From the NCBI GenBank assembly GCA_905221615.1, contig CAJNDT010006135.1, positions 1,712,089 through 1,776,088 of the forward strand: a DNA stretch of 64,000 nucleotides. Direction: 5' to 3'. This DNA comes from Symbiodinium sp. CCMP2592. Taxonomy: Eukaryota; Sar; Dinophyceae; Suessiales; Symbiodiniaceae. Numbering within the stretch: position 1 is the first letter of the stretch; each line of letters begins with the position of its first letter. Below the pieces are notes generated by a model. That model was not told the origin of the DNA. It was given only the letters and a program-made list of their open reading frames with translations, and did not search any database. Below, piece by piece: positions 1 through 64,000 of this stretch. A program made the position numbers and the translations under genes.

Positions 1-475
1 CACTAAAGCCTTGTCAGGGTCATATTATTTGCGCAACCCTATATAAATCCTAAAACCCCAATCCCTAAACCCTAAACCCGAAGCTCTGAACCCTAAAACC
101 CTAAACCTCTAAACCAAAACAACAATTTGGGCGAACTTTAGGGTTCAGGGTTTAGGAGTTAGGGGTGTAGCGTTTTATGGCTCTGTAAACTTTCATAATG
201 AAAACAATAAGATATATGTCCCAAACACCCTTGGAGAAGCCTGTAGGAGCCATCGGTATACGGAAACATTTTCTATGCTAGAGCATCATGTTCGGTCCCC
301 GCCTATATTGATCCTAAACCCTAGACCCCAAGCTACATACCGCATATTACCCTATAGAAGCCTTAGAGGAATGCTTAAAATTGGTAGTGTGTTATAGGAG
401 ACGATTACAGCTAAACGCACAATCCTAAGCCACAAACTGACAAACCGTAAGCTAGCGTTAGTAGGGATACTACCT
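1..475. repeat. degenerate telomere-like spacer
   Basis: Imperfect CCCTAAA-type units at 50-115 turn into the opposite orientation (TTTAGGG-type) at 135-170. The remaining stretch to 475 has scattered single units and no open frame or hairpin I can support. Confidence 0.6.
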
Positions 476-582
476 AATGTAGGAACCTGATTAAGCTAGC
501 CTGGGTCCTTATCAGGGTTCTTTCATGAATCCGAATATAATCGGGTTATACGGCCAGAATTTCTTAAACAGGCTCCTACATT
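476..582. mobile_element. hairpin element, family L (TA-flanked)
   Basis: Inverted ends AATGTAGGAACCTG and its near complement CAGGCTCCTACATT enclose about 80 bp. A second copy lies at 12958-13065 with the same interior layout. Both are bounded by TA, as expected of Tc1/mariner-type MITEs. Confidence 0.7.
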
Positions 583-690
583 ACCAAACCCTGAACCCCT
601 AAAACCCTAAACCCCAAATCCTTTGATACGGTACCTTTCTTGGGACCCGCAAGCCCGCAAGGCCTCCTTTTCTTAAGGCCTGCTTGATTA

Positions 691-816
691 GGACCCCAAA
701 AAAGCACATACACAAAACTCCGGATAGGGATATCCCGTATACACCCCCCAATAATGAAGCCCAAGAAGGTAAGGATATCCCTATAAAATGCTTATGCTTA
801 TGTGCTTTTTGGGTCC
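691..816. mobile_element. hairpin element, single copy here
   Basis: GGACCCCAAAAAAGCACATA at the left pairs with TATGTGCTTTTTGGGTCC at the right. The inner motif ATGCTTATGCTTATGTGCTT recurs near 5880, and a diverged form lies near 56692, so parts of this element are dispersed. Confidence 0.6.
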
Positions 817-828
817 CTCACCTTCATT

Positions 829-960
829 ATGTCCGAGCATCATGTTGGGCTCCATGTGGGAAGCGACGCCAGCGGCGAGCACGGACAGTGCAAACAGCCA
901 GGAAGCTCCGCCGCTGCATGCGCTGAGGAGCGTGTTGTAGGTGAAGATGTCCTCAGGGTT
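829..960 (-). pseudogene. single pentatricopeptide (PPR) repeat fragment
   Basis: The minus-strand frame reads NPEDIFTYNTLLSACSGG followed by a second helix. This fits one 35-residue PPR helical hairpin (T/Y-NTLLSAC core). PPR proteins bind RNA in organelles and are greatly expanded in dinoflagellates and plants. Only one repeat is present and the frame runs into hairpin-element sequence at 816, so this is an exon or gene fragment rather than a gene. No start codon or splice site can be fixed. Identification rests on the repeat consensus only. Confidence 0.5.
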
Positions 961-1270
961 AAGGTGCAGGTGCGGAGGAGGTTTCTCAGGACTATTCAAT
1001 GCAGGGCGTTTTGGGTTAGTGAGAGCCTTTAGGTAGAATGTCTGTAAGATTTGAACTATCGAAACCTACTTCGCTGTACGACCCCTGTAAAGTTCGATAT
1101 TGGGGTCCGCAATCATGACTCGAAAACAATAGGCTAGGATAGTTCAAGGTAGGGTTTAGGCTTTCGGTAACAATTTCTGTTTTAGTTGTAAGGTGTGCCG
1201 CGCAACGAGGGCCCTGGAGTCTTCGGGTGAGGTAAACACCCAGATCTTCCGAATCGAGAAGCTCGGCAGC

Positions 1271-1394
1271 CAGACCTTCCAACAATCCCGAAATTGAGGA
1301 ATATACCTTACATCACATCACGCATCCAAACCGTAATTCTCCTGCTGTAATTGTGGGAGATATTCCTAAATTAAGGGTTTTTGGAAGGTCTAGG
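1271..1394. mobile_element. hairpin element, family I (degenerate)
   Basis: CAGACCTTCC at the left and GGAAGGTCTAGG at the right match the better copy that starts 64 bp downstream. The interior has diverged. Confidence 0.6.
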
Positions 1395-1457
1395 TGGCAA
1401 TGCCTCTTGCAGCCTGCACCGTCGCAAACCACGAGACCTGAATGACGTGTCAGTGCC

Positions 1458-1572
1458 CTACCCAGACCTTCCAAAATCCCTTAATTAAGGAATATACCTT
1501 AAAATATAGTAGGATCCTTAATATGATTTAAGGTATATTCCTTAATTAAGGGGTTTTGGAAGGTCTGGGTAG
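1458..1572. mobile_element. hairpin element, family I (best copy)
   Basis: Long near-perfect palindrome: TACCCAGACCTTCCAAAA is matched by its complement at the right, and the inner arms carry CCTTAATTAAGG. Both ends are TA. Other copies lie at 32932, 48651 and 55338. Confidence 0.8.
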
Positions 1573-1610
1573 GGCCGACCCAACCAGCTCACTTTCGTGA
1601 ACCCTGTACC

Positions 1611-1721
1611 TTAGAAGCTGCCCCCACCCTGTAATAGTGACTATAAGGACTATATAGGATTATATTAGGGCCCTATTATATTCCTATTATACCACTATTA
1701 CAGGGTGGGGGCAGCTTCTAA
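1611..1721. mobile_element. hairpin element, family J, 8-bp target duplication
   Basis: Ends TTAGAAGCTGCCCCCACC and the exact complement GGTGGGGGCAGCTTCTAA. The element is flanked on both sides by CCTGTACC (1603-1610 and 1722-1729), an exact 8-bp target-site duplication. Its TTAG end and 8-bp duplication match those of the 6.9-kb transposon at 38581. Confidence 0.9.
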
Positions 1722-1919
1722 CCTGTACCCCAAACCCTAGAACCTTGCAGCCTGAACCCCAAACCCCTTGAAGGCGTCAACCAACACCACCCAAATCTCT
1801 TTATCCCCAAAACCGTGCTCAATCCGAGGAACAACCCAAAGATCTTCAACAACGCAGGAACAAAACACAAATCAGGAAAACACACAAACAACACGAACCA
1901 TCTGCATCCCAAAATAGAA
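1722..1919. repeat. CCCTAAA-like spacer
   Basis: C- and A-rich spacer with loose CCCAAACCCT units and no coding or hairpin signal. Confidence 0.4.
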
Positions 1920-1987
1920 CTAGGATGCCTAATAAGCTAGGAATAAAAAGGGCTCCCTTGTTGGTATTGGGTAAATCCGCCGAGGCC

Positions 1988-2225
1988 ACAGGCCCAGGCG
2001 TTTTGGTGGTTACCTCAGGTACCCTCCACCTAATCCTCCTCCCTGCAGTCCAAAAGTTTGGGGACACCCTGTTTTTGCGCTCGTTTGCCACCCCCTTGCC
2101 CGGCCTCCCCTCATTTTCTTTGATTTGCGGGCCTACCCGCCCTCCCAGGCCTCCTCCCCCCTCTTTTTTTCCTCCACCCCCCCTCCCTCCCCCCTCCCCC
2201 CCCCCCCCTCCCCCCCCCCTCCCCC

Positions 2226-2257
<32 letters not shown>

Positions 2258-2549
2258 TTTTTCTTCCCTCTTTCCTGCTCCCACTTCTTCTCCCCGGCCC
2301 TCGTTTCGTCTTCCTCGCCCCCGCTTTGGCTTTTGCGTCGTCAATCCACTGCCTGTCTTTCTTTTCAGGCTCTTTCTGTGTTGTTTTTTCTTGCTCCGGG
2401 CGGCATGGCTGGAAGGCCTTTAACCGGTTACAGGCCCAGGCGTCTTGGTGGTTACCTCAGGTACCCTCCACCTAATCCTCCTCCCTGCAGTCCAAATGTT
2501 TGGGGACACCCGTTTTTTGCGCTCATTTGCCACCCCCTTGTCCGGCTCC
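1988..2549. repeat. ~120-bp direct repeat pair bracketing a pyrimidine tract
   Basis: Sequence at 1991-2108 (GGCCCAGGCG, TACCTCAGGTACCC, then CTGCAGTCC and TTTGGGGACACCC) returns at 2433-2549 with few differences, an offset of 442 bp. The pair looks like a small LTR-type or tandem duplication enclosing about 320 bp. A 302-codon plus-strand frame runs through it but is low-complexity proline, so it is not taken as a gene. Confidence 0.7.
2150..2275 (+). repeat. poly-C / poly-pyrimidine tract
   Basis: About 125 bp of almost pure C and T, including an uninterrupted C run near 2229-2257. It can form unusual structures and is prone to length change and assembly error. Confidence 0.9.
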
Positions 2550-2837
2550 CCCCCTCCCCGACACTCCCGCTTAGCATGCTGTATACAACATCCACTGCCG
2601 CCTCGCCCTGCCGCTACAGAGCCGAGGCGGGCGGCGTAGCGTTAAAATTAATAAGGAATCGAGTCTACAAAAAAGGGAATAAGGCTGCTACTGGGCATCC
2701 CCAAATAGAAACACAACACTACACCCTTGTCTTTGAGCCATGCTTCGGGCTCCAGGTGCTTGGCCACCAGCTTTCCCTCCAGTTTGGGTTTAGGGTACAT
2801 TGTTTTTGTGAAGGGTCAGGTTGCAGTATGTAGCTAC

Positions 2838-2971
2838 TTTTAGTATAGACAGAAAGATAAATTGATAGATAGATAGGTAGATAGATAGACAGCCAGATAC
2901 ATAGATGGATCGACAGGTAGCTAGCTAGCTAGCTAGATAGATAGGTAAACAGATAGATGGATAGATAGATA

Positions 2972-3017
<46 letters not shown>

Positions 3018-3066
3018 TCGCGAGACAGGTAGATCGTTTAGGTAGGTAGATCGATAGATAGATAGT
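2838..3066 (+). repeat. GATA/TAGA and GA microsatellites
   Basis: Interrupted AGAT/GATA tetranucleotides (2850-2970 and 3040-3066) flank a pure GA run at about 2974-3014. A short CTAG run (CTAGCTAGCTAGCTAG) lies near 2920. Confidence 0.9.
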
Positions 3067-3333
3067 GTGATACTTGAGTAAGCTTCTTGCCAAGGAGCTT
3101 CATGCAAGTTTCCCAGTGTAAGGTACAGTTGTTTTACTTGGGCTGAGTGCATTTTCATAGGTGTACTCCCTCGGAATTTAGACACCTCGGAAACGAAAAC
3201 CCTGAATCTAGAACCTCTAGGAATCTTAACGCCGTGCTGCACATCTCAAACGATCATAGATGTCCTAATGGCCAAGAGAATATGTTTCTTCACCCCCTCA
3301 GACACTGAGCCCGCTTGAAAAGCCCTAATTCCC

Positions 3334-3445
3334 CTAGGCCCAAGAGTAACCTAGGAACAAAAAGGGTGCCCTTTTTGGTTTAAAGGGGCTTATAAGGGAA
3401 CCTGAACAATCAAAAAAAGGGAATAAGGGCCTGCTCTGGTCCTAG
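3334..3445. mobile_element. hairpin element, family G, 4-bp target duplication
   Basis: Ends CTAGGCCC and GGTCCTAG, with complementary inner arms AAAAAGGGTGCCC and AAAAAAAGGGAATAAGGGCC. Direct repeats TCCC lie at 3330-3333 and 3446-3449. Same family at 33488, 56709 and 59823. Confidence 0.85.
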
Positions 3446-3635
3446 TCCCTGAATCCCGGAGGCACTCCTGAAGCCCACCCTAAGGCTCCCGGCTCTCTGG
3501 GGGAGGGTTTGGGAACCCGAAACACTGGAGGCACTCCTGAAGCCTAAACCCTAGATCCCGGCAGCCCTAGCCCCCGGGACTCCCCAAACGAACCCTGACA
3601 CTCTGAAGCCCTGGATCCTCGGACAGATGTTAATA

Positions 3636-3738
3636 TACAGTAGAAGCCAGAAAGTTGGAATATCATTATCGTAACCCCTTTAAGGTAAATTATAGGGGAT
3701 CCTACCATTAATCCATATTCCAACTTTCTGGAGTTCCC
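3636..3738. mobile_element. hairpin element, family B
   Basis: AGCCAGAAAGTTGGAATAT at the left pairs with ATATTCCAACTTTCTGG at the right. The outer ends differ: TACAGTAGA on one side, GAGTTCCC on the other. Inverted relative to the copy at 5928. Confidence 0.85.
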
Positions 3739-3869
3739 TGTGGGGGCCCTTGTGAACTGGCATGTGGTTCCTGAAATGGCCCGTATATATGGGCCTTACA
3801 TGTAGTGACTAGAAGAGTGCTTGGGGCATAATCGACTAATATACGCAGGTACAGAAGGACAATATGTAC

Positions 3870-4070
3870 AGGAATACTATGAGTATCTAATTTCGGTCCG
3901 ACCCCTGTATTCCGCAGAAGGTCCACCAAATGCAGCGCTTCTTCCCAAGCGCGACCCTTTGCACAGGCGCCAAGAGCGGCATTGTATGCCTTGGCTCTCG
4001 AATCGTCGGCTGCAAGACCGAGAGGGATGACGAGGGGCTCAAGGACGACATGATCCCTAAAGGGCTTCAA
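3870..4070 (-). pseudogene. PPR protein fragment (one full repeat)
   Basis: The minus-strand frame contains AYNAALGACAKG, then RAWEEALHLVDLL and RNTGVGPK. These are helix A, helix B and the trailing loop of one typical pentatricopeptide repeat at about 3876-3989, preceded by roughly 25 residues that may be the end of the previous repeat. PPR proteins act in organellar RNA processing. The frame loses similarity below 3870, close to the family B element at 3636-3738. Together with the fragment near 829-960 this may be what remains of one PPR gene, or two dispersed copies. The apparent protein start is not supported. Confidence 0.6.
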
Positions 4071-4078
4071 TGTCTATA

Positions 4079-4187
4079 TACCTAGTTCATGGTTGGGATA
4101 GGATTATGAATTTAAACTTTTATTCCTTATTGGATTTAAGTACCCATATACATGTAAAATGCTACCCAACTATGACAAAGATACCCT
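4079..4187. mobile_element. hairpin-like repeat, family T
   Basis: TAGTTCATGGTTGGGATAGG through GACAAAGAT. A second copy lies at 26468-26570 with the same order of blocks. The ends are weakly inverted (GGTTGGGATAG against CTACCCAACTAT). Confidence 0.65.
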
Positions 4188-4307
4188 GTAGAGATTCATG
4201 TATGAGGGTATAGGGCCCCTGCTTTAAAGGGCAATTTGGACTTAACCGCATCTCGAACCCCAAACGAAACTCAAAACTTCTCCAACTCGCAAACCTCCAA
4301 AACCCTA

Positions 4308-4421
4308 CTTGTCGGGAATCATGGGGAACTGAAGGTTAACCTTTTTGGTTATATAGGGATTATGTAGGGACTATACTACCCAAACAAGGTTATTAAAGGA
4401 TGCCTACTCTACTACTAGGAG
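4308..4421. mobile_element. hairpin element, family O
   Basis: Left block TTGTCGGGAATCATGGGGAA and right block CCTACTCTACTACTAGG, with AACCTTTTTGGTTATATAGG and its partial complement inside. Copies at 50879 and, split by an insertion, at 24675. Confidence 0.7.
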
Positions 4422-5130
4422 ACCTCAACCCAATCCCTAAACGGAGCCCTCGAAGGAACCCTCAGCAGAACCTACAGGGACCCCTTAAAGGAATCTCGAC
4501 GAGAACAAGGTATCAAGAACAGAGCTGCGACCCCTCAAAGGAACCCTATTCTAATTCTCAAGGCCCATGTATTATAGAAGCCTATTGTAGGTCCCTTTCA
4601 AAAGAACCCTTCAAAGGATCCCTTCAAGGAACCCTCCTAAACCCTAAACCCTTACCGTAACAAGGACACAGCTGCGACCACATCCGCCTGTAGGACACTC
4701 TGCTCGAGCTCCTCGAGCCTGGGATTCTCCCCGGGCACCCTACCTTTCAGGGTCCTCTCCCAAGGGGTTTAGTAGGGTCTAGTAGGATTACGAGTTTAAG
4801 AGGGTTTATAACTTTAACGGTACTATAGGGTTTAGGGGTTTCTGGTTTGGGGTTTAGGGTTTAGTAAGGCGTATAGTTTATGCCTTGAGGCTCCTCAAGG
4901 TATCATGGGCTTTCAGGGGGAGGGTTTGGGGCTTTGGGGGCTCCATTGGATATCTAAGGGCTGTTCTGACAACGGGCTACTTCAGAAGAGCCGTTAAGGG
5001 CTACTGCAAGGATATCTTTAACGGTTGCTTCTAAATGGAAAGCAAACAAAAAGCAAGTAAGTGATAAGTAGACTGAAAAGTGCCCTAAGCGGCATCCTCA
5101 TGGGGGTTATGGCACTTATATCTCTGCAGA
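4422..5130. repeat. short dispersed AAGGAACCCT units; fragment of family Y
   Basis: 4422-4660 is built of CCTTCAAAGGAACCCT-like units on the plus strand. 4881-4948 (TCATGGGCTTTC then GGGAGGGTTTGGGGCTTTGG) is a fragment of the family Y element seen at 54909. 4780-4870 is telomere-like. No gene recognised. Confidence 0.5.
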
Positions 5131-5215
5131 CCCTAGGGATCAAAATAACTCAAAAGCCTCTCTAGTATGGTCTTTGGGCCCAAAAGCCTGAATACATGAG
5201 TCCTTAGATCCCTAA
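5131..5215. mobile_element. family F element
   Basis: CCCTAGGGATC, then AAAAGCCTC, TATGGTCTTTGGGCCC, and ATGAGTCCTTAGATCCCT. This is the common target of other insertions in this window, with copies at 24732, 35570, 45652, 57060 and 60652. It is followed by copies of the dispersed AGATCCCTTTAAAGG unit. Confidence 0.75.
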
Positions 5216-5606
5216 ACCCTATAGATCCCTTTAAAAGGACCCCTTATAGATCCCTTTAAAGGAACCCTATATATGAGCTCTTTGATCCCCAGGGAACGTG
5301 ACTACTTGCTAAGTCCCCCGACCCTCCAAGCAGCGTTCCTTTTACGGTTCGGCGGGCTGCTCAATGGGCTCTTTGTTCAAGGTTGGGGAGTTTTGGGGGT
5401 AATATTCAAGGTTGTTTTTTTGAGCACCTTTTTGCGACTGCTGACGTCCTTGCCACCCGTCACAAGACCTAACGATCAGGCTGAGCTTTAGTCCAGAGTA
5501 CACTTGCGTTTCTCCAGTGTGTGCATACGTATGTAGCATGGATGTATTTATACAAAAGGCAAGACGACCAATAAACCCTGTTTAAAGGACCGGAACCCTT
5601 TACCTT
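5216..5606. other. spacer, no gene recognised
   Basis: After two AGATCCCTTTAAAGGA-type units the stretch 5290-5540 is of mixed composition, with open frames on both strands that resemble nothing I know. Confidence 0.4.
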
Positions 5607-5701
5607 GCCCTAAGGGTCCAAGCAGTCCTTGTTTATGGTTGTTGCTACCTAAGAGGGCCCAAACATTCTCTAATAGTGAGTACTTTGGACCCTTAGGGCT
5701 C
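5607..5701. mobile_element. hairpin element, family S
   Basis: GCCCTAAGGGTCCAAG at the left is answered by TTGGACCCTTAGGGC at the right. Related copies at 8697 and 37850 and a left half at 26364. Confidence 0.75.
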
Positions 5702-5927
5702 TTTTTTCGGGAATATAATACCCTCAATAATAGGATCCTTATGAAAAGATCCAAAAATGAGGCACGCTAATTCTCGGAAACTCCCACATGGACCCTTAAG
5801 GTACATTTTTTAAAAGGGCCAGAGCCCTTATAACCTTGTAATGAAGGCCAATGAGTTAAGGACAATTATCCCCGTGGAATGCTTATGCTTATGTGCTTGT
5901 AGGGGTCCCTAGGGTTCTTTATTAAAT
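5702..5927. other. spacer with element fragments
   Basis: CTCGGAAACTCCCACATGG at 5774 is one end of family M. ATGCTTATGCTTATGTGCTT at 5879 is the inner block of the hairpin at 691. Confidence 0.5.
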
Positions 5928-6030
5928 GGAACTCCAGAAAGTTGGAATATGGATTAATCGTAGGATGCCCTATAATTTACCTTAAAGGGGTTACGATAAT
6001 GATATTCCAACTTTCTGGCTTCTACTGTAG
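5928..6030. mobile_element. hairpin element, family B
   Basis: GAACTCCAGAAAGTTGGAAT at the left and ATTCCAACTTTCTGGCTTCT at the right. Near-identical in layout to the copies at 45546 and 45778. Confidence 0.85.
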
Positions 6031-6183
6031 GGCCAGAGGGCAAGACGACGGCGCGACGCCATGGAGCGGAGGCGATCGCGGAGGTGCGTCTTTGGAGGCT
6101 CGGCAAGCTGACGCTGAGCCATGCCGGCATGCAATGAGGGCTTTAAAGGGTTTAGGGTTTATGGTTTAGTGAAGGCTGTCTGG

Positions 6184-6594
6184 GGTGTAAGTTATGCTTT
6201 CTTTGGGGTTCGGGGTTTAGAGGTATAGGGTCTGTAGGTTGTAGGGGTTTAGGGGGATCAGGGTGTAGAGTTTAAGCTTTAAAGGGTTTAGGTTATGTTC
6301 TTGGGTGGTTTAGGGTTTGGGGGCTTAGGGTCTAAGGCTTAAGGGGCTTAGGGTTTAGAGTTTAGGGTCTATAGGGCTGTAAAGTAAAGGGTGTAGGTTA
6401 TGCTTTCTTTGGGGGGCGGGGTTCGGGGTTTAGAGGTTTAGGGTCTGTAGGTTGTAGGGGTTTAACGGGATCAGGGTGTAGAGTTCAGGCTTTAAAGGGT
6501 TTAGGTTATGTTTTCGGGTGGTTTAGGGTTTTGGGGTTTAGGGTCTAGGGCTTGAGGGGCTTAGGGTTTAGAGTTTAGGGTCTATACGGCTTCG
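6184..6594 (+). repeat. 206-bp tandem duplication
   Basis: Landmarks GTTATGCTTTCTTTGGGG, GGGTCTGTAGGTTGTAGG, GATCAGGGTGTAGAG and GTTTAGGGTTT occur in the same order at 6191 onward and again at 6397 onward, an offset of 206 bp. Each unit is largely degenerate TTTAGGG sequence. Confidence 0.8.
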
Positions 6595-7270
6595 GCTTGC
6601 GGTTTAAGGGGCTTAGGGTCTGGACCTTGGGGGCTTAGAGTTTGGTGTTTGAGGGTTTTGGTATAGCGGGTTCGGTAACGGTTATTATACGGTCTTTCCA
6701 TAAGTCTTCAAAAATGCTTTACAGGGCTTGTATATGACACTCATATTGGCGTCGCAGGCTTTTACAGTCTTCTATTGCCCTGAACCCGAAACCCCAAACT
6801 CCCTCAAGTCTTAAACTCTAAACCCCAACCTGTAAGCCCGAAGCTCAAAAGATTCGTTAGCCCTATACGTTAAGGCCAATGTATATACTATATGAGTACA
6901 TGGACCCTTAGGCGAAGGTGTGTTGGATCCTCTGGGCTGATGGCTTGGACGTTCGAACTCAATGGCTGTCGGCGGAAGTGCGAACCTCAAAACCTGACCC
7001 CGGGAAGTGCGGAAGAAAATGACAATTTCCTGGTTTGGGGCTGGTAGGGCTTTGGAGTTTGAGGGTTTAGGGTTTACGGCGGGTCGGCACTTAGGGGTTG
7101 CCCCAAACCCAACACTCAGTCATTACTATGCGAGACTGACAATGTGAGAGCAATCTGACACGGATGCTTCGTGATGTGATGAGCAATCTTGGCACTTCGA
7201 CCCTAGAATTCTTGGGGCTAACCATTTGTTGTGGTCAGGATCCTACATGAAGAAACTAAGGTAACCAACG
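6595..7270. other. telomere-like spacer with a fragment of family E
   Basis: 6868-6915 (GTATATACTATATGAGTACA then TGGACCCTTAGG) is the right half of a family E element. The stretch 6920-7250 is of ordinary composition and I recognise nothing in it. Confidence 0.45.
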
Positions 7271-8308
7271 AAAGGTACTAAATTGTAGGGTCCATTCTTC
7301 CCTAAACCCCTAAACCACAAAGAAAGGTACTAAATTGTAGGGTCCATTCTTCCCTAAACCCCTAAACCACAAAGAAAGGTACTAAATTGTAGGGTCCATT
7401 CTTCCCTAAACCCCTAAACCACAAAGAAAGGTACTAAATTCTAGGGTCCATTCTTCCCTAAACCCCTAAACCACAAAGAAAGGTACTAAATTGTAGGGTC
7501 CATTCTTCCCTAAACCCCTAAACCACAAAGAAAGGTACTAAATTGTAGGGTCCATTCTTCCCTGAACCCCTAAACCACAAAGAAAGGTACTAAATTCTAG
7601 GGTCCATTCTTCCCTAAGCCCCTAAACCACAAAGAAAGGTACTAAATTGTAGGGTCCATTCTTCCCTAAACCCCTAAACCACAAAGAAAGGTACTAAATT
7701 GTAGGGTCCATTCTTCCCTAAACCCCTAAACCACAAAGAAAGGTACTAAATTGTAGGGTCCATTCTTCCCTAAACCCCTAAACCACAAAGAAAGGTACTA
7801 AATTGTAGGGTCCATTCTTCCCTAAACCCCTAAACCACAAAGAAAGGTACTAAATTGTAGGGTCCATTCTTCCCTAAACCCCTAAACCACAAAGAAAGGT
7901 ACTAAATTCTAGGGTCCATTCTTCCCTAAACCCCTAAACCACAAAGAAAGGTACTAAATTGTAGGGTCCATTCTTCCCTAAACCCCTAAACCACAAAGAA
8001 AGGTACTAAATTGTAGGGTCCATTCTTCCCTAAACCCCTAAACCACAAAGAAAGGTACTAAACCCCTTACTAGGGTCCATTCTTCCCTAAACCCCTAAAC
8101 CACAAAGAAAGGTACTAAATTGTAGGGTCCATTCTTCCCTAAACCCCTAAACCACAAAGAAAGGTACTAAATTCTAGGGTCCATTCTTCCCTAAACCCCT
8201 AAACCACAAAGAAAGGTACTAAATTGTAGGGTCCATTCTTCCCTAAACCCCTAAACCACAAAGAAAGGTACTAAATTCTAGGGTCCATTCTTCCCTAAAC
8301 CCCTAAAC
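7271..8308. repeat. 52-bp minisatellite, about 20 copies
   Basis: Units begin AAAGGTACTAAATTGTAGGG and end in CCCTAAACCCCTAAACC plus ACAAAG. Copies start every 52 bp from 7271, and the 16th (8051) is 57 bp long with a different block. A G-to-C variant (ATTCTAGGG for ATTGTAGGG) marks the units at 7427, 7583, 7895, 8160 and 8264. Each unit contains an almost two-copy telomere-like segment. Copies are otherwise nearly identical, which implies recent expansion or homogenisation. Confidence 0.95.
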
Positions 8309-8401
8309 AAAAAGCCCGAATCCCCCCCCCCCCCCAAGCCCTAAAACCCACTAGATCCGAAGCCCAAACCCCGGAACCCTAAACCCCTACCTACCCCTAA
8401 A

Positions 8402-8679
8402 TCAAGGGTTTCCCTACGCATGCTGCCTCGCACTGCGTGCTCCAAAGATTTTTGCGTGCTGCCTCTGTAGCGCGCAAAACGCTGAGGTGGAATGCAGTAT
8501 CGTTAGATAAAGCCAAAACTTCCCTAAACCACAAAATCACGGAGCATTCGTCAAAAAAGTGCGTGCTGCCTCGTTTTGAATACATGCGTGCTGCCTCACC
8601 TTCTCCTTGGACCGCGAGGTGGAATGCAAAAATCTTTGCAGCACGAAAGTCGAGGGAGCATGCGTAGGGAAACCCTTGA
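8402..8679. mobile_element. 278-bp element with 22-24 bp terminal inverted repeats
   Basis: TCAAGGGTTTCCCTACGCAT at the left is matched exactly by ATGCGTAGGGAAACCCTTGA at the right. Inside, GCGTGCTGCCTC occurs several times in both halves, and CAAAGATTTTTGC pairs with GCAAAAATCTTTG. CTAAA stands on both sides and may be a 5-bp target duplication, though the motif is common here. The 174-codon minus frame over it is not gene-like. Confidence 0.75.
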
Positions 8680-8696
8680 CTAAAGGAACTTATAGA

Positions 8697-8794
8697 ACCC
8701 CTACCCAGAGGGTCCAAGTACTCCCTATTATGGAACTTCAGGGCCATTTTAGCTACCAAAAACCATAAATAGCAACTACTTGGACCCTTAGGGC
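8697..8794. mobile_element. hairpin element, family S
   Basis: AGAGGGTCCAAGTA and TACTTGGACCCTTAGGG form the ends, with CTATTATGG and CCATAAATAG inside. It lies 18 bp from the 278-bp element upstream. Confidence 0.7.
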
Positions 8795-9174
8795 TATTGC
8801 ATCCCTTTAACGCTAACATTGGGTCTCGGTGAAATGTGAGACAGTACAGCCATGAAGACTTGGGGTTTTCTAGGGCTACTTCCACAACTGCACCCCTGAA
8901 CCCCCAGTGCAGAGCTCTCAACCCTTGACACCACCCCTTAAATATAAGGCCTAAAACCTAAGCCGAAAACCTTGAACCCTAAATATCCCTAAACACTAAA
9001 GCCTGCATTCCCAGATCCTGAAGCCCCAAAACCCTAAGCCCCTAAACCCTATAGATCCCTTTACAAGGACCCCTATCCCTATAGCTCCCCTTACTGAAGA
9101 TTCTTGCGACAAGCCCAAAGCTGGACGGCCTCCTCTTTCCGCAGCGCGGCCATTGCTGCCTGGAGCTCCTCCAC
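8795..9174. other. spacer, no gene recognised
   Basis: Telomere-like CCCTAAA units at 8940-9050 are followed by two AGATCCCTTTA-type units. 9090-9170 is GC-rich but too short to assign. Confidence 0.4.
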
Positions 9175-9306
9175 CACTTGGAAGGGCAGGGGACTTAGTA
9201 AGTTAGTTTGTAGGTTATAGGTAGAGTTATAAGTACCCTAAATGGAGTTACCCCATTTATAACCCTACATATAACCTACTTACTAAGTCCCCTGCCCCTC
9301 CAAGTA
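9175..9306. mobile_element. hairpin element, family C (TA-flanked)
   Basis: ACTTGGAAGGGCAGGGGACT at the left and GTCCCCTGCCCCTCCAAGTA at the right, with inner arms of GTTATAAGTAGGTTA type. This is the most frequent family here, with twelve copies. Ends read TA-CTTGG...CCAAG-TA, suggesting a TA target. Confidence 0.85.
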
Positions 9307-9554
9307 CCCTGTCGTGCGCGGCTCGCTTCAGGGCTTGGGGCTTCGGGAATCCGGGTTCTTTCTTTAGGGTTTAGGGTTCAGGGTTGCAAGCATGGACCCT
9401 GGAACCTTTTATTCTGGGGCATTAAGAATTAGAACAGGGTTTGGGGGCCATCATACTACAGTTAAAATAAACGGAACACCACTAAACAGTATAGGTAGCT
9501 ATTTACTTTATAGACCCTGCTAAGGAACCCCTTTAAAGGAACCCTACTCTAAGT

Positions 9555-9635
9555 GGACCCTAAGGAACCTACCTTTGTAGGGTTCCCTAATATAATTTCT
9601 TTATTATATAAGTCCTTAAAAGGTAGGTTACTTGG
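9555..9635. mobile_element. short hairpin, partial element
   Basis: AACCTACCTTTGTAGGGTTC and a partial complement near 9618-9634 (AAAAGGTAGGTTACTTGG). The block AACCTACAAAAAGGTAGG is shared with the hairpins at 29687 and 33630. Confidence 0.45.
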
Positions 9636-9984
9636 GTTGAGGTAGAAAAGCTCACTATCCGCAGTCCCGAACCCTGATAAGAACCACGCTTGGCCTTTGG
9701 AAGCTCGATGCCCATCTGTTGGGCTTCGTTCGACCTCGCATCTTCTCCGACATGGTTTAGGGTACAGGGTCTGAGGTTTGGCATTTGGAGCTTAGTGTTT
9801 AGGCTTCGGGGAATCGGGTATGGGGTGTACAGTGTAAGGTTGTATTGATTCTTGTGGGCCTTGGCTCACCTGTTGGTCCGAAGTAAGCACCTGTGCAGGA
9901 TCTGCTTGCCCCCCGCAAGTACCTACTGTAGCGGGCCTTACAAATTGCAATAGAGCCTCGGGGAGTGTGATCTCAATCTACCTT
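9636..9984. other. spacer, no gene recognised
   Basis: Mixed composition with telomere-like units at 9755-9830. The part nearest 9984 may be the 3-prime end of the LINE fragment that follows on the minus strand. Confidence 0.35.
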
Positions 9985-10848
9985 CTAGAAGAGAGCCTGA
10001 GGGATGATATTGGCTGGTACAAATGCCCCGACATTACATAGGAACCCTTTGACGGTCCAGCAGGCACATATGAAACGGATCCAAGGAGAGGGAATATCTT
10101 GCAAAGATGGATTTTCCGAGATCAAGGTGAGATCCTGATCAGCAAGGAGCTTGGTTAGCTTTCTGGAAACCTGGACGGCCAGGCTTGCAGCAATGCCGGC
10201 GTCTCTGTGCCTGATGGCGAGAGGGACATCATCTTACCACAGGTCAACATGATCGACCCCGGCCAAACCTACAACAGACTTGATCGGACGATACGTCGCG
10301 AGCTTGGCGATAGTTGGCGCTAGGGGGCATCCTTGTAGTAATCCCGCACTCGGGTAGATGGCAAGCGAGGAGCAGTCCTCAGCAATGAGGCATCTGCGGC
10401 CGGTATACCGCTGCATTGCCAGCTCAAGCAGAGCCGGCGGGAACTTAAGCTCCTCCCCAACTTCAATGACCTTGTCATGATTGACCGAGTCGTAGCAGTG
10501 TTGAACATCGATAAACAAGCTGATGATCGTTTCACCTCGTTGCTCTGCATCCTCAGCCCTGACCAGTCTAGCCAAAGCGGGATCCAAACAGGTCCGGCTG
10601 GGCTGTACAGCATCAAAGGGAGCCTTGGGACCATGGTCTCGCAGCCAGGCCTGCAAGAAAGGACGCCGGATCTTGGCGTAAATGTGCCACAAAACAGAGG
10701 TTAGGGAGATTGGCCGTTTCTTGTCGCCCCATGCAGCATGCATGTGCAACATGCCGGCTTGAACGTCGCTGCGAAGGTGACTGAAAGCTGAGAATCCGAA
10801 AGGTGCCGAGCTTGTCCAAAACACCGTCCGAAGCAGTTTGAACCCTAA
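9985..10848 (-). pseudogene. LINE (non-LTR) reverse transcriptase fragment
   Basis: Read on the minus strand, the frame shows the order of a non-LTR reverse transcriptase: KKRPISLTSVLWHIYAKI (early fingers block), ISLFIDVQHCYDSV (block A with the first catalytic Asp), and AGLLQGCPLAPT (block B). The next block should be the YxDD-type box. Here it reads DHVDLW, then a stop codon (TAA at about 10233-10235), then DDVPLAIR, so the stop lies directly before the two catalytic Asp codons. The same frame then stays open to 9985 and includes SRKLTKLLADQDL. No endonuclease domain is present, and the 5-prime side ends in telomere-like repeats at 10849. This is therefore a truncated, inactivated copy. 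The nominal start is GTG and has no meaning. Confidence 0.85.
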
Positions 10849-10934
10849 ACCCCAAAACCCTAAGCCCCTAACACCTATAAACCCTAAACCCCTGAACCCT
10901 AAACCACCAAACCCTCAATCCTACATGCAAAAAC
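10849..10934. repeat. CCCTAAA-like repeat
   Basis: Imperfect CCCTAAA/CCCCTAAC units between the LINE remnant and the next hairpin. Confidence 0.6.
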
Positions 10935-11054
10935 CCAGACCCCCGGGAGGATCCAAAAAGTAGATCCCTTAATGGGGGTTCCTATAAAGTACCCTTAGTA
11001 GCATAGGGCCCCAAAATAGGGGATCTACTTTCTAGATCCTTTCGGGGGTCTGGG
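10935..11054. mobile_element. hairpin element, family W, copy 1
   Basis: CCCAGACCCCCGGGAGGATC at the left and GATCCTTTCGGGGGTCTGGG at the right, with AAAAGTAGATCCCTTA and its complement inside. Confidence 0.8.
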
Positions 11055-11147
11055 AAACCGCGAAGGAACGGCGAAACTTCGAAGTCGCCCCAAACACCTC
11101 CAAACGGTCAGAGCCCATACACTCCGGTGAACGGAGCAGAGGCATTT

Positions 11148-11279
11148 CCCAGACACCCCCGGGAGGATCTAGAAAGTAGATCCCCTAATTTAGGGCCCTA
11201 TACTACTAAGGCTACTTTATAGTCACCCCCCCCCCCCCCACTAAGGGATCTACTTTTTGGATCCTCCCGGGGGTCTGGG
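11148..11279. mobile_element. hairpin element, family W, copy 2 (opposite orientation)
   Basis: Same ends as the copy at 10935 but with the interior inverted, plus a run of about 14 C at 11226-11239. The two copies are 93 bp apart. Confidence 0.8.
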
Positions 11280-11964
11280 TTAGGTTTGAGGGTTTAGGGC
11301 AATGTGCTTGACCAGCACAGCAGGCTTAGAATGTTTGGTATCTACGGCCCCTAAACCCAAAGCTCAAAAGCCGAAACCAAAAACCCTAAACCCAAAACCC
11401 AAAAACTAAAACCCTAAACCCAAAACCCTGAAGCCTAAACCCAAAACCCTAAACCATAAACAAAGGGGTTGGTAGTCTAAGCCCTGTGCCAGAAGGCCAC
11501 ACTCAGGCGGTCTGCGTCACTTAAGGCCGTGCAGAGGCAGCGCCAGATGCCCTGAACATGCTTCCGAGCTTGCGAATGGCTATAAAAAGCCTTTAATAGG
11601 TTAAGGGTTAAGGGTCCGAGCTTGCGAATGGCTAGAAAAGGCTGAAAATAGGTTAAGGGTCAAAGGTTTAGAGTCGTTTAGGGTTTATAAGGGCCTTGAT
11701 CATTTGAATAGGGTGTTGGCGACTCAACCACACCAACCCCCCCACTCAAAACAACCACCCACGCCGCCCAAATTTATCACCTCCGCCACCCGCAAGTAAA
11801 ACGGTAACCACACTCGCCCAAATCCAGCACCTGTTAGGAGATACAAATACCAACCATTCCGACCCGCCCCTACTACATGATTTGAGAGCTGATAAGTTGG
11901 ACCCGAATCAACCACATTCTGAGCGAAACTTGCTCGTGGCATTGGTGCTACCCGGCAACAGTCT
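11280..11964. repeat. telomere-like spacer with a ~55-bp direct repeat
   Basis: 11340-11460 is CCCTAAACCC/AAAACCC sequence. TCCGAGCTTGCGAATGGCTA occurs at about 11562 and again at 11612, each followed by an AATAGGTTAAGGGT block. 11700-11950 is mixed and unassigned. Confidence 0.55.
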
Positions 11965-12069
11965 TACGGTTGATGATATAAATCCTGCATTACCTTAAGG
12001 ACCCCAAACTATGGAAATTATGGTCTATTCCTTATTGTGGGTAGTGCAGGATTTGTATCATCAACCGTA
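11965..12069. mobile_element. hairpin element, family A (TA-flanked)
   Basis: TACGGTTGATGATATAAATC at the left and ATCATCAACCGTA at the right, with TCCTGCATTACC and its complement inside. The ends fit a Tc1/mariner-like MITE (TA target, CGGTTGATGAT inverted repeat). Ten copies in this window. Confidence 0.85.
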
Positions 12070-12124
12070 GTACCATGTGTTTGAATGTTCTGTCTGGGGG
12101 CCTTGGGTCCCACTATAAGACAAC

Positions 12125-12448
12125 TACTTAAAGGATCATGGGACTTAGTAAGGGTTCCTAAAGGGCGCCTTAAAGGGATCTGTAGGGTTCCTTAAAGGGA
12201 TCTGTGGGGTTTAGGGCTTAGGGTTTAGGGTCTACTTGGAGGATCATGGGACTTAGTAAGGGTTCCTAAAGGGCGCCTTAAAGGGATCTATAGGGTTCCT
12301 TAATGGGATCTATGGGGTTTAGGGCTTAGGGTTTAGGGTCTACTTGGAGGATCATGGGACTTAGTAAGGGTTCCTAAAGGGCGCCTTAAAGGGATCTGTA
12401 GGGTTCCTTAAAGGGATCTATGGGGTTTAGGGCTTAGGGTTTAGGGTC
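12125..12448. repeat. 108-bp tandem array made from a family C end
   Basis: The block TACTTGGAGGATCATGGGAC, GGGTTCCTAAAGGGCGCC, GGTTTAGGGTCTACTTGG starts at 12125, 12233 and 12341, exactly 108 bp apart. At 12449 the same left end continues into a full family C hairpin. The unit is thus a family C left arm plus flanking telomere-like sequence, amplified three times. Confidence 0.9.
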
Positions 12449-12573
12449 TACTTGGAGGATCATGGGACTTAGTAAGTAGGTTATAATTGGGGTTATAAGT
12501 CCCCTAAGTGGGGTTATCCTAATTATAACCCTACTTATAACGTTACTTACTAAGTCCTATGAGCCTTCAAGTA
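12449..12573. mobile_element. hairpin element, family C
   Basis: Complete copy with ends TACTTGGAGGATCATGGGAC and GTCCTATGAGCCTTCAAGTA. It is the source or final member of the array immediately upstream. Confidence 0.85.
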
Positions 12574-12957
12574 GGGTAGGCAAAACAACGGACAACTGGA
12601 ACTGGGTGAGGGTAGGCTGCAGCCTTTTCCGGGAATAGAGTTTAGGTTTAGGTCCCCGGTAGCCCTTTAAAAAAGGTACTACTGGGTTCGGGGGCTGGGC
12701 TATAGGATAAGCCTGATTTGGGGGATCTAGAAACATTTGGCTTTACCTTGTCCGACCCCAGCGACTTGAATCATGAACCCCTTAACACTCTGCCTACCAT
12801 CAGGCTCTATCCTGCGACTTTAACCCGTTCACCTCATAGTTGGATGGTTGAAGGTTTCTGTTCCGTGCATTCCTAACCGAAAGGCTCGAAGAACTCATAG
12901 TTGAAGGTCGTAGGTGCAAGATTTATGTGCTGCACGGCTTCGGGGGCGATGTTTGAT
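12574..12957. other. spacer, no gene recognised
   Basis: Mixed sequence. CATAGTTG-GAAGGT blocks near 12834 and 12896 look like a short imperfect repeat. No supported frame. Confidence 0.4.
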
Positions 12958-13065
12958 AATGTGGGAACCTGATTAAGCCACCTTGGGCCTTTATTGGGGT
13001 TCCTTATATGAATCCCAATATATTGGGGGTCATAGGCCCAGGGTGTCTTAATCAGGTTCCTACTT
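12958..13065. mobile_element. hairpin element, family L
   Basis: ATGTGGGAACCTGATTAAG and CTTAATCAGGTTCCTACTT form the ends, followed by TA as in the copy at 476. Confidence 0.75.
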
Positions 13066-13447
13066 TAAACTGCTGAGGCCCGGTGCACCCTAAGCCCGCA
13101 CTCTTAAACCAGCGAAAGCCCTCGCGGTCCAAGTACCCAGTCACCTAATCCAAAAGATTAACCTACAACCAAGCACGTAATTAGTAGGTCCTTGAGACCC
13201 CTGTAGCGAATCCCAGAAACATGGGCTGTCGGAGGATTAGGGCTAGGATCCATAATGCTTTACCTTAAAGGCATGAGGATTCTGATGTTCCAACTTTCTG
13301 GCACCCTTCCAAATCCCTACTGACCACGTCCTCTCTGACCCTCAGGGAAAAGTCAAGACCCCTGCCTCGCGCTCTTCTTCCTGACCCAGTATTAAGGGGG
13401 TTGTTGTTCAGGCTCTAGAAGGCCTACTAGGCCAGTAGCTGATAGTA
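13066..13447. other. spacer with half a family B element
   Basis: 13245-13303 (TAGGATCCATAATGCTTTAC to TTCCAACTTTCTGGC) is the right half of family B. The rest is of mixed composition. Confidence 0.5.
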
Positions 13448-13521
13448 GGCCTAATATCAAGGCCTTCGGCCTTGATATTAGGCCAGTGGCCAGTGGCCTA
13501 CTTGCCTTCGGCAAGTAGGCC
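13448..13521. repeat. two adjacent perfect short palindromes
   Basis: 13448-13484 has two 17-bp arms (GGCCTAATATCAAGGCC) around TTC. 13495-13521 has two 12-bp arms (GGCCTACTTGCC) around TTC. Partial GGCCTACTA/TAGTAGGCC pairs precede them from 13428. Both are perfect stem-loops at DNA or RNA level, unlike the hairpin element families elsewhere in the window. Confidence 0.85.
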
Positions 13522-13881
13522 TAGGCATCATACTGGCCTTCGGGTTTAGGGTCAGGGGCTTGGGGCTTGGGGAGTCAGTTAAAGCTTTTGGGGTTTAGGC
13601 TGCAGTTTGGAAGGTGTTGGAAATCCCTAAACCCTGCAAGCCCTACCCCATTGCATGAATCTGACGTGAAACCCCTCGATTTCTTGAGCTGTGCGCGCAT
13701 GTGACATGTGCCGGGCACTGCAACTGAGGTTCATGTACTTGCAGAGCATAGCCCGTAGTTGACGTCCCGGTGTCGCACAAGCGCAATTGAGATGAGCACT
13801 TATTCGAATCACTGGGCACTGTAAACTGCAGAAAAAGGTGCTCATGTCATTTCGTATCGGTCGCTGGAAACCCAAATATGT
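13522..13881. other. open island, unassigned
   Basis: A minus-strand frame at 13627-13902 reads plausibly (QRPIRNDMSTFFCSLQCPV and onward) and is cut by the family J element at 13882. No family recognised, and it may be an exon remnant. Confidence 0.25.
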
Positions 13882-13968
13882 CTTAGAAGCTGCCCCCACC
13901 ATAGTGGTATAATAGGAATATGATAGGACCCTAATATAATCCTTATAGTCACTACTACAGGGTGGGGG
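13882..13968. mobile_element. hairpin element, family J (end-deleted)
   Basis: Left end TTAGAAGCTGCCCCCACC is complete. The right end stops at CAGGGTGGGGGG without the last bases. TATGTC on both sides is probably the rest of its 8-bp target duplication. Confidence 0.7.
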
Positions 13969-14118
13969 GGTATGTCCATAAAACTCAGAGCAGTAGAGTT
14001 CGACATCTGCTCAGCCGGACTCTAAAGGTTTAGGGTTTCGGGTTTAAGGTTTAAGGTTTAGGGGACTGTTGCTTGGCTCCTGCTTCCAGTTCACAGTAGG
14101 TGGTCGTCTATCGTTTTC

Positions 14119-14222
14119 TACGGTTGATGATATAAATCCTGCATTACCCATAATAAGGAATATACCATAATTCCCATATATCCCTGCTTGTGGGTAATGC
14201 AGGATGTATATCATCAACCGTA
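14119..14222. mobile_element. hairpin element, family A
   Basis: TACGGTTGATGATATAAATC and ATCATCAACCGTA ends with CCCATAATAAGGAATATACC inside. TA at both borders. Confidence 0.9.
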
Positions 14223-14811
14223 GGACCGTTGGTCTGGACGTCAGGGCTGCAATCATCAGAGTCACAACGCAAGCACCATTACCCAGTCTCGCCATCATCA
14301 TGGAGAAAGTTTAGGGACATCACAACCACCATCGTCGTCACCAACATCTTTCCTCTTCCAGATCGACATTCGCAAAACCGCTGATCATTCAACAACAGAA
14401 TTACCAAAGGCGGCATCAACATGACAGCAGTGATTGTCGTGCCCACTGGTCATTCTCAAACAGGGTCCAACTACGCAAAGATGCAGGCAATCTGTTGGAA
14501 TCTGTTCACTGACCCTGTACCAGAGGTTGTAAACTAATAAGGGTCTCGCAACCTCCTATAATAAGACTCTGACCGCCCTTGAACAAAAAAACAAGAAGAC
14601 AGCCATGACAACAACATTCGAAGGAAAGCACCTAAAGACAGATAACCAACACAGCACACGAACAGCAAACCAAAACTCCAACGCAAAATTAAACCCCCAA
14701 CCCTATCAACCCTAAAAAGTCCAAAACCGAACACAAAACTCCAAAAACCCAACACCAACCACACACCCTCAAAACCCTAAACCTTTCGGGGAGCCTGTGA
14801 CAACAAAGCCG
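14223..14811. other. spacer, no gene recognised
   Basis: Strand-asymmetric (C- and A-rich on the plus strand from 14570), with CCCTAAA units at the end. Several short frames, none convincing. Confidence 0.4.
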
Positions 14812-14947
14812 TACTTGGAGGGTCGGGGGACTTAGTAACTGGTTATTTTAAAGACTTATAAGTACCATAACCCCAATTAGGACCCCTTTTAGGGTACTTA
14901 TAAGTCTACTTACTACCTACTTACTAAGTCCCTCGACCCTCCAAGTA
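14812..14947. mobile_element. hairpin element, family C
   Basis: TACTTGGAGGGTCGGGGGAC and GTCCCTCGACCCTCCAAGTA, both ends intact with TA borders. Confidence 0.9.
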
Positions 14948-15011
14948 GTCCCTAGATCATGAGTCCGCAACCTTCAACCCGAGATCGAAGCCCTAAACCC
15001 TCAAAGCCCTT

Positions 15012-15117
15012 AAAGGGAACTCCAGAAAGTTGGAATATGGTTTCAGGGTAGGATACCTCATAATTTACCATGAAAGGTATAGGATAATCATATTCCAACT
15101 TTCTGGCGTTTACTTTA
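15012..15117. mobile_element. hairpin element, family B
   Basis: GAACTCCAGAAAGTTGGAAT and ATTCCAACTTTCTGGCGTTT. The interior is diverged from the copy at 5928. Confidence 0.8.
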
Positions 15118-15435
15118 ACCCTTAGACAACCCTGGATCGTTCAGCAAACACTAAAGCCCTAGAGAAGCCCGTCTAAACCCTTCGAGAAGAACCCTCAACA
15201 CCCTAAACCTTTAAGGGAACTAAACCCTCATGTAATCTCATGTAATTAAGAACACCCTCAACCCAAGGGAAAAACCTGGGTTCTTCACAAAAAACGGGGC
15301 TTTCGGGCCGCCTGGCAGAGACCTTCGAGGCGTCCGGGGAGCTCGGGACCCAAGGGCAGGCCGACAGCTGCAGCTTCCTCCGGTATAATATATATATATA
15401 TATATCCTTTAAAGGGATCTATAGGGGGTACCTTT
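15118..15435. other. spacer with a TA microsatellite
   Basis: 15384-15405 is a TA run. 15290-15370 is GC-rich but has no identifiable frame. Confidence 0.5.
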
Positions 15436-15671
15436 AAGGGTCCAAAGGACCCGATAATTAGGTACTCGGTTTGGGGGTAGTAGGTATGTAGGTTAGGATA
15501 TTGGAGAGTATATGCTAGGATCCCTACTTAAAGGCTCGTGGGACTTAGTAAGTAAGGTTAGTTATAAGTAGGCTATAATTAGGATAACCCCACTTAGGGC
15601 ACTTATAACCCCAACTACAACCTACTTACTAAGTCCCATGATCCTCTAAGTACTGTTGATCCAAGGGTTGC
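15436..15671. mobile_element. family P hairpin interrupted by a family C hairpin
   Basis: GGGTCCAAAGGACCC, GGTACTC and GAGAGTATATGC at 15436-15520 are the left part of family P (compare 62020), and a weak right end (GTTGATCCAAGGG) follows at 15654. Between them, 15525-15652 is a full family C copy entering at a TA. Confidence 0.6.
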
Positions 15672-15735
15672 TTTAAAGGGATCTATAAGGGTACCTTAAA
15701 AGGGGGCTCCATTAAGGGATCTATGAGGGTTTAGG

Positions 15736-15833
15736 GTTGATGATATATATCCTGCACTATACCCATAATAAGGAATATATGGGAAGTATGGTGTATTCCT
15801 CATTAGGGGTCATGCAGGATTTATATCATCAAC
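15736..15833. mobile_element. hairpin element, family A (eroded ends)
   Basis: GTTGATGATATATATCCTGC and GCAGGATTTATATCATCAAC. The outer CGG/CCG bases are lost. Confidence 0.75.
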
Positions 15834-15839
15834 AGTCCC

Positions 15840-16140
15840 ATCTTGGGTGTCGGGGTTTAAGCTTTAGGTTTTGCTTTCAGTTGGCTGCCAAAATGGGGTT
15901 TAGGGTCTAGGAGTTTAAGTTGTAGGTTTACCTTTAGGCCGGGTTGACAAAATAGGGGTTTACGGCTTAGGGGGTTAAGGTTTAGGTTTTGCTTTAAGTT
16001 GGGTTGACAACAAAGAGGTTTAGGGCATAGGGTTCGGGGGTTTAGGGCTCAGGTCTTGCTTTAAGTTGCGTTGACGAAACAGTTAAGGTTTAGGTTTTGC
16101 TTTAAGTTGGGTTTGCAAAGTAGGGGTTTGGTGCTTGGGG
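15840..16140 (+). repeat. imperfect tandem repeat, ~5 units
   Basis: GTTTAGGTTTTGCTTTAAGT followed by TGGGTTGACAA and a GGGGTTTAGGG block recurs about every 35-70 bp. It grades into telomere-like sequence. Confidence 0.65.
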
Positions 16141-17216
16141 GTTTAGGGTTGGGGCTTTGGGTTAAGCGCTGGGTTCAGTCTGCTGTGTTACAGTTGCTCA
16201 GGTTTTTTGAGGCGTTTAAGGATTTGACGAATGCAGCTGCCTCGGTTTTCGGGTTAACGGTGTTTGCCTGGGTTTAGGGCGTTCACGGCTTAGGGTGGCT
16301 TTAGAATTAAGGGCTCGCCCTCCTATTCTGCTGCCTTATTTCGGTTGTGGCATGTTATAGTTGTGCTTTCTTTTGGTGATGCGGGGATGGGTTAAGTTGC
16401 TTTGCCTAGGTTTTAGGGCTGTTAAGCTGTTGCTGGTTTTGATGGCTTTCAGGGTGTTTCGAGTTATTGGCTATGTTCTGTTTGCTTGAAATATTCGGCC
16501 CCGGGTATCTTTGTATAGTTTGGTGTTTTGGAGTTCTAGCCATGTATTGATTAGACTCTTTGTTTTGAGCATTGGGCATCAAAACTGCAATACTCAGAAG
16601 TCCATCTAGAGGAATGTTGTCAGCTGTTTGCTTGGCTCGCCAGCGTTGCTGGGGTTCTAAGCTGTTGTGTAGGCTGGTTAACTTGCTTGAATTGAAAGGG
16701 TTGTTGGGTTTGGTTGCCGCCAACCCAACATGCCAGGTGTGCTTCATATGCGGAGCCAACGGATGGGCTTTGTCCCGAGACTAGGTAATTACACAGGACC
16801 CGACAAGGCAAACAAAAATACTCTGTGCGAGTCCAATGCTCTGATAAGCCAAGACCCTAAATCAACCATGCGCAAGCAGCCGGCAAACTCTCCGAAGTGC
16901 TTTACCTAAACACCCAACGCACTCGATTAAGTAAAGCATCAAATCGCCCATGGACCCTTACATACTGCAAACGACCAGAACTCGTTTGGACACACCCTTG
17001 CGTTGGGTTACTGGGAAACTGTATGTGTACTTCAAAAATTTCCAACATAAAGACGCAAAAGAACACCTGGCGCCTCGGGAAAAAGGCACAAGGCTTATAA
17101 TGCCCACTAAAGCAACACCCTGACCTGGCTTTTGAAACATCCTGTTGAGAACCCCCAATACAAAACCCTGGCTAAGCTTAACGAAGACAGAGTTTTCGGT
17201 GAAGACTCTCAAAACG
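16141..17216. other. long spacer, no gene recognised
   Basis: Low in hairpin elements. Overlapping frames on both strands near 16406-16811 and 16897-17212 have no resemblance to a known family and begin at non-ATG codons or arbitrary positions. Confidence 0.4.
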
Positions 17217-17295
17217 GTCCTAAGTACCTACACAGATATTGGGGGTGCTTTCCCAAACCATGAACAGTAGTTCCCGAACCCTAAACCGTGTATTT
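17217..17295. mobile_element. family Q hairpin, left half
   Basis: ATTGGGGGTGCTTTCCCAAA followed by GAACAGTAGTTCC matches the left part of the copy at 19777. The right arm is missing. Confidence 0.55.
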
Positions 17296-17379
17296 CCTAC
17301 TGTATGGCTCGCATTTTCCTAGTATGCTATTTTAATACGGCAGCCCTAAAATAATGAGGGCAAAAGGGTACTCCTTTCC

Positions 17380-17496
17380 TAGAGGCTCCCGATATACGCA
17401 CTACTACCATTATGCAATTAGGTCCCTGCAACCATATTAATAGACTGGTCTTCTGGTACCTTATTCCATGATGGTAGTACATGTGGACCCTCTGGG
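17380..17496. mobile_element. hairpin element, family R
   Basis: AGAGGCTCCCGATA to CATGTGGACCCTCTGGG, with CATTATGCAATTAGGTCCCT and GGTACCTTATTCCATGATGG as inner arms. Copies at 31103 and 35108. Confidence 0.75.
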
Positions 17497-17554
17497 TTAG
17501 CCCTCCAACCCTAAACCCTGAAATCATATCCTTAGGTACCCTGAAGGATAAGAA

Positions 17555-17838
17555 GGCCCTACCCTAAGGCTCCTCGACCCCCCCTTTAGTGAAATCCCAA
17601 ACCTTAGCCCCCTTAGGGTAAAGGAACCCTTGAATCATAGGGATCCTTAGGGGTGTAGGGGGAGGGGGGGTAGGGGGCCGAAAGGCCCATAAAAAGGACA
17701 AAAAAGGCCTATGAAAGGAAATATAGTCCCCTACACCCCTCCTCCTGGACCCTCGTAGTGAAATCCCAAACCTTCGCCCCCAAAGCCCAAACCCTCCCCC
17801 AGAGAGCCCATGACCCCTTTGGGAGCCTTAGGGTAAAG
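17555..17838. mobile_element. families X and Y in tandem
   Basis: 17651-17752 (X): GGGGTGTAGGGGGAGG and CCCCTACACCCCTCCTCC are inverted around AAAGGCCCATAAAAAGG. 17742-17838 (Y): CCTCGTAGTGAAATCCCAAA to TTTGGGAGCCTTAGGG, seen in opposite orientation at 54909. A partial Y also precedes X at 17570-17640. Confidence 0.65.
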
Positions 17839-18344
17839 GCACCCTTTAAGGACCAAGGTTTCACTGTTGAAGCCTCCAGGGCCGCCGCCAGGACGCTGGC
17901 GGGCACGCTCGCCCCACGCTCGCCCACGAGGGGCTCAAGCATCTCGGAAGCTTTGCTGTGCCCAAAGGTTTTAAGGGGTTCCTGTAAAGGGATCTCGAAG
18001 GGTTCCTTTAAAGGGCTCTTTCCGGGTTCGTTTAAAGGGATCTAAGGTTTGCTGCGCGCACGGGTTTGAGGGGTTTGAGGTTTATGAAGCCGTAGTATTC
18101 CGGCAACACCTCATGCACGGAATTGCAGTGCAAAGTTCCCATACTCTACCTGGACGCTAGAATGTAGTTGTTGTTGCTGATGTCCTCGTTGCTTTATGCT
18201 TGCAATGCCCCTTACAGAAGCCCTTAAACACCGAAACGGAAACCTGACCCCTAACTACTGTAAACCCTTTGAAATACAGCCCAAAAGTATTACATCTTAG
18301 TGTCTACTTAAAAGTCGGGTTACAAGTTCAGCACGACGCGAACC
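17839..18344. other. spacer, no gene recognised
   Basis: 17870-17950 is GC-rich on both strands. AGGGGTTCCTGTAAAGGGATC-type units follow at 17975-18045. No supportable frame. Confidence 0.35.
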
Positions 18345-18440
18345 CTTAACGGGTTTAAGGTTCCGGTTCAAAGATAGGGATTTATACTATAAGGATATAG
18401 GGCCCCCTACATTTAAGCGTCAGTTAGCCCTTAAGGTTGT
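18345..18440. mobile_element. hairpin-like repeat, family U
   Basis: AACGGGTTTAAGGTT at the left and CATTTAAGCGTCAGTTAGCC at the right, with ATAGGGCCCCCTAC inside. Best copy at 53500. Confidence 0.45.
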
Positions 18441-18603
18441 CCCTAAACCCTAAATCCCTAAATCCCTGAACCCACCCACCCAGCGAAGCCTGTCGCACCG
18501 CTTGCTCGGCGGAAGTTGCGGGATCCTGGCGATTCGGGATTCCCAGTCCGAGTCCCTACTCGGAGATACGAAAACCTTACCGTGTTAAGGGTTCCCTTAA
18601 CTC

Positions 18604-18704
18604 AGAGGGTCCACGTACCCAAGTAGTAGGGTTTCAGGTCCCCAAATCCATACACTGAATGGTTTTTGGACCTTGAAACCCTACTATTTGGGTACTTGGA
18701 CCCT
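18604..18704. mobile_element. hairpin element, family D
   Basis: AGAGGGTCCACGTACCCAAG and TTGGGTACTTGGACCC, with GTAGTAGGGTTTCAGG and GAAACCCTACTATT as inner arms and a CATACACTGAATGG centre. Confidence 0.85.
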
Positions 18705-18837
18705 TAAGGTTAAGGCTTCCTTTAAAGGCTCCGTTAAAGGTTCCCTTAAGGGTTCCTTTAAGGGTTCCGTTAGGGGTTCCTTTCAGGGATCTCTATAGAT
18801 TTTAGGCTTCAGGGCCTATGTTTAGGGTTTATGGGTG
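18705..18837 (+). repeat. AAGGGTTCCTTTA short-unit array
   Basis: Six or more near-copies of GGTTCCTTTAAGGG-type units in a row between two hairpins. Confidence 0.7.
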
Positions 18838-19053
18838 TACTTGGGGGGTCGGAGGACTTAGAAAGCAGGGCTCCTTAGAGGGATCCTTAAAGAGCTCCTT
18901 CAGAAGGATCAAAAAGGGGGTTATAGGGGGATAGATAAGGGAGGTATAGGACGACTTAGTAAGTAGGTCACAAAGCAGACTTATAAGTGCCCAAAGTGGG
19001 ATCCTAATTGAGTCAATAAATCTCCACGTAATAATTCCCCCAACCCTCCAAGT
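18838..19053. mobile_element. family C hairpin enlarged by insertion
   Basis: TACTTGGGGGGTCGGAGGAC at the left and CCCCCAACCCTCCAAGTA at the right are 216 bp apart instead of about 125. The extra sequence near 18865-18955 contains AGGGATCCTTAAAG-type units, and a second GACTTAGTAAGTAGGT block lies at 18952. Confidence 0.7.
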
Positions 19054-19776
19054 AAGCCCTAAGCCCCGAGCTCTACAGGCACTTGTAGAAGCCCTTACAG
19101 TGAACCTGGTAGGCAAGAACAAGAAACGCCTAAGCCTCTACATATCAAAAGCATTCATGTGAGAATCATGGGCCCCAAAACCAAACTATTTGAGGTGGAT
19201 TCTGGGCCCAAAGATCAAAGACTTATGGCAAGATGTCGGGTTGCTGGCCTATCTGTTGAGCCTTACGGTTACTCTCAACCGTAACACCTGAGCGCAGCTG
19301 TAGGGAGCGCGTGATGTATGCCTGAAGGAGCATAAGTTAAACCGGGTTCTGGGGTCGAATCTTGTAGCAGTGGATCAGGCAATCCACAGGAACAATTTTA
19401 CAAGTTTGTTCTCATCCGTGGGTTGCCTTTACCACAGGGATCGAACTAGCCCAAAAACCTTGCATAGTGTAGTCTTTGGGCCCCAGAGCCTGAATACATG
19501 AGTCCTTAGATCCCTATGGACTTATAACACCTATAAACGCAAAGTAGCTCATTCTATAGCTAGGGTTTAAGGTTTGTCTATTCAGACCGAGAGCGCAAAG
19601 ACTTGAACTTGTTTTTCCCTACGGCCGAGGGTTGAGTTGCACAGTAACTTTGCTGCGACAGCTTGCTTTCCCTGCAATGTCTGCACATGCAGCACCTAGG
19701 CTCTGCTAACCACCTGTCGCCGTGTCTTGGTCACCTTCAACAGCGGCTGCGCCCAGAGCCTCAAGACCTTCCCAAA
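19054..19776. other. spacer with a partial family F
   Basis: 19448-19513 (AGCCCAAAAACC, GTCTTTGGGCCC, ATGAGTCCTTAGATCCCT) is family F without its left end. 19620-19780 is GC-richer but unassigned. Confidence 0.5.
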
Positions 19777-19881
19777 GGGCCCTAGGTACTGTTATGGGGG
19801 ATACTTTCCCAAATCATAATAGTAATTCCTAATATAGAAACCCTACATTCTACTATATAGGTACTTTGGACCCTTTGACCT
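19777..19881. mobile_element. hairpin element, family Q
   Basis: AGGGCCCTAGGTACTGTTAT to ATAGGTACTTTGGACCCTTT, with CATAATAGTAATTCC and TATAGAAACCCTACATTC inside. Copies at 46519, 56388 and (inverted) 60078. Confidence 0.75.
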
Positions 19882-20260
19882 TCGGCTTCTGTCTCACCCA
19901 AATCAAGCCTCGACACGGCCTCTGGATCCACCGCGCAGCCATTCTTCTTTTGGGCGGGGTCTTCTACTTTGACCGAGTCGATAATGGCCAAGGCTCACGT
20001 GGTTGGGCGTGGCAGCGGGGGGTGGGGCAGGGTGAGTAGTGGGAGGTGGTGGTGGTGGTGGTTGCTGTGTGGTGGTCGTGGAACTAGGGCTGCGTGGAGG
20101 GTACAGTGGACGGGGGAGCGGGTAAACCCTTACAGATGCCTTTAGAGGAACCCTTAGCCTTAGGGTAGTGAAAGGGCCCCTTTCAGGGTTCGTTTCAAGG
20201 GAAGTAAGGGCCGTTCAAGGGCAGGCCTGGTCCAGCCAGGAGGCGAACGAAGCAGCGAGG
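19882..20260. other. spacer with a GGT-rich tract
   Basis: 20033-20080 is GGTGGTGGTGGTGG-type G-rich sequence that could form a quadruplex. The rest is unassigned. Confidence 0.5.
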
Positions 20261-20500
20261 TTCTCTTCCTAGGAGTTCGGTAATTAGAGGTTTAAGGTTT
20301 ACGGGTATGAGGGGTTTTAGGGTTTAGGGCTTTCAAGTTTAGGAATTTGAGGGTTTTAGGGTTTAGGGCTTTAAGGTTTAGGGTTTTTAGGGTTTTAAAG
20401 TTTAGGGATTTTAGGGCTTTAGAACTTTTGGGTTTAGCGCTTTGAAGTCTAGGGACTAGGGTTTAGGGAGACCTTTATAGTAACCCTCAAGTTGTAGCCC
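20261..20500 (+). repeat. TTTAGGG-like repeat
   Basis: Continuous but degenerate TTTAGGG/TTTTAGGG units, all in one orientation. Confidence 0.75.
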
Positions 20501-20501
20501 A

Positions 20502-20572
20502 AAGGGTCCGCATACCCAAATAGTAGGGTCTTAGGTGCCAAAATCCATACTCTGAATGGTTTTTGGTAGGTA
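20502..20572. mobile_element. family D hairpin, left part
   Basis: AAGGGTCCGCATACCCAAAT to CATACTCTGAATGGTTTTTG. The right arm is replaced by the start of the array at 20581. Confidence 0.65.
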
Positions 20573-20580
20573 CTTTGGTG

Positions 20581-21125
20581 TTATTAGGCTAAGTTTGCAA
20601 GATGCCTCTGTCCTTGTAGGATTTGGGTTCAGAGGGGCTGTGGGAAGGTTCTATTCCCAGGAGTCAGGTAATTAGGCTAAGTATGTAAGATGCCCCTGTC
20701 CTTATAGGATTTGGGCTTTAGGGTTTAGCAATGTTCTCTTCCAAGGAGTTAGGTAGTTAGGCTAAGCATATACGATGCCTCTATCCTTATACGGTTTAGG
20801 GTCTAGGGTTCAGCAATGTTCTCATCCAAGGAGTTAGGTAGTTAGGCTAAGTATGTAAGAAGCCCCTATCCTTATACGGTTTAGGGTTTAGGGTTTGGCA
20901 AGGTTCTCTTCCTAGGAGTGAAGTGATTAGGCTCAATATGTAAGATGCCCCTATCCTTATAGGGTCTAGGGTTGAGGGTATAGGATATCAGAATTTAGAG
21001 TTTGGCAAGATTCTCTTCCTAGGGGGTAGGTAATTAGGCTAAGAGGCCCCTATCCTTATCGGGCTTAGGGTTGAGAGTTTAGGATTTAGGATTTGGCAAG
21101 ATTCTCTGCCTGGCAGTTAGGTTTT
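20581..21125 (+). repeat. 85-97 bp tandem array, about 6 units
   Basis: Landmark TAATTAGGCTAAG occurs at 20581, 20669, 20754, 20839, 20934 and 21031 with small changes, each followed by GATGCCCCTATCCTTATA, a telomere-like block, and GGTTCTCTTCCTAGGAGT. Confidence 0.85.
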
Positions 21126-21359
21126 GCGGATTAGGGTGACCCTTGTAGTATCCCTTAGAGGACCCTTTAGAGTTCAATAGCTTTAGCTTTAGAAGGCTTT
21201 TTGACAGGTCTTACCTCATAGAAAAGTGAAGGAACCCTTACAGTAACCCGTAAACGGACGCTTAGAGGTACTTTCAAGGTCCTCTCCTCGGGAGACAGAT
21301 AAACCAATACAAGGGGCCTTCAGCTTAGGGGTCTCATAAGTCGTTGTATGGGCCTAAGG
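21126..21359. other. spacer
   Basis: TCCTCTCCTCGGGAGACAGA at 21280 starts the motif that recurs at 21520 and 21645. Otherwise unassigned. Confidence 0.4.
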
Positions 21360-21455
21360 GCATTACCACTATGGGCTATTAGACCTTATGGGTACCTTAT
21401 TCTACCCTTAATAGGGTCCTAATAGGGATCTTTAGGGTATAGTAGCCCATAGTGG
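21360..21455. mobile_element. hairpin element, single copy here
   Basis: ATTACCACTATGGGCTATTA and ATAGTAGCCCATAGTGGTAT are complementary ends. TACCCTTAATAGGG lies near the centre. Confidence 0.75.
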
Positions 21456-21720
21456 TATATGGGTTTTTTGGGGTTTAAGGCTCAAGGGCATATAGGGTCT
21501 TTTTACAGGGTTTAGAAGGTTCTCTTCCTCGGGAGACCTTCAACCCTACACCCTAAACAAACTAGTACAGGGTCCTTTTGTCTAAGGGTCTTTGTGAGGA
21601 AAGGTAAGCGCTCTATAATGCGGTTGGTACAAGGTCTTATAAGGGTTCTCTTTCTCGGGAGACAAATATACTGGTACAGGGGCGTTTTTGTCTAAGGGTC
21701 GCGGTTTGGGGTTGAGAGTC
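21456..21720 (+). repeat. diverged CTCTTCCTCGGGAGAC repeat
   Basis: TTCTCTTCCTCGGGAGACC (21521) and TTCTCTTTCTCGGGAGACAA (21645) are each followed by a TAGTACAGG/TGGTACAGG block and by TTTGTCTAAGGGTC, giving about two further units of the 21280 motif. Confidence 0.65.
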
Positions 21721-22118
21721 TATATACTAGTACTATTGGCATTAGTGTTCAGATGCACTAGTACTAGCTTGAGCATTGGTAAAAATCCATGCTGCAAGAG
21801 TCATGTACTTTGTTACAAGGGCTTCGGGGTGGGGAGATATAAGAGCCAACGTGAAACAGGATTTGGCTTCCGGGGGAGATCTTGATGGACCTAGAAAGTC
21901 TTCTAACCCTAAATTATATGGGAGCTCTGGACTCACACTAGATTCCCAGATTTCCAAACCTGATATTACCCCTAAGGCCGTCTGAAAGGAGCCCTTCTGA
22001 ACGCATTCAAACATCCGAAACCGAGCCTAGCTGCAATCGACAGGCGGAGGTCGTGCACAGCTGCGACCTTGCGATGGGCAAGGTCAGAGATCCTATATTA
22101 GGCAAGGTTCCGGGACTA
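21721..22118. other. spacer, no gene recognised
   Basis: Mixed composition with overlapping frames on both strands at 21742-22014. No known family. Confidence 0.35.
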
Positions 22119-22219
22119 TGTCCAAGTACCCAAATAGTAGGGTTTTCGGTGCCAAAATCCATACTCTGAATGGTTTTCGGAACTTGAAACCCTACTATTT
22201 GCGTACTTGGACCCTTAGG
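22119..22219. mobile_element. hairpin element, family D
   Basis: TGTCCAAGTACCCAAATAGT and ACTATTTGCGTACTTGGACC, with the same CATACTCTGAATGG centre as 18604. Confidence 0.85.
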
Positions 22220-22988
22220 GTATAATTAGGTTGGTTATTTGCGGGCGTGTTTCGCGCTTGAGCTGTGTCAGGTTTGGTTGAATCGTGCTTCTGCCTCGAT
22301 TTTCGAGCGTTACTTCAACGCATCTCATGCAGGCTTGGATGGTGTGTACCCTAGATCTTATATCCTGCACCAAGACGCACTTCGGAACAGTTATGAAACT
22401 TATGCCGCTATGAAGACCCTGCACGCTAAACCCTAAACACCCTGCACCAAAACTCAATCACATGCAAAAAAGCCTCACCAATAATCTCGACCTGAAAACA
22501 GGACACTCTGAAACCAAGCCCAAGATTCTTTATACCTTTTCAATACCTTCGCACAACCTGAAAAGCCTTCGACCCCAAAACCAAAAAGCCACATCATGCC
22601 GCTGCCGAGTGTTGCAAACACTCCGCTCTAAGCTGCCCAGTCCGTACCCCACAACGAGATTAAACTCTCACCCTGAGAATCGACATCGCTAGCAGCCTCT
22701 AATAGCATGGCCTTAGTATATGAAGTAGGTTCAGTGTTCAGGAGCAGTCTCGGTTTTGAGGCTGTTTTGAAGGCTGCCTCAGTTCCCCAACAGGTCCTTT
22801 AGAATCAGGTTAGGATTTGACGGTTTCGGCTAACCTATACATTGCCCAAAGAGTTTACAGTTTATGTCATGAGCTACCAATTCTTTAAGCCTAGGCAGCG
22901 ACCGGGGACGTATAAAGTACCTAAAGAACAAGTGCTTAGGCTTGGAATAGTAGCGCTGCAGGTTGATTCGCGTCCGGGGGGGGGGGGG
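22220..22988. other. spacer, no gene recognised
   Basis: Low in hairpin elements. A run of G ends it at 22976-22989. Frames at 22215-22692 and 22842-23030 are unassigned. Confidence 0.35.
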
Positions 22989-23092
22989 GCCGTAAATGAA
23001 CAACCCTATGCTAAAAACCCTAAACCCTAAACCCTATGCTAAAAACCCTAAACCCTAAACCCTATGCTAAAAACACTATATAGACGCTAAAC
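22989..23092. repeat. CCCTAAACCCTATGCTAAAAA repeat
   Basis: Three units of CCCTAAACCCTATGCTAAAA about 32 bp apart, mixing a telomere-like core with an ATGCTAAA block. Confidence 0.8.
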
Positions 23093-23560
23093 CCTGACCC
23101 TAACTCCGACCTAAGCTTCAAACTCTCAAAGGCGATCATCAGCAGCTCACTACCTGGGACCCTCCCACAACGGTCATGGGAACCCTCATAGGAACCTGAG
23201 AGGACCCTTAGGGGTTCCTTAAAGGGTTCTTCGATGGGAATTTTAATAACCCTGTAAGCTCTGGAAGTCTTGAGCACTAAATCCGGATCCCTACACGCTA
23301 TAGCAAAAGGCACGTGGAGAGCCCTCATGCCGAACTCCCTACAGCAACCTTAACTCTTCACCAACACCCCCTGGATGCGACACTCTCATCAACTTTTAAC
23401 CTAAACCCTAGAACCAGTTCAGATGAATGAACTTTTAAGGTTGCTTACGAGGCTTACTACAAAAAGTTTAGGAGATGGGGATTGAGGGTTGAGGGTTTGA
23501 GGATAGAACCCTCATTCCTATAGAACCATTGTAGGAGCCCGTAGAGAGGGATGTATAGTA

Positions 23561-23593
<33 letters not shown>

Positions 23594-23872
23594 GTATATC
23601 GAAAACCCAAACCCAAACTCAAAACCCCTAAACCCAATAGAACCCTGATAGGACCTACGAACCCTACACATAGCCCGTAAAGACACAACTCCAAACCCAA
23701 TAGAACCCTCACAGGAACCTTTCCTAGAATCCTGTACAGTTTGTGAACCCTGAAGCCTAAACCTTAAACTGCCTATACTCTAAACCCAGAACTAAAAACA
23801 TCAAGCCAAACACACTATATCACTACAGCCTAAGCTTACCCCTAAACTCCAATCCTTCAACACCGTCAAACC
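23093..23872. other. spacer with TA microsatellite
   Basis: 23553-23599 is a TA/TATG run. AATAGAACCCT with TAGGA occurs three times between 23505 and 23720. Telomere-like units follow to 23830. Confidence 0.5.
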
Positions 23873-23996
23873 GTATTTGGAAGGGCAGGGGACTTGGTAA
23901 GTAGGTTATAAGTAGAGTTATAAGTACCCTAAATGGAGTTACCCCAATTATAACCCTACTTAAACCTACTTACTAAGTCCCCTGCCCCTCCAAGTA
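23873..23996. mobile_element. hairpin element, family C
   Basis: GTATTTGGAAGGGCAGGGGA and TCCCCTGCCCCTCCAAGTA, with GGTTATAAGTAGAGTTATAA inside as in the copies at 9175, 33365 and 48162. Confidence 0.85.
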
Positions 23997-24211
23997 GTAA
24001 ACCCATAGCGCACCTGCTGGCGCAAGGATCGGAAGAGCGGAGGTTGCGCTGCCGCCACCGCGGCTGTGCCTGACGAGCTCGGCAGTTGTGCTGGGCTTTG
24101 GGCGCGTTCGAACGACTTAAGGTTCAGGGTTTAAGGGTTGAGAGTTTGGAGGCTTGCGGTTTAGGGTTTAGGGGTGAGGAGTTTAGGGCTTAGGGCTTCG
24201 AGGCTTTATCG
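23997..24211. other. spacer
   Basis: 24000-24110 is GC-rich and may hold an exon remnant. 24120-24200 is TTTAGGG-like. Confidence 0.35.
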
Positions 24212-24315
24212 CCCTAAAGGTCCAAGTACCCGAATAGCGGGGTGGTACCCACACCACTCTTGGTTCGGAATTCGGGACCGAAAACCTACTTTTGGGTACT
24301 CGGGCCCTCTGGGTT
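24212..24315. mobile_element. hairpin element, family D (diverged)
   Basis: TAAAGGTCCAAGTACCCGAA and TTTTGGGTACTCGGGCCC retained. The centre has changed to GTACCCACACCACTC. Confidence 0.65.
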
Positions 24316-24674
24316 AAGGTTGTGGGTTAGGGTTTAGGGCTCACGCATTGGGGTTTTGGGGCCTAGGCTTTGGGGTGTGGTTCAGCGTGTAGAGCTTGGT
24401 TTCTGTTCTTTATAAGGCTCTTCAGGACTTTCTTCTAAGGTTTCTGCTTGAAGTTTCGCTGGAACGGCTGTGATAAGAGGGGCCTGCCAACTTAGAGAAG
24501 GATCCTTTGGATATCACAGCGCAATTTTGCAGAGACTATCCTGAGTGATGATCTCGCACTATGAGGCGTCACATATATGAGTATCTTTGGGGGCAGGCAG
24601 GTTGTTCGATGTCTATTCTGCTTATTGGTCACCTCTGCAAAGGACAATCTTGCTATAACACCCCTGTAGAAGAA
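24316..24674. other. spacer, no gene recognised
   Basis: TTTAGGG-like units at 24320-24400, then mixed sequence without a supportable frame. Confidence 0.4.
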
Positions 24675-24865
24675 CCCTACTTGTCCAGTATCCTGGGGAA
24701 GTAAGGTTGATAAGCCTTTTTAAGTGTATAACCCTAGGGATCAAAATCGCCCGAAAGCCTCATGTGGTATGGTCTTTGGGCCTTAATATATGAGTCCTTG
24801 GATCCCTACGGTGTATAAATATAGGGGTCATAGTACCCCCAAAACGGTCAAAACTTACCCACTCT
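24675..24865. mobile_element. family O element carrying a nested family F
   Basis: Outer blocks TTGTCCAGTATCCTGGGGAA and CCCACTCTACTACTAAGG belong to family O (compare 4308). It is interrupted at 24724-24818 by the F copy listed next. Confidence 0.7.
24732..24810. mobile_element. family F element with 8-bp target duplication
   Basis: CCCTAGGGATC to GATCCCTACG, 79 bp. Exact GTGTATAA stands at 24724-24731 and 24811-24818. Removing the element and one copy rejoins the family O sequence. This gives the ends of family F: CCCTAGGGATC and its complement. Confidence 0.85.
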
Positions 24866-25599
24866 ACTACTAAGGAACCCCCTGCCTTAGACCCTGTTTA
24901 CCCTAACCGTCGAGAGCTCCCGACTCCCGACAAAAAGTTCAAGGCTTAGGGATTAGGAGCTGGGGCTTCGAATGTCACAAGTAATGAAAGCTCCAGCACA
25001 CTGAAACCTAACCCTGAAGGTCATCAAAAATGCTAACCCCCTACATCCTGCCCGAACCACAGCAGCCCTGCCCTAAACCTCAAACCCTGAACCCTCAACA
25101 GTACACCCTAAACCCTAAGCCCTAAACCCTACGGGACCTCTATAAGAAATCGCAACATGGAGACTGCCTAGGATTGAAATAGGCTTAGGCCAGCCCAACT
25201 GTCTGTGGGCTTGATCACTATAAGACCTGAACAAAGCCACGGTTTAGAGTTTAGGGGTTTAGGAGTTGAGACTTCTAAACCCCACACCCTGCACCCTAAA
25301 CGATCCTTGAAGGAACCCCTGACCCTAAACCCTAAACCCTAAACCCTAAACCAAGGAGCCTGCCACTCAAACCCTCAAACCTCGGGCCCTAGAATGCCTG
25401 TCAGCTCTGCTTGCGGCGGCGGCGACACCTGCAGGAACCCTCAACCCAAAACTCTAAACCGACTCTGGGAAAAATCTGGGGCTTTTGGGTCTTATAGGTT
25501 TAGTGTTTGGGCATGTAGAGTTTAGGGTTTCAGTGTTGACAGTTGCATGACTTCAGGGTTTGAGGATGGGGGTTTTAGGGTTTTTGGGTTTATGTGGTT
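24866..25599. repeat. telomere-like spacer
   Basis: CCCTAAA units in both orientations, with an uninterrupted run of about four at 25322-25350. No gene recognised. Confidence 0.6.
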
Positions 25600-25905
25600 G
25601 GCTTTAGCCCTAAACCTGCAACCCTGAGCCCTATAAACCTTAACTCATAAACCACAAACCTAAACCTAAGCCCTAAACCCTAGACACCAAACCTAAGCCT
25701 ACGCAGCCTACCCCTTCAACCGTGTGCCCTAAGCCCTAACCCATAAGACACGAACCTAAACCTAAGCCCTAAACCTTCAACCCTGAGGCCTAGGAGCCCT
25801 AACCCAAAAAAACCAGACCTAAACTGAAGCCCTAGACCTTCAACTCTGAGCCCTGAACCCTAACTCATAAACCACAAACCTAAACCCCAGCCCTAAACCT
25901 CAACC
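25600..25905 (+). repeat. ~70-85 bp imperfect tandem repeat
   Basis: CCCTAACTCATAAACCACAA then CCTAAACCTAAGCCCTAAAC and TTCAACCCTGAGCCC recur four times with drift. Confidence 0.75.
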
Positions 25906-25906
25906 C

Positions 25907-26021
25907 TACTTGGAGGGGCAGGGGACGTAGGTTGTAAGTAGAGATATAAGTACACTAAATGGGGTTACCCCAATTATAACCTACTTATAACCTACTTACA
26001 AGTCCCCTGCCCCTCCAAGCA
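25907..26021. mobile_element. hairpin element, family C
   Basis: TACTTGGAGGGGCAGGGGAC and GTCCCCTGCCCCTCCAAGCA. Slightly shortened inside. Confidence 0.85.
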
Positions 26022-26363
26022 GGTCCCTATACAGCCACAATAATAAGGATGGTCGATTAAGTTTCGGACCTATTTCCAAGTAGGCCCCAAGCGCTTCTGA
26101 AAGTCCGAGCCTTCGCACTTCTCTGCTCCGAGGCTATCTCTTCCTCGGTCTGAACTTGGTTTGGAGTTAAGGGTTTTGGGTCTAGGGTTTGGAGTTAAGG
26201 GTTTTGAGTCTAAGGGTTTAACTTAAGGTCCAGGCTTCACGGCTTAGGGTTTAAGATTTAGGGTTGAGGGTTTGGAGTTAAGGGTTTAGGGTTTAAGATT
26301 AAGGTTCAGGGTTTAGGGTTTGGAGTTAAGGGTTTAGGGTTTAGGGTTTAAGGTTTGGAGCCA
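26022..26363 (+). repeat. TTTAGGG/GGAGTTAAGGG repeat
   Basis: GTTTGGAGTTAAGGGTTTAG recurs about five times between 26155 and 26350, mixed with plain TTTAGGG. Confidence 0.7.
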
Positions 26364-26424
26364 GCCCTAAGGGTCCAAGTAGTCCTCGTTTATGGGCTTT
26401 CGGTACCTAAAAGGGCCCTAAGGT
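26364..26424. mobile_element. family S hairpin, left half
   Basis: GCCCTAAGGGTCCAAGTAGT then GTTTATGG and TACCTAAAAGGGCCC match 5607-5670. The right arm is absent. Confidence 0.65.
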
Positions 26425-26467
26425 CAAGGGTTGACATGAGCCCTAAATAACCTACCCTTGAAAGACT

Positions 26468-26570
26468 CTAGTTCATGGTTGGGATAGGATTAAACATTTA
26501 CATGTTTATTCCTTATTGGGTTTAAGTACCCATAAATACGTAAAATGTTACCCTACTTTGACAAAGAAGT
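26468..26570. mobile_element. hairpin-like repeat, family T
   Basis: TAGTTCATGGTTGGGATAGG and GACAAAGAAGT, the second copy of the family at 4079. Confidence 0.65.
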
Positions 26571-26907
26571 CATGCGGGAAGGTAGGTTCTTGTGGGGTCC
26601 ACGCAGAGTTTATGCGGATTCGGATTTAGGGTCTATAGGGCTTAGGCAGTAATAGGATGTTGGAGTTTAGGATTTAAGATAATTCAACCTTGTTAAAGGA
26701 TTGGGATCCAGGATCTGAGACTAGATTAAGGGTTTAGGGTTTGACGGTTTAGGGGTTTAGGGTTGAGGGTTCGTTCGGTTTCTTTTCCGGGTTCCTTTGC
26801 GGAGTCCTTCAAAAGACCTTGGGACCCTGTCCGACAAAGGACCCTGGGTATCTGAAGACCCTGTGTACACAGGCTGTTTAATGTACACTAGACTAGGTAA
26901 TTATTTG
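26571..26907. other. spacer, no gene recognised
   Basis: TTTAGGG-like units at 26620-26780. A 74-codon plus frame from 26797 runs into the palindrome and is not supported. Confidence 0.4.
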
Positions 26908-27260
26908 TTGATTAGAATAGGGGTTCCCTTTAAAGGGATCTACAAGGGATCTAGAATAAAGGTACTAGTACATAGGGGGGCCTTGTTAATTAGACTAGGT
27001 ATTTGGGGTATATTAGACTAGTATATTACAATAAGGAACACCCCCAAAAATAGTATTGGTAATTATTTAGGCCCCGGCATTATATGTACGTTGTACATAT
27101 AATGCAGGGGCCTAAATAAGTACCAATACTATTTAGGGGGGCTCCTTATTGCAATATAATAGTCTAATATACCCCAAATACCTAGTCTAATTAACAAGGC
27201 CCCTGTATACTAGCACCCTTATTATAGATCCCTTTCGAGGGAACCCCTTTTTTAATCAAT
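26908..27260. repeat. ~353-bp long palindrome
   Basis: Two arms of about 170 bp around the triplet GTT at 27090-27092, with few mismatches. Matching blocks in order outward are TATATGTAC/GTACATATA, TTATTTAGGCCCC/GGGGCCTAAATAA, CCAAATACCTAGTCTAATTA and its complement, and AGGGGTTCCCTTTAAAGGGA against CCCTTTCGAGGGAACCCC. It is about three times the length of any other hairpin here and appears once. Confidence 0.9.
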
Positions 27261-27461
27261 AAGGCCCCTATATTAAACCCCTGCGTAGCATACTAAACCC
27301 ATCCAACAAGATGCACCAAACCAGTCCCTCCTGCTTCGGTGTCGCAATACTGAGCACTCCGGTTGATGATACAGACCCAAAACGAACAAAAGATAACCCC
27401 AAACTTGCCGTAACCCTTGGGGACGTGAAGCCTGGTTTACGGTTCTCAATTGTTCTTATAG
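27261..27461. other. spacer with a family A end fragment
   Basis: CCGGTTGATGATACAGACCC at 27360 resembles the left end of family A alone. Confidence 0.4.
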
Positions 27462-27577
27462 CGGTATGAATGATGATATAAACCCTGCATTACCCATAAT
27501 GAGGAATATACCATAATTCCCATAGTTTAGGGTCTTTAAGTCCTTAAGGTAATGCAGGATTTATATCATCTACCGTA
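27462..27577. mobile_element. hairpin element, family A
   Basis: CGGTATGAATGATGATATAA (with a small insertion) and TTATATCATCTACCGTA. The interior is CCCATAATGAGGAATATACC. Confidence 0.8.
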
Positions 27578-27724
27578 AGGATTACGTTAGCATTTTGCAA
27601 TTCTCACATACCCCGCCCTCAATGACTATCACAACTAGTTCCTGAAGGTGGTACAGGGATTGCAAAGCCAATGCCTCGAAGAACAAACATCGTAGCACGG
27701 AGGTGCTCGCAAGTTAAGAACCCC

Positions 27725-27812
27725 GAGAGTCCAAGTACCCATGCAAACGGTCACAAACAATAGGGGTTTACGCCCCAAATTCCATACTCTGAAGGGGCTT
27801 TTGCACCTGAAA
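27725..27812. mobile_element. family D hairpin, degenerate
   Basis: GAGTCCAAGTACCCATGC, CCATACTCTGAAGGGGCTTT and CACCTGAAACC in family D order. The right end is lost. Confidence 0.5.
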
Positions 27813-28080
27813 CCTGGCTAAACCCTAAACCCTAAACCCTAAACCCTCTTGCGCATGTGGGTTCTTCGGGGAACAAGGCTTTTAAATCAGGGATGTCTGG
27901 GTTCTCTTGATATGGGCCAAAAGCAACGCTCAAAGGAGTCTCTTCGAGTGACACACTCTCCTGTAGGACTGCATGAATCGGGTTAGGGTTTACAGTTTAG
28001 GGTTTAGGGTTTACGGTTTAGGGTTCAGGGTTTAGGGTTTAAGGTTCAAGGTTTAGGGTTTACGGTTTAGGGTTTAAAGG
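27813..28080. repeat. telomere-like runs in both orientations
   Basis: CCCTAAA run of four at 27817-27845 and TTTAGGG/TTTACGG series at 27981-28078. Mixed sequence between. Confidence 0.75.
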
Positions 28081-28608
28081 GAATCTGTGTGGCCGAAAGA
28101 GTGTCAAAGGGCTGGGGGCATAGCACTTATGGAGGGCTTTAAATGGTTGCTTAGCTGCAGTTATTCGGGTCCTGCAACGAAGTATCGTTTGGGAGTGATT
28201 TACCTTTTGCCACATTCATGCTGGGCATGGGATCAACCTGTGCTGAGACTCTCCGTCATCCACCTCGATGACGACGGAGGACTTTGCAGATGAATCGGAA
28301 GCTTTTGCAACCTGAAACGAAAGAAGGGGCTACTCCGATAATAGGGCTGTAGTGGAGGACACTGGAGATTATGAATGAAATTGCCAAGCAGCGTTTTAGG
28401 CTGGAAATGCGTTTTGCATTCGATTTGCTGTCTCATATGGAAACCTCATATCAACTCAGGCACCTTCAACAGCCCTCAAATGAAGTTTGAACAGCTCAAA
28501 ACTTGAAGCAACGCAAAACAACGGATTGTGCCGATGCAGCCACAAACCCAAGGCGCGTGCATGTAAGCAGTCCTTTCCAGGTCGCGTCGTTAATTCCGTT
28601 ACTTCCAG
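28081..28608. other. hairpin-free island, left part
   Basis: Ordinary composition with short frames on both strands (28087-28293 plus, 28233-28436 minus). Nothing recognised. Confidence 0.35.
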
Positions 28609-29327
28609 GTGACGTCGTATGACCTCACTATAATTTCCCCAGAAGGACGTCTCACAAAAGCTGTCATGGTGCAAATTGGCTTTGCCCAGCATCTCACATC
28701 TGGCGACCCCGAAAACATGCACCATGGCCCAAACTCCTTATCGGAAACGGCCCTGAATTCAATGTACTGTCTAACCTTACTAAGCCTACGGGAACGACAT
28801 TATCAACAACAACTATACTTGATACTCAAACTAGACCCCCGCCGCCTAACAATGCTTATCAGTTCGAGCTCGGGAATAACAGCTTCTATAGCTCCCCCTA
28901 GTTGCAACAGCAGCAGGCATTGCAGGGGCTCATGCTCCCGAAGAGTGAAGTTGTAGAAGCTTGCTCGCTTGCTGAACATAATTGTCACAACGGATGAAAC
29001 TGCAGAGCCTCCAGCCTCGAAGCTGCGACAGCAGCTAAAGATGGAAACTCGACACGGAAGAACTTCATTATTGTTTGCACCGTGCAAAAATGCAGGTGCT
29101 GCTGTGAAAGTTTTGACACCCTCAAACATTGAACCCATAGCGCCAACCCGAGTAATTAGGTAGAAAGATGCTGATACTAACGAGATCACACTGACAACTT
29201 TTGATGCAAACTCGGAAGAAATGCCCATGGATCCAATCAAGAAATTCGGGCAAGCCTTCGCAACCGGCGAGGGCGCTGATTCTTGTCTCGGAACATCCTC
29301 AGTTCAAGATCGACTGGTTAGCCCGTA
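28609..29327 (+). pseudogene. long near-open frame, unrecognised
   Basis: One plus-strand frame runs from ATG-less start 28609 to a stop at 29325-29327 with only two in-frame stops (about 28957 and 29161). The second part reads like protein: VTTDETAEPPASKLRQQL, then after the second stop DADTNEITLTTFDANSEE and MDPIKKFGQAFATGEGADS. It lies in a 1.5-kb island (28090-29640) free of hairpin families and nearly free of telomere-like units. No known domain is recognised. A decayed gene or two exons are both possible, and the opposing minus frame at 28803-29240 is a competing reading. Confidence 0.3.
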
Positions 29328-29686
29328 GCCCTACGGTATGACCCGCAGACCCGTGTAAGCGTCGTGGATGGGAGCTTGTGGCAAAACCTGTTATGTGGGG
29401 GCATGTGCGTGTGCGTCTGTGTTTGTGTCGCGAGCTTGGAGTTTTCGAGGCTCGTCGCCATAAAACAGTGAAGTTGCCACTGCAAACCATGTTATATGAC
29501 AGGCAATCCTTCTGATGTCGACTCTAAACCAGCTACTTCGCTACTGCATGATCTCACAAAGGATGGTATTCGGGTCTGGTGTACACCTCGCTGAAATCCA
29601 ATCTTTTCCCGCCTGAAAACCCTGCCATGTTCACCTGGTACCAACCCCGATCCGGCTTCAGCTTGTCACACACCCAAATAAATAGT
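29328..29686. other. hairpin-free island, right part
   Basis: GTGCGTGTGCGTCTGTG low-complexity near 29405. Otherwise unassigned. Confidence 0.35.
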
Positions 29687-29797
29687 ACCTTAACCTACCA
29701 AAACCTACAAAAAAGTCGTCCCTATAAATTCCATATTAGGGTTTAAAATAAGAACCTACAGAAAGGTAGGGTTTGGTAGGTTAAGGTAGGGACCCTA
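29687..29797. mobile_element. hairpin element related to 33630
   Basis: TACCTTAACCTACCAAAACC and GGTTTGGTAGGTTAAGGTAG are complementary ends around AAATTCCATATTAGGGTTTA. Confidence 0.75.
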
Positions 29798-30291
29798 GGG
29801 AATAGGCATCTAAACTCCTACTATAAAGTCTTATCACTACTCTGCCAGGGCTCGCCGCTGTCTCTGCTGGGCGTGGCCACCGTCAGGGCCCCCTGCAAGG
29901 AGCTTACAGAATTCGAACAGAAATGTATTTGGCAGCTACTTGACGATACGTGTGATAATTTGTTGCATGATGCTTAGAGCTGCCTTGAGGGTCCGACGTA
30001 AGATGCAAACATGAATGTTCACGTCACGGTCTGCCGCTCAACCCAACGAACATCTGTAGCACCACAAACCCACGCAAAACGCTGCGACGCGCGATGACGC
30101 TAAGGACACTGAATGCAACGTCTTCGGCATCGGAAACGGAATCTCTGAACCCACAGCCGGCGTATTGTGACCCAAATCCAAGAGGAAGAGAAAGAGAGAG
30201 AGAGAGAGAGCACTGGTCCAACGAATGCTCACTGTAGTCCATCACGCTGTTGTGGCAGCTTGAGGCAGAATGCTTTGGTCGCAACGCAATC
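29798..30291. other. spacer with a GA run
   Basis: 30181-30210 is GAGAGAGAGAGAGAGA. Frames at 30024-30284 are unassigned. Confidence 0.4.
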
Positions 30292-30398
30292 CCTACGGGT
30301 CCATGTACTCATATAGCATATACTTGGGGCCCAATGTACCTATATAGGGAGTACTTTAAGGCCAATGTATATACTATGTGAGTACATGGACCCTTAGG
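30292..30398. mobile_element. hairpin element, family E
   Basis: CTACGGGTCCATGTACTCAT and ATGTGAGTACATGGACCCTT, with TATACTTGGGGCCCAATGTA and ACTTTAAGGCCAATGTATAT inside. Confidence 0.85.
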
Positions 30399-31102
30399 GA
30401 ATGTTGCTGGACATCGACTGGAGTGAACACTTTGCACGGACCGTTCTGGCATGCGCCTGGGCACTCCCATGCACTCGCCTCGCAGTGATGAATTCCCTAC
30501 TGTGTTCGTACTCATAGTCGATCTGTCTTGCAATACCATGGCCTAGGCAACATCCACCTGCGCCCCTATTTGCAAGGCTGGCTCGTGGACACAGAGCAGC
30601 TCTGGAGGAATTAGGGAAATGGGGGGTTGAGGTTTGCATATTTCATATGCTCCACTCCATGTTCGCTGTTTCGACATACACAACAAACTTTTGCAGCAGA
30701 TGTTTACTGTATACCCGAAGAGAAATGCACCTCTCACACACGACGTGCAATGCCACAGGAAACTGTGCAGGGATGGGCGTCTGTTTAGCACTATCTCCGA
30801 TTAAAAATATGTCGAAACCGCACGGCTCTTCCCCGACAGAGGTCAGCAACCACACAGGAACGGTCGGTATAGTATTGTCAGCAGCAAACCGATGACAGTC
30901 TAAGAGGCCGTCCATCGCACGTCAAATCCTCTGCATCTCGGGTCCCCAATCCTCCAAACCCTACAGAACTCCAAAATCTAAATCCCACACCGTCGCACCC
31001 CCGAAAAGCCTGAATCCTATCCTGAACCGCAAAGAGGCAAACTCCACAAATATGGCTGCTGGCTCCTCGCAATGATGGCAGCGCTCGTCGCACACAAATA
31101 TT
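30399..31102. other. hairpin-free spacer, unassigned
   Basis: Ordinary composition with overlapping frames on both strands (30543-30915). No domain recognised. Confidence 0.35.
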
Positions 31103-31215
31103 ACCATAGCTTCCATATGTACTATCATTATGGATTTAGGTCCCCGAAGACATAGTATGCATGGTCTTTTGGGACCTAATTCCATGTTGGCACTTCTTTG
31201 ATGGACCGTCTGGGT
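31103..31215. mobile_element. hairpin element, family R (diverged)
   Basis: CATTATGGATTTAGGTCCCC and GGTCTTTTGGGACCTAATTC blocks with outer arms drifting. Confidence 0.65.
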
Positions 31216-31327
31216 TGTTAGTCATATCAGGTGCTTACATGTAGAATAGGATTCTTTTCCAAGGACTCCTGCTAGGGTTCTAGGGAAAGCTTTCTTTTTA
31301 AGAGGTTTAATATAGGAGTATGAGTGC

Positions 31328-31432
31328 TACGGTTGATGATATGAACCCTGCATTACCCATAATAAGGAATATATGGGAATTTATGGTATATTCCTTATTA
31401 TGGGTCATGCAGGATTTATATATCTCCACCGT
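31328..31432. mobile_element. hairpin element, family A
   Basis: TACGGTTGATGATATGAACC and AGGATTTATATATCTCCACC. The right end has changed. Confidence 0.8.
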
Positions 31433-31434
31433 GG

Positions 31435-31501
31435 GATCCCTTATAGTTTACCCTAAGGGCATGAGGATGATCATGCTCCAGCTTTCTCACTTCTGCTGTA
31501 C
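31435..31501. mobile_element. family B hairpin, right half
   Basis: GATCCCTTATAGTTTACCCT to CAGCTTTCTCACTTCTGCTG. It abuts the family A copy, so A may have entered and removed the left half. Confidence 0.6.
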
Positions 31502-31787
31502 TGTTTTGTAGTTTGGGGCTAGCCTCAAGAGAATACGACTTGACAGCATGAGGCTTTTGCACTGTTTTCAGCCATACGATCAAGGCAAAAGTTTAGGGTG
31601 TATGGCATGGTTTCTCTTTTATCCTATGGACCCTATAAGCCCAATTCCAAGACGTCCGCTCCGCAGGCAAGCGCTCCCAAATTGGAAAGGCGCCCGAGCG
31701 GAGTGCTGTGGATGTCTGAGTCTGAACAAGCAGTACTTACTTTATGTAAAAACCGCCTAGAACCTAATTACACCCTGAACCCTTACC

Positions 31788-31893
31788 CTAAGGGTCCATG
31801 TACCTAAATAGTATATATTCTGGCCCCAAAGTACCTATATAGGGACTACTTTATGGCCAAAGTATATCCTATTTAGGTATTTGGACCCTTAGG
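31788..31893. mobile_element. hairpin element, family E
   Basis: CCCTAAGGGTCCATGTACCT and AGGTATTTGGACCCTTAGGG, with AAAGTACCTATATAGGGACT at the centre. TTA on both sides may be a 3-bp duplication. Confidence 0.85.
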
Positions 31894-32931
31894 GTTACAG
31901 AGACTTCACAAACCGCTGTACGAGCAAACTCACCGGGATGAACCTCGACTCATGCAACACTCATGACATTAAGCCCTTCAACACCATTTTAGATCTTGTG
32001 CGGAACCCCATATGAACATGAACAAAACGATGCTTACCTAAGCCCTAGACCGAAAACCACCAAAAACGGAACCACTACAGTAAACCCTACACCCCGCACC
32101 ATCCCTGAATTCTTGGCCCTGTACCCCCAAAGCTAAACCCCAAACACCCAAAACCCCTTACCCCTACCTGCCCTTGAAAGAACACGATAGAACCCCTCTG
32201 AATCACTTGAGCCCGAAAAGCCCAAAGCCCCGACCAAAAGCCGTCCTCTGTTTTCGGAAGAGGTCGGAGACGACGCCTGCACTTCTAAACCCAACGGGTC
32301 CTACGTACCAAGATTAATGGACTAAACTAAACCTGAAAACAGGGATTCAGGGCCTACTCTAGGTTCTAATAGAAAGTAGGGTTTGTGTATCGTACGAATT
32401 GCTACTAAACCCTAGACCCCAGACACTAGACCCTAAACCCTAATTAGACCCTAAACTTCGAAAGTATCCCCTATTTTGTGCTTAGGACCTTTTGGGAAAG
32501 GGCGCTGGGGCAGTCGTGACGGGGCCTGAAAGCATAGTTCCACAATGTACGGGGGTGGTATAGGTATATATATATATATATATAGAGAGAGAGGTGATGT
32601 GATGTTTTGGATTTAAGGCTTCAGGGAATTTAGGGGTTTTAAGGCTTAAGGCTTTAGAATCTTGGTTTCAGGGCTTTGTTTCCGGTTCTGTGGGCTTTAG
32701 ACTGTGTGGTTTTGAATGGCTTTCTGGGCTTCATTTCAGGGCTCTGACTTAATATGGGGGGCCACGTACACATAATGATATACGCTCTCAAATACTGACC
32801 TACAAAGGTGCTTTTTGTATGCAGGTTTGCGGTTCTTCAGGGTATTGAAGTCTAACTCAAACACCCACATGTCCCAAAACCTGAACACCAAACTCTAAAT
32901 TTACGTCGGTAGGCATTCGATTCAACCTTAA
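31894..32931. other. telomere-like spacer with TA microsatellite
   Basis: CCCTAAA-like units at 32040-32170 and 32400-32455. TA run at 32563-32584 followed by a GA run. No gene recognised. Confidence 0.5.
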
Positions 32932-33027
32932 CCCAGACCTTCCAAAATCCGTCACATAAGGAATATACCTTATAAATTATACTGGGATCCCTAATAAGAT
33001 TTAAGGAATTTAGGAAGGTCTCGGAAA
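32932..33027. mobile_element. hairpin element, family I (shortened)
   Basis: AACCCAGACCTTCCAAAATC and TTTAGGAAGGTCTCGG, with AAGGAATATACCTTATAAAT inside. Confidence 0.75.
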
Positions 33028-33054
33028 CCCAAATCCCTAACAGGCCCCGCAAAA

Positions 33055-33145
33055 CTTACCTTTGGTTAGTGGGGAATGGAGGAATGGGGTACAGTTATTC
33101 CTATTCTTACTTCCCTTCTTGCATTCCCTACTAACCAAAGGTAAG
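33055..33145. mobile_element. hairpin element, single copy here
   Basis: CTTACCTTTGGTTAGTGGGG and its match CATTCCCTACTAACCAAAGG plus TAAG at the right. The inner GAATGGAGGAATGGGG/TTCCCTTCTTGCATTCC pairing is partial. Confidence 0.8.
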
Positions 33146-33167
33146 AAAAGGGATCCGCGCCTCAAAA

Positions 33168-33310
33168 GCCGTATATAGTATGGTCTCTGGGCCCAAAAGC
33201 CTTAATATATGAGTCCTTGTAGATCCCTAAACCCAAAAGTTCCCCTTAAAGGAACCCTTATAGATCCCTGTAAAGGAACCCTAAATGAGTCCTTGGATCC
33301 CTAGGGAAAG
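33168..33310. mobile_element. family F element with following AGATCCCTTTAAAGG units
   Basis: ATAGTATGGTCTCTGGGCCC and ATGAGTCCTTGTAGATCCCT. A second ATGAGTCCTTGGATCCCTAG at 33286 closes it, so the tail is duplicated here too. Confidence 0.65.
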
Positions 33311-33364
33311 GGATCCGCGCCTCTTGCTCGGCTGGTTCTCCATCAAGGCATCGCTTCTAAGCAC

Positions 33365-33488
33365 TACTTGGAAGGGCAGGGGACTTAGTAAGTAGGTTGG
33401 AAGTAGAGTTATAAGTACCCTAAACGGAGTTACCCCAATTATAACCCTACTTATAACCTACTTACTAAGTCCCCTGCCCTTCCAAGTA
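33365..33488. mobile_element. hairpin element, family C
   Basis: TACTTGGAAGGGCAGGGGAC and GTCCCCTGCCCTTCCAAGTA, near-perfect arms and TA borders. Confidence 0.9.
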
Positions 33489-33597
33489 GACCTAAGAGTA
33501 ACCTAGGAAACAAAAGGGTGCCCTTTTTTTGGTTTTAAGGGGGTTATAAGGGAACCCAAACCCACAAAAAAGGAACCAGGACCTCCTCTGATTCCCA
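33488..33597. mobile_element. hairpin element, family G
   Basis: AGACCTAAGAGTAACCTAGG to GGACCTCCTCTG. It directly abuts the family C copy, and its CTAGG end is lost there. Confidence 0.7.
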
Positions 33598-33629
33598 GAG
33601 CAGATATGCCGTTCAGCCCTACCTGACCA

Positions 33630-33768
33630 GAGCCTACTCTTTTGTAGGGTTCCCATATACTCCATATCAGGGTTTATAACAAGAACCTACAAAAAGGTAG
33701 GGATTGTAGATATATATTTCATATTAAAGTTTTGTGACAAGAACCTAGGGTTTGGTAGTTAAGGTAAA
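33630..33768. mobile_element. hairpin element related to 29687, with duplicated interior
   Basis: CTACTCTTTTGTAGGGTTCC, ACAAGAACCTACAAAAAGGT, then a second ATATTAAAGTTTTGTGACAA with GAACCTAGGGTTTGGTAGTT: the interior block is present twice. Confidence 0.55.
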
Positions 33769-34520
33769 CTCTAAACCCAGCAACCCAGTTGGTCCTAAGC
33801 ATCTGACCTTGGGCCCGTCGACTTAGCGATTTAGGGGCATCAGGCTCTAGCATTTAAGCTGTCGGGTTTTTGGTTGAGGGGGTTTGTGGCTTAGGGCCTA
33901 GCATTTGTGGTTCAGGTTTAAAGTTTAAGTCATATATTTATACAGAGATAGTTAGATAGGCCTAGTCTGCATTCGTCAAGCTGGTTGGAGAGGTTACACG
34001 GCAGCATCTAGGCTTTAGACCGCAAGCCCAAACTGCCACAATGAGAGCAGTTGGGAGCAACCTTGTGATCATTGAACTCAAGGCCAAAATCCTAGGCCAA
34101 ACGGATTAGGGTTTGCAGGCATTAGGGTATAGAGGTTATTTGGCTTTTGAAGTTTAGTTGGAGGCATGTCTGGGTTGCAGGAGGGATTTATCTAGACTCT
34201 TGGATACTAAATTGGTATGCTACGAGGTTGTGATTTCCATCCGACTAGCTATTCAAGCCTCCGTGCTACTCCCTCTGCATGGCCCAAGCTGTGAGCCCGA
34301 GAAACAGCTTTGGCATGGCACACAATCAGTAACAACTTCGAAACTCTGACCCCGAAACCCAAACCCTAAGACCCTACACCCTAAATCCTAAAACACGAAC
34401 ATCCTAGGTTCTGGACCCGAGATGTTCTAAAGCCTGCGCCGAAACCCTAACCCTAAAAGCCCCCAAAAAGCCGAAGCCCCTGGGACTCGGGAGCTGCAAA
34501 CCCTCATCCTAACCTCTGAA
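33769..34520. other. spacer, no gene recognised
   Basis: Mixed composition to 34340, then CCCTAAA-like units. A 63-codon plus frame at 34158-34349 is unassigned. Confidence 0.4.
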
Positions 34521-34631
34521 TTGAGTACGGCCCCCACTCAGTGATAATTGAATAATATTCATAATATAGATATAGTAGGACCTTAAGAGTAGCCCTATTA
34601 TAAACTCTTACTGTATGGGGGCCGTACCTAA
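34521..34631. mobile_element. hairpin element, family K, 8-bp target duplication
   Basis: TTGAGTACGGCCCCCACTCA at the left and GGGGGCCGTACCTAA at the right. Exact CCTCTGAA at 34513-34520 and 34632-34639. The right end, read outward-in, is TTAGGTACGG, close to the TTAGGTGCTCC of the 6.9-kb transposon. Confidence 0.9.
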
Positions 34632-34784
34632 CCTCTGAACCTATGGCTTGTGCACCCAAAAAAAAATCCAAGAACCCAAAGGGGTCTAGGAACCTTCATG
34701 GGGGGGATAACTGCACAAACCATAAGTCCAAGAGAGTGATAAGGATGCAAGTATGTCCTTCAAGGATTGAGGTTGAAGGTTGAG

Positions 34785-34890
34785 TACGGTTGATGATAGA
34801 AATCCTGCATTACATTAAGGACCGTAAACTATGGGAATTATGGTACATCCCTTGTTATGGGTAATGCAGGATTTATATCATCAACCGGTA
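34785..34890. mobile_element. hairpin element, family A
   Basis: TACGGTTGATGATAGAAATC and GATTTATATCATCAACCGGTA. TA borders. Confidence 0.85.
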
Positions 34891-34978
34891 GGGACGGGCA
34901 TTCTTGCGGTAAGTCGGAAGCCTCCGAGCAGGTCTTGCTCTGTCTTCATCACGGCCCTCAACCCCTGAACCCTAAACC

Positions 34979-35079
34979 TTAGAAGCTGCCTCCACCCTGT
35001 AATAGTGACTATAAGTATTATATTAGGGCCCTATTATATTCCTATTATACAACTATTACAGGGTGGGGGCCCCTTCTAA
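34979..35079. mobile_element. hairpin element, family J, 8-bp target duplication
   Basis: TTAGAAGCTGCCTCCACCCT and AGGGTGGGGGCCCCTTCTAA, with CCTAAACC at 34971-34978 and 35080-35087. The target is itself telomere-like. Confidence 0.85.
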
Positions 35080-35107
35080 CCTAAACCCCTAAACCTTAAA
35101 CCCTAAA

Positions 35108-35219
35108 CCAGAGGCTCCGCATAAACTACCATCATTATGGAATTAGGTCCCTCAAACCATAATATGACTGGTCTTTTGGGACCTTATTCCATCATGGTCG
35201 TGTATGTGGAGCCTCTAAG
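35108..35219. mobile_element. hairpin element, family R
   Basis: CAGAGGCTCCGCATAAACTA and TGTATGTGGAGCCTCTAAG, with ATTATGGAATTAGGTCCC and GGGACCTTATTCCATCATGG as inner arms. Confidence 0.85.
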
Positions 35220-35548
35220 TTACAGTACTATTATCCCACCCTCAGATACCTAATGATTCCTAGGTGCTTAACTTGGACCTGTGCAAGCTGAAGGCTTTGG
35301 GTGCAGGCACCCTTTGAAGTGTAGGCGTTGATGTTGGAGCTAGAAAACGACACAGACCACAAGACAGACCAACTGTCTCGGAAACATACAAGGCACATAA
35401 GCACGATTACAGCAATTGCCGTGTGCATCATGCAATGCTCTTTGAACGTGCAAAACATGCAGAACCACTCAAAGCAGTGGTATGAACAAAAGCACCCACA
35501 TCCTGCTCTTCTGTATAGGAACTGCTACAGGAACCTTCAAGGACTAAC
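35220..35548. other. spacer, no gene recognised
   Basis: Mixed composition. Frames at 35231-35458 (minus) and 35328-35648 (plus) overlap and resemble nothing known. Confidence 0.35.
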
Positions 35549-35748
35549 CCAAAAGGTCCAAGTACCTAACCCTAGGGATCTAAGCACTCATATGATAAGG
35601 CTGTTGGGCCCAAAGACCATACTATATAAGACTTTCGGGCTATTTTGATCCCTAGGGTAATAAACATATACACTGCAAAATGCTAGCCTACAAAGCTGCT
35701 ATTATTGAACCGAATACAAGTACCCAATTATTGCGTCCTTTGGAAGGT
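35549..35748. mobile_element. family P hairpin with nested family F
   Basis: AGGTCCAAGTACCTAA at the left and GTACCCAATTATTGCGTCCT at the right belong to family P (compare 49622). Between them 35570-35659 is family F in reverse (CCCTAGGGATCTAAG to TTTTGATCCCTAGGG). Direct repeats at the junction are unclear, possibly TAA. Confidence 0.75.
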
Positions 35749-37168
35749 TAGGAGAGAGGCCCAGTGAATCCCGTGGATCGGGTGGAGTCAAGATGCGGCG
35801 CCTTTGGGTCGACGGTCCGGGTTGGTGAGCATCAGGATCTCCACGAAGGTTTTGGGTTAGGGTTTGGAAGTTTAGGGATTGGGTTTGTTGAGGGTTGTAG
35901 GCTTTACAGGGTTTCAGTGAAGTTCTAGCATCAGAAGCCGGTAAAAGGCGAATTGAACGTAGTAGAACCACGGCCAGGACCCTAAGGAACAATATTATTG
36001 ATTCTCGATCTCTCAGCCGGCCTGAGGAGTTTTGGGTTTCGTGAGGTGTCTTGAAGAGTTTCATGCTCCCCTCATCCGTTACCTAACGGTCCAAGTACCC
36101 ATCACATACTCTCCAAAATGCTAACCTACAAAACTAGATTCGCATTGGGCAACCCTAGACCCTGAACTAAACCCCTTAAAAGAGCCCTTAAAGGAACCCT
36201 ACACCCTAAGGTCTTTATGGGGTACTGGATCCTTTGGACCCCCAGGGTTCAAGTACAAAGCCTACATAGCGTAATGGAAGCCCTGGGCTCAGGGAGGGGC
36301 TTCGTGGTTTTAGGGTTAGGGTTTTAAAGTTAAGGGTTTCGTGATTTCAGGGTTCGGGGTTTAGTAGGGCCCAGGAAGGATATTGGGTGATTCGTTCGCA
36401 GTACTTGTTCAGAGCAGGAATAGAGGCTTTGATGTTTAGGCTTTGAAACATCCACCGAAACCCACCCTAGACCCTAAGCCCTAAACTTTGGCCCCAAATC
36501 CTAAACCGGTTTTCGACACAAATGACAAAGGTTCCAGCACTGCAGCCATCGCGCAGGTTCGTGAGCATGGCAAGACAGCCACGGTACATGATGCGAATTG
36601 GAATTGTTCGCAGCAGCGAGTGAGGCTACTTGGCCACTTGCCTTCCCGACCGTCTGCACGCCTTTGTGAGGCATGGCCTCAATTTCAGGTGTCTGCCTAC
36701 CGAAATAAGACTAGTCTTTTCGCACACGCTGATTCGGCTTTCGTGGGCTCCGCAGCCGCACCCTCACCTCGCTCGTGACAGCTGGCACGGACAGCCGTAG
36801 GAGTTTACGGCCATCCTGGTGCACCTCGTGGATGACAGCTGGCACGGACAGCTGAGGGAGTTTACAGTCATCCGTCACAATAGGCAAGCGCACAATGCAA
36901 CTGGCAGGCCTGCGGGAAGCACTTGGGGAGTGCTTAGGGTGTACTGTTCTGGGAAGTAGCTGGGGAGTGGCTCGGGAGCACTTAGGAACCCCAAGGGTCC
37001 ATGGATTCCTTGAAGGATTTAGGGTTTAGGGTTCCTGTAAGGGTTCCTTTAAGAGTCGACTATAACGGCTTTAGGATGGTTTAGGGTATAAAGCTCCATG
37101 TACCTAAATAAGGCTCCTTTAAGGGTTCCTTGCAGGGTCTACCATAAGGGTTGGATGGTTTAGGGTTT
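35749..37168. other. long spacer: telomere-like, a 57-bp duplication, a GC-rich island
   Basis: 36085-36131 is a fragment of family P (GGTCCAAGTACCCATC, CTCTCCAAAATGC). 36488-36900 is GC-rich, and GACAGCTGGCACGGACAGC occurs at 36777 and 36834, an offset of 57 bp. Plus frame 36488-36778 and minus frame 36711-36893 are unassigned. TTTAGGG-like units occur at 35855-35925 and 36300-36365. Confidence 0.45.
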
Positions 37169-37272
37169 ATGGGTCCATGTACCCAACTAGTCTGTACTTT
37201 GGCCTTAACGTACTCCCTAAAAAAGTACATTGGCCCCATGGTATATACCACTTGGCACATGGACCCTTAGGG
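37169..37272. mobile_element. hairpin element, family E (diverged)
   Basis: ATGGGTCCATGTACCCAACT and GGCACATGGACCCTTAGG. The preceding AGGGTTCCTTGCAGGGTCTA-type block (37020-37165) is itself a short duplication. Confidence 0.7.
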
Positions 37273-37367
37273 AAGATAACTTCTAAATCTTACCTCTGCG
37301 AGGAGTGTAAGTCCTGAAAAGTCAACAAAACCACGAGACCCTGCAGAGCAGCTAAACCATCTCACCC

Positions 37368-37456
37368 TAAAGCTCCAGATACTTAAATAGTAGGTTACGA
37401 ACTGTATATTATATACCTCAGTTACCCATTATTTAGGTAACTGGAGCTCTAGGGTC
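37368..37456. mobile_element. hairpin element, variant of family E
   Basis: ACCCTAAAGCTCCAGATACT and GGTAACTGGAGCTCTAGGGT enclose ATTATATACCTCAGTTACCC. Confidence 0.7.
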
Positions 37457-37849
37457 ATATACAATCAGCAAAAGTCTCCGGAATTGCTCAGAATCTAGGG
37501 GTTTGCGGCCAGACCCCCAATCTAGTTACAGTCGCAGGACATGCCATGCGCCGACAAGACTGAATTGGAAAAGTGCCTTGTATAAAGGTTCATGGTTTAG
37601 AGTTAAAGGTCAACCTGGACCATATAAAACCTTCCTTTTGCAGGTTCCCTAACTATGAGTTCCTTATATATGTAAGTCTCTAAAACGGTAATTAAGCTGT
37701 TTGGGTTTACGATAGGGCTTTGGAAGTCGGGTCCAGGAGTTTACTGCCCCCATCGCACCTGATTTTGATCTTGGATGTAGCCTGGCAAGCGACAGTGGGC
37801 AAACCGATTCATTTCCAAATGATGGTTCGGTGAATTGTCGATCTTTACA
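37457..37849. other. spacer, no gene recognised
   Basis: Mixed. 37610-37690 contains AAACCTTCCTTTTGCAGGTT, a fragment resembling the hairpin at 9555. Confidence 0.35.
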
Positions 37850-37944
37850 AACCCGAAGGGTCCACGAAGCCCTCATTTATTTATGGTTGTTGATACTTGA
37901 ACAGGCCCAAAAGTCCCAAAATAGGGGGTACTTGGACCCATAGC
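37850..37944. mobile_element. hairpin element, family S (diverged)
   Basis: CCGAAGGGTCCACGAAGCCC and GGGGTACTTGGACCCATAGC with TTTATGGTTGTTGATAC inside. Confidence 0.65.
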
Positions 37945-38044
37945 TCAACTCTCAAGAAATCCTTAAACACATCCTGCATGAGAACCTCGCGCCCGAAGGC
38001 TCAGAATGGCCCAAGCGCCTTCAATACGGTTGATTATATAAATC

Positions 38045-38252
38045 CTGCATTACCCATAATAAGGAATATACCATAACTCTCATAGTCTAGGGTCAGCAGG
38101 TAATGCAGGATCTATATTATAGTATACCATAAACCCCAAAACCCTCAAACATCCCTTAAAGGGACCCCTTAAAGGTACTTACCTTATAGACCCCTTTGAA
38201 GGAACCCTAGGATTTACATCATCACCCGCAGGATTTATATCATCAGCCGTAG
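38045..38252. mobile_element. family A hairpin with broken, duplicated right end
   Basis: Left end TACGGTTGATTATATAAATC is normal. The right arm begins at 38100 (AATGCAGGATCTATATTAT), then about 100 bp of CCCTAAA- and AGGTACTTACC-like sequence intervenes. Two successive end copies follow: AGGATTTACATCATCACCCG and AGGATTTATATCATCAGCCG. Confidence 0.75.
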
Positions 38253-38317
38253 CATGTTGCTTGGGCCCAAAAAGCCTGAAAACAGTAGCCCTCGGAGCCC
38301 CTACACCCTAAACCCCT

Positions 38318-38424
38318 ACAGTAGAAGCCGGAAAGTTGGAATATCATTATCATAATCCCGTTAAGGTAGACTATAGGGGATCCTGCCATTATTTCATATT
38401 CCAGCTTTCTGGAGTTCCCTTTAA
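38318..38424. mobile_element. hairpin element, family B
   Basis: TACAGTAGAAGCCGGAAAGT and AGCTTTCTGGAGTTCCC, same orientation as the copy at 3636. Confidence 0.85.
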
Positions 38425-38545
38425 AGAGCCTTAGGGTAAGAGACCCGCATGAAAACCCCCAGTGAAGGGCCTGGGGACAGGTGTAGAGGAGTAAAGTGAA
38501 CGATGATATGTCAGTGTGCAAATAAGTTCGCAATGAGATACCCTT

Positions 38546-38580
38546 ACCCTAGGGATCAAGATAGCCCAAAAGCCTTATAT
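38546..38580. mobile_element. left part of the family F element targeted by the big transposon
   Basis: ACCCTAGGGATCAAGATAGC and CCAAAAGCCTTATAT. The element continues at 45442 with CCTTATATAGTATGGTC. The undisturbed order is seen in the next copy at 45652. Confidence 0.9.
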
Positions 38581-38640
38581 TTAGGTGCTCCAAGAAGCCC
38601 GGTGCTAAACCCCCCCAAAGTTCCACCTCGTACATTGTTT
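38581..38640. repeat. left terminal inverted repeat
   Basis: TTAGGTGCTCCAAGAAGCCC, then GGTGCTAAACCCCCCC and CTCGTACATTGTTT. One A shorter than the right repeat after AAGAA. Confidence 0.9.
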
Positions 38641-38800
38641 GGGATGCTGCAAACATTGTTTAATTGTTTCAAACATTGTTTAAATGTTTCGAAAATTGTT
38701 TGAAATATTCTTCAAATGTTTCGAAAATTGTTGGAAATATTCTTTAAATTGTTTGAAATATTCTTTAAATTGTTTGAAACATTCTTTACAGTTTTCCACA
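38641..38800. repeat. left subterminal AT-rich repeats
   Basis: About eight units of TTGTTTGAAATATTC / GTTTCGAAAATTGTTTGAAA. The mirror series lies at 45190-45380. Repeated subterminal motifs are often transposase binding sites, which is an inference here. Confidence 0.8.
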
Positions 38801-39412
38801 GTTGGTTGAACAGCTCATAATGGTCATAATGGCCTTAAAATGAAAATGTCTCCGATTACCCGCATTGTCAAAGCAGGAACAGGGTGCCATGCAATCGTCA
38901 TCATCATCATCATCATCGTCATGATGGTCTGGCAGTTGATGTCTGAAGCAGACTGATTATGTGTGGCACTGGAGCAGTATTTATTCTGGCTTTCGGTTTA
39001 CTTTCTTGTGACACTTGTGCATCATGAAAGCCATAATGACGACGACAACACTTCCAATCCATGCCAATAGGCACACTACGAGTGACCATAAGTCGCCATG
39101 AGTCCATGGTAACAATGACGATAATGAAGACAATCACGGGCCCCAGGACAGTAACATTTTCAGTAAGATGAGCTTCAGGCCTTTAGCGCTAGGCTAACTT
39201 CCTAAACTAAACTCCCACTCCTACGTCTCCTCCTGCACCGAAAGCCTTGACTTCTCGACTATGGCCACACGACCACGACGCGACGCTGTTGACTTTTCTC
39301 ACGCTGCCACATCGAGTGAAATCTCAGGCACGATCAAAAATGGCAAAATGCCCGAATCCTATGAAGACCAAGCGGCAGCAAAACCAATCCAGCACCCGGC
39401 CTCAGGCCTTGT
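38801..39412. other. non-coding end of the transposon, 3-prime of the methyltransferase
   Basis: Contains a CATCAT microsatellite at 38899-38925 and related CATAATGACG-type sequence at 38915-39140. Probably trailer of the methyltransferase gene. Confidence 0.5.
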
Positions 39413-40891
39413 TCAGGAGTCCTCGTCTTCGTCCTCGTCAGCATTCTCATTTCCCGGCCTCGGGCCTTGTGTCAGCACTGACATGGCGGCCATCGCCGTC
39501 GCGACAGACGAGGCGCTGGTCTTCAACCCGACGGGACGCCAGTGCACCGCGGCAAGGCATGCCTGAACCACGGCCATGACGACGGGAAGCGCCATGCCGT
39601 TTCCAGCTAAGTCTTGGAGAAAAGAGTCTGTTGGGAACTTTTTCTTCTTCGACGTCACCTGGTCTGTGCTCACAACGTAGCCTTCCTGGGAAAGCATGTT
39701 CAAACAAGGTCCGATAGGATACCCTTGCATGAGAAGGGCCTCGTATCCACTCGTCAAGCGTGGACCTCCCGGAGCTAGAGGAGTCCACAACAACTGCCCC
39801 GGCAACATGGTTGGAGCCACATGCCGACCATCTGCTTGCAAGGTGCTGCTATTGGCACGGCCGAGACTTTGCGACAGGTTGCGGAAACCGCATCCGGGAG
39901 CTTCAATCTCTGAGAGCTTCAGGCAGTCCGCCTCACGTTCGGTGAGGATGGAGTACCATGGATTCTGGCTCAGCTCTTTCCGTGCAGGAGTGCCCCATCG
40001 AACGCCAAGGCTGTCGGCAAACTTCATGTGCTGATTCACCCAGTTGTTCTGAGTCTGGGACTTCTTGGACTTCTTGAGTTTTGCTTGCCGCTCTTCCATA
40101 CACTCTTTCACCGCCAAGTCGCCTTGTCCAACAAGCACTTCCGATGCACACGGTGGTGTGCGTATGCAACTGCTAACCAAGTGGCGAAACTTGTTCATGA
40201 CAACCTGGAAGGGCCGATCACGGAGATTAAGTCTGGGGCTACGGGAGTCAATGAAGAGGATGTAGACTCTACGACGATGGCATGGAAGCCCGAACTCCAA
40301 TGCGTCTGTCATCATCGGCTGGCTGTGGTACCCCAGGCTAGCGAACTCGTTCAAGCAAACCTTTAGGTTGGAGTCGTCGGTGGAGCTGAGCTGATCGCCC
40401 ATCGCGTCCACGTTTTCGTAGATCACGAAGAGAGGTCGGTGATTCCGAACGTAGCCCAAAAGGCCTTGGAAAGTCTGTGCTGAAGCACCGCGGCTGGAGT
40501 TCTGCTCGAGGACTGGCTTGTTGCTGTCGTGAGTGGGAGACGTGTGGTTCAGCTTGCTGAGGTCTTTGCAGGAGGTCCCGGCGACAAGAAGGTCGACTGA
40601 AGGAATGTCGCACCCAGCGCCATGTCGGCAGCATTTGGCCTCCTTGCAGTGCAACTGCGTGATGTCCTCGAAAATGCATTTCCCACTTGAAAAGCAGTCG
40701 CCAATATCACCACCCGCCCCAAGGGCATCAACCCGAGGAGGCCACAAGAGGCAGGTACTCTCGCGCAAGGGGCCAACGGAGAGCACCGCCTGGATCCACT
40801 GCTGCTTGTCAGCGTTACCTGGGCACATATGGCATTGGCAGAGGGCATAAGGCATAAGGCATGAGACTGGCATCAGACTTAGGACTCTCAA
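39413..40891 (-). CDS. cytosine-5 DNA methyltransferase, N-terminally incomplete
   Basis: An uninterrupted 492-codon frame. Visible class-I C5-methyltransferase blocks: DLLVAGTSCKDLSKLN at 100-115 (motif IV; Cys108 is the expected nucleophile, with TSC in place of the usual PC), LFVIYENVDAM at 154-164 (motif VI, ENV), GLPCHRRRVYILFID at 201-215 (motif VIII), GRHVAPTMLPGQ at 355-366 near the target-recognition end, and DLAGNGMALPVVMAVV at 427-442 (motif X). The tail is acidic (NENADEDEDEDS). It would transfer methyl from S-adenosylmethionine to cytosine in DNA. The usual motif I (FxGxG) is not seen. The first about 25 residues lie over a GGCATAAGG repeat and are probably not coding, so an upstream exon is likely, with an acceptor possibly near 40825. 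The nominal first codon is TTG and the first ATG is codon 7. Methyltransferases with this kind of loop are known in dinoflagellates, some carried by retrotransposons. Here the carrier has DNA-transposon ends. Confidence 0.9.
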   Translation of the reverse strand: MRVLSLMPVSCLMPYALCQCHMCPGNADKQQWIQAVLSVGPLRESTCLLWPPRVDALGAGGDIGDCFSSGKCIFEDITQLHCKEAKCCRHGAGCDIPSVDLLVAGTSCKDLSKLNHTSPTHDSNKPVLEQNSSRGASAQTFQGLLGYVRNHRPLFVIYENVDAMGDQLSSTDDSNLKVCLNEFASLGYHSQPMMTDALEFGLPCHRRRVYILFIDSRSPRLNLRDRPFQVVMNKFRHLVSSCIRTPPCASEVLVGQGDLAVKECMEERQAKLKKSKKSQTQNNWVNQHMKFADSLGVRWGTPARKELSQNPWYSILTEREADCLKLSEIEAPGCGFRNLSQSLGRANSSTLQADGRHVAPTMLPGQLLWTPLAPGGPRLTSGYEALLMQGYPIGPCLNMLSQEGYVVSTDQVTSKKKKFPTDSFLQDLAGNGMALPVVMAVVQACLAAVHWRPVGLKTSASSVATAMAAMSVLTQGPRPGNENADEDEDEDS

Positions 40892-41388
40892 GACTTAAGA
40901 CTTCAGACATATGTCACATATATATATATATATATGTACAGGATAAATATGTCATTCGACCTATGTCATTCGACCAGTATAGAACCGAGCTTTCAAACGT
41001 TGATCTCGATACCCGAGCCCGAAACCTTCTTGCAAAAACAGCTCATGCCATCTGTCACATGGTTTGCCAACCATATACCACCATATACACCACGTATGCC
41101 ATCTGCTATCCATAATATGCCACGGATATTTCTCAAATTCTGAACTCAACTTCTCAACTGTCTCAGCTGAACTAACGACTGGAAAACTTGACCTCAGAAT
41201 TCCGGATAGCATACCTGATATAACCTGCATGTGATGTCTTAAGTCTTATGTCGCAAAGTTCAGCTCACCTCTAGCAAGGATTATTGACGCAAGGGGACTG
41301 AATGATCCGAATGCATGTGTGCAAAAAAAACATCCAATAGACTCAATAGACCACTCGAAAATGAAATCAAGATGCTCTCGCAACTGTG
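40892..41388. other. probable intron or leader of the methyltransferase gene
   Basis: Holds a TA run at 40918-40936 and CATATGCCAC/GTATGCCATCTG repeats at 41085-41120. No conserved methyltransferase block (motif I) was found here on the minus strand. Confidence 0.45.
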
Positions 41389-41640
41389 CTAACGATGCAA
41401 ATGTGAGGGCGAGTTCGGTGGGATGCGGCCGTCAAGGAGGCGCTCCTCATCGCCTTCCCACCCGTCCAAAGGACTTGTGTCTGTACTCTTTGCGTTGCAA
41501 AGGCAGCACGTACAAGCCTTCGTCAAGTTGTACACTACTCGGAACTTCCCCAGAGAGCCAGCCGAGGAGCTGGGCCTTCCACACGACTCAGAGGCAGCAG
41601 GCTCAGGCGCAGGTGCTTCTGCTGCGCGTCCAAGAGCTCC
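41389..41640 (-). CDS. Cys-rich exon-like frame between transposase and methyltransferase
   Basis: A minus-strand stop-to-stop frame of 83 codons without ATG. It starts with a Pro/Ala/Ser-rich stretch (AEAPAPEPAASES), then FRVVYNLTKACTCCLCNAKS with the cysteine pattern CxCCxC, then TDTSPLDGWEGDEERLLDGR. The composition change and clustered cysteines suggest a small zinc-binding module that could be an N-terminal exon of the methyltransferase or the end of the transposase gene. No family is firmly recognised. Competing frames on the plus strand (41319-41720, 41423-41671) look less protein-like. Confidence 0.4.
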   Translation of the reverse strand, partial: GALGRAAEAPAPEPAASESCGRPSSSAGSLGKFRVVYNLTKACTCCLCNAKSTDTSPLDGWEGDEERLLDGRIPPNSPSHLHR

Positions 41641-42383
41641 TCAAGGTCCTCGTTGTTCATACAGGTCATGACAGGCGGCAAATCAGAGAGAGATGCCACC
41701 ACACATCTATCAGAATTTGAACCTCAAAGCTTCGGGAGCGCCGGGCCGAATACTTCGCTCACCGCCCACACTCTGCACCCTGGACAGACTGGGACTGTTG
41801 GCAATATTTGTGTGTGTGTGTCCGTTTCTGTTCAATGGCTTGCTCCTAATCTTTATTTGTACATTAGTTATAATACACCATGTTTGTAAGAATGTTTCTA
41901 CGGACTTTCTACGAAATGTTTCTAAGAATGTTTCTATGTTTGTAAGAATGTTTGCACGAAATATTTAAAGTAGAGAAACAACTTTTAAAGTAGAGAAACA
42001 ACTTTTAAAGTAGAGAAACAACATTTTAAAGTAGAGAAACAACTTTTAAAGTAGAGAATATACTTTCGTAAGTTGATACAAACATTCTTTTAAACTTAGA
42101 AACATTCTTTGAAATATTTGAAATATTCTTTGGTTTTATGTAAATATTTATTTGTTTGTTGTGAATATTTATTTATTTTATGGCTTGTTTGATTTAGTTT
42201 ATTTAAAAGTTTGTCTATGAATCTAAAACTTTGCTAAAGCAGCACAGGATTCAGAAAGTTAGGTTCCTCACTTGGCTGCTCCTGGCAGTTTGACGGCTGC
42301 TAAACATAGGCCGGGACTCGACTGGACTGCACAAAGACGCACCTCACATCAGGCCAACAGAAGCTTAGACACGCAGTCCGGCA
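41641..42383. other. AT-rich internal block with a 20-bp tandem repeat
   Basis: 41960-42062 holds five copies of TTTTAAAGTAGAGAAACAAC. It is surrounded by AAGAATGTTTCTACG/GAAATATTC-type motifs like those near the transposon ends. It may be an internal promoter region, an intron, or the buried end of an older element. Confidence 0.6.
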
Positions 42384-43102
42384 CTAACGAAGAGCAGACA
42401 TCACGCGCTTTTGCCGGGTGAGAAGCTGCGTCCCAAGGCCCTGGCAGTGTTTGCCCTGGGGCCTTAGGCCTCGCGTCCTAGGACTTCGCCGTCGCCGCAG
42501 CCACTCCGGTATTCGAAGCTGGCCGGACTCAAGGCCCATGGCCCAAGCCTTGGCAGCTCGGACGCAACGATGGCCAAAGGCCCTTTCACATTCATCCTGC
42601 TGCACTGTGTTGCACCAGGGCGTCCAACTCCTGCTCCGACAACCCAGCACGGTACGCTCCCAGCTGCCAACCCCCCTCGACAGGTGGAACGACCTCTTGT
42701 TGGCGCCCCAATCCTCATCGTTGAACCCGGCTACAAGCCATCGCTTCAGTCGCAAAATGCACTCGTTGTCCGAAAGGTCCGAACCTTTGTTCACTGTCTT
42801 TCGGCAAGGCAGCGCCAAGGCAGCGCTCTGCCACTGGCGTCCGCGTGTCGACCGCACAGTGCGCGCCACCCGATGTGCACACCTTCTGAGTAGATCGGTG
42901 CGATCTGAAAGGCTGGCGTCCGTCCCCAAATCGCGGCACGCTTCACATTGAGCCGCCCTGTCGTGACAGAGTCTGCACGGATTGCAGGAACCTCAGTAGA
43001 AACAACTGGCCTGAGCGGTGCTGGGCCCTGCGACGAAGACGACGGCTCCGGGCCCCGCGACGAAGACGACGGCTCGGGTGCATCAGCAGCCTTAGACTCC
43101 AC
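42384..43102 (-). pseudogene. transposase C-terminal part with Cys/His motif, frameshifted
   Basis: Two minus frames join into one protein. The first (43102 down to about 42826) has a Ser-rich linker with GPEPSSSS repeats and ends YSEGVHIGWRALCGRHADAS. The second (about 42815 down to 42384) continues PCRKTVNKGSDLSDNECILR and LKRWLVAGFNDEDWG. The break is an exact 11-bp tandem duplication, CAAGGCAGCGC at 42805-42815 and 42816-42826 on the plus strand; with one copy the frames are continuous. C-x2-H (CGRH) followed by a Cys suggests a small zinc-binding fold. I associate this block with dinoflagellate transposase-like proteins from general memory only. The nominal starts are GTG (43102) and TTG (42929). 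Confidence 0.55.
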
Positions 43103-43761
43103 ATCAACCGTCGAGTTTCATCAAGACTGCGACTACTCAATGTAATATGAATATGCTCCCTACACATAACTACACCCAGCAACCATGCGCAACAGACCAA
43201 AACCAAACTCTTGCTCCGGAGCTGAAACCCTGCATCCTATTGTACTCTTTCGAAGTCTCCTTTTGTGTGCTTTGCCCCTGTAATGAACACCGGCCCTTAC
43301 TTCAAAGTAGAGAACCCCAAACATTGCGTTGAAATCTGAATGCAACACTACCGGACACCTGCTAGACTCCTAGACTCCTAGACCCCTGGACCTAGACTCT
43401 CTTGCACCCGCGCCGCAAACTACGCGAACTGTCGCAGACCTTATATAGACCTGTGCGCTGTCAACTACGAAACGCTACAAATTGATCTTTACACTCTAGA
43501 CTCTAATCTAATCAAAAAGCCTTTGTGCCTTGTGCCTCCACAAGCCCCTACCAAGAAATCGTGAAGCTAAGTTCATACTCAACTACGTCCAACAAGCCTT
43601 GTGTCCGACTAACCATGCGTCCGCTCATTCATAGACACTCGCCGAATGGCTTGGCCTAAGCCTGGACTGCTAAGTTAAGCCAACTCAGTTAGGCTCCAAG
43701 TGGAAAGAAACGAAAGGCTCAAGGCTTGAGGCTTTTCATAAGGGTAAGAACAAGGCTTGGC
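43103..43761. other. non-coding gap within the transposase region
   Basis: CTAGACTCCTAGACTCCTAG low complexity at 43363-43400. No frame continues either neighbour, so it is an intron, a spacer between two genes, or a decayed part. Confidence 0.4.
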
Positions 43762-44958
43762 TTATGAATGCCCAAGACTGGTATTCAGAGATACAGCCAC
43801 TGACAACCCCTGAGCCACGGAGCTTCCAGCTCCTCTCCGATGGCCAAAGCTGAGAACACCTGTTGTAGTACGTTTCCCTGCAGCGATGGTGGGGTCGACG
43901 TATACCTCTTTGAGCTGTCGCTGCAACCTTTCTCGGATCGATGCTCCATCTCCGACGTCGCTCAATGGGAATGAAATGTTCTCAATGAGGATGGCCTGGA
44001 GCGAGAGGTGGTAGTGCATAGTGACGGTTGCGATCTGCTCCTCAGACATGCCGTTCAACGTCTCGTTCACGGATTCCAGGGCACTCTTGGTCGTCTGGAA
44101 GTTGTAATTGGCGCCACCGGACACCGACGGAGACACGATGTAGATCTCCCCCCATCCATGCATGCCACACCTGGAGGAAGCTGCGCGCACAAGCGCCTCA
44201 GCAACTTCAGGTTAGCAGGGCCTGCATCGCATGTCACCAGTACAGCACGAAATTTTGCATTGACCGATGTCACACCCGGCCAAAGACCAGCCGGGCCTGC
44301 AGATAAGACCGGCCACATGGCAACAGCTTTCTTGGTTGGCAAAACACAAGGTGCACGGACAGCATCGGTATCAACAACTTCACCATGACCACAATATGTA
44401 ATCTGACCGTGGGATGCTAGCACTGACCAGGCTGCTTCTCCATGAACCCCCATATTTAGGTCAAGCTCTGTCTCGTCGAACATAAGGTTGATCAACGCGA
44501 AATCGAGAGGGTCATCTTTACACAGATGCTGCAGCCGTTGAAGGTTCCGAGAAATATATTGGTTTTGCCCCTCTTCGATGCACTCTGCGACGAACAACCT
44601 GGCAGACAAAGTAGATCCAGAACCTGTCCACCTGACTTGCCGCATCACGTAAACTCATACTACCCGGTGTGAAACCTGCTCTCAAAATGGCATCTGGGGT
44701 CCATTTCCTCCAACCACCTTTGCCTTTGGCCTCCGAACGGCTGTCACGGCTGCTCACTGGCATGATATGATCCTCTGTTCGTCCTCTCCCAGATCTGTTA
44801 GCAGACTGAGCTTGCAAACGAAACGAGTCTTCAACCGTGCTGCTTCGTCGCTGTGCACCTTCTGCGCGGCGCAAACGCACGCGGCCTGCGTTCGGGGCAG
44901 CATGACCTTGGTGGCCTTGGTGCCGCCGGGCGATCCCTGCTAATTGCTGCAGGTTCAT
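43762..44958 (-). pseudogene. DDE-type transposase, N-terminal and catalytic part, two frameshifts
   Basis: Starts at a true ATG (44958). Segment 1 (to about 44628) has a basic tail and then KWTPDAILRAGFTPGSMSLR, a helix-rich block that may bind DNA. Segment 2 (about 44628 to 44206) carries LINLMFDETELDLNM (Asp at 44475-44477) and FRAVLVTCDAGPANLK (Asp at 44226-44228), which fit the first two acidic residues on the first and fourth strands of an RNase H-like DDE fold. Segment 3 (to 43762) continues VRAASSRCGMHGWGEIYIVS, with a CxxH pair after the second Asp as in several DDE families, followed by a long helical part. The third acidic residue cannot be fixed. Joining needs a one-base change at each of the two borders, so this copy is probably inactive unless the borders are unusual introns. 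Confidence 0.65.
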
Positions 44959-45120
44959 TACAGCAACACAATGATGCGCTGATCATGTTTGAGCCACATG
45001 CACAAGTTGTCACACAAGAGAACACGGGCGGTGAGAGTCCAGAACAAACAGCACATGCAGTCAGCAGCCCCGATAGCGTAAGCTCAATGCTCTCATAAGC
45101 AGTTCCTCGTTACTAAATCA

Positions 45121-45381
45121 TTATACATTATTTAAGTTAATCAACATTTCGAGCAGCCGTTGAAACCCCAACAGAAGTGGTTCAAATCGGTGCAAACCAT
45201 TCGTGCAACATTTGAAGAATATTTCAAACAATTGTCGAAACATTTAAAGAATATTTCAAACAATTGCCGAAACATTTAAGAATATTTCAAACAATTGCCG
45301 AAACATTGAAAGAATGTTTGTAACAATGTTTTCCAAAACCGAAACTTTGTAACAATGTTTGTTCGGAAACCGAAACTTTGT
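45121..45381. repeat. right subterminal AT-rich repeats
   Basis: AATATTTCAAACAATTGCCG units spaced about 39 bp (45218-45305), then two units of CCGAAACTTTGTAACAATGT at 45339 and 45370. Inverted relative to the left series. Confidence 0.8.
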
Positions 45382-45441
45382 AACAATGTTTGTACGCGAT
45401 TTTGGGGGTTAGTCGCGACCGGGCTTTCTTGGAGCACCTAA
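45382..45441. repeat. right terminal inverted repeat
   Basis: CAATGTTTGTACGCGATTTT, GGGGGTTAGTCGCGACC, GGGCTTTCTTGGAGCACCTAA, complementary to the left end with a few small gaps. Confidence 0.9.
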
Positions 45442-46015
45442 CCTTATATAGTATGGTCTTTGGGCCGAAAAGCCTTAACATATGAGTCCTTATAGATCCC
45501 TAAACCCTATAGATCCCTTTAAAGGACCCCTTACAGATCCCTTTAAAGGAAACTCCAGAAAGTTGGAATATGGATTAATGGTAGGATCCCCTATAATTTA
45601 CCGTAAAGGGGTTACGATAATGATATTCCAACTTTCTGGCTTCTACTGTACCCTAGGGATCAAGATAGCCCAAAAGCCTTATATAGTATGGTCTTTGGGC
45701 CCAAAAGCCTTAACATATGAGTCCTTATAGATCCCTAGACCCTATAGATCCCTTTAAAGGACCCCTTACAGATCCCTTTAAAGGAAACTCCAGAAAGTTG
45801 GAATATGGATTAATGGTAGGATCCCCTATAATTTACCGTAAAGGGGTTACGATAATGATATTCCAACTTTCTGGCTTCTACTGTACCCTAGGGATCAAGA
45901 TAGCCCAAAAGCCTTATATAGTATGGTCTTTGGGCCCAAAAGCCTTAACATATGAGTCCTTAGATCCCTGAACCCTATAGATCCCTTTAAAGGACCCCTT
46001 ACAGATCCCTTTTCA
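45442..46015. repeat. 235-bp tandem duplication of an F-B-F composite
   Basis: ATGAGTCCTTATAGATCCCT begins at 45482 and 45717 with nearly identical sequence for 235 bp, and a third partial unit begins at 45952. Each unit is a family F tail, AGATCCCTTTAAAGG units, a full family B hairpin (45546-45650, 45778-45885) and the next family F head. The two 82-84 codon plus-strand frames here are products of the duplication and not genes. Confidence 0.9.
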
Positions 46016-46224
46016 GGAATCGTATAGGAGTCCTTCGCTCCCTTGGGGCAGACGATACCGGAGCCGTCAAACTTCGCCGGAAATCGTTGGTAAAACTGTC
46101 CTAAACCCTCACTGGCCCAAAACCTAAGGGAATAAAAGTTGAAACTGTAAGAACCGACTACCTTATAAGAACCCCCAAAGTTAAAAAGTTGAGTTTACAG
46201 CCAATAAGAACCCTAAACTCTAAA
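46016..46224. other. spacer
   Basis: Mixed sequence between the duplication and the following exon-like island. Nothing recognised. Confidence 0.3.
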
Positions 46225-46435
46225 TTACTTGTTTTCTCTAAGCTGCCGAGGTGTATTCAAGAGAAGCCCAAACCACTTGAATTCCTGCTCGCGCCAGTGA
46301 TCGAGGTCGAAACACTGAAGGGATCTCGCGACACCGCTGTTGTGTTCAACCTCCAAGGACTGCAGATACTGGGCGACTACTGCGTGGATGACTCCGAGTT
46401 GTTTTGCAACAGCAGCACGAGAATCTGGTAATTAA
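46225..46435 (-). CDS. exon-like frame, possible helix-turn-helix
   Basis: A minus-strand stop-to-stop frame of about 70 codons reads SRAAVAKQLGVIHAVVAQYL, then QSLEVEHNSG and SLQCFDLDHWREQEFKWFGL. The AVAKQLGV-x5-VAQYLQSLE spacing looks like a helix-turn-helix, but one short segment is not enough to name a family. A CAG acceptor-like site precedes it on the minus strand near 46428. The plus-strand frame on the same DNA (46189-46431) is the less protein-like reading. Probably an isolated exon or gene fragment. Confidence 0.3.
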
Positions 46436-46518
46436 CCAAGAGCCCAGCAGACTGCAGTGCCTGCGCTGGCGTGACCGGTCTCGTGGACAAACCCTAAACC
46501 TGAAACCCTAAACCCTAA
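46436..46518. repeat. CCCTAAACC spacer
   Basis: Short telomere-like units at 46488-46515. Confidence 0.5.
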
Positions 46519-46610
46519 CCTTAATGGGGGGTACTTACCCAAAGCATAATAGTAAGTCCTACGATAAAAAAACTATCTTCTGCGATATAAGTGCTTCATT
46601 TAATACCCTT
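46519..46610. mobile_element. hairpin element, family Q (diverged)
   Basis: GGGGGGTACTTACCCAAAGC and CATAATAGTAAGTCCTACGA, then ATATAAGTGCTTCATT. Confidence 0.6.
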
Positions 46611-47077
46611 TCAACTTTGGGCAACTTGCTAGCTCGGCAGATGATGAACCTACACCCCTAAACCCTAAACCGTAAACCCTAAACCGACTGAGCCCCTAAA
46701 CCCTAAAGTAGACCCCAAGACTGCACGGAGCCGAGCCGTGTGGCCATAGCTGCACACCAACCAACTCGAGAACCCCTCTGTCATAAGGACCCTTAGGGGG
46801 GTAAGGGGGAGGGGTAGGGGACTATACTTCCTTAAATAAGCCTTTTATGGGCGTCAATATGACTCTGTCAACCGCGAGGCAACAGCTTCTCAAATCCGGA
46901 TAAGGCCCTGGAGATAGACCGGAAAAGCCCTGAACCACAGGGCATCGCACGATTACATGGTATGGCGGTTAAAAGACTCTTCACGGGAATCCACTTTTGG
47001 GGGCATCCGTTTCGAGGTCCGGGTACATAGAAAGACTAGTCCTTCCTTCAAACAAGTTTACTCAACATAGTTGGTGC
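46611..47077. other. spacer with fragment of family X
   Basis: 46790-46860 (AGGGGGGTAAGGGGGAGGGG, AAGCCTTTTATGGG) is a piece of family X. CCCTAAA units at 46655-46705. No gene recognised. Confidence 0.45.
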
Positions 47078-47168
47078 TGGATCCTGCCTCCACTCAGTAA
47101 CATGAACAAGGTTCATGTTAAAGCCATATTAGCCCTATTGTAACTATACTGCATGGGGGGCAGTACCA
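47078..47168. mobile_element. hairpin element, family K (diverged)
   Basis: TGCCTCCACTCAGTAACATG and ACTGCATGGGGGGCAGTACC with TTGG/CCAA termini. The flanking 8-bp duplication is no longer visible. Confidence 0.65.
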
Positions 47169-47690
47169 AGTTAGCGCTTGGTTGGAATCACCCTATTCTA
47201 CTCATTATTAAGGCCCCTGAAACCTGAAACCCTAAACCCCTAAATCCCAAACCCTTAAACCCTCAACCCTACACCCTAAACCCCCAAACCTGATAAGCCC
47301 GAAACCTAAGCTGTCTTGCATGCGGTGCCTGAAAAGAACTCCATCACGTCTGCCACGGTGGCCTTGTATGGGAGCCCTCTCCTGGGCACACTGCAGGTAA
47401 GCGGGATTTGGGGCTTCGGGTTTACGGTCTAGGGTCTAGGGTTTAGAGGGTTTAGGGGGCTTAGGGGATTTAGGATTTAGGGTCGAGGGTTTAGCGTCTA
47501 TAGCGAGCACAATAGGGTGTAGGGCTTAGGGTTTACCTGTGACCCCAAACCCCACAGAATAGTAGGTTACGACCCCTTAATTCTAGGGTAGAACCCCTGA
47601 AACGGCAGGGTTTTGGATCCCCAGGTATGGTTTAGGGCCTATAGAGTTTAGGAGATTTAGGACTTAGTGTCTAGGGTTTAGGGTCTATAG
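47169..47690. repeat. telomere-like spacer
   Basis: CCCTAAA units at 47225-47290 and TTTAGGG units at 47400-47540 and 47625-47685, in opposite orientations. No gene recognised. Confidence 0.6.
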
Positions 47691-47802
47691 CTAGGATACC
47701 CAGTAACCTAAGAATAAAGAGGCCTCTCTTTTTGGTACTGGGTAACTTTATAAGGAACCTAGGACTACAAAAAGGGAATAGGGGTACTACTGGGCATCCT
47801 AG
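47691..47802. mobile_element. hairpin element, family H, 4-bp target duplication
   Basis: CTAGGATACCCAGTAACCTA and ACTACTGGGCATCCTAG. Exact ATAG at 47687-47690 and 47803-47806. Confidence 0.85.
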
Positions 47803-48161
47803 ATAGGGTTTAGGGTTGGGGGGGTCTCGGGGCTTCCATATCCTGGTTGGTTCGGCTGGTTGCATTCTGAACAAAAACGTGACATCCGTAAATCAACAGG
47901 GGAACCCAAAACAAACATCTTGAACATGCGGTACCCCACGTTGTGTTGCCCATCTCTCCTTTCGAGCTAGTTCGAGCGATTGAGTAAGACAAGCTACTTA
48001 GACTATAGATCTTGCAACCCCTCTGGACCATGGGTGTTTAGGGTTCCAGGGCTTGGGGCAGTAGGAGCTTTCTTAGCGAAGCTTCAACACTCCAAAGCAT
48101 ACCTATTCAAACTCATCGAACCTATAGCGCCCGTACCGCACGCTGAACCCTTGTGAAGCTC
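47803..48161. other. spacer, no gene recognised
   Basis: Ordinary composition. A minus frame at 47810-48031 is unassigned. Confidence 0.35.
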
Positions 48162-48285
48162 TACTTGGAAGGGCAGGGGACTTAGTAAGTAGGTTAGAAG
48201 TAGACTTATAAGTACCCTAAATGGAGTTACCCCAATTATAACCCTACTTATAACATACTTACCAAGTCCCCTGCCCTTCCAAGTT
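48162..48285. mobile_element. hairpin element, family C
   Basis: TACTTGGAAGGGCAGGGGAC and GTCCCCTGCCCTTCCAAGTT. TGTGAAGCTCTA occurs on both sides (48153 and 48285), so the flank was duplicated with it. Confidence 0.85.
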
Positions 48286-48500
48286 GTGAAGCTCTATACA
48301 GTCTATACAAGCGAGAGGAGCAGACCCGAGGTCAAAAACCATAAAACCCAAAACCTGTGATAGGGCTTAAGGGTGTGGGATGAACGGATACGGCTTTGGG
48401 GCTTAAGTGTTGTCAATCGCTATGATGGGGTTTAAGGGACTGTCATGTCGGGCAGCATGTAACCTACTACTGCTTGACACTCATTACACTACATGCTGCC
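48286..48500. other. spacer
   Basis: GGGCAGCATGTAACC and ACTACATGCTGCC form a small inverted pair near 48450-48500. Otherwise nothing. Confidence 0.4.
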
Positions 48501-48607
48501 TATAGTCTCCATTGTAGTTCCTTTTTTGGGTAACCCATTTTATGGTTAGGATCTTATAATATATTTATTGGTTAACCCCCAAAAAGGAACTACAATGGAG
48601 ATTATAG
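48501..48607. mobile_element. hairpin element, family N
   Basis: TATAGTCTCCATTGTAGTTC and GAACTACAATGGAGATTATA, with GGGTAACCCATTTTATGGTT and TTGGTTAACCCCC inside. Confidence 0.85.
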
Positions 48608-48650
48608 GTAAGGTTTAGACGGAAGAGAGGTGACTGGGAATGATGAGACG

Positions 48651-48751
48651 CCCGGACCTTCCAAATTCCCTGAATTAAGGAATGTACCTGAAGTTATAGT
48701 AGGAACCCCAATATGATTTAAGGTATCTTCTGGATTTTGGAAGGTCTGGGA
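48651..48751. mobile_element. hairpin element, family I
   Basis: CCCGGACCTTCCAAATTCCC and GGATTTTGGAAGGTCTGGG. Confidence 0.8.
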
Positions 48752-49009
48752 GCACCAGCGCACAAGGAGAGTGGGAATTAAACCCTAAACCCTATCTAAA
48801 CCGCAAAACCCCGAAACCCTAAACCCCTTAAGCCCTAAACCTTAAACCAGGACGCACCCTCTTTTTCCTCGCGCCCATCAAGCGTCGGTTGGACGGGCTC
48901 CCAGCCTAGGCGTACTCGCAGCAGGTTCATCTCCTGGATTGGTGAGGTAGGGTTCAGGGTTTAGGGTTCATCTCCTGGATTGGTAAGGTTTATAGAGCTT
49001 ATAGAGCTT
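48752..49009. other. spacer with small duplication
   Basis: TTCATCTCCTGGATTGGT occurs at 48926 and 48967 (offset 41 bp) within TTTAGGG-like sequence. CCCTAAA units at 48780-48845. Confidence 0.5.
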
Positions 49010-49107
49010 ACAGGGTCCAAAGGACCCAATAATAGGTACTTAGGTTTCGGATAGTGGTTATGTACACTTTGGGAGAGTATAGGATTATAGGTACTTGAAC
49101 CCTTATA
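49010..49107. mobile_element. hairpin element, family P
   Basis: AGGGTCCAAAGGACCCAATA and TAGGTACTTGAACCCTTATA, with GGTTTCGGATAGTGGTTATG inside. Confidence 0.75.
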
Positions 49108-49290
49108 GGGTTTAGGGCTTGTAGGGTTTATCAGTCTGCGGGCTTGGGGTTTCGCGCATTGGTGTTCAGGGCAAGCGGGTTGCCAAGGTCTCACGCTTTA
49201 CCCGGTTTGGGTTATCGGCCCCCGAAAAAGCGTAAGTAGAATGGACTTTGGACCCCTAGAAGAGCTGAAAAAATACCCAGAGGGTCCATA

Positions 49291-49398
49291 TATGGGAGTT
49301 TCCGAAAATTAGGGAACCTTATTTTGGGGCCCTTATAGGAAGGATCCTACTATTTAGGGTGCTATCTTAAGGGTCCCTTATTTTCGGAAAGTCCCATA
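49291..49398. mobile_element. hairpin element, family M
   Basis: TATGGGAGTTTCCGAAAATT and ATTTTCGGAAAGTCCCATA with AGGATCCTACTATTTAGGGT inside. Confidence 0.85.
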
Positions 49399-49621
49399 TG
49401 TGCCACTTACACCCTAAACCCTATAGATAATCCCGAAAGGAACCCTTAAAGGACCCTCTAGGTACAACAGTCGGCTGCGGGTCTTCCTCAAGGACGCAGT
49501 GAACCCTAAAAGGCCTTAAGGCTACCCGAAACTACCTTTGTGCAAGGTCCCTAAAAACCTCATATAGGGGGTGTATATATATATATATACAAAGAAGTAC
49601 GAGTAGGTTTTGGCAGGTTAC
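49399..49621. other. spacer with TA microsatellite
   Basis: TA run at 49572-49589. AACCCTAAAAGGCCTTAAGG at 49502 resembles the left part of family U. Confidence 0.45.
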
Positions 49622-49734
49622 CCCAAGGGTCCAAGTACCTCATAATCATACACTCCCCAAAATCCCAACCTACATAGCTACTATCCGATCCTAAAACCGA
49701 GTACCTCATTATTGGGTCCTTTGGACCCTTGGTT
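49622..49734. mobile_element. hairpin element, family P
   Basis: CCAAGGGTCCAAGTACCTCA and TCATTATTGGGTCCTTTGGA, uninterrupted version of the element at 35549. Confidence 0.8.
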
Positions 49735-49747
49735 ATAGGATCCTCAA

Positions 49748-49870
49748 GGGGGGGTGGTTCAAGGGGGGAGGATACTAGGGAGCTTTGGGGAACCTTAGGG
49801 AAGCTTAGGGAGTATTGGGGAATAATGGGGATTACTAGGTTACCTACCCCCCTTGGGCCCCCCCCCCTTA
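49748..49870 (+). repeat. GGGGAA/CTTAGGGA G-rich tract
   Basis: Runs of three to seven G spaced by 2-10 bases over about 100 bp, closing with a run of C near 49859-49867. Possible quadruplex-forming sequence. Confidence 0.6.
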
Positions 49871-49936
49871 AGGACATCCTAACTTGGGGTTAAGGTATGG
49901 GCTAGGGCCCCTGCTTTTAAGGGTCAATGTGGTCCC

Positions 49937-50045
49937 CTCAGGGTCCAAGTACCCAAATAGTAGGGTTTGAGGGTCCAATTCCTTTCAGGGTATGGATTTT
50001 GGGACTCAAAACCCTACGTGTACGATTTTGGGTACTTCGACCCTC
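49937..50045. mobile_element. hairpin element, family D
   Basis: CTCAGGGTCCAAGTACCCAA and TTTTGGGTACTTCGACCC with an altered centre (CTTTCAGGGTATGG). Confidence 0.75.
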
Positions 50046-50878
50046 TTTTCGGGCCTTAAGGCTCGGTTTAGAAGGGCAGGAAGGGTCTGGAACCGAATCG
50101 AACCGCAGAAACCGAACCCGCCCCGAACCGGAACTTTTAGGGTTCAGGGTTTAGGGTTCAGGGTTCAGGGTTTAGGGTTTTACTGGAAGGTGATCATGAG
50201 TGTATCGAATTTGGAGCTCATCTCTCTGCGACAGAAAACTACGGAAACTGAACCAAAAGTCCGATAGCCAAAGGGGACCCAAGACGCCGAAACCGAAGCG
50301 ACAAAGCAAATCCTTTCTGCACGACCCAAAAAATTTCTACTATAGCAGGGGCTTTAATTATTTGAACAGGTACGCGGGGCTATACGTATATGCTCCATTG
50401 TAGTTCCTTTTTGTGGCTAATTATTTAGGATCCTATAAGTAATCCAAAAAAAGGTGCGTGAAACCCAAGCCCCAAGTCTGCGCCTGTTGCAGCTGAGCCC
50501 AGTGTGCCGCCTGTCGACGGGCTTAGAGTTTCGTGTTCTGAGTTTAGGGTTCAGAGTTTCGTGTTCTGGGTTCAGGGTCTAGACTTAAGGGTTTGGGTTT
50601 TAGGGTTTAGACTTAAGGGTTTGGTGTTTAGGGCTAAGATTTTAGGGTTCGGGGGTTAACGTTTGGACTTCAGGGTTTGGGGTTTAGAGTTTAGATTTAA
50701 GGGTTTAGGGTTTAGATTTTAGGGCTTATAGGGTTTAGATTTAAGGGTAAGGGTTCATTTTGATTGGGGTTTAGGGTTTCGGGTTTTCACCTGCTGCTGA
50801 ATAATCGGAGCCTCCTCCGGAGCCACTGCAACAACTCTGCACATGCACTCGCAAAACAGCTCAGTACTTCTTCATGCC
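50046..50878. repeat. telomere-like spacer with half a family N element
   Basis: 50390-50455 (CTCCATTGTAGTTCCTTTTT, AGGATCCTATAAGTAATCC) is the left part of family N. TTTAGGG/TTTAGACTTAAGGG units at 50520-50790 form a loose 30-45 bp repeat. No gene recognised. Confidence 0.6.
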
Positions 50879-50988
50879 TACTTATCGGGTATCATGCGGA
50901 ACTAAAGGTTAGGCTTTTTGGTTATATAGGGGTTATATAGGGATTGTACTACCCAAAAAAGGTTAAAGGCTACCTACCCTACTGCTAG
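50879..50988. mobile_element. hairpin element, family O
   Basis: ACTTATCGGGTATCATGCGG and TACCCTACTGCTAGG with TTTTTGGTTATATAGGGGTT inside. Confidence 0.75.
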
Positions 50989-51568
50989 GTATGGCTTGGG
51001 CTTTCTTCGAGCTGCAGGTTGAGGGTGGGCAGCGAGTTTGTCCGCTGCCTCAAGCATTCGAAGCTCGGTACAACCAGCATGAAAGACTTGTCTTCCAGTT
51101 CAGATTCTGGAAAGTTTCTTGTCATCATTAGAGCTTTGTGTTGCCAACACTGCTGTGATCGAGTCCTTCTCGACGGAGCCATGCAGGGCCATGCAGCCTT
51201 ATCTATACAATGTACTTTCAATGGTTTACATATGTTTATCCCAAAAATCGCACTGCCTCTCTCTCCATGGGCGGAAGCTTGGAAAGATCCAGCAGCACAT
51301 CGAAATACCTGGAGGACATTGCCAGGGTCTTTTGGGACGGGACCAGGAACTGTAAGAGCTACTGTCAGTAGCCCTACTAAATCCTAAGGGACATCTCGGA
51401 ATTCCGCGATGATCATAGAGATTTGGGATCGTGAAAGAACAAAAGACCCCAGTATGAACTCTGGAACAGTACTACTCGAATTACGACCTGCAACTAACAC
51501 CCAACTAAACCTGTAGAGTATTGTAACTCTGAGCAGCTCCTTTCACAGAAGGATACTTTAGGCCCCAT
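50989..51568. other. hairpin-free island, unassigned frames
   Basis: Minus frame 50985-51221 (EDKSFMLVVPSFECLRQRTN) and plus frames 51019-51387 overlap. One may be an exon remnant, but nothing is recognised. Confidence 0.3.
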
Positions 51569-51682
51569 TACTTAAAGGATCATGGGACTTAGTAACTATG
51601 ATTATAAATTGGGTAACTATACTTATAACCCCAATTAAAGTACGTATATCCTTACTTACTAAGTCCCCTGATCCTCCAAGTA
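51569..51682. mobile_element. hairpin element, family C (diverged)
   Basis: TACTTAAAGGATCATGGGAC and GTCCCCTGATCCTCCAAGTA. Confidence 0.8.
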
Positions 51683-51728
51683 GGCCCTCCTACAACAAAG
51701 TGGCAAGACCTCCACAGTCAATCAACCC

Positions 51729-51832
51729 TAAGGGTCCATGTGCCCAAACAGTATATACTTTGGGCCCAATGTACCTAATTAGGGAGTACGTTAAGGCCAC
51801 AGTATACACTTTTTGGGTACATGGAGCCGTAA
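51729..51832. mobile_element. hairpin element, family E
   Basis: CCTAAGGGTCCATGTGCCCA and GGGTACATGGAGCCGTAAGG with ACTTTGGGCCCAATGTACCT inside. Confidence 0.8.
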
Positions 51833-51846
51833 GGACAATATCCTAC

Positions 51847-51958
51847 CTAGGATACCCAGTAACCTAAGAATGAAAAGGCCTCTCTTTTTGGTACTGGGTA
51901 GCTTTATAAGGAACCTAGGACTACAAAAAGGGAATAAGGGTACTACTGGGCATCCTAG
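51847..51958. mobile_element. hairpin element, family H, 4-bp target duplication
   Basis: CTAGGATACCCAGTAACCTA and ACTACTGGGCATCCTAG, almost identical to 47691. Exact CTAC at 51843-51846 and 51959-51962. Confidence 0.9.
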
Positions 51959-52067
51959 CTACACTGAACGTTCAAAGTACTGCCCTTCCCGGCCCAACCC
52001 CCGCTCTGGTTTACTCTAATCCACCAAACCGCGTACACGCTGAACAGGAGTATTCACCCTCCCTAGA

Positions 52068-52150
52068 TAATGTAAGGGCCTAAATTATAATTAGAAATAC
52101 TATTGTGGGGATCCCCCAAAACCCTAGTCTAATTTTTCAGGTCCCTACAC
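52068..52150. mobile_element. short hairpin related to the 26.9-kb palindrome
   Basis: AATGTAAGGGCCTAAATTAT and CTAATTTTTCAGGTCCCTACA with AATACTATTGTGGGGATCCC inside. The blocks recall the inner arms of the palindrome. Confidence 0.5.
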
Positions 52151-52529
52151 TACCTCCCCACCCGAAACCCTGGCACCCCCCCTTTAACAAAAGAAACAAC
52201 ACGAAACGCCATCCAAACCAAGCTCTTAGGGATTAGGGCTGAGGGTATAGGGGTTTGGTGATTAGGGTTTAGGAGTTTAGGGATCAAGTTTCCCCCCTAG
52301 CCCAAGCCACGGCCCTGCAGGTCTGCATGAAGCAGCCGCGGCCGTTGAGCTTGGGGAGCTGTATCCAAAGACGGCACAGCCCGCTATGACATCCGGCCTT
52401 GTCGCTCAAGGCGAACGCAGCCGCCTCATCGGAGAACAGGTTTGCTTTGACGTTTGTGGCCGGCTCACGAGCGTTCTCAGCGTTCAGAGCATCTGCGCCG
52501 GAATCACGATCCTGCGTAGTCGAAAGCAC
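52151..52529 (-). other. exon-like island, unassigned
   Basis: The minus frame at 52284-52529 reads RDSGADALNAENAREPATNV, then FSDEAAAFALSDKAGCHSGL. The composition is protein-like, but no family is recognised and no splice sites are clear. TTTAGGG-like units precede it at 52205-52280. Confidence 0.3.
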
Positions 52530-52972
52530 AAGGTCCTGTTCTGAGTGCTTATAGACGCAGGATATGCCAAACCCTAAGCCCTGATTCTGATCGTTTCAGA
52601 CCTGCCCCTGCTTCCTTGGTAGGAAAGGCTCTTTTCCCACCGAAGAGCTGAAACGCCTTGACCTGTGAGGCTCCTCACCCGCATTGCCCACGGCCACCAA
52701 TGACCACTGCACCCCTAGGGTTAGACATTCATATAGAATTCTCACTCGTTGTATCCCTAAACAAGCTACCCCCCAGCTTCGCCACTCAAGATTATGGGGA
52801 TAAAAGTCCTCAGATATGTTATATTCAGCTTAGTGCTTTGGGCTTGGGTTTAGGGTCCAAGTTTAGGGTTTGGGTGGTTTTGCGTTTAGGGGGGCATCAA
52901 GACGGTGGGCATGGTTGGGATATCCCGGGAGGGTCCAAAGACTCTATAAGCGTACCTCTAAACCGACAGGTA
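52530..52972. other. spacer, no gene recognised
   Basis: Mixed, with TTTAGGG-like units near 52845-52890. Plus frames at 52658-53076 overlap each other and are unassigned. Confidence 0.35.
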
Positions 52973-53096
52973 TACTTGGAGGATCAGGGGACTTAGTAAG
53001 TGCGGTTATAAGTACCCTAAGTGGGCTTATAAGTAATTGTAGGTATATTTACCTTCTTTATAACCCTAATTACTAAGTCCCACGATCCTTCAAGTA
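52973..53096. mobile_element. hairpin element, family C
   Basis: TACTTGGAGGATCAGGGGAC and GTCCCACGATCCTTCAAGTA. Confidence 0.85.
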
Positions 53097-53499
53097 GGGC
53101 TGCTGCTTTTAAGGGCCTTTTCGTCCTGTAATTATGGACCCTCTGGAATCGATCGACGGGCCGGGCAAAACTAACGGTTGAGGGTTTAGGGATCAAGGGT
53201 CTTGGGTTGAACGGTTGAGGTGTTAGGTTGGGGGTTTAAAGACTTAGGGTCTACTAGTATCGTCAGAAGTTCAACATTGGCAGAATAGCCCGATAACCGG
53301 AATGAGATCAAGATGAAACACAGTACGCGTAACCTTTCAGAGATCCGTATGAAATCGTAAAAGCCAGTATACCAGCCGTGTGAACATCCCACAACACACC
53401 TAAAGACCTTTCAAAATCTGAGGGTGGCGCATGTTCTGCTGCAGGCGCATGAGCTCCCCATGGTGACTTACCAGCCTAAGGGCCCGGGAGGGTTGGGGT
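53097..53499. other. spacer, no gene recognised
   Basis: TTTAGGG/GGTTGAGG-like units at 53175-53255, otherwise mixed. Confidence 0.4.
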
Positions 53500-53615
53500 C
53501 CTGACCTTAAGGACGAAATGAACCCTAAAAGGGCCTAAGGTTCATATACCATATAGGGATTCAGTGTCAAGGGGTATAGGGTCCCTACATTTAAGGGTCA
53601 TTTGGTCCTTCAGGG
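53500..53615. mobile_element. hairpin element, family U
   Basis: CCTGACCTTAAGGACGAAAT, CCTAAAAGGGCCTAAGG and, at the right, CATTTAAGGGTCATTTGGTC plus CTTCAGG. The two ends are complementary with gaps. Confidence 0.65.
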
Positions 53616-54276
53616 AGAAAGGCTTTGAGAAGAGTCTGATGCGGCGGATACAGCTTGCTTAATGTTACTTATAAGTGCGTTCAAGGTACATGTGGCCTTA
53701 CTTAAACTACAAATTCCAATGATCCTTTGTATTCCAGTATTTTGCAAAGGGTTCTGTGAGGGTGGATTGGTATTATGGGTTTTGGATTGGAGAGTCTTAT
53801 GGAACTGCATAGGACTATGTGAAGGTTCTATAATTAACGGATTCCATGAAGGTTGATTACGCTATATCTGCATTTTGGCTTCTGAACTCTTTGTAGCGAA
53901 ATCGAATCCGAACGGCCTTTCCTTTATGAAGGACCTCTAGAACAACCACCATCCCCGGGAAACCGTCGCACTAGCCCCTAGAAGCCTTGAAACCAAAGCT
54001 AGGGGCAGGAATGAATAGGCTTTGACTGAGATGAGACCTGACCTGCCATTCCAATATTGCCGCTTAGCCAATCGCAGTTTCAAAGGGGCATGTTGCCGCC
54101 TTGCAAACACGGTGATCAGCGTGCGGCGGTCTTGATCGAGTCAAGGATGCAGAGAGCACAGCTTCACCAGGGTGCCGCCTTGCAAGTGTCAAAGTCCGGG
54201 TCAGTCCAAACGGATCGTCGTGTCAATAGTGACTTCTCAGTGACACAAAATGGTCTAGCAAGGCTGCAGTGGTTTA
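53616..54276. other. hairpin-free spacer, unassigned
   Basis: Ordinary composition. Frames at 53610-53856 and 54057-54290 are not recognised. Confidence 0.35.
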
Positions 54277-54367
54277 CTATAGGGGCCTGAATAGTTAGAA
54301 TGGACTTTTGGGGGCCCATTATACTACATGTACTCATAACCAGGAACCCCCTTAGTACGGCCCCTAT
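54277..54367. mobile_element. hairpin element, single copy here
   Basis: CTATAGGGGCCTGAATAGTT and CTTAGTACGGCCCCTATATA enclose TACATGTACTCATAACC. The inner arms are TTTTGGGGGCCCATTAT and GGAACCCCC. Confidence 0.55.
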
Positions 54368-54908
54368 ATAAAGATGAAATGGCATGCGCACAACAACCTT
54401 GCCCGGTCCAAGTCAGCACTTCAGAACCAGTTTTGGAATGATGGCCCATGCCCCGTTCTGGTACGCTGGTAGATACGGTCTTAGGGCTTTGGGGAAGACT
54501 GAACACTCTGAAACCCGCAGAGGAACGATCGGAAATGCTCGGAATCCCGGCATCCCGAGCGACGCGTCGATGTCTTCCTTGCAGGGCATCTCATCCACGG
54601 GCGTCTCCTGAGGTTTCCCTAAACCCGAAGCCGCTAAACTTTGAGGGTTCAGGATTCGGAGCTTAGGGTGGCATAATAAGGGCTTATAGTTTAGGGGCGT
54701 TAAGGGTTTTGTGTTTGGGATTTGGGGAAGTTGTTGAAGTTCGCGGTAATGTTTCTATGAGGGTTTCATATGTTCCGTAGGGTTTGTGAGGAACCCCAAA
54801 CCCCTTTAACTTCCAGCGGAGTCTTCTGAAAACTTACGGCTTCAGTTTAGACGCGCTTCGGGCTTCAAGATTTAGAGCTTGCGTCCTTTCCTTTCGATTT
54901 TGGGGTTT
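54368..54908. other. spacer, unassigned frames
   Basis: 54380-54620 is GC-rich with overlapping frames on both strands. 54640-54800 is TTTAGGG-like. Nothing recognised. Confidence 0.35.
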
Positions 54909-55012
54909 ACCCTAAGGCTCCCAAAGGGGTCATGGGCTTTGTGGGGGAAGGGTTTGGGCTTTGGGGGCTAAGGTTTGGGATCTCACTACGAGGGTCCAGG
55001 AGCCTTAGGGTA
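54909..55012. mobile_element. repeat element, family Y (reverse of 17742)
   Basis: CCCTAAGGCTCCCAAAGGGG and CTACGAGGGTCCAGGAGCCT, with GGGGGAAGGGTTTGGGCTTT inside. Confidence 0.75.
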
Positions 55013-55044
55013 TATAATATCTTCATAACTGTTTATTCACCTGA

Positions 55045-55095
55045 AATAGTATGGTCTTTGGGCCCAAAAGCCTTAAAATATGAGTCCTTAGAGCC
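55045..55095. mobile_element. family F element, internal part
   Basis: AATAGTATGGTCTTTGGGCC and ATATGAGTCCTTAGAGCC. Both outer ends are missing. Confidence 0.6.
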
Positions 55096-55337
55096 TAAGG
55101 TTTAGAGTTGCGGACATAGAGCCGTGGAGTTTCAGGCCCAGAGGTTAAGAACATACTGTGCAGTGGCAGATTCCGGTTTAGGGTTTAGGGTTTAGGGTCC
55201 CCAAACCTAGCCCCTGAAGCACTCCCGCGGCCATAAACTACTACCTCCTGCCTTAGGAGCTCTACCCTACAGTTCGCGGGCATCACTTGCTACTTCTCCA
55301 AGGCTTGGCCCGTCACCCGAACCCTAAGGGTCCAAGT

Positions 55338-55434
55338 ATCCAGACCTTCCCAAATCCCTCGATGAAGCATCTTATCAGGGATCCCATCATAATGTAAGGT
55401 ATGTTCCTTCATTAAGGGATTTTGGAAGGTCCAA
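55338..55434. mobile_element. hairpin element, family I
   Basis: TATCCAGACCTTCCCAAATC and GGGATTTTGGAAGGTCCAAA. Confidence 0.75.
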
Positions 55435-55492
55435 ATACCTAGAAATCGTGGACTGCCCCAGCTGCCAACTGCCAGCTGTGGACTTAGGATAA

Positions 55493-55600
55493 TACGACTG
55501 ATGATATAAATCCAGCATTACCCATAATAATAAGAACTATACCATAATTCCCATAGTTTAGGGTCCTTCAGGTGATGCAGGATTCATATCATCAGCCGTA
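55493..55600. mobile_element. hairpin element, family A
   Basis: TACGACTGATGATATAAATC and GATTCATATCATCAGCCGTA, TA borders. Confidence 0.85.
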
Positions 55601-56387
55601 CCTCATGCTTGGATCTTGGACCCTCAGAGTGATCCCCTGAACCCGGTATCCGAAACCCAATGTCTTCAACCTCGCAGAATGCCTTCATCCCCAGCTGGAA
55701 GGGGCCACAGGTCAGAGATTACTCTGTGCTGGCAGCGCGATTGCTTGAAGATTGCAGACGCTTTATTTGAAAGGCAATTTTTGACATCCAGCCTCCATCA
55801 AGCGGTGCTGGAAGAAATGATTCTGAAACTTGCCCAAGCTGCCGGCTGGTCCTCGCTACCCGGACCCTGGCCATGCGGAGCAGCAGCAGGCTTCGGCTTC
55901 TGCGCCATGTGCCTCCGCTTTGCCTCCTTGCACTCAACTGGCACGGCCAGTAGCCAGCTGTGTTCGGTCGGCGGTCTCTGCTCGTCAGGCCTGCGTTGCC
56001 TTTGCGGCGGTCGTGAGCCGGAGTTTCAGAGCAAGGTGCAAGCTCTGCAAGAGCCAAGTCGCTGTCTTATCGCAGCCCTTGCAAAGCGAAGCCAGGCGAC
56101 GCAGTTTGGCATAGGAGTTGCTCAGAACGTCTCTGCAATACGCCATCTCCAAGTTACGAATGGCGGCCGGGAAACAGCAACCGGGACCCATTACCCCTGA
56201 AGCCCAAGAACAAGAATAGCAACACCATCAAGCTACAGGAACGTGGTTCACACTTTCATAACAAGTCTCGATAAGTCTAAGAACATGTTCTCTACGCCGT
56301 GCACTCGTATCCCTGCAATTACTATACGAGTTCCTTTACGTGTTGGTTTCTATAAAGGGTTTGGGGTTTAGGGTTGAGGGTTTCAAA
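55601..56387. other. GC-rich open island, unassigned
   Basis: A 194-codon plus frame (55616-56200, TTG start) and a 112-codon minus frame (55719-56057) overlap. Both read plausibly in places (LTSSLHQAVLEEMILKLAQA on the plus strand), and neither matches a family I know. Likely an exon or gene fragment of undecided strand. Confidence 0.3.
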
Positions 56388-56495
56388 CGGGTGCTATGTG
56401 CCGTTGCGGGGGATGCTTTCCTAAATCAGAATAGTGAAAATTCCCAATATAGAAACCCTACATTCTACTATAGGCACTTACGACCCTTTAGGACA
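56388..56495. mobile_element. hairpin element, family Q
   Basis: GTTGCGGGGGATGCTTTCCT and CTATAGGCACTTACGACCCT with AAATTCCCAATATAGAAACC inside. Confidence 0.7.
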
Positions 56496-56572
56496 GTAGC
56501 TTCCGAGAGATACAGTGGCAAAGATTCCTAAACAGTCCAACATGTTGTGATGTATGGCTGTCCACTACTTGA

Positions 56573-56605
<33 letters not shown>

Positions 56606-56612
56606 CATACAC
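56573..56612 (+). repeat. CA/TA microsatellite
   Basis: ACACACACACATACATATAT followed by a TA run and CATACACGCAC. Confidence 0.9.
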
Positions 56613-56708
56613 GCACCAGAGACCCTAATGCGAACCCTGCTTAAGTCATTGAATGTAGCTACCTAAGAAAGCAGGGACATCCCCGTAAAGTGCTTATGCG
56701 AATGTCTT

Positions 56709-56819
56709 CTAGACCGAAGAGTAGCCAGATAAAAAAAAGATGCCCTTTTTGGTCTAAAGAGTGTTATAAAGGGAACCTAAACCCTAAAAAAGGGAATAAA
56801 GGCCTACTCTGGGTCGTAG
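56709..56819. mobile_element. hairpin element, family G, 4-bp target duplication
   Basis: CTAGACCGAAGAGTAGCC and CCTACTCTGGGTCGTAG. Exact TCTT at 56705-56708 and 56820-56823. Confidence 0.85.
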
Positions 56820-56959
56820 TCTTTTTTGGGGCCCCGATCTTGAGTCTTCGATGCCTCATCGCCGGTCAGCCAAAGGCGAGCTCGCCGCGAGACTTCCGGC
56901 GGCACTTCGGCGGCGGGATCTCCTGGAGCAGGCATCTCTTCCCCTAGGGATCTAAGGAC
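56820..56959. other. spacer
   Basis: GC-rich short stretch, no recognisable frame. Confidence 0.3.
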
Positions 56960-57042
56960 TCACATATATATATATATATAAATACATATATATATATATA
57001 TATGTATATATTTATTCATATATATATATATATATATATAGG
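56960..57042 (+). repeat. TA-rich microsatellite
   Basis: Three TA runs separated by AATACA, GTA and TTTATTCA. Confidence 0.9.
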
Positions 57043-57059
57043 GTCCTTGAAAGGGGTGT

Positions 57060-57176
57060 ATAAGCGGTCCTTTAAAGGGATCTATAGGGTTTAGGGATCT
57101 ATAAGGACTCATATATTAAGGCTTTTGGGCCCAAAGACCATACTACATAAGGCTCTTGTGCTATTTTAATCCCTAA
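57060..57176. mobile_element. family F element (reverse)
   Basis: GGTCCTTTAAAGGGATCTAT, AAGGCTTTTGGGCCCAAAGA and CTATTTTAATCCCTAAA. It includes the AGATCCCTTTAAAGG tail, which suggests the tail belongs to the family. Confidence 0.7.
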
Positions 57177-58097
57177 ATTTCTGGGGTTTGGGGCTTCAGG
57201 GTTTTGGGGTTTCGTTGTGTTACTTACGGCCGGATTAGGGTTTAGGGCTTCAGGGTATAGGCGGTGTTTGTTGTGGGTTTTTTCCTCGTGCTCCCATCCC
57301 ATTGTGTCGACGGCCTAGAGGTTTAATTCTCGCTGTGCGTTGCCTGGTCGGTTTATTCAGCTTTCATGCTAGCTTCATACCGCTTCATGGGGTGTAGGGT
57401 ATCTGCTGAGTGTCTCGCAGAGGTATACCCACGAAACTACTCTTAAAGATATGCTACTACCAGACGATAAGCGAAGCTGCTAGTAATGTGAAGTCACAAA
57501 ACCGGTACCCTGAATTGCAGAACCCAAGACCCCAACTTCCCCGAACCGACCTCATCCAAGCAAAACATGCGAACCAGCATGCCGGAAAGCCCCAGAGACT
57601 TTCAGCATTTAGAGTTCTGGGGTTTCTGTTCACTTAGGCTTAAACCCTGAACCCCTACACCCAAAACGCCAAAATGCCATACCGTTTTACACTTTCGGGC
57701 CTAGGCCCCTTCTAGAAACACTATAGAGACCCTTGTAGATCCCTTAAAGGACCCCCACAAAGGACCCCAAAACCCCAACCCCAGGCCTCCCCCTGCCTTA
57801 ATGGAACCCCTTGAAGGTACCCTTATAGATCCTTTTAAAGGAACCGCAGGATTTATTTGTCCGAGGCCTCCAAAACCCCACTAAACCCTTCATCCTACAC
57901 CCTCGAACCCTAAACCCCTTTCGGAGCCTTAGGGTAGGCGCCAACCCAAGGCCCGAAACGCTGTAGATCCCTTAGGGTTTAGGGTTTAGGGTTTAGGGTT
58001 TAGGTACCTGATAGATCCCTTTAAAGCAGACCCCAGGATATCTAGATCATCAATCCTAAACCCGAAACCCCCCAACCCCCCTAAACCCTGGCCCTAA
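57177..58097. repeat. telomere-like spacer
   Basis: TTTAGGG-like units at 57180-57260 and CCCTAAA-like units at 57640-57930. A clean TTTAGGG run of about four lies at 57970-57998. AGATCCCTTAAAGGA-type units lie at 57735-57845. No gene recognised. Confidence 0.6.
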
Positions 58098-58197
58098 ATG
58101 GGAGTTTCCGAAAATTAGGGTACCTTAATTTGGGGTCCTCATAATAAGGATCCTACCATTTAAGGTACTATATTTAGGCTTGCTATTTTCGGAACTC
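58098..58197. mobile_element. hairpin element, family M
   Basis: ATGGGAGTTTCCGAAAATTA and GCTATTTTCGGAACTCCCC. Confidence 0.85.
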
Positions 58198-58260
58198 CCC
58201 AAACCGAAGTATGATTATCCGAAGCCTCGGAGGCGGCTCGCGAAACCCAGCGGAAGGGAG

Positions 58261-58348
58261 CCCCAATATAGTACCCTAAATAGTAGGATCCTTTTTATAA
58301 GGACCCCAAAATTAAGGTACCCCTAATTTTCGGAAACCCCCATATGGG
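58261..58348. mobile_element. family M hairpin, right part
   Basis: CCAATATAGTACCCTAAATA to TAATTTTCGGAAACCCCCAT. AAGCCCAGCGGAA precedes it, and precedes the fragment at 58585 and the sequence at 58770 as well, marking a repeated module. Confidence 0.7.
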
Positions 58349-58448
58349 TGGTTGTCAAAATTATGGTCCCTTTTTGGGTCCCTAATATAGCACGGCACCT
58401 AATATTTGGGGTATCAAACAACGGGCCAGAATTTTGACAACTACCCAT
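58349..58448. mobile_element. hairpin element, single copy here
   Basis: GTTGTCAAAATTATGGTCCC and GGGCCAGAATTTTGACAACT enclose CCTAATATAGCACGGCACCT. It abuts the family M part. Confidence 0.75.
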
Positions 58449-58899
58449 AAACCCCAAAACAAAAACCTAAACCCTAAACCCTAAACCCTTATTCCCTAGA
58501 TCCCAAACCCTAAACCCCTTTCAGACCCTATAAACCCCATCAACCGACCCGAAGCCTCCGCCGCTCGTGAAGCCCAGCGGAAAGGGGCCCTAATATAGTA
58601 CCCTAAATAGTAGGACTTAAAGGTACCCCTTAAAGGAACCCTTATAGAACCCCTTAAAGGGACCCTTATAGATCCCCTTAAAGGGACCCTTATAGATCCC
58701 CTTAAAGGAACCCTTATAGATCCCTTTTAAGGAGCCCCAGGATTTATTTCCTCGAGGCCTCCGCCACTCGCGAAGCCCAGCGGAAGGGGGCTCCTTAGGT
58801 GCCGAGTTCATAAGCAAAAAAAATTAAACTTTCAGTTTTAAGAGGGTTTCATTATCCCAAAAAGGGCAAAGCAAGTAAACTAAATAAACTCAGCTGCTA
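58449..58899. repeat. 28-bp tandem repeat and repeated GAAGCCCAGCGGAAGG module
   Basis: 58617-58738 has about five units of CCCCTTAAAGGGACCCTTAT plus AGAT. AAGCCCAGCGGAA occurs at about 58237, 58572 and 58768, each following a GGCTCGCGA/CACTCGCG block. Confidence 0.75.
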
Positions 58900-58945
58900 A
58901 CCCAGAGGGTCCGAGTACCCAAATAGAAAGGTGTTAGGTTCATAA
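58900..58945. mobile_element. family D hairpin fragment
   Basis: CCAGAGGGTCCGAGTACCCA with AATAGAAAGGTGTTAGG, left end only. Confidence 0.5.
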
Positions 58946-59020
58946 ACTCAGCTACTAAGGCTCTGAAGCGAAGCGTAGCGGCTCCAGGGCCAGCCTCGGG
59001 GGGGAACTTTTGTGGAAAAG

Positions 59021-59180
59021 GTGCCTTTCTAGGGTTTCTTTGAGGGCGCCTTTCTAGGGTTCCTTTAAGGGTTCCTTTAAGGGTTCCTTTAAGGGCGCCT
59101 TTCTAGGGTTCCTTTCTAGGGTTCCTTCAAGGGCGCCTTTCTAGGGTTTCTTTGAGGGCGCCTTTCTAGGGTTCCTCTAA
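59021..59180 (+). repeat. GGGCGCCTTTCTAGGGTTCC minisatellite
   Basis: Alternating GCGCCTTTCTAGGGTTTC and CTTTAAGGGTTC units, about nine in all. Confidence 0.85.
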
Positions 59181-59710
59181 GGGTTTAGGGCTTGGGGGGT
59201 TCCTTGCAAAGGATCCTTGAAGATTTAAGGTTTAGGACTTTTTGCAAAGGGTCCTTTAAGGGTTCCTTTAGGGCGTTAAGAGTTTGGGTTGGTTTAGTTA
59301 ACGTTTGGGAAAATTTGCATAGGATTTACGCCTGAGGGGAATTTGCAAAGGGGCCTAAGTACCCCTAAGGGTTTAGGAACTAGGGTTTAGGAACTCTTGT
59401 AGTCTCGGTTACCAAGACGTTCCCAACTAACTTAGCTAATTTCAGGAATATAGTATAGCATAAACTGTAGCAGCACATTGGTTATGATTTAAAGTAAACC
59501 CCTTGCTTGAGAGATTTCAAAGGTCTGGAGAATGTTTGCTTGAAAGATCTTGTTAAAAGAGTAGATGAGAGAACATAAGTTAGGACTATCTTCCTTACGA
59601 GTAGAATTTATAGGGCCTGGGGCCTAGGATTCTGTTGAGTGACTTGTTCTCTCAAAAGAAAGACTTGCGGTTCAGGGTTCAGTTGAGGGTCTGATCATTT
59701 ATATACTACC
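59181..59710. other. spacer, no gene recognised
   Basis: Telomere-like and AAGGGTTCCTTTA units to 59400, then AT-richer ordinary sequence without a supportable frame. Confidence 0.4.
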
Positions 59711-59817
59711 TAGAGCATCCATTGTGGTTGCTTGCTTTGGTTAACCAGTTCTATGGCTAGGATCCTAGAATAGCGATTTTGGTTAACCAAAAAAAGCAAC
59801 TACAATGGAGACTATAA
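59711..59817. mobile_element. hairpin element, family N
   Basis: AGAGCATCCATTGTGGTTGC and GCAACTACAATGGAGACTAT with TTGGTTAACC on both inner arms. Confidence 0.8.
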
Positions 59818-59822
59818 ATACA

Positions 59823-59933
59823 CTAGACCTAAGAGTAACCTAGGAATAAAAAGGGTGCCCTTTTTGGTTTAAAGGGGCTTATAAGGGGACCTGAACCCTA
59901 AAAAAGGGAATAAGGGCCTACTCTGGGTCCTAG
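59823..59933. mobile_element. hairpin element, family G, 4-bp target duplication
   Basis: CTAGACCTAAGAGTAACC and CCTACTCTGGGTCCTAG. Exact TACA at 59819-59822 and 59934-59937. It lies just outside the family N end. Confidence 0.9.
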
Positions 59934-60077
59934 TACAGGGGTTTCAGAAGGTGTCACGCGTCTTCTTGGTTTGGATGGCCCTCCAGGGCCCGGCCTTTCT
60001 TTGAGTTTTTGTAAAAGCTCCAGTCAAAAGATGTTAGAGGGTCGTTCTTGAAGAGCTTTGTGGTGTCTTCGTAGCCG

Positions 60078-60188
60078 AAAGGGTCCAAAGTACCTATGCA
60101 GTAGAATGTTCAGTTTCTATAGTTATTACGAATGACTACTATGATCTGGGCAAGTATTCCCCATGACAGTACTTAGGACCCTTTGGGT
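60078..60188. mobile_element. hairpin element, family Q (reverse)
   Basis: AAGGGTCCAAAGTACCTATG and GACAGTACTTAGGACCCTTT with GTAGAATGTTCAGTTTCTAT inside. Confidence 0.75.
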
Positions 60189-60651
60189 AGGGTTTGACAG
60201 AATGTCTTTCTTCGTCGGGGCCTGCGGTGCTCCGGCGCCTCGTAACGCACGGTTCAAACCGGGTTTCGGGGGGTCAAGGCAAAAAGGGCCATCCTTTGCC
60301 AAGCTCTTGGGATATAAGGAGTTTCCTCGGGATATCTAGGGAATATAGGGATATAAAGGGTCTGAAGTACAATGAGCTCTTGTTCCAAGTTGTGTGTGGG
60401 TTTCCTTGGGATGTATAGGGTCTTAGAGACGCTTCATGACATCCAATGCATGTCCTCAACAAGTTACGGCTCCAGAGGTTGGGCTTGGTGCGGCTCCAGG
60501 GCTGAACCCTGAACAAGCCCTACACAAGAAACTTCACCCCTTAGAAACAACACTTATCCTATAAACCTTAATTAAAACCTGAAGCAGTTTACAGGACTCC
60601 GGAGACTGCGGAGAAATCATTTTCCAGACCTTTTGACCTAAACCCGATTGC
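60189..60651. other. spacer, no gene recognised
   Basis: Ordinary composition with a GGATATAAGG/GGATATCTAGG/GGGATATAAAGG near-repeat at 60308-60360. Frames unassigned. Confidence 0.35.
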
Positions 60652-60818
60652 CCTAGGGATCTAAGGACTCAGATATTAAGGCTTTTGGGCCCAAAGACCA
60701 TAAGGGGTCCTTTAAAGGGATCTATAGGGTTCAGGGATCTAAGGACTCAGATGTTAAGGCTTTTGGGCCCAAAGACCATACTACATAAGGCTTTTGGGCT
60801 ATTTTGATCCCTAGGGCT
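60652..60818. mobile_element. family F element (reverse) with an internal duplication
   Basis: CCCTAGGGATCTAAGGACTC to TATTTTGATCCCTAGGG. The block GGATCTAAGGACTCAGAT with TTTTGGGCCCAAAGACCATA is present twice, separated by AAAGGGATCTATAGGG. Confidence 0.75.
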
Positions 60819-60925
60819 TGTGTCAAAGTCGACCACTCGGATAGGCTTCGGCCGAGGGGCCTTCAGTGCATGGTGCCTCCTCGACCTGCGGAGGTGGGAG
60901 GGGATGAATCCCGAAAGACCTTCGG
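60819..60925. other. short GC-rich stretch
   Basis: Nothing recognised. Confidence 0.3.
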
Positions 60926-61055
60926 TTTTAGGGTTTAGAGTTTGGGGTTTAGAGTTTAGGGTTTAGGGTTTAGGGTTTAGGGTCTAGGGTTTAGGGTTTA
61001 GAGTTTGGGGTTTAGAGTTTAGGGGTTTAGAGTTTAGGGGTTTAGATTTAAGGCT
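60926..61055 (+). repeat. TTTAGGG array
   Basis: About 16 units of TTTAGGG, TTTAGAG, TTTGGGG and TTTAGGGG in one orientation, including four perfect TTTAGGG in a row near 60955-60983. Confidence 0.85.
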
Positions 61056-61426
61056 ACCTTCTCCTTGGAGCTTTCTCTATCAACTATCGCTTTGAGGGTT
61101 TAGGGTTTGGGCTTCATGAAACCTCATAGAGGTATTGCAGTACTTTCGCTTGAGGCTTCCAAATACCTTATCACAAGGCCATATATAGATTAACACCAAT
61201 GGTATGTTACAGAAGGCGAGGGTGTCATAAAAGGGTTTCTTACCTTCACTATGTTGGTGGTTCCTTGGTCTAATATCAGTATAAAACACCCCAAAGTCCC
61301 TATTCTAATTAATTATTATGTCACATAAACCCTGAACCCCTAAACCTTAAACCCTGAACCCTAAACCTTAAACCCTAAACCTTAAACCTTAAACCCTAAC
61401 CCCTAAACCTTAAACCCTAATCTTTA
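61056..61426. other. spacer ending in CCTTAAACCC repeats
   Basis: Ordinary sequence to 61320, then a dozen AACCCTAAACCTTAAA-type units to 61420. Confidence 0.55.
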
Positions 61427-61530
61427 AAGTAAAAGCCAGAAAGTTGGAATATGATTATCCTAAACCCTTTATGGTAAATTACAAGGTATCCTACCCTGAA
61501 ACCATATTCCAACTTTCCGGAGTTCCCTTT
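61427..61530. mobile_element. hairpin element, family B
   Basis: GTAAAAGCCAGAAAGTTGGA and ATTCCAACTTTCCGGAGTTC. Confidence 0.85.
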
Positions 61531-61799
61531 ACCCTAAACCCTAAACCCCATAGATCCCCTTTAAGGAACCCTACAGAGCCCTTAACGGAGCCCTTAAAGG
61601 AAGCTTTAAGGAGCCTTAAAGGCAAGGGTACAGGGTGCTTCGGCTCGTGGTCTTGACTTCAAAGAAGACTTGGGCTTCGCGGGGCTGAAGTTTCAGTGAT
61701 CTTTAGGGTCTAGGGTCTAGGGCTTTAGGGGTTTAGGGGTTTAGGGGTTTAGGGTTTAAGGGTTTAAGGGTTTAGGGGTTTAGGGGTTTAGGGTTTAGG
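61531..61799. repeat. telomere-like spacer
   Basis: AGATCCCCTTTAAGGAACCC units at 61553-61625 and TTTAGGGG units at 61700-61797. Confidence 0.65.
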
Positions 61800-61882
61800 C
61801 ACTGCCCCCCTTGCAGTATTAAGGTCCTAATTTATCCATATTTTGAGTATTATTCAACGATGACTGAGTGGGGATCGTGCCC
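61800..61882. mobile_element. hairpin element, family K (reverse, diverged)
   Basis: GCACTGCCCCCCTTGCAG and GACTGAGTGGGGATCGTGCC with TTAG/CCAA termini. Confidence 0.6.
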
Positions 61883-61917
61883 AATTCAGTGATCTTCATT
61901 CTCCTAAGGGTCCAAAC

Positions 61918-62018
61918 AGTTGATGATAAAAACTCTGTACTACCCATAATGAGGAGTATACCATGAATTTCCACAGTCTAGGGTCCTTAAGGTAATGCAG
62001 GATGTAAATCATCAACCG
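61918..62018. mobile_element. hairpin element, family A
   Basis: AGTTGATGATAAAAACTCTG and GCAGGATGTAAATCATCAAC, outer bases eroded. Confidence 0.75.
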
Positions 62019-62019
62019 A

Positions 62020-62121
62020 AAGGACGGAACAATTGGGTACTTAGGTTTCGGATAGTAGTTTATGTAGGTTACAATTCGGGAGGGTATATGACTATAAAAA
62101 ATAAGGTACTTGGACCCTTTG
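62020..62121. mobile_element. hairpin element, family P
   Basis: GGACGGAACAATTGGGTACT and AAGGTACTTGGACCCTTTGG with GGTTTCGGATAGTAGTTTAT inside. Only 1 bp from the preceding family A copy. Confidence 0.7.
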
Positions 62122-62690
62122 GGTTCTTCCTACTAAACCCTTCTTTCTCCAAGCCTCAAAGGACTTCATCAAAAGATGCCACAATCTGAAACCAACTGCA
62201 TCTCGCCTCAACCCTAAAACCCATATAACACCAAACCGCAAACCTAAAACCTCCTCTTCTCTAGCCCTCAACCCGAAACCATAAGCTCCTAACTCTAAGC
62301 CCTAAGCCCTACACCCGACAAACCAAGGATGCCTCGTCCTGTACGCCGCGGGTGAGTCGCGAGTGGCGCACTGCTGTGACCCACAGGAGCCTCCCCAAAC
62401 GGTGTGGCTTTAGGAGTTTTGGGATTGGGGGTTCCTTTAAAGGGATCCTTAAGGGTTCCTTTAAGGGATCTACAGGGTTTAAGGGTTCAGGGTGATAAGG
62501 ATTTAAGCTTAAAGTTGCCGGGTTTTGGGATTAGGGGTTTAGGGTTTTCAGGGTTCAAGCTTAAAGTCTAGGGGTTCTGGGATTCGGGGTTTAGGCTTTA
62601 GGGTTGTAAAGTTTAGGGTTCGGGGGTTGAGGTGCTGATCATGGTATAGGGCTGCACAAAGCCTCGTGGAAGGCTGTTGGGCTGAAAACA
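62122..62690. other. telomere-like spacer, no gene recognised
   Basis: CCCTAAACC-like units at 62205-62320, GGTTCCTTTAAAGGGATC units at 62430-62475, TTTAGGG-like units at 62540-62620. Confidence 0.5.
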
Positions 62691-62801
62691 CATGGGAGTT
62701 TCGGAAAATAGGGGACCCTAATATAGTACCCTCAGTAGTAGGATCCTTATTATAAGGAGCCCCAAAATAAGGTATCCCTAATTTCGGAAACTCCCACATG
62801 T
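62691..62801. mobile_element. hairpin element, family M
   Basis: CATGGGAGTTTCGGAAAATA and TAATTTCGGAAACTCCCACA, complete. Confidence 0.85.
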
Positions 62802-62972
62802 CTACGATAGATTCTAATGGAAGCCCAGAGAGAGCTCCGTCAAATAAATGCACCGAGGACCAAATGATCCTGACAAGTAGGGACCCTTTGAGGGGTTTCC
62901 TTGAAGGGGTTCCTTTGAAAGAGCTTAGGTTTAGGGCCTTCAAGACCACATGACCCTCAAAAGTAGGGCCCT
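62802..62972. other. spacer
   Basis: AAGGGGTTCCTTTGAAAG-type units at 62895-62925. Otherwise unassigned. Confidence 0.35.
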
Positions 62973-63084
62973 CCGGTTGATGACATAAATCCTGCATGAC
63001 CCATGGTAAGGAATATACCATAAGTCCCATAGCTTAGGGCTTAGGGTCCTTAAAGGTAATGCAGGATTCATATCATCAACCGTA
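62973..63084. mobile_element. hairpin element, family A
   Basis: CCGGTTGATGACATAAATCC and GGATTCATATCATCAACCGT followed by A. The left TA has mutated. Confidence 0.8.
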
Positions 63085-63479
63085 TGAAACCCTGTATGGT
63101 ATCTGATCCTTAAACTGTTTTTGGGCTCAGGTCGTCTTTACGGTACAGAAGCAGTCGAAGAGCGCAGCTTCCAGAAACGGCCCAAGCCAAAACAGCAAGA
63201 GGATGAAATCCCTGAATTCAACGGTTGAAACCATGGGCCCCTGGCATGGGCCCTTAGCCTTGGGACCCTTATATACCTACTACATACACTGTAGAGACTC
63301 TTAAGGGCCCCTGGAACCTCCTCAAAAAGGCGTAAGGGTCCATATTAGGGGCCCATACTTCCAGCCTTGGATGAATGGCCCTAAACCCTAAACCCTAAAC
63401 CCTAAACCGTCTTTGGGCATCTGAAAAGCTACTAAACTATCGGATCGCCTGGACCCTTCTGCATAGTAGTAGCTAGGGT
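63085..63479. other. spacer with a partial hairpin and telomere-like run
   Basis: CCATGGGCCCCTGGCATGGG and GGGCCCCTGG near 63230-63320 form weak pairs. CCCTAAA run of four at 63381-63407. Confidence 0.45.
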
Positions 63480-63671
63480 TCCTTAAAGGGCTTCTTTAAA
63501 GGGATCTATAGGGTTCCTTAAAGGGATCTATGGGGTTTAGGGTTTAGGGTCTACTTGGAGGGGCAGGGGACGTAGTAAGTAGGTTAAAAGTAGAGTTATA
63601 ATTGGGGTATATAACTCCATTCAGGGTACTTATAACTCTACTTCTAACCTACTTACTAAGTCTTCCAAGTA
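63480..63671. mobile_element. family C hairpin with the same flank as the 108-bp array
   Basis: 63552-63671 is a family C copy (TACTTGGAGGGGCAGGGGAC to TCTTCCAAGTA). The 70 bp before it (GGGTTCCTTAAAGGGATCTA, TGGGGTTTAGGGTTTAGGGT, CTACTTGG) are the same as those before the copy at 12449, so flank and hairpin have moved as one unit. Confidence 0.8.
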
Positions 63672-63970
63672 CAACCCCCCTGATCGACTCTCAAACTCTT
63701 TTAGGCTCCTTCATATGAATTCCTTGTATCAGTTCTTCCAAAATGCTACAATTATTTAGGGTCCAGGTAAACCCTAAACCCGAAACCCTGAACCCTGAAG
63801 CCTAAACTCAAAACTCCAACAGAAAGCCCCGGCCTCCACGACAATCCCCAGATCACTGAATCCAAGTTCAGAGTGAGGTGAGCAGAAGGCCTTAAGGCTT
63901 CGGAGTTGAGGGGTCTGGGGTTTAGGGGCTTAGGGGGTTATATCGCCCTGCACGTTGCGGTTAAAATTCT
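63672..63970. other. spacer, no gene recognised
   Basis: CCCGAAACCCTGAACCCTG-like units at 63770-63810, ordinary sequence after. A fragment of family P (CCAAAATGCTACAATTATTT) at 63737. Confidence 0.4.
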
Positions 63971-64000
63971 GGGCTATACCTATAATTCTCCATTGTAATT
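63971..64000. mobile_element. family N hairpin cut by the window end
   Basis: TATACCTATAATTCTCCATT then GTAATT, the left end of family N. The rest lies outside. Confidence 0.55.

Follow-up and report, generated by a model that had tools for sequence, protein, structure and literature searches.

A 6.9-kb Symbiodinium transposon with a methyltransferase remnant suggests giant cut-and-paste relatives bearing a DNMT5-type gene at one end

DNA methylation usually acts against transposons. The locus studied here raises the question of whether a cut-and-paste transposon can carry a cytosine methyltransferase (MTase) of its own. In the 64,000-nucleotide stretch of Symbiodinium sp. CCMP2592 DNA that was analyzed (the window), the sequence-only reading had described a DNA transposon with terminal inverted repeats (TIRs), an exact 8-bp target duplication, an empty sister site, an intact MTase frame, and a transposase in pieces.

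As for the ends and the insertion site, our analysis confirms this description. The element proper spans 6,861 bp (38581-45441), the earlier range of 38573-45449 having counted both duplications in. Its TIRs, TTAGGTGCTCCAAGAA, reaching outward to 38581 and 45441, match exactly over 16 bp, and the match resumes through GCCCGGT past a one-base indel. The 8-bp duplication CCTTATAT on either side is exact (Table 1). When joined, the flanks align gap-free with the sister repeat unit over 236 bp (99.2%), of which 36 bp lie left and 200 bp right of the junction, and further repeat units also cross this junction (e.g., 45884-46019, at 95.7%). A genome search placed the left 120-bp end at nine sites. 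Besides the window copy, the genome contains five other full-length copies (at 98.7-99.1%) together with a deletion derivative of 619 bp, any two of the six full-length copies being separated by 12-27 substitutions over 6.9 kb. Since perfect 8-bp duplications flank 7/7 insertions of this family, chance inverted repeats are ruled out, and the duplication, the empty site, and the multicopy state together support a TIR DNA transposon. The search for further copies by their ends, which had been proposed with the original description, also showed that full-length copies with 8-bp duplications repeatedly hold the MTase open reading frame (ORF), which is present in all six long copies and absent from the 619-bp derivative.

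The claim of an intact MTase held only in part. The minus-strand ORF (39413-40894) is indeed open, matches Pfam DNA_methylase (6.8e-17), and displays the PF00145 domain with the catalytic Cys, ENV, RxR, and motif X. However, it corresponds to exon 2 only. The SAM-binding motif I (CSGSEG), which is present in full-length relatives and in a giant relative on contig C1503, was not found in a six-frame motif scan of the window element. Tblastn with 71 relatives returned no exon 1 match in the element save weak ones outside motif I, the best being P0045 (25 residues, E 0.008). A vestige of exon 1 survives at a junction that was read in copy L012 against C1503:34200-34330. The window copy's gene probably has no cofactor-binding part, and since motif I is missing, we rejected the idea that it encodes an intact, functional enzyme. 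The MTase profile matched Cryptococcus Dnmt5 best among solved structures (5.8e-35, versus 2e-6 for HhaI), and we call the catalytic domain DNMT5-like.

The transposase was found to be broken twice. A 5-bp deletion at 44625 is private to the window copy, in line with the pieces originally noticed, but the gene is also cut by an internal deletion in 6/6 long copies, so that it stops after ~265 residues. Because the motif I exon is deleted and the transposase truncated, the window copy probably has neither a working enzyme nor a working transposase. A third predicted ORF is open over 178 aa in three of the six long copies and broken in the window copy.

Table 1. Features of the window element and its insertion site
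Feature	Position	Strand	Basis or remark
Left 8-bp target site duplication CCTTATAT	38573..38580	.	Sequence
Left TIR TTAGGTGCTCCAAGAAGCCCGGT	38581..38603	+	Sequence, copy alignment
Left subterminal AT-rich repeats, matching ~45190-45400 in inverted orientation	38640..38810	.	Repeat listing, alignment
Exon 2 of DNMT5-like C5-cytosine methyltransferase	39413..40818	-	Has GTSCKD, ENVD, RRRVY, and AGNG motifs; lacks motif I exon
Final ~8 nt of MTase exon 1 (TTGCGAGA, followed by GC donor), sole exon 1 remainder	41376..41383	-	Junction compared with C1503
Third ORF, predicted, sharing ~47% identity with part of Effrenium voratum P0070	42384..43117	-	ORF and homologue comparison
Open-frame ~300 bp joining transposase stub to third-ORF region	43864..44166	-	No counterpart found on contig C1503
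N-terminal transposase part, ~265 residues, including FDET and TCDAGPAN	44167..44958	-	Truncated in six long copies
Right subterminal repeats	45190..45400	.	Repeat listing, alignment
Right TIR (ACCGGGCTTTCTTGGAGCACCTAA)	45418..45441	-	Sequence, copy alignment
Right 8-bp target site duplication CCTTATAT	45442..45449	.	Sequence, copy alignment
Sister repeat unit with empty site (99.2% to joined flanks)	45649..45884	+	Alignment

Structural modeling of the transposase predicts the strand-helix order of an RNase-H fold, with an invariant D171 in strand 1 and D255 ending strand 4, and the structures matched by the model include integrases, the ISCth4 transposase, and RNase HI. Retroviral integrases top the list, which we take as a sign of the shared RNase-H fold only, and the fold matches listed include no structure from hAT, KDZ, or P elements. 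Pfam scans of 35 homologues assigned the transposase to no family and gave no hAT, KDZ, or Zisupton match; weak matches to Aconitase_B_N (best E 0.028) and Myb_DNA-bind_8 (0.036), each in 3/35, to TNP-like_RNaseH_N (0.11, 2/35), and to three others with one member each were not used. A profile search with the transposase alignment returned 49 proteins, consisting of the same family and, at the end of the list, three weak matches. The length of the duplication fits both hAT and KDZ/Zisupton, and a CxxH motif follows D255, which we take to be reminiscent of hAT.

What the window copy has lost can be seen in the relative at C1503:11732-37100, the one that was read end to end. This element is 25,369 bp long, with matching TIRs at both ends and the duplication CTTTAAGG on both sides. 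Its named genes lie on one strand in the order TIR, transposase ORF (409 aa, longer than that of the window family, with an RNase-H-like core), DSPc phosphatase, ankyrin and unknown ORFs, third ORF, complete two-exon DNMT5-like MTase with motif I, TIR. By our reading of the sequence, the MTase intron is of the GC-AG type. The window family matches this element in blocks and is missing ~9.6 and ~9.2 kb of it; it is a non-autonomous deletion product. Between the two, omega is 0.29 for the MTase and 0.28 for the transposase, by which measure both genes are under similar constraint. The phrase "its own methyltransferase" fits such giant relatives and does not fit the window copy. An exon-2 fragment beside a transposase stub is also what a one-off, Pack-TYPE capture would look like, in which one transposon happened to acquire a piece of a host MTase that has no role, but the complete gene between paired TIRs in C1503 and the omega of 0.29 since the split from it both speak against this.

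More divergent MTase groups extend the pattern. Group C elements, of which the two ends were read, are ~21.8 kb long (one is 37 kb) and have identical 22-bp TIRs. One end holds the transposase and the beginning of a DSPc-like sequence, while the MTase lies at the opposite end. One group C element, at C248, is nested inside another. Features by which a cut-and-paste transposon is recognized were found here, namely TIRs, a duplication of constant length (8 bp; 7/7 in the window family, 1/1 for C1503, and 3/4 group C end pairs), an empty site, and several insertions. A related end motif lies past the MTase stop in eight of the 10 MTase groups examined, at a distance of 339-831 bp in the seven that were measured. 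Motif I is also present in the MTases of C3780, C5001, C, D, A, and C80, and was not seen in the frame of group B. In E. voratum, single gene models join the same parts, P0100 combining transposase and DSPc, and P0070 combining the transposase end, the third ORF, and MTase pieces, while the contig entries of MTase P0007 and transposase P0078 are both 994407 long. Around the MTases of groups A and C80 no end motif turned up, and some MTases may therefore lie outside such elements, as a chance capture would have it; however, the MTase occupies the same place beside the end motif across divergent groups. We also built an MTase tree of 59 rows, nine from the Symbiodinium genome and 50 homologues of >380 aa among P0002-P0052, leaving out P0053-P0072, shorter homologues, and group E. 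In this tree, own_A and P0014 are almost identical proteins, the long rows of groups B and D sit at an unresolved fork, and unnamed rows may lie inside or outside TIR elements. The seven TIR-side rows account for seven label changes, as in all 500 shuffles, and the tree is therefore no sign of a single TIR-borne MTase clade; with that qualification, seven changes for seven MTases also count against a single capture. We regard one-off capture as very improbable.

The MTase might instead have arrived within a separate element, for instance a SymbioLINE-Dnmt retrotransposon, that landed in a TIR transposon. LINE and DIRS elements that bear DNMTs are described in Symbiodinium (PMC5890265), and nesting does occur in this genome, as at C248. 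Yet the end motif puts the MTase at the same place in 8/10 groups, and no inner ends around it were seen in relatives, which had been named as the sign of a composite. Moreover, at the loci of eight MTases, same-strand ORFs of at least 100 aa contain no reverse-transcriptase motif, and the scanned ORFs of the window element, L009, and C1503 (same-strand for the latter) have no RVT match. The intron of the C1503 MTase also contrasts with the retrotransposon-borne Symbiodinium DNMTs, which are described as intronless (PMC5890265). Such a composite is very unlikely.

The size of 22-25 kb, the TIRs, and the many genes could also suggest endogenous virus-like elements (Polintons or polinton-like), with the MTase as a viral gene. 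Methyltransferase genes do occur in algal viruses, while Polintons and polinton-like viruses have PolB, capsid genes, and a 6-bp duplication. Here, by contrast, the duplications are 8 bp long and a transposase-like ORF lies near one end. No capsid, PolB, or packaging-ATPase family scored above the cut-off in the 17 stretches scanned, in which introns could hide genes; NPV_P10 (E 0.0019) and Pox_D5 (0.22) fell below it. IMG/VR scans also returned no relative of the MTase or the transposase, and a virus-like nature of the giant elements is likewise very unlikely.

Together, these findings make it highly probable that the window element derives by internal deletion from giant (~22-25 kb) TIR cut-and-paste transposons, is non-autonomous, and was recently mobilised. 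They suggest a group of giant DNA transposons in which a DNMT5-type MTase regularly sits at one end. A longer relative's transposase would move the short element in trans, and the MTase of full elements would methylate element DNA. In a maintenance role, the enzyme might restore element methylation following excision or replication, such that a new copy would resemble the CG-methylated host genome and the element ends would be methylated or hemimethylated at the right moment for the transposase. Among possible reasons for element methylation we prefer this maintenance role, as a tentative proposal that we consider somewhat less likely than not. The MTase could instead act on host DNA or target sites, or merely bind DNA as a transposition co-factor. 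A DNMT5-like domain without the ATPase could differ in action from known DNMT5, and CpG depletion, an indirect sign of self-methylation, was looked for in the elements and not found. We consider this alternative role rather unlikely. The broader reading is close to evenly poised, falling slightly short: an undescribed superfamily of giant eukaryotic cut-and-paste transposons would have the DNMT5-type MTase as a core end gene, kept across Symbiodiniaceae genera, with each element maintaining its own methylation (epigenetic self-marking).

Near-identical copies that lack the motif I exon coexist with complete-gene relatives in one assembled genome, and transposon self-methylation could therefore be tested by long-read methylation calls. 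Our findings also suggest TIR elements as one origin of the numerous DNMT genes in dinoflagellates. MTase-bearing retrotransposons and viral mariners are precedents, next to which a giant DNA transposon keeping an end MTase would be a separate recruitment, with an enzyme of the maintenance type (DNMT5-like) and not of the de novo type. Among the literature matches listed (titles and abstract starts, with Repbase reports and most subscription journals outside the scope), no paper was found that describes a C5 methyltransferase within a TIR transposon of a eukaryotic nuclear genome. The giant transposons of PMC6431247 are also large with host-like cargo genes, and a term search of that text returned neither DNA methyltransferase cargo nor dinoflagellates. 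Dinoflagellate DNMT5c, described as DNMT5-like without the SNF2 ATPase, may be comparable to the Symbiodinium MTase with its Cryptococcus Dnmt5 match, and the passages concerned make no mention of transposon cargo (PMC9998398).

Fungal DNA transposons including KDZ are reported to bear TET/JBP, and Zisupton to make 8-bp duplications (PMC12730594). A cytosine-modifying cargo enzyme is common to both; as described, the TET/JBP enzyme acts on 5mC, whereas the Symbiodinium enzyme would add it. Mariner-1_OLpv and Mariner-2_PGv are methyltransferase-encoding DNA transposons of algal virus genomes, the former with a Cyt_C5 domain (Bao & Jurka 2013, PMC3627910). They are described with TA duplications, a Mariner transposase, and a linked endonuclease, in contrast to the nuclear eukaryotic genome, 8-bp duplications, and giant size seen here. 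A close parallel within the Symbiodiniaceae is offered by SymbioLINE-Dnmt and SymbioDIRS-Dnmt3, retrotransposons with DNMTs of the Dnmt3 or orphan type (de Mendoza et al. 2018, PMC5890265). Like the TIR elements, they have many copies and a C5 methyltransferase under purifying selection; SymbioLINE-Dnmts are CpG-depleted, unlike the TIR elements. According to that description, these retrotransposons copy through RNA with a reverse transcriptase, whereas the TIR elements combine a transposase-like ORF and 8-bp duplications with an intron-containing DNMT5-like MTase.

The element in the window (Table) is a DNA transposon with terminal inverted repeats (TIRs) and an exact 8-bp target site duplication, as the sequence-only reading had proposed, and carries AT-rich subterminal repeats in inverted arrangement inside its TIRs. 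The empty site postulated in a sister copy is equally real, the unit at 45649-45884 being 99.2% like the joined flanks over 236 bp, gapless, with the junction splitting it into 36 bp on the left and 200 bp on the right. In the 1.098-Gb genome (G000; 5,383 contigs), where the window is C5273:1712089-1776088 and whose strain, CCMP2592, is named S. tridacnidorum in PMC8045281, the left 120 bp of the element matched nine places. Besides the window, these comprise five full-length copies (98.7-99.1%), a 619-bp internal-deletion derivative (L014), a partial match (L015) and a relative on contig C1503. The end search thus returned full-length copies with 8-bp duplications, and all six long copies have the frame of the DNMT5-like C5-cytosine methyltransferase (MTase). 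Duplications are perfect in all seven family insertions with both ends (CCTTATAT, ATTTAGGG, ATAAAGGG, ACTTTAAG, GTTTAGGG, GTTTAGGG and CCCTAAGA). AGGG or CCCT occurs in five of the seven, the two GTTTAGGG adjoining TTTAGGG-like repeats; a target-site preference is possible. With 12-27 substitutions between any two of them, the six long copies moved recently.

Table. Elements and genes, with their ends and flanks
Feature	Position	Strand	Length	Ends	Duplication or flanks	Remarks
Window element	window 38581-45441			TIRs TTAGGTGCTCCAAGAA; 16 bp exact, one-base indel, then GCCCGGT	CCTTATAT both sides	
Its MTase ORF	window 39413-40894	minus				Pfam DNA_methylase, 6.8e-17
C1503 element	C1503:11732-37100		25,369 bp	TTAGGTGTTTTTAGAAAGCCCGG and TTGAGTGTTTTTAAAAGCCCGG	CTTTAAGG both sides	
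C2735 pair (group C)			21,841 bp		CCTATAGG both sides	
C248 outer (group C)	C248:73367-132425		59,059 bp		GCCATAGC both sides	contains C248 inner
C248 inner (group C)			37,251 bp		GACAATCC both sides	nested in C248 outer
C691 pair (group C)	C691:222037-243824		21,788 bp		unequal: CCTATAGG vs CTTTAGCC	

The C1503 relative is a giant element whose named genes all lie on one strand: a 409-aa transposase ORF with an RNase-H-like core by structure model, a DSPc phosphatase (9e-9), ankyrin repeats (7e-9), several ORFs that matched nothing above the cut-off, a third ORF between cargo and MTase, and a two-exon MTase. The dual-specificity phosphatase gene, a cargo gene, follows the transposase (L019:6535-8744). 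The window element matches C1503 block by block, about 9.6 and 9.2 kb being absent from it. Constraint is shown, as structure is: between the window lineage and C1503, MTase exon 2 (463 codons) and part of the transposase (269 codons) have Ka/Ks values of 0.29 and 0.28, respectively, by NG86-type counts (own script).

What the short family has lost is evident from this comparison. Motif I (CSGSEG) sits in the N-terminal part that opens full-length MTase relatives; in C1503 it lies in exon 1, which ends TTGCGAGA before a GC donor, a CAG acceptor preceding exon 2 (splice sites read from sequence, not from a transcript). The MTase frame, described earlier as intact, is indeed open in all six long copies, three of which have a C-terminal frameshift, but its motif I part is absent, the final 8 nt or so being all that remains of exon 1. 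A six-frame scan of the window element found no motif I, while a narrower form of that scan picked it up on the C1503 coding strand, and tblastn with 71 relatives gave weak matches alone, all outside motif I. The transposase stub stops where C1503 runs on, and gives way to a different sequence of about 300 bp (43864-44166). This segment, which has a long open frame, occurs in the six long copies, has no counterpart in C1503 and was perhaps captured or derived from an unseen parent element. Since the transposase is truncated and exon 1 is missing, the short family is non-autonomous and SAM binding by its MTase is improbable. The open MTase frames are no sign of selection because the copies are too young.

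Similar ends accompany other MTases of this genome, which gave at least 90 matches to the MTase. After these had been sorted into groups, the loci of ten were examined (window, C1503, C3780, C5001, A, B, C, D, E and C80; F and G were left out), and in eight a related end motif lies beyond the MTase stop, located by the match boundary of near-identical copies or by motif scan. The distance from stop to motif is 831 bp in the window, 814 in C1503, 758 in C3780, 803 in C5001, 339 in B, 725 in C and 477 in D; group E, about 95% like D, shares its tip. In A and C80, the ~1.5 and ~1.0 kb, respectively, read past the MTase showed no end motif. Motif I is present in C1503, C3780, C5001, A, C, D and C80, and was not seen in the group B frame. 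A divergent MTase relative (38%) has twelve equal-score copies (C972, C1898, C5226, C3084, C1092, C1392, C1464, C1862, C2138, C2433, C5081 and C4668), 11 of which have a second part with three in-frame TAA. Further MTase-like matches (32-33%), within open frames of 985-1483 aa (C3201, C5090, C3223, C5004, C1473 and C280), are possibly known retrotransposon DNMTs.

The pattern TTGARTGTYYYCAAGARGC, built on the group C and D tips, matched 24 times, its reversed control not at all. Paired ends mark giant group C elements (Table), which were read at those ends only; additional insertions may be present in the 37 kb of the inner C248 element. For group D, all ends located were on the MTase side. 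In C248, one group C element is nested within another and points the opposite way, an 8-bp duplication of its own flanking each of the two (L052, L037, L044 and L053); without the inner one, the outer one measures 21,800 bp by subtraction. For C691, whose MTase-side flank is the same as that of C2735, we suspect recombination or an assembly join behind the unequal flanks. The seven group C copies compared represent about four insertions, as some contigs have flanks in common and are possibly haplotigs.

The MTase profile matched Cryptococcus Dnmt5 (5.8e-35) and HhaI (2e-6), and the enzyme is likely of the DNMT5c kind, which is described in dinoflagellates without SNF2 in PMC9998398. In a tree of 59 rows, seven label changes are required to account for the seven MTases on the TIR side, so their association with TIRs is either old and widespread or arose more than once. 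In Effrenium voratum, one gene model (P0100) fuses transposase and DSPc, another (P0070) joins the transposase end, the third ORF and MTase pieces, and MTase P0007 and transposase P0078 are on contigs of equal listed size. Such evidence, made of gene models and a size coincidence rather than assembled elements, suggests that the gene set of the giant elements is old.

How these elements work can be proposed in outline. The short family would be mobilised in trans by a longer relative, and in full elements the MTase may have a methylation role; a maintenance-type enzyme would fit DNA left hemimethylated by replication. According to PMC5890265, most of the Symbiodinium genome is methylated at CG. 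CpG ratios in the elements (0.84 and 0.77) are above those of their surroundings (0.52-0.58) and therefore lend no support to past self-methylation. Among the matches listed, judged mostly by titles and abstract starts, there was no description of a giant TIR family of this kind; its precedents are retrotransposons that carry a DNMT, mariners of viruses that encode a C5 methylase, and TET transposons of fungi.
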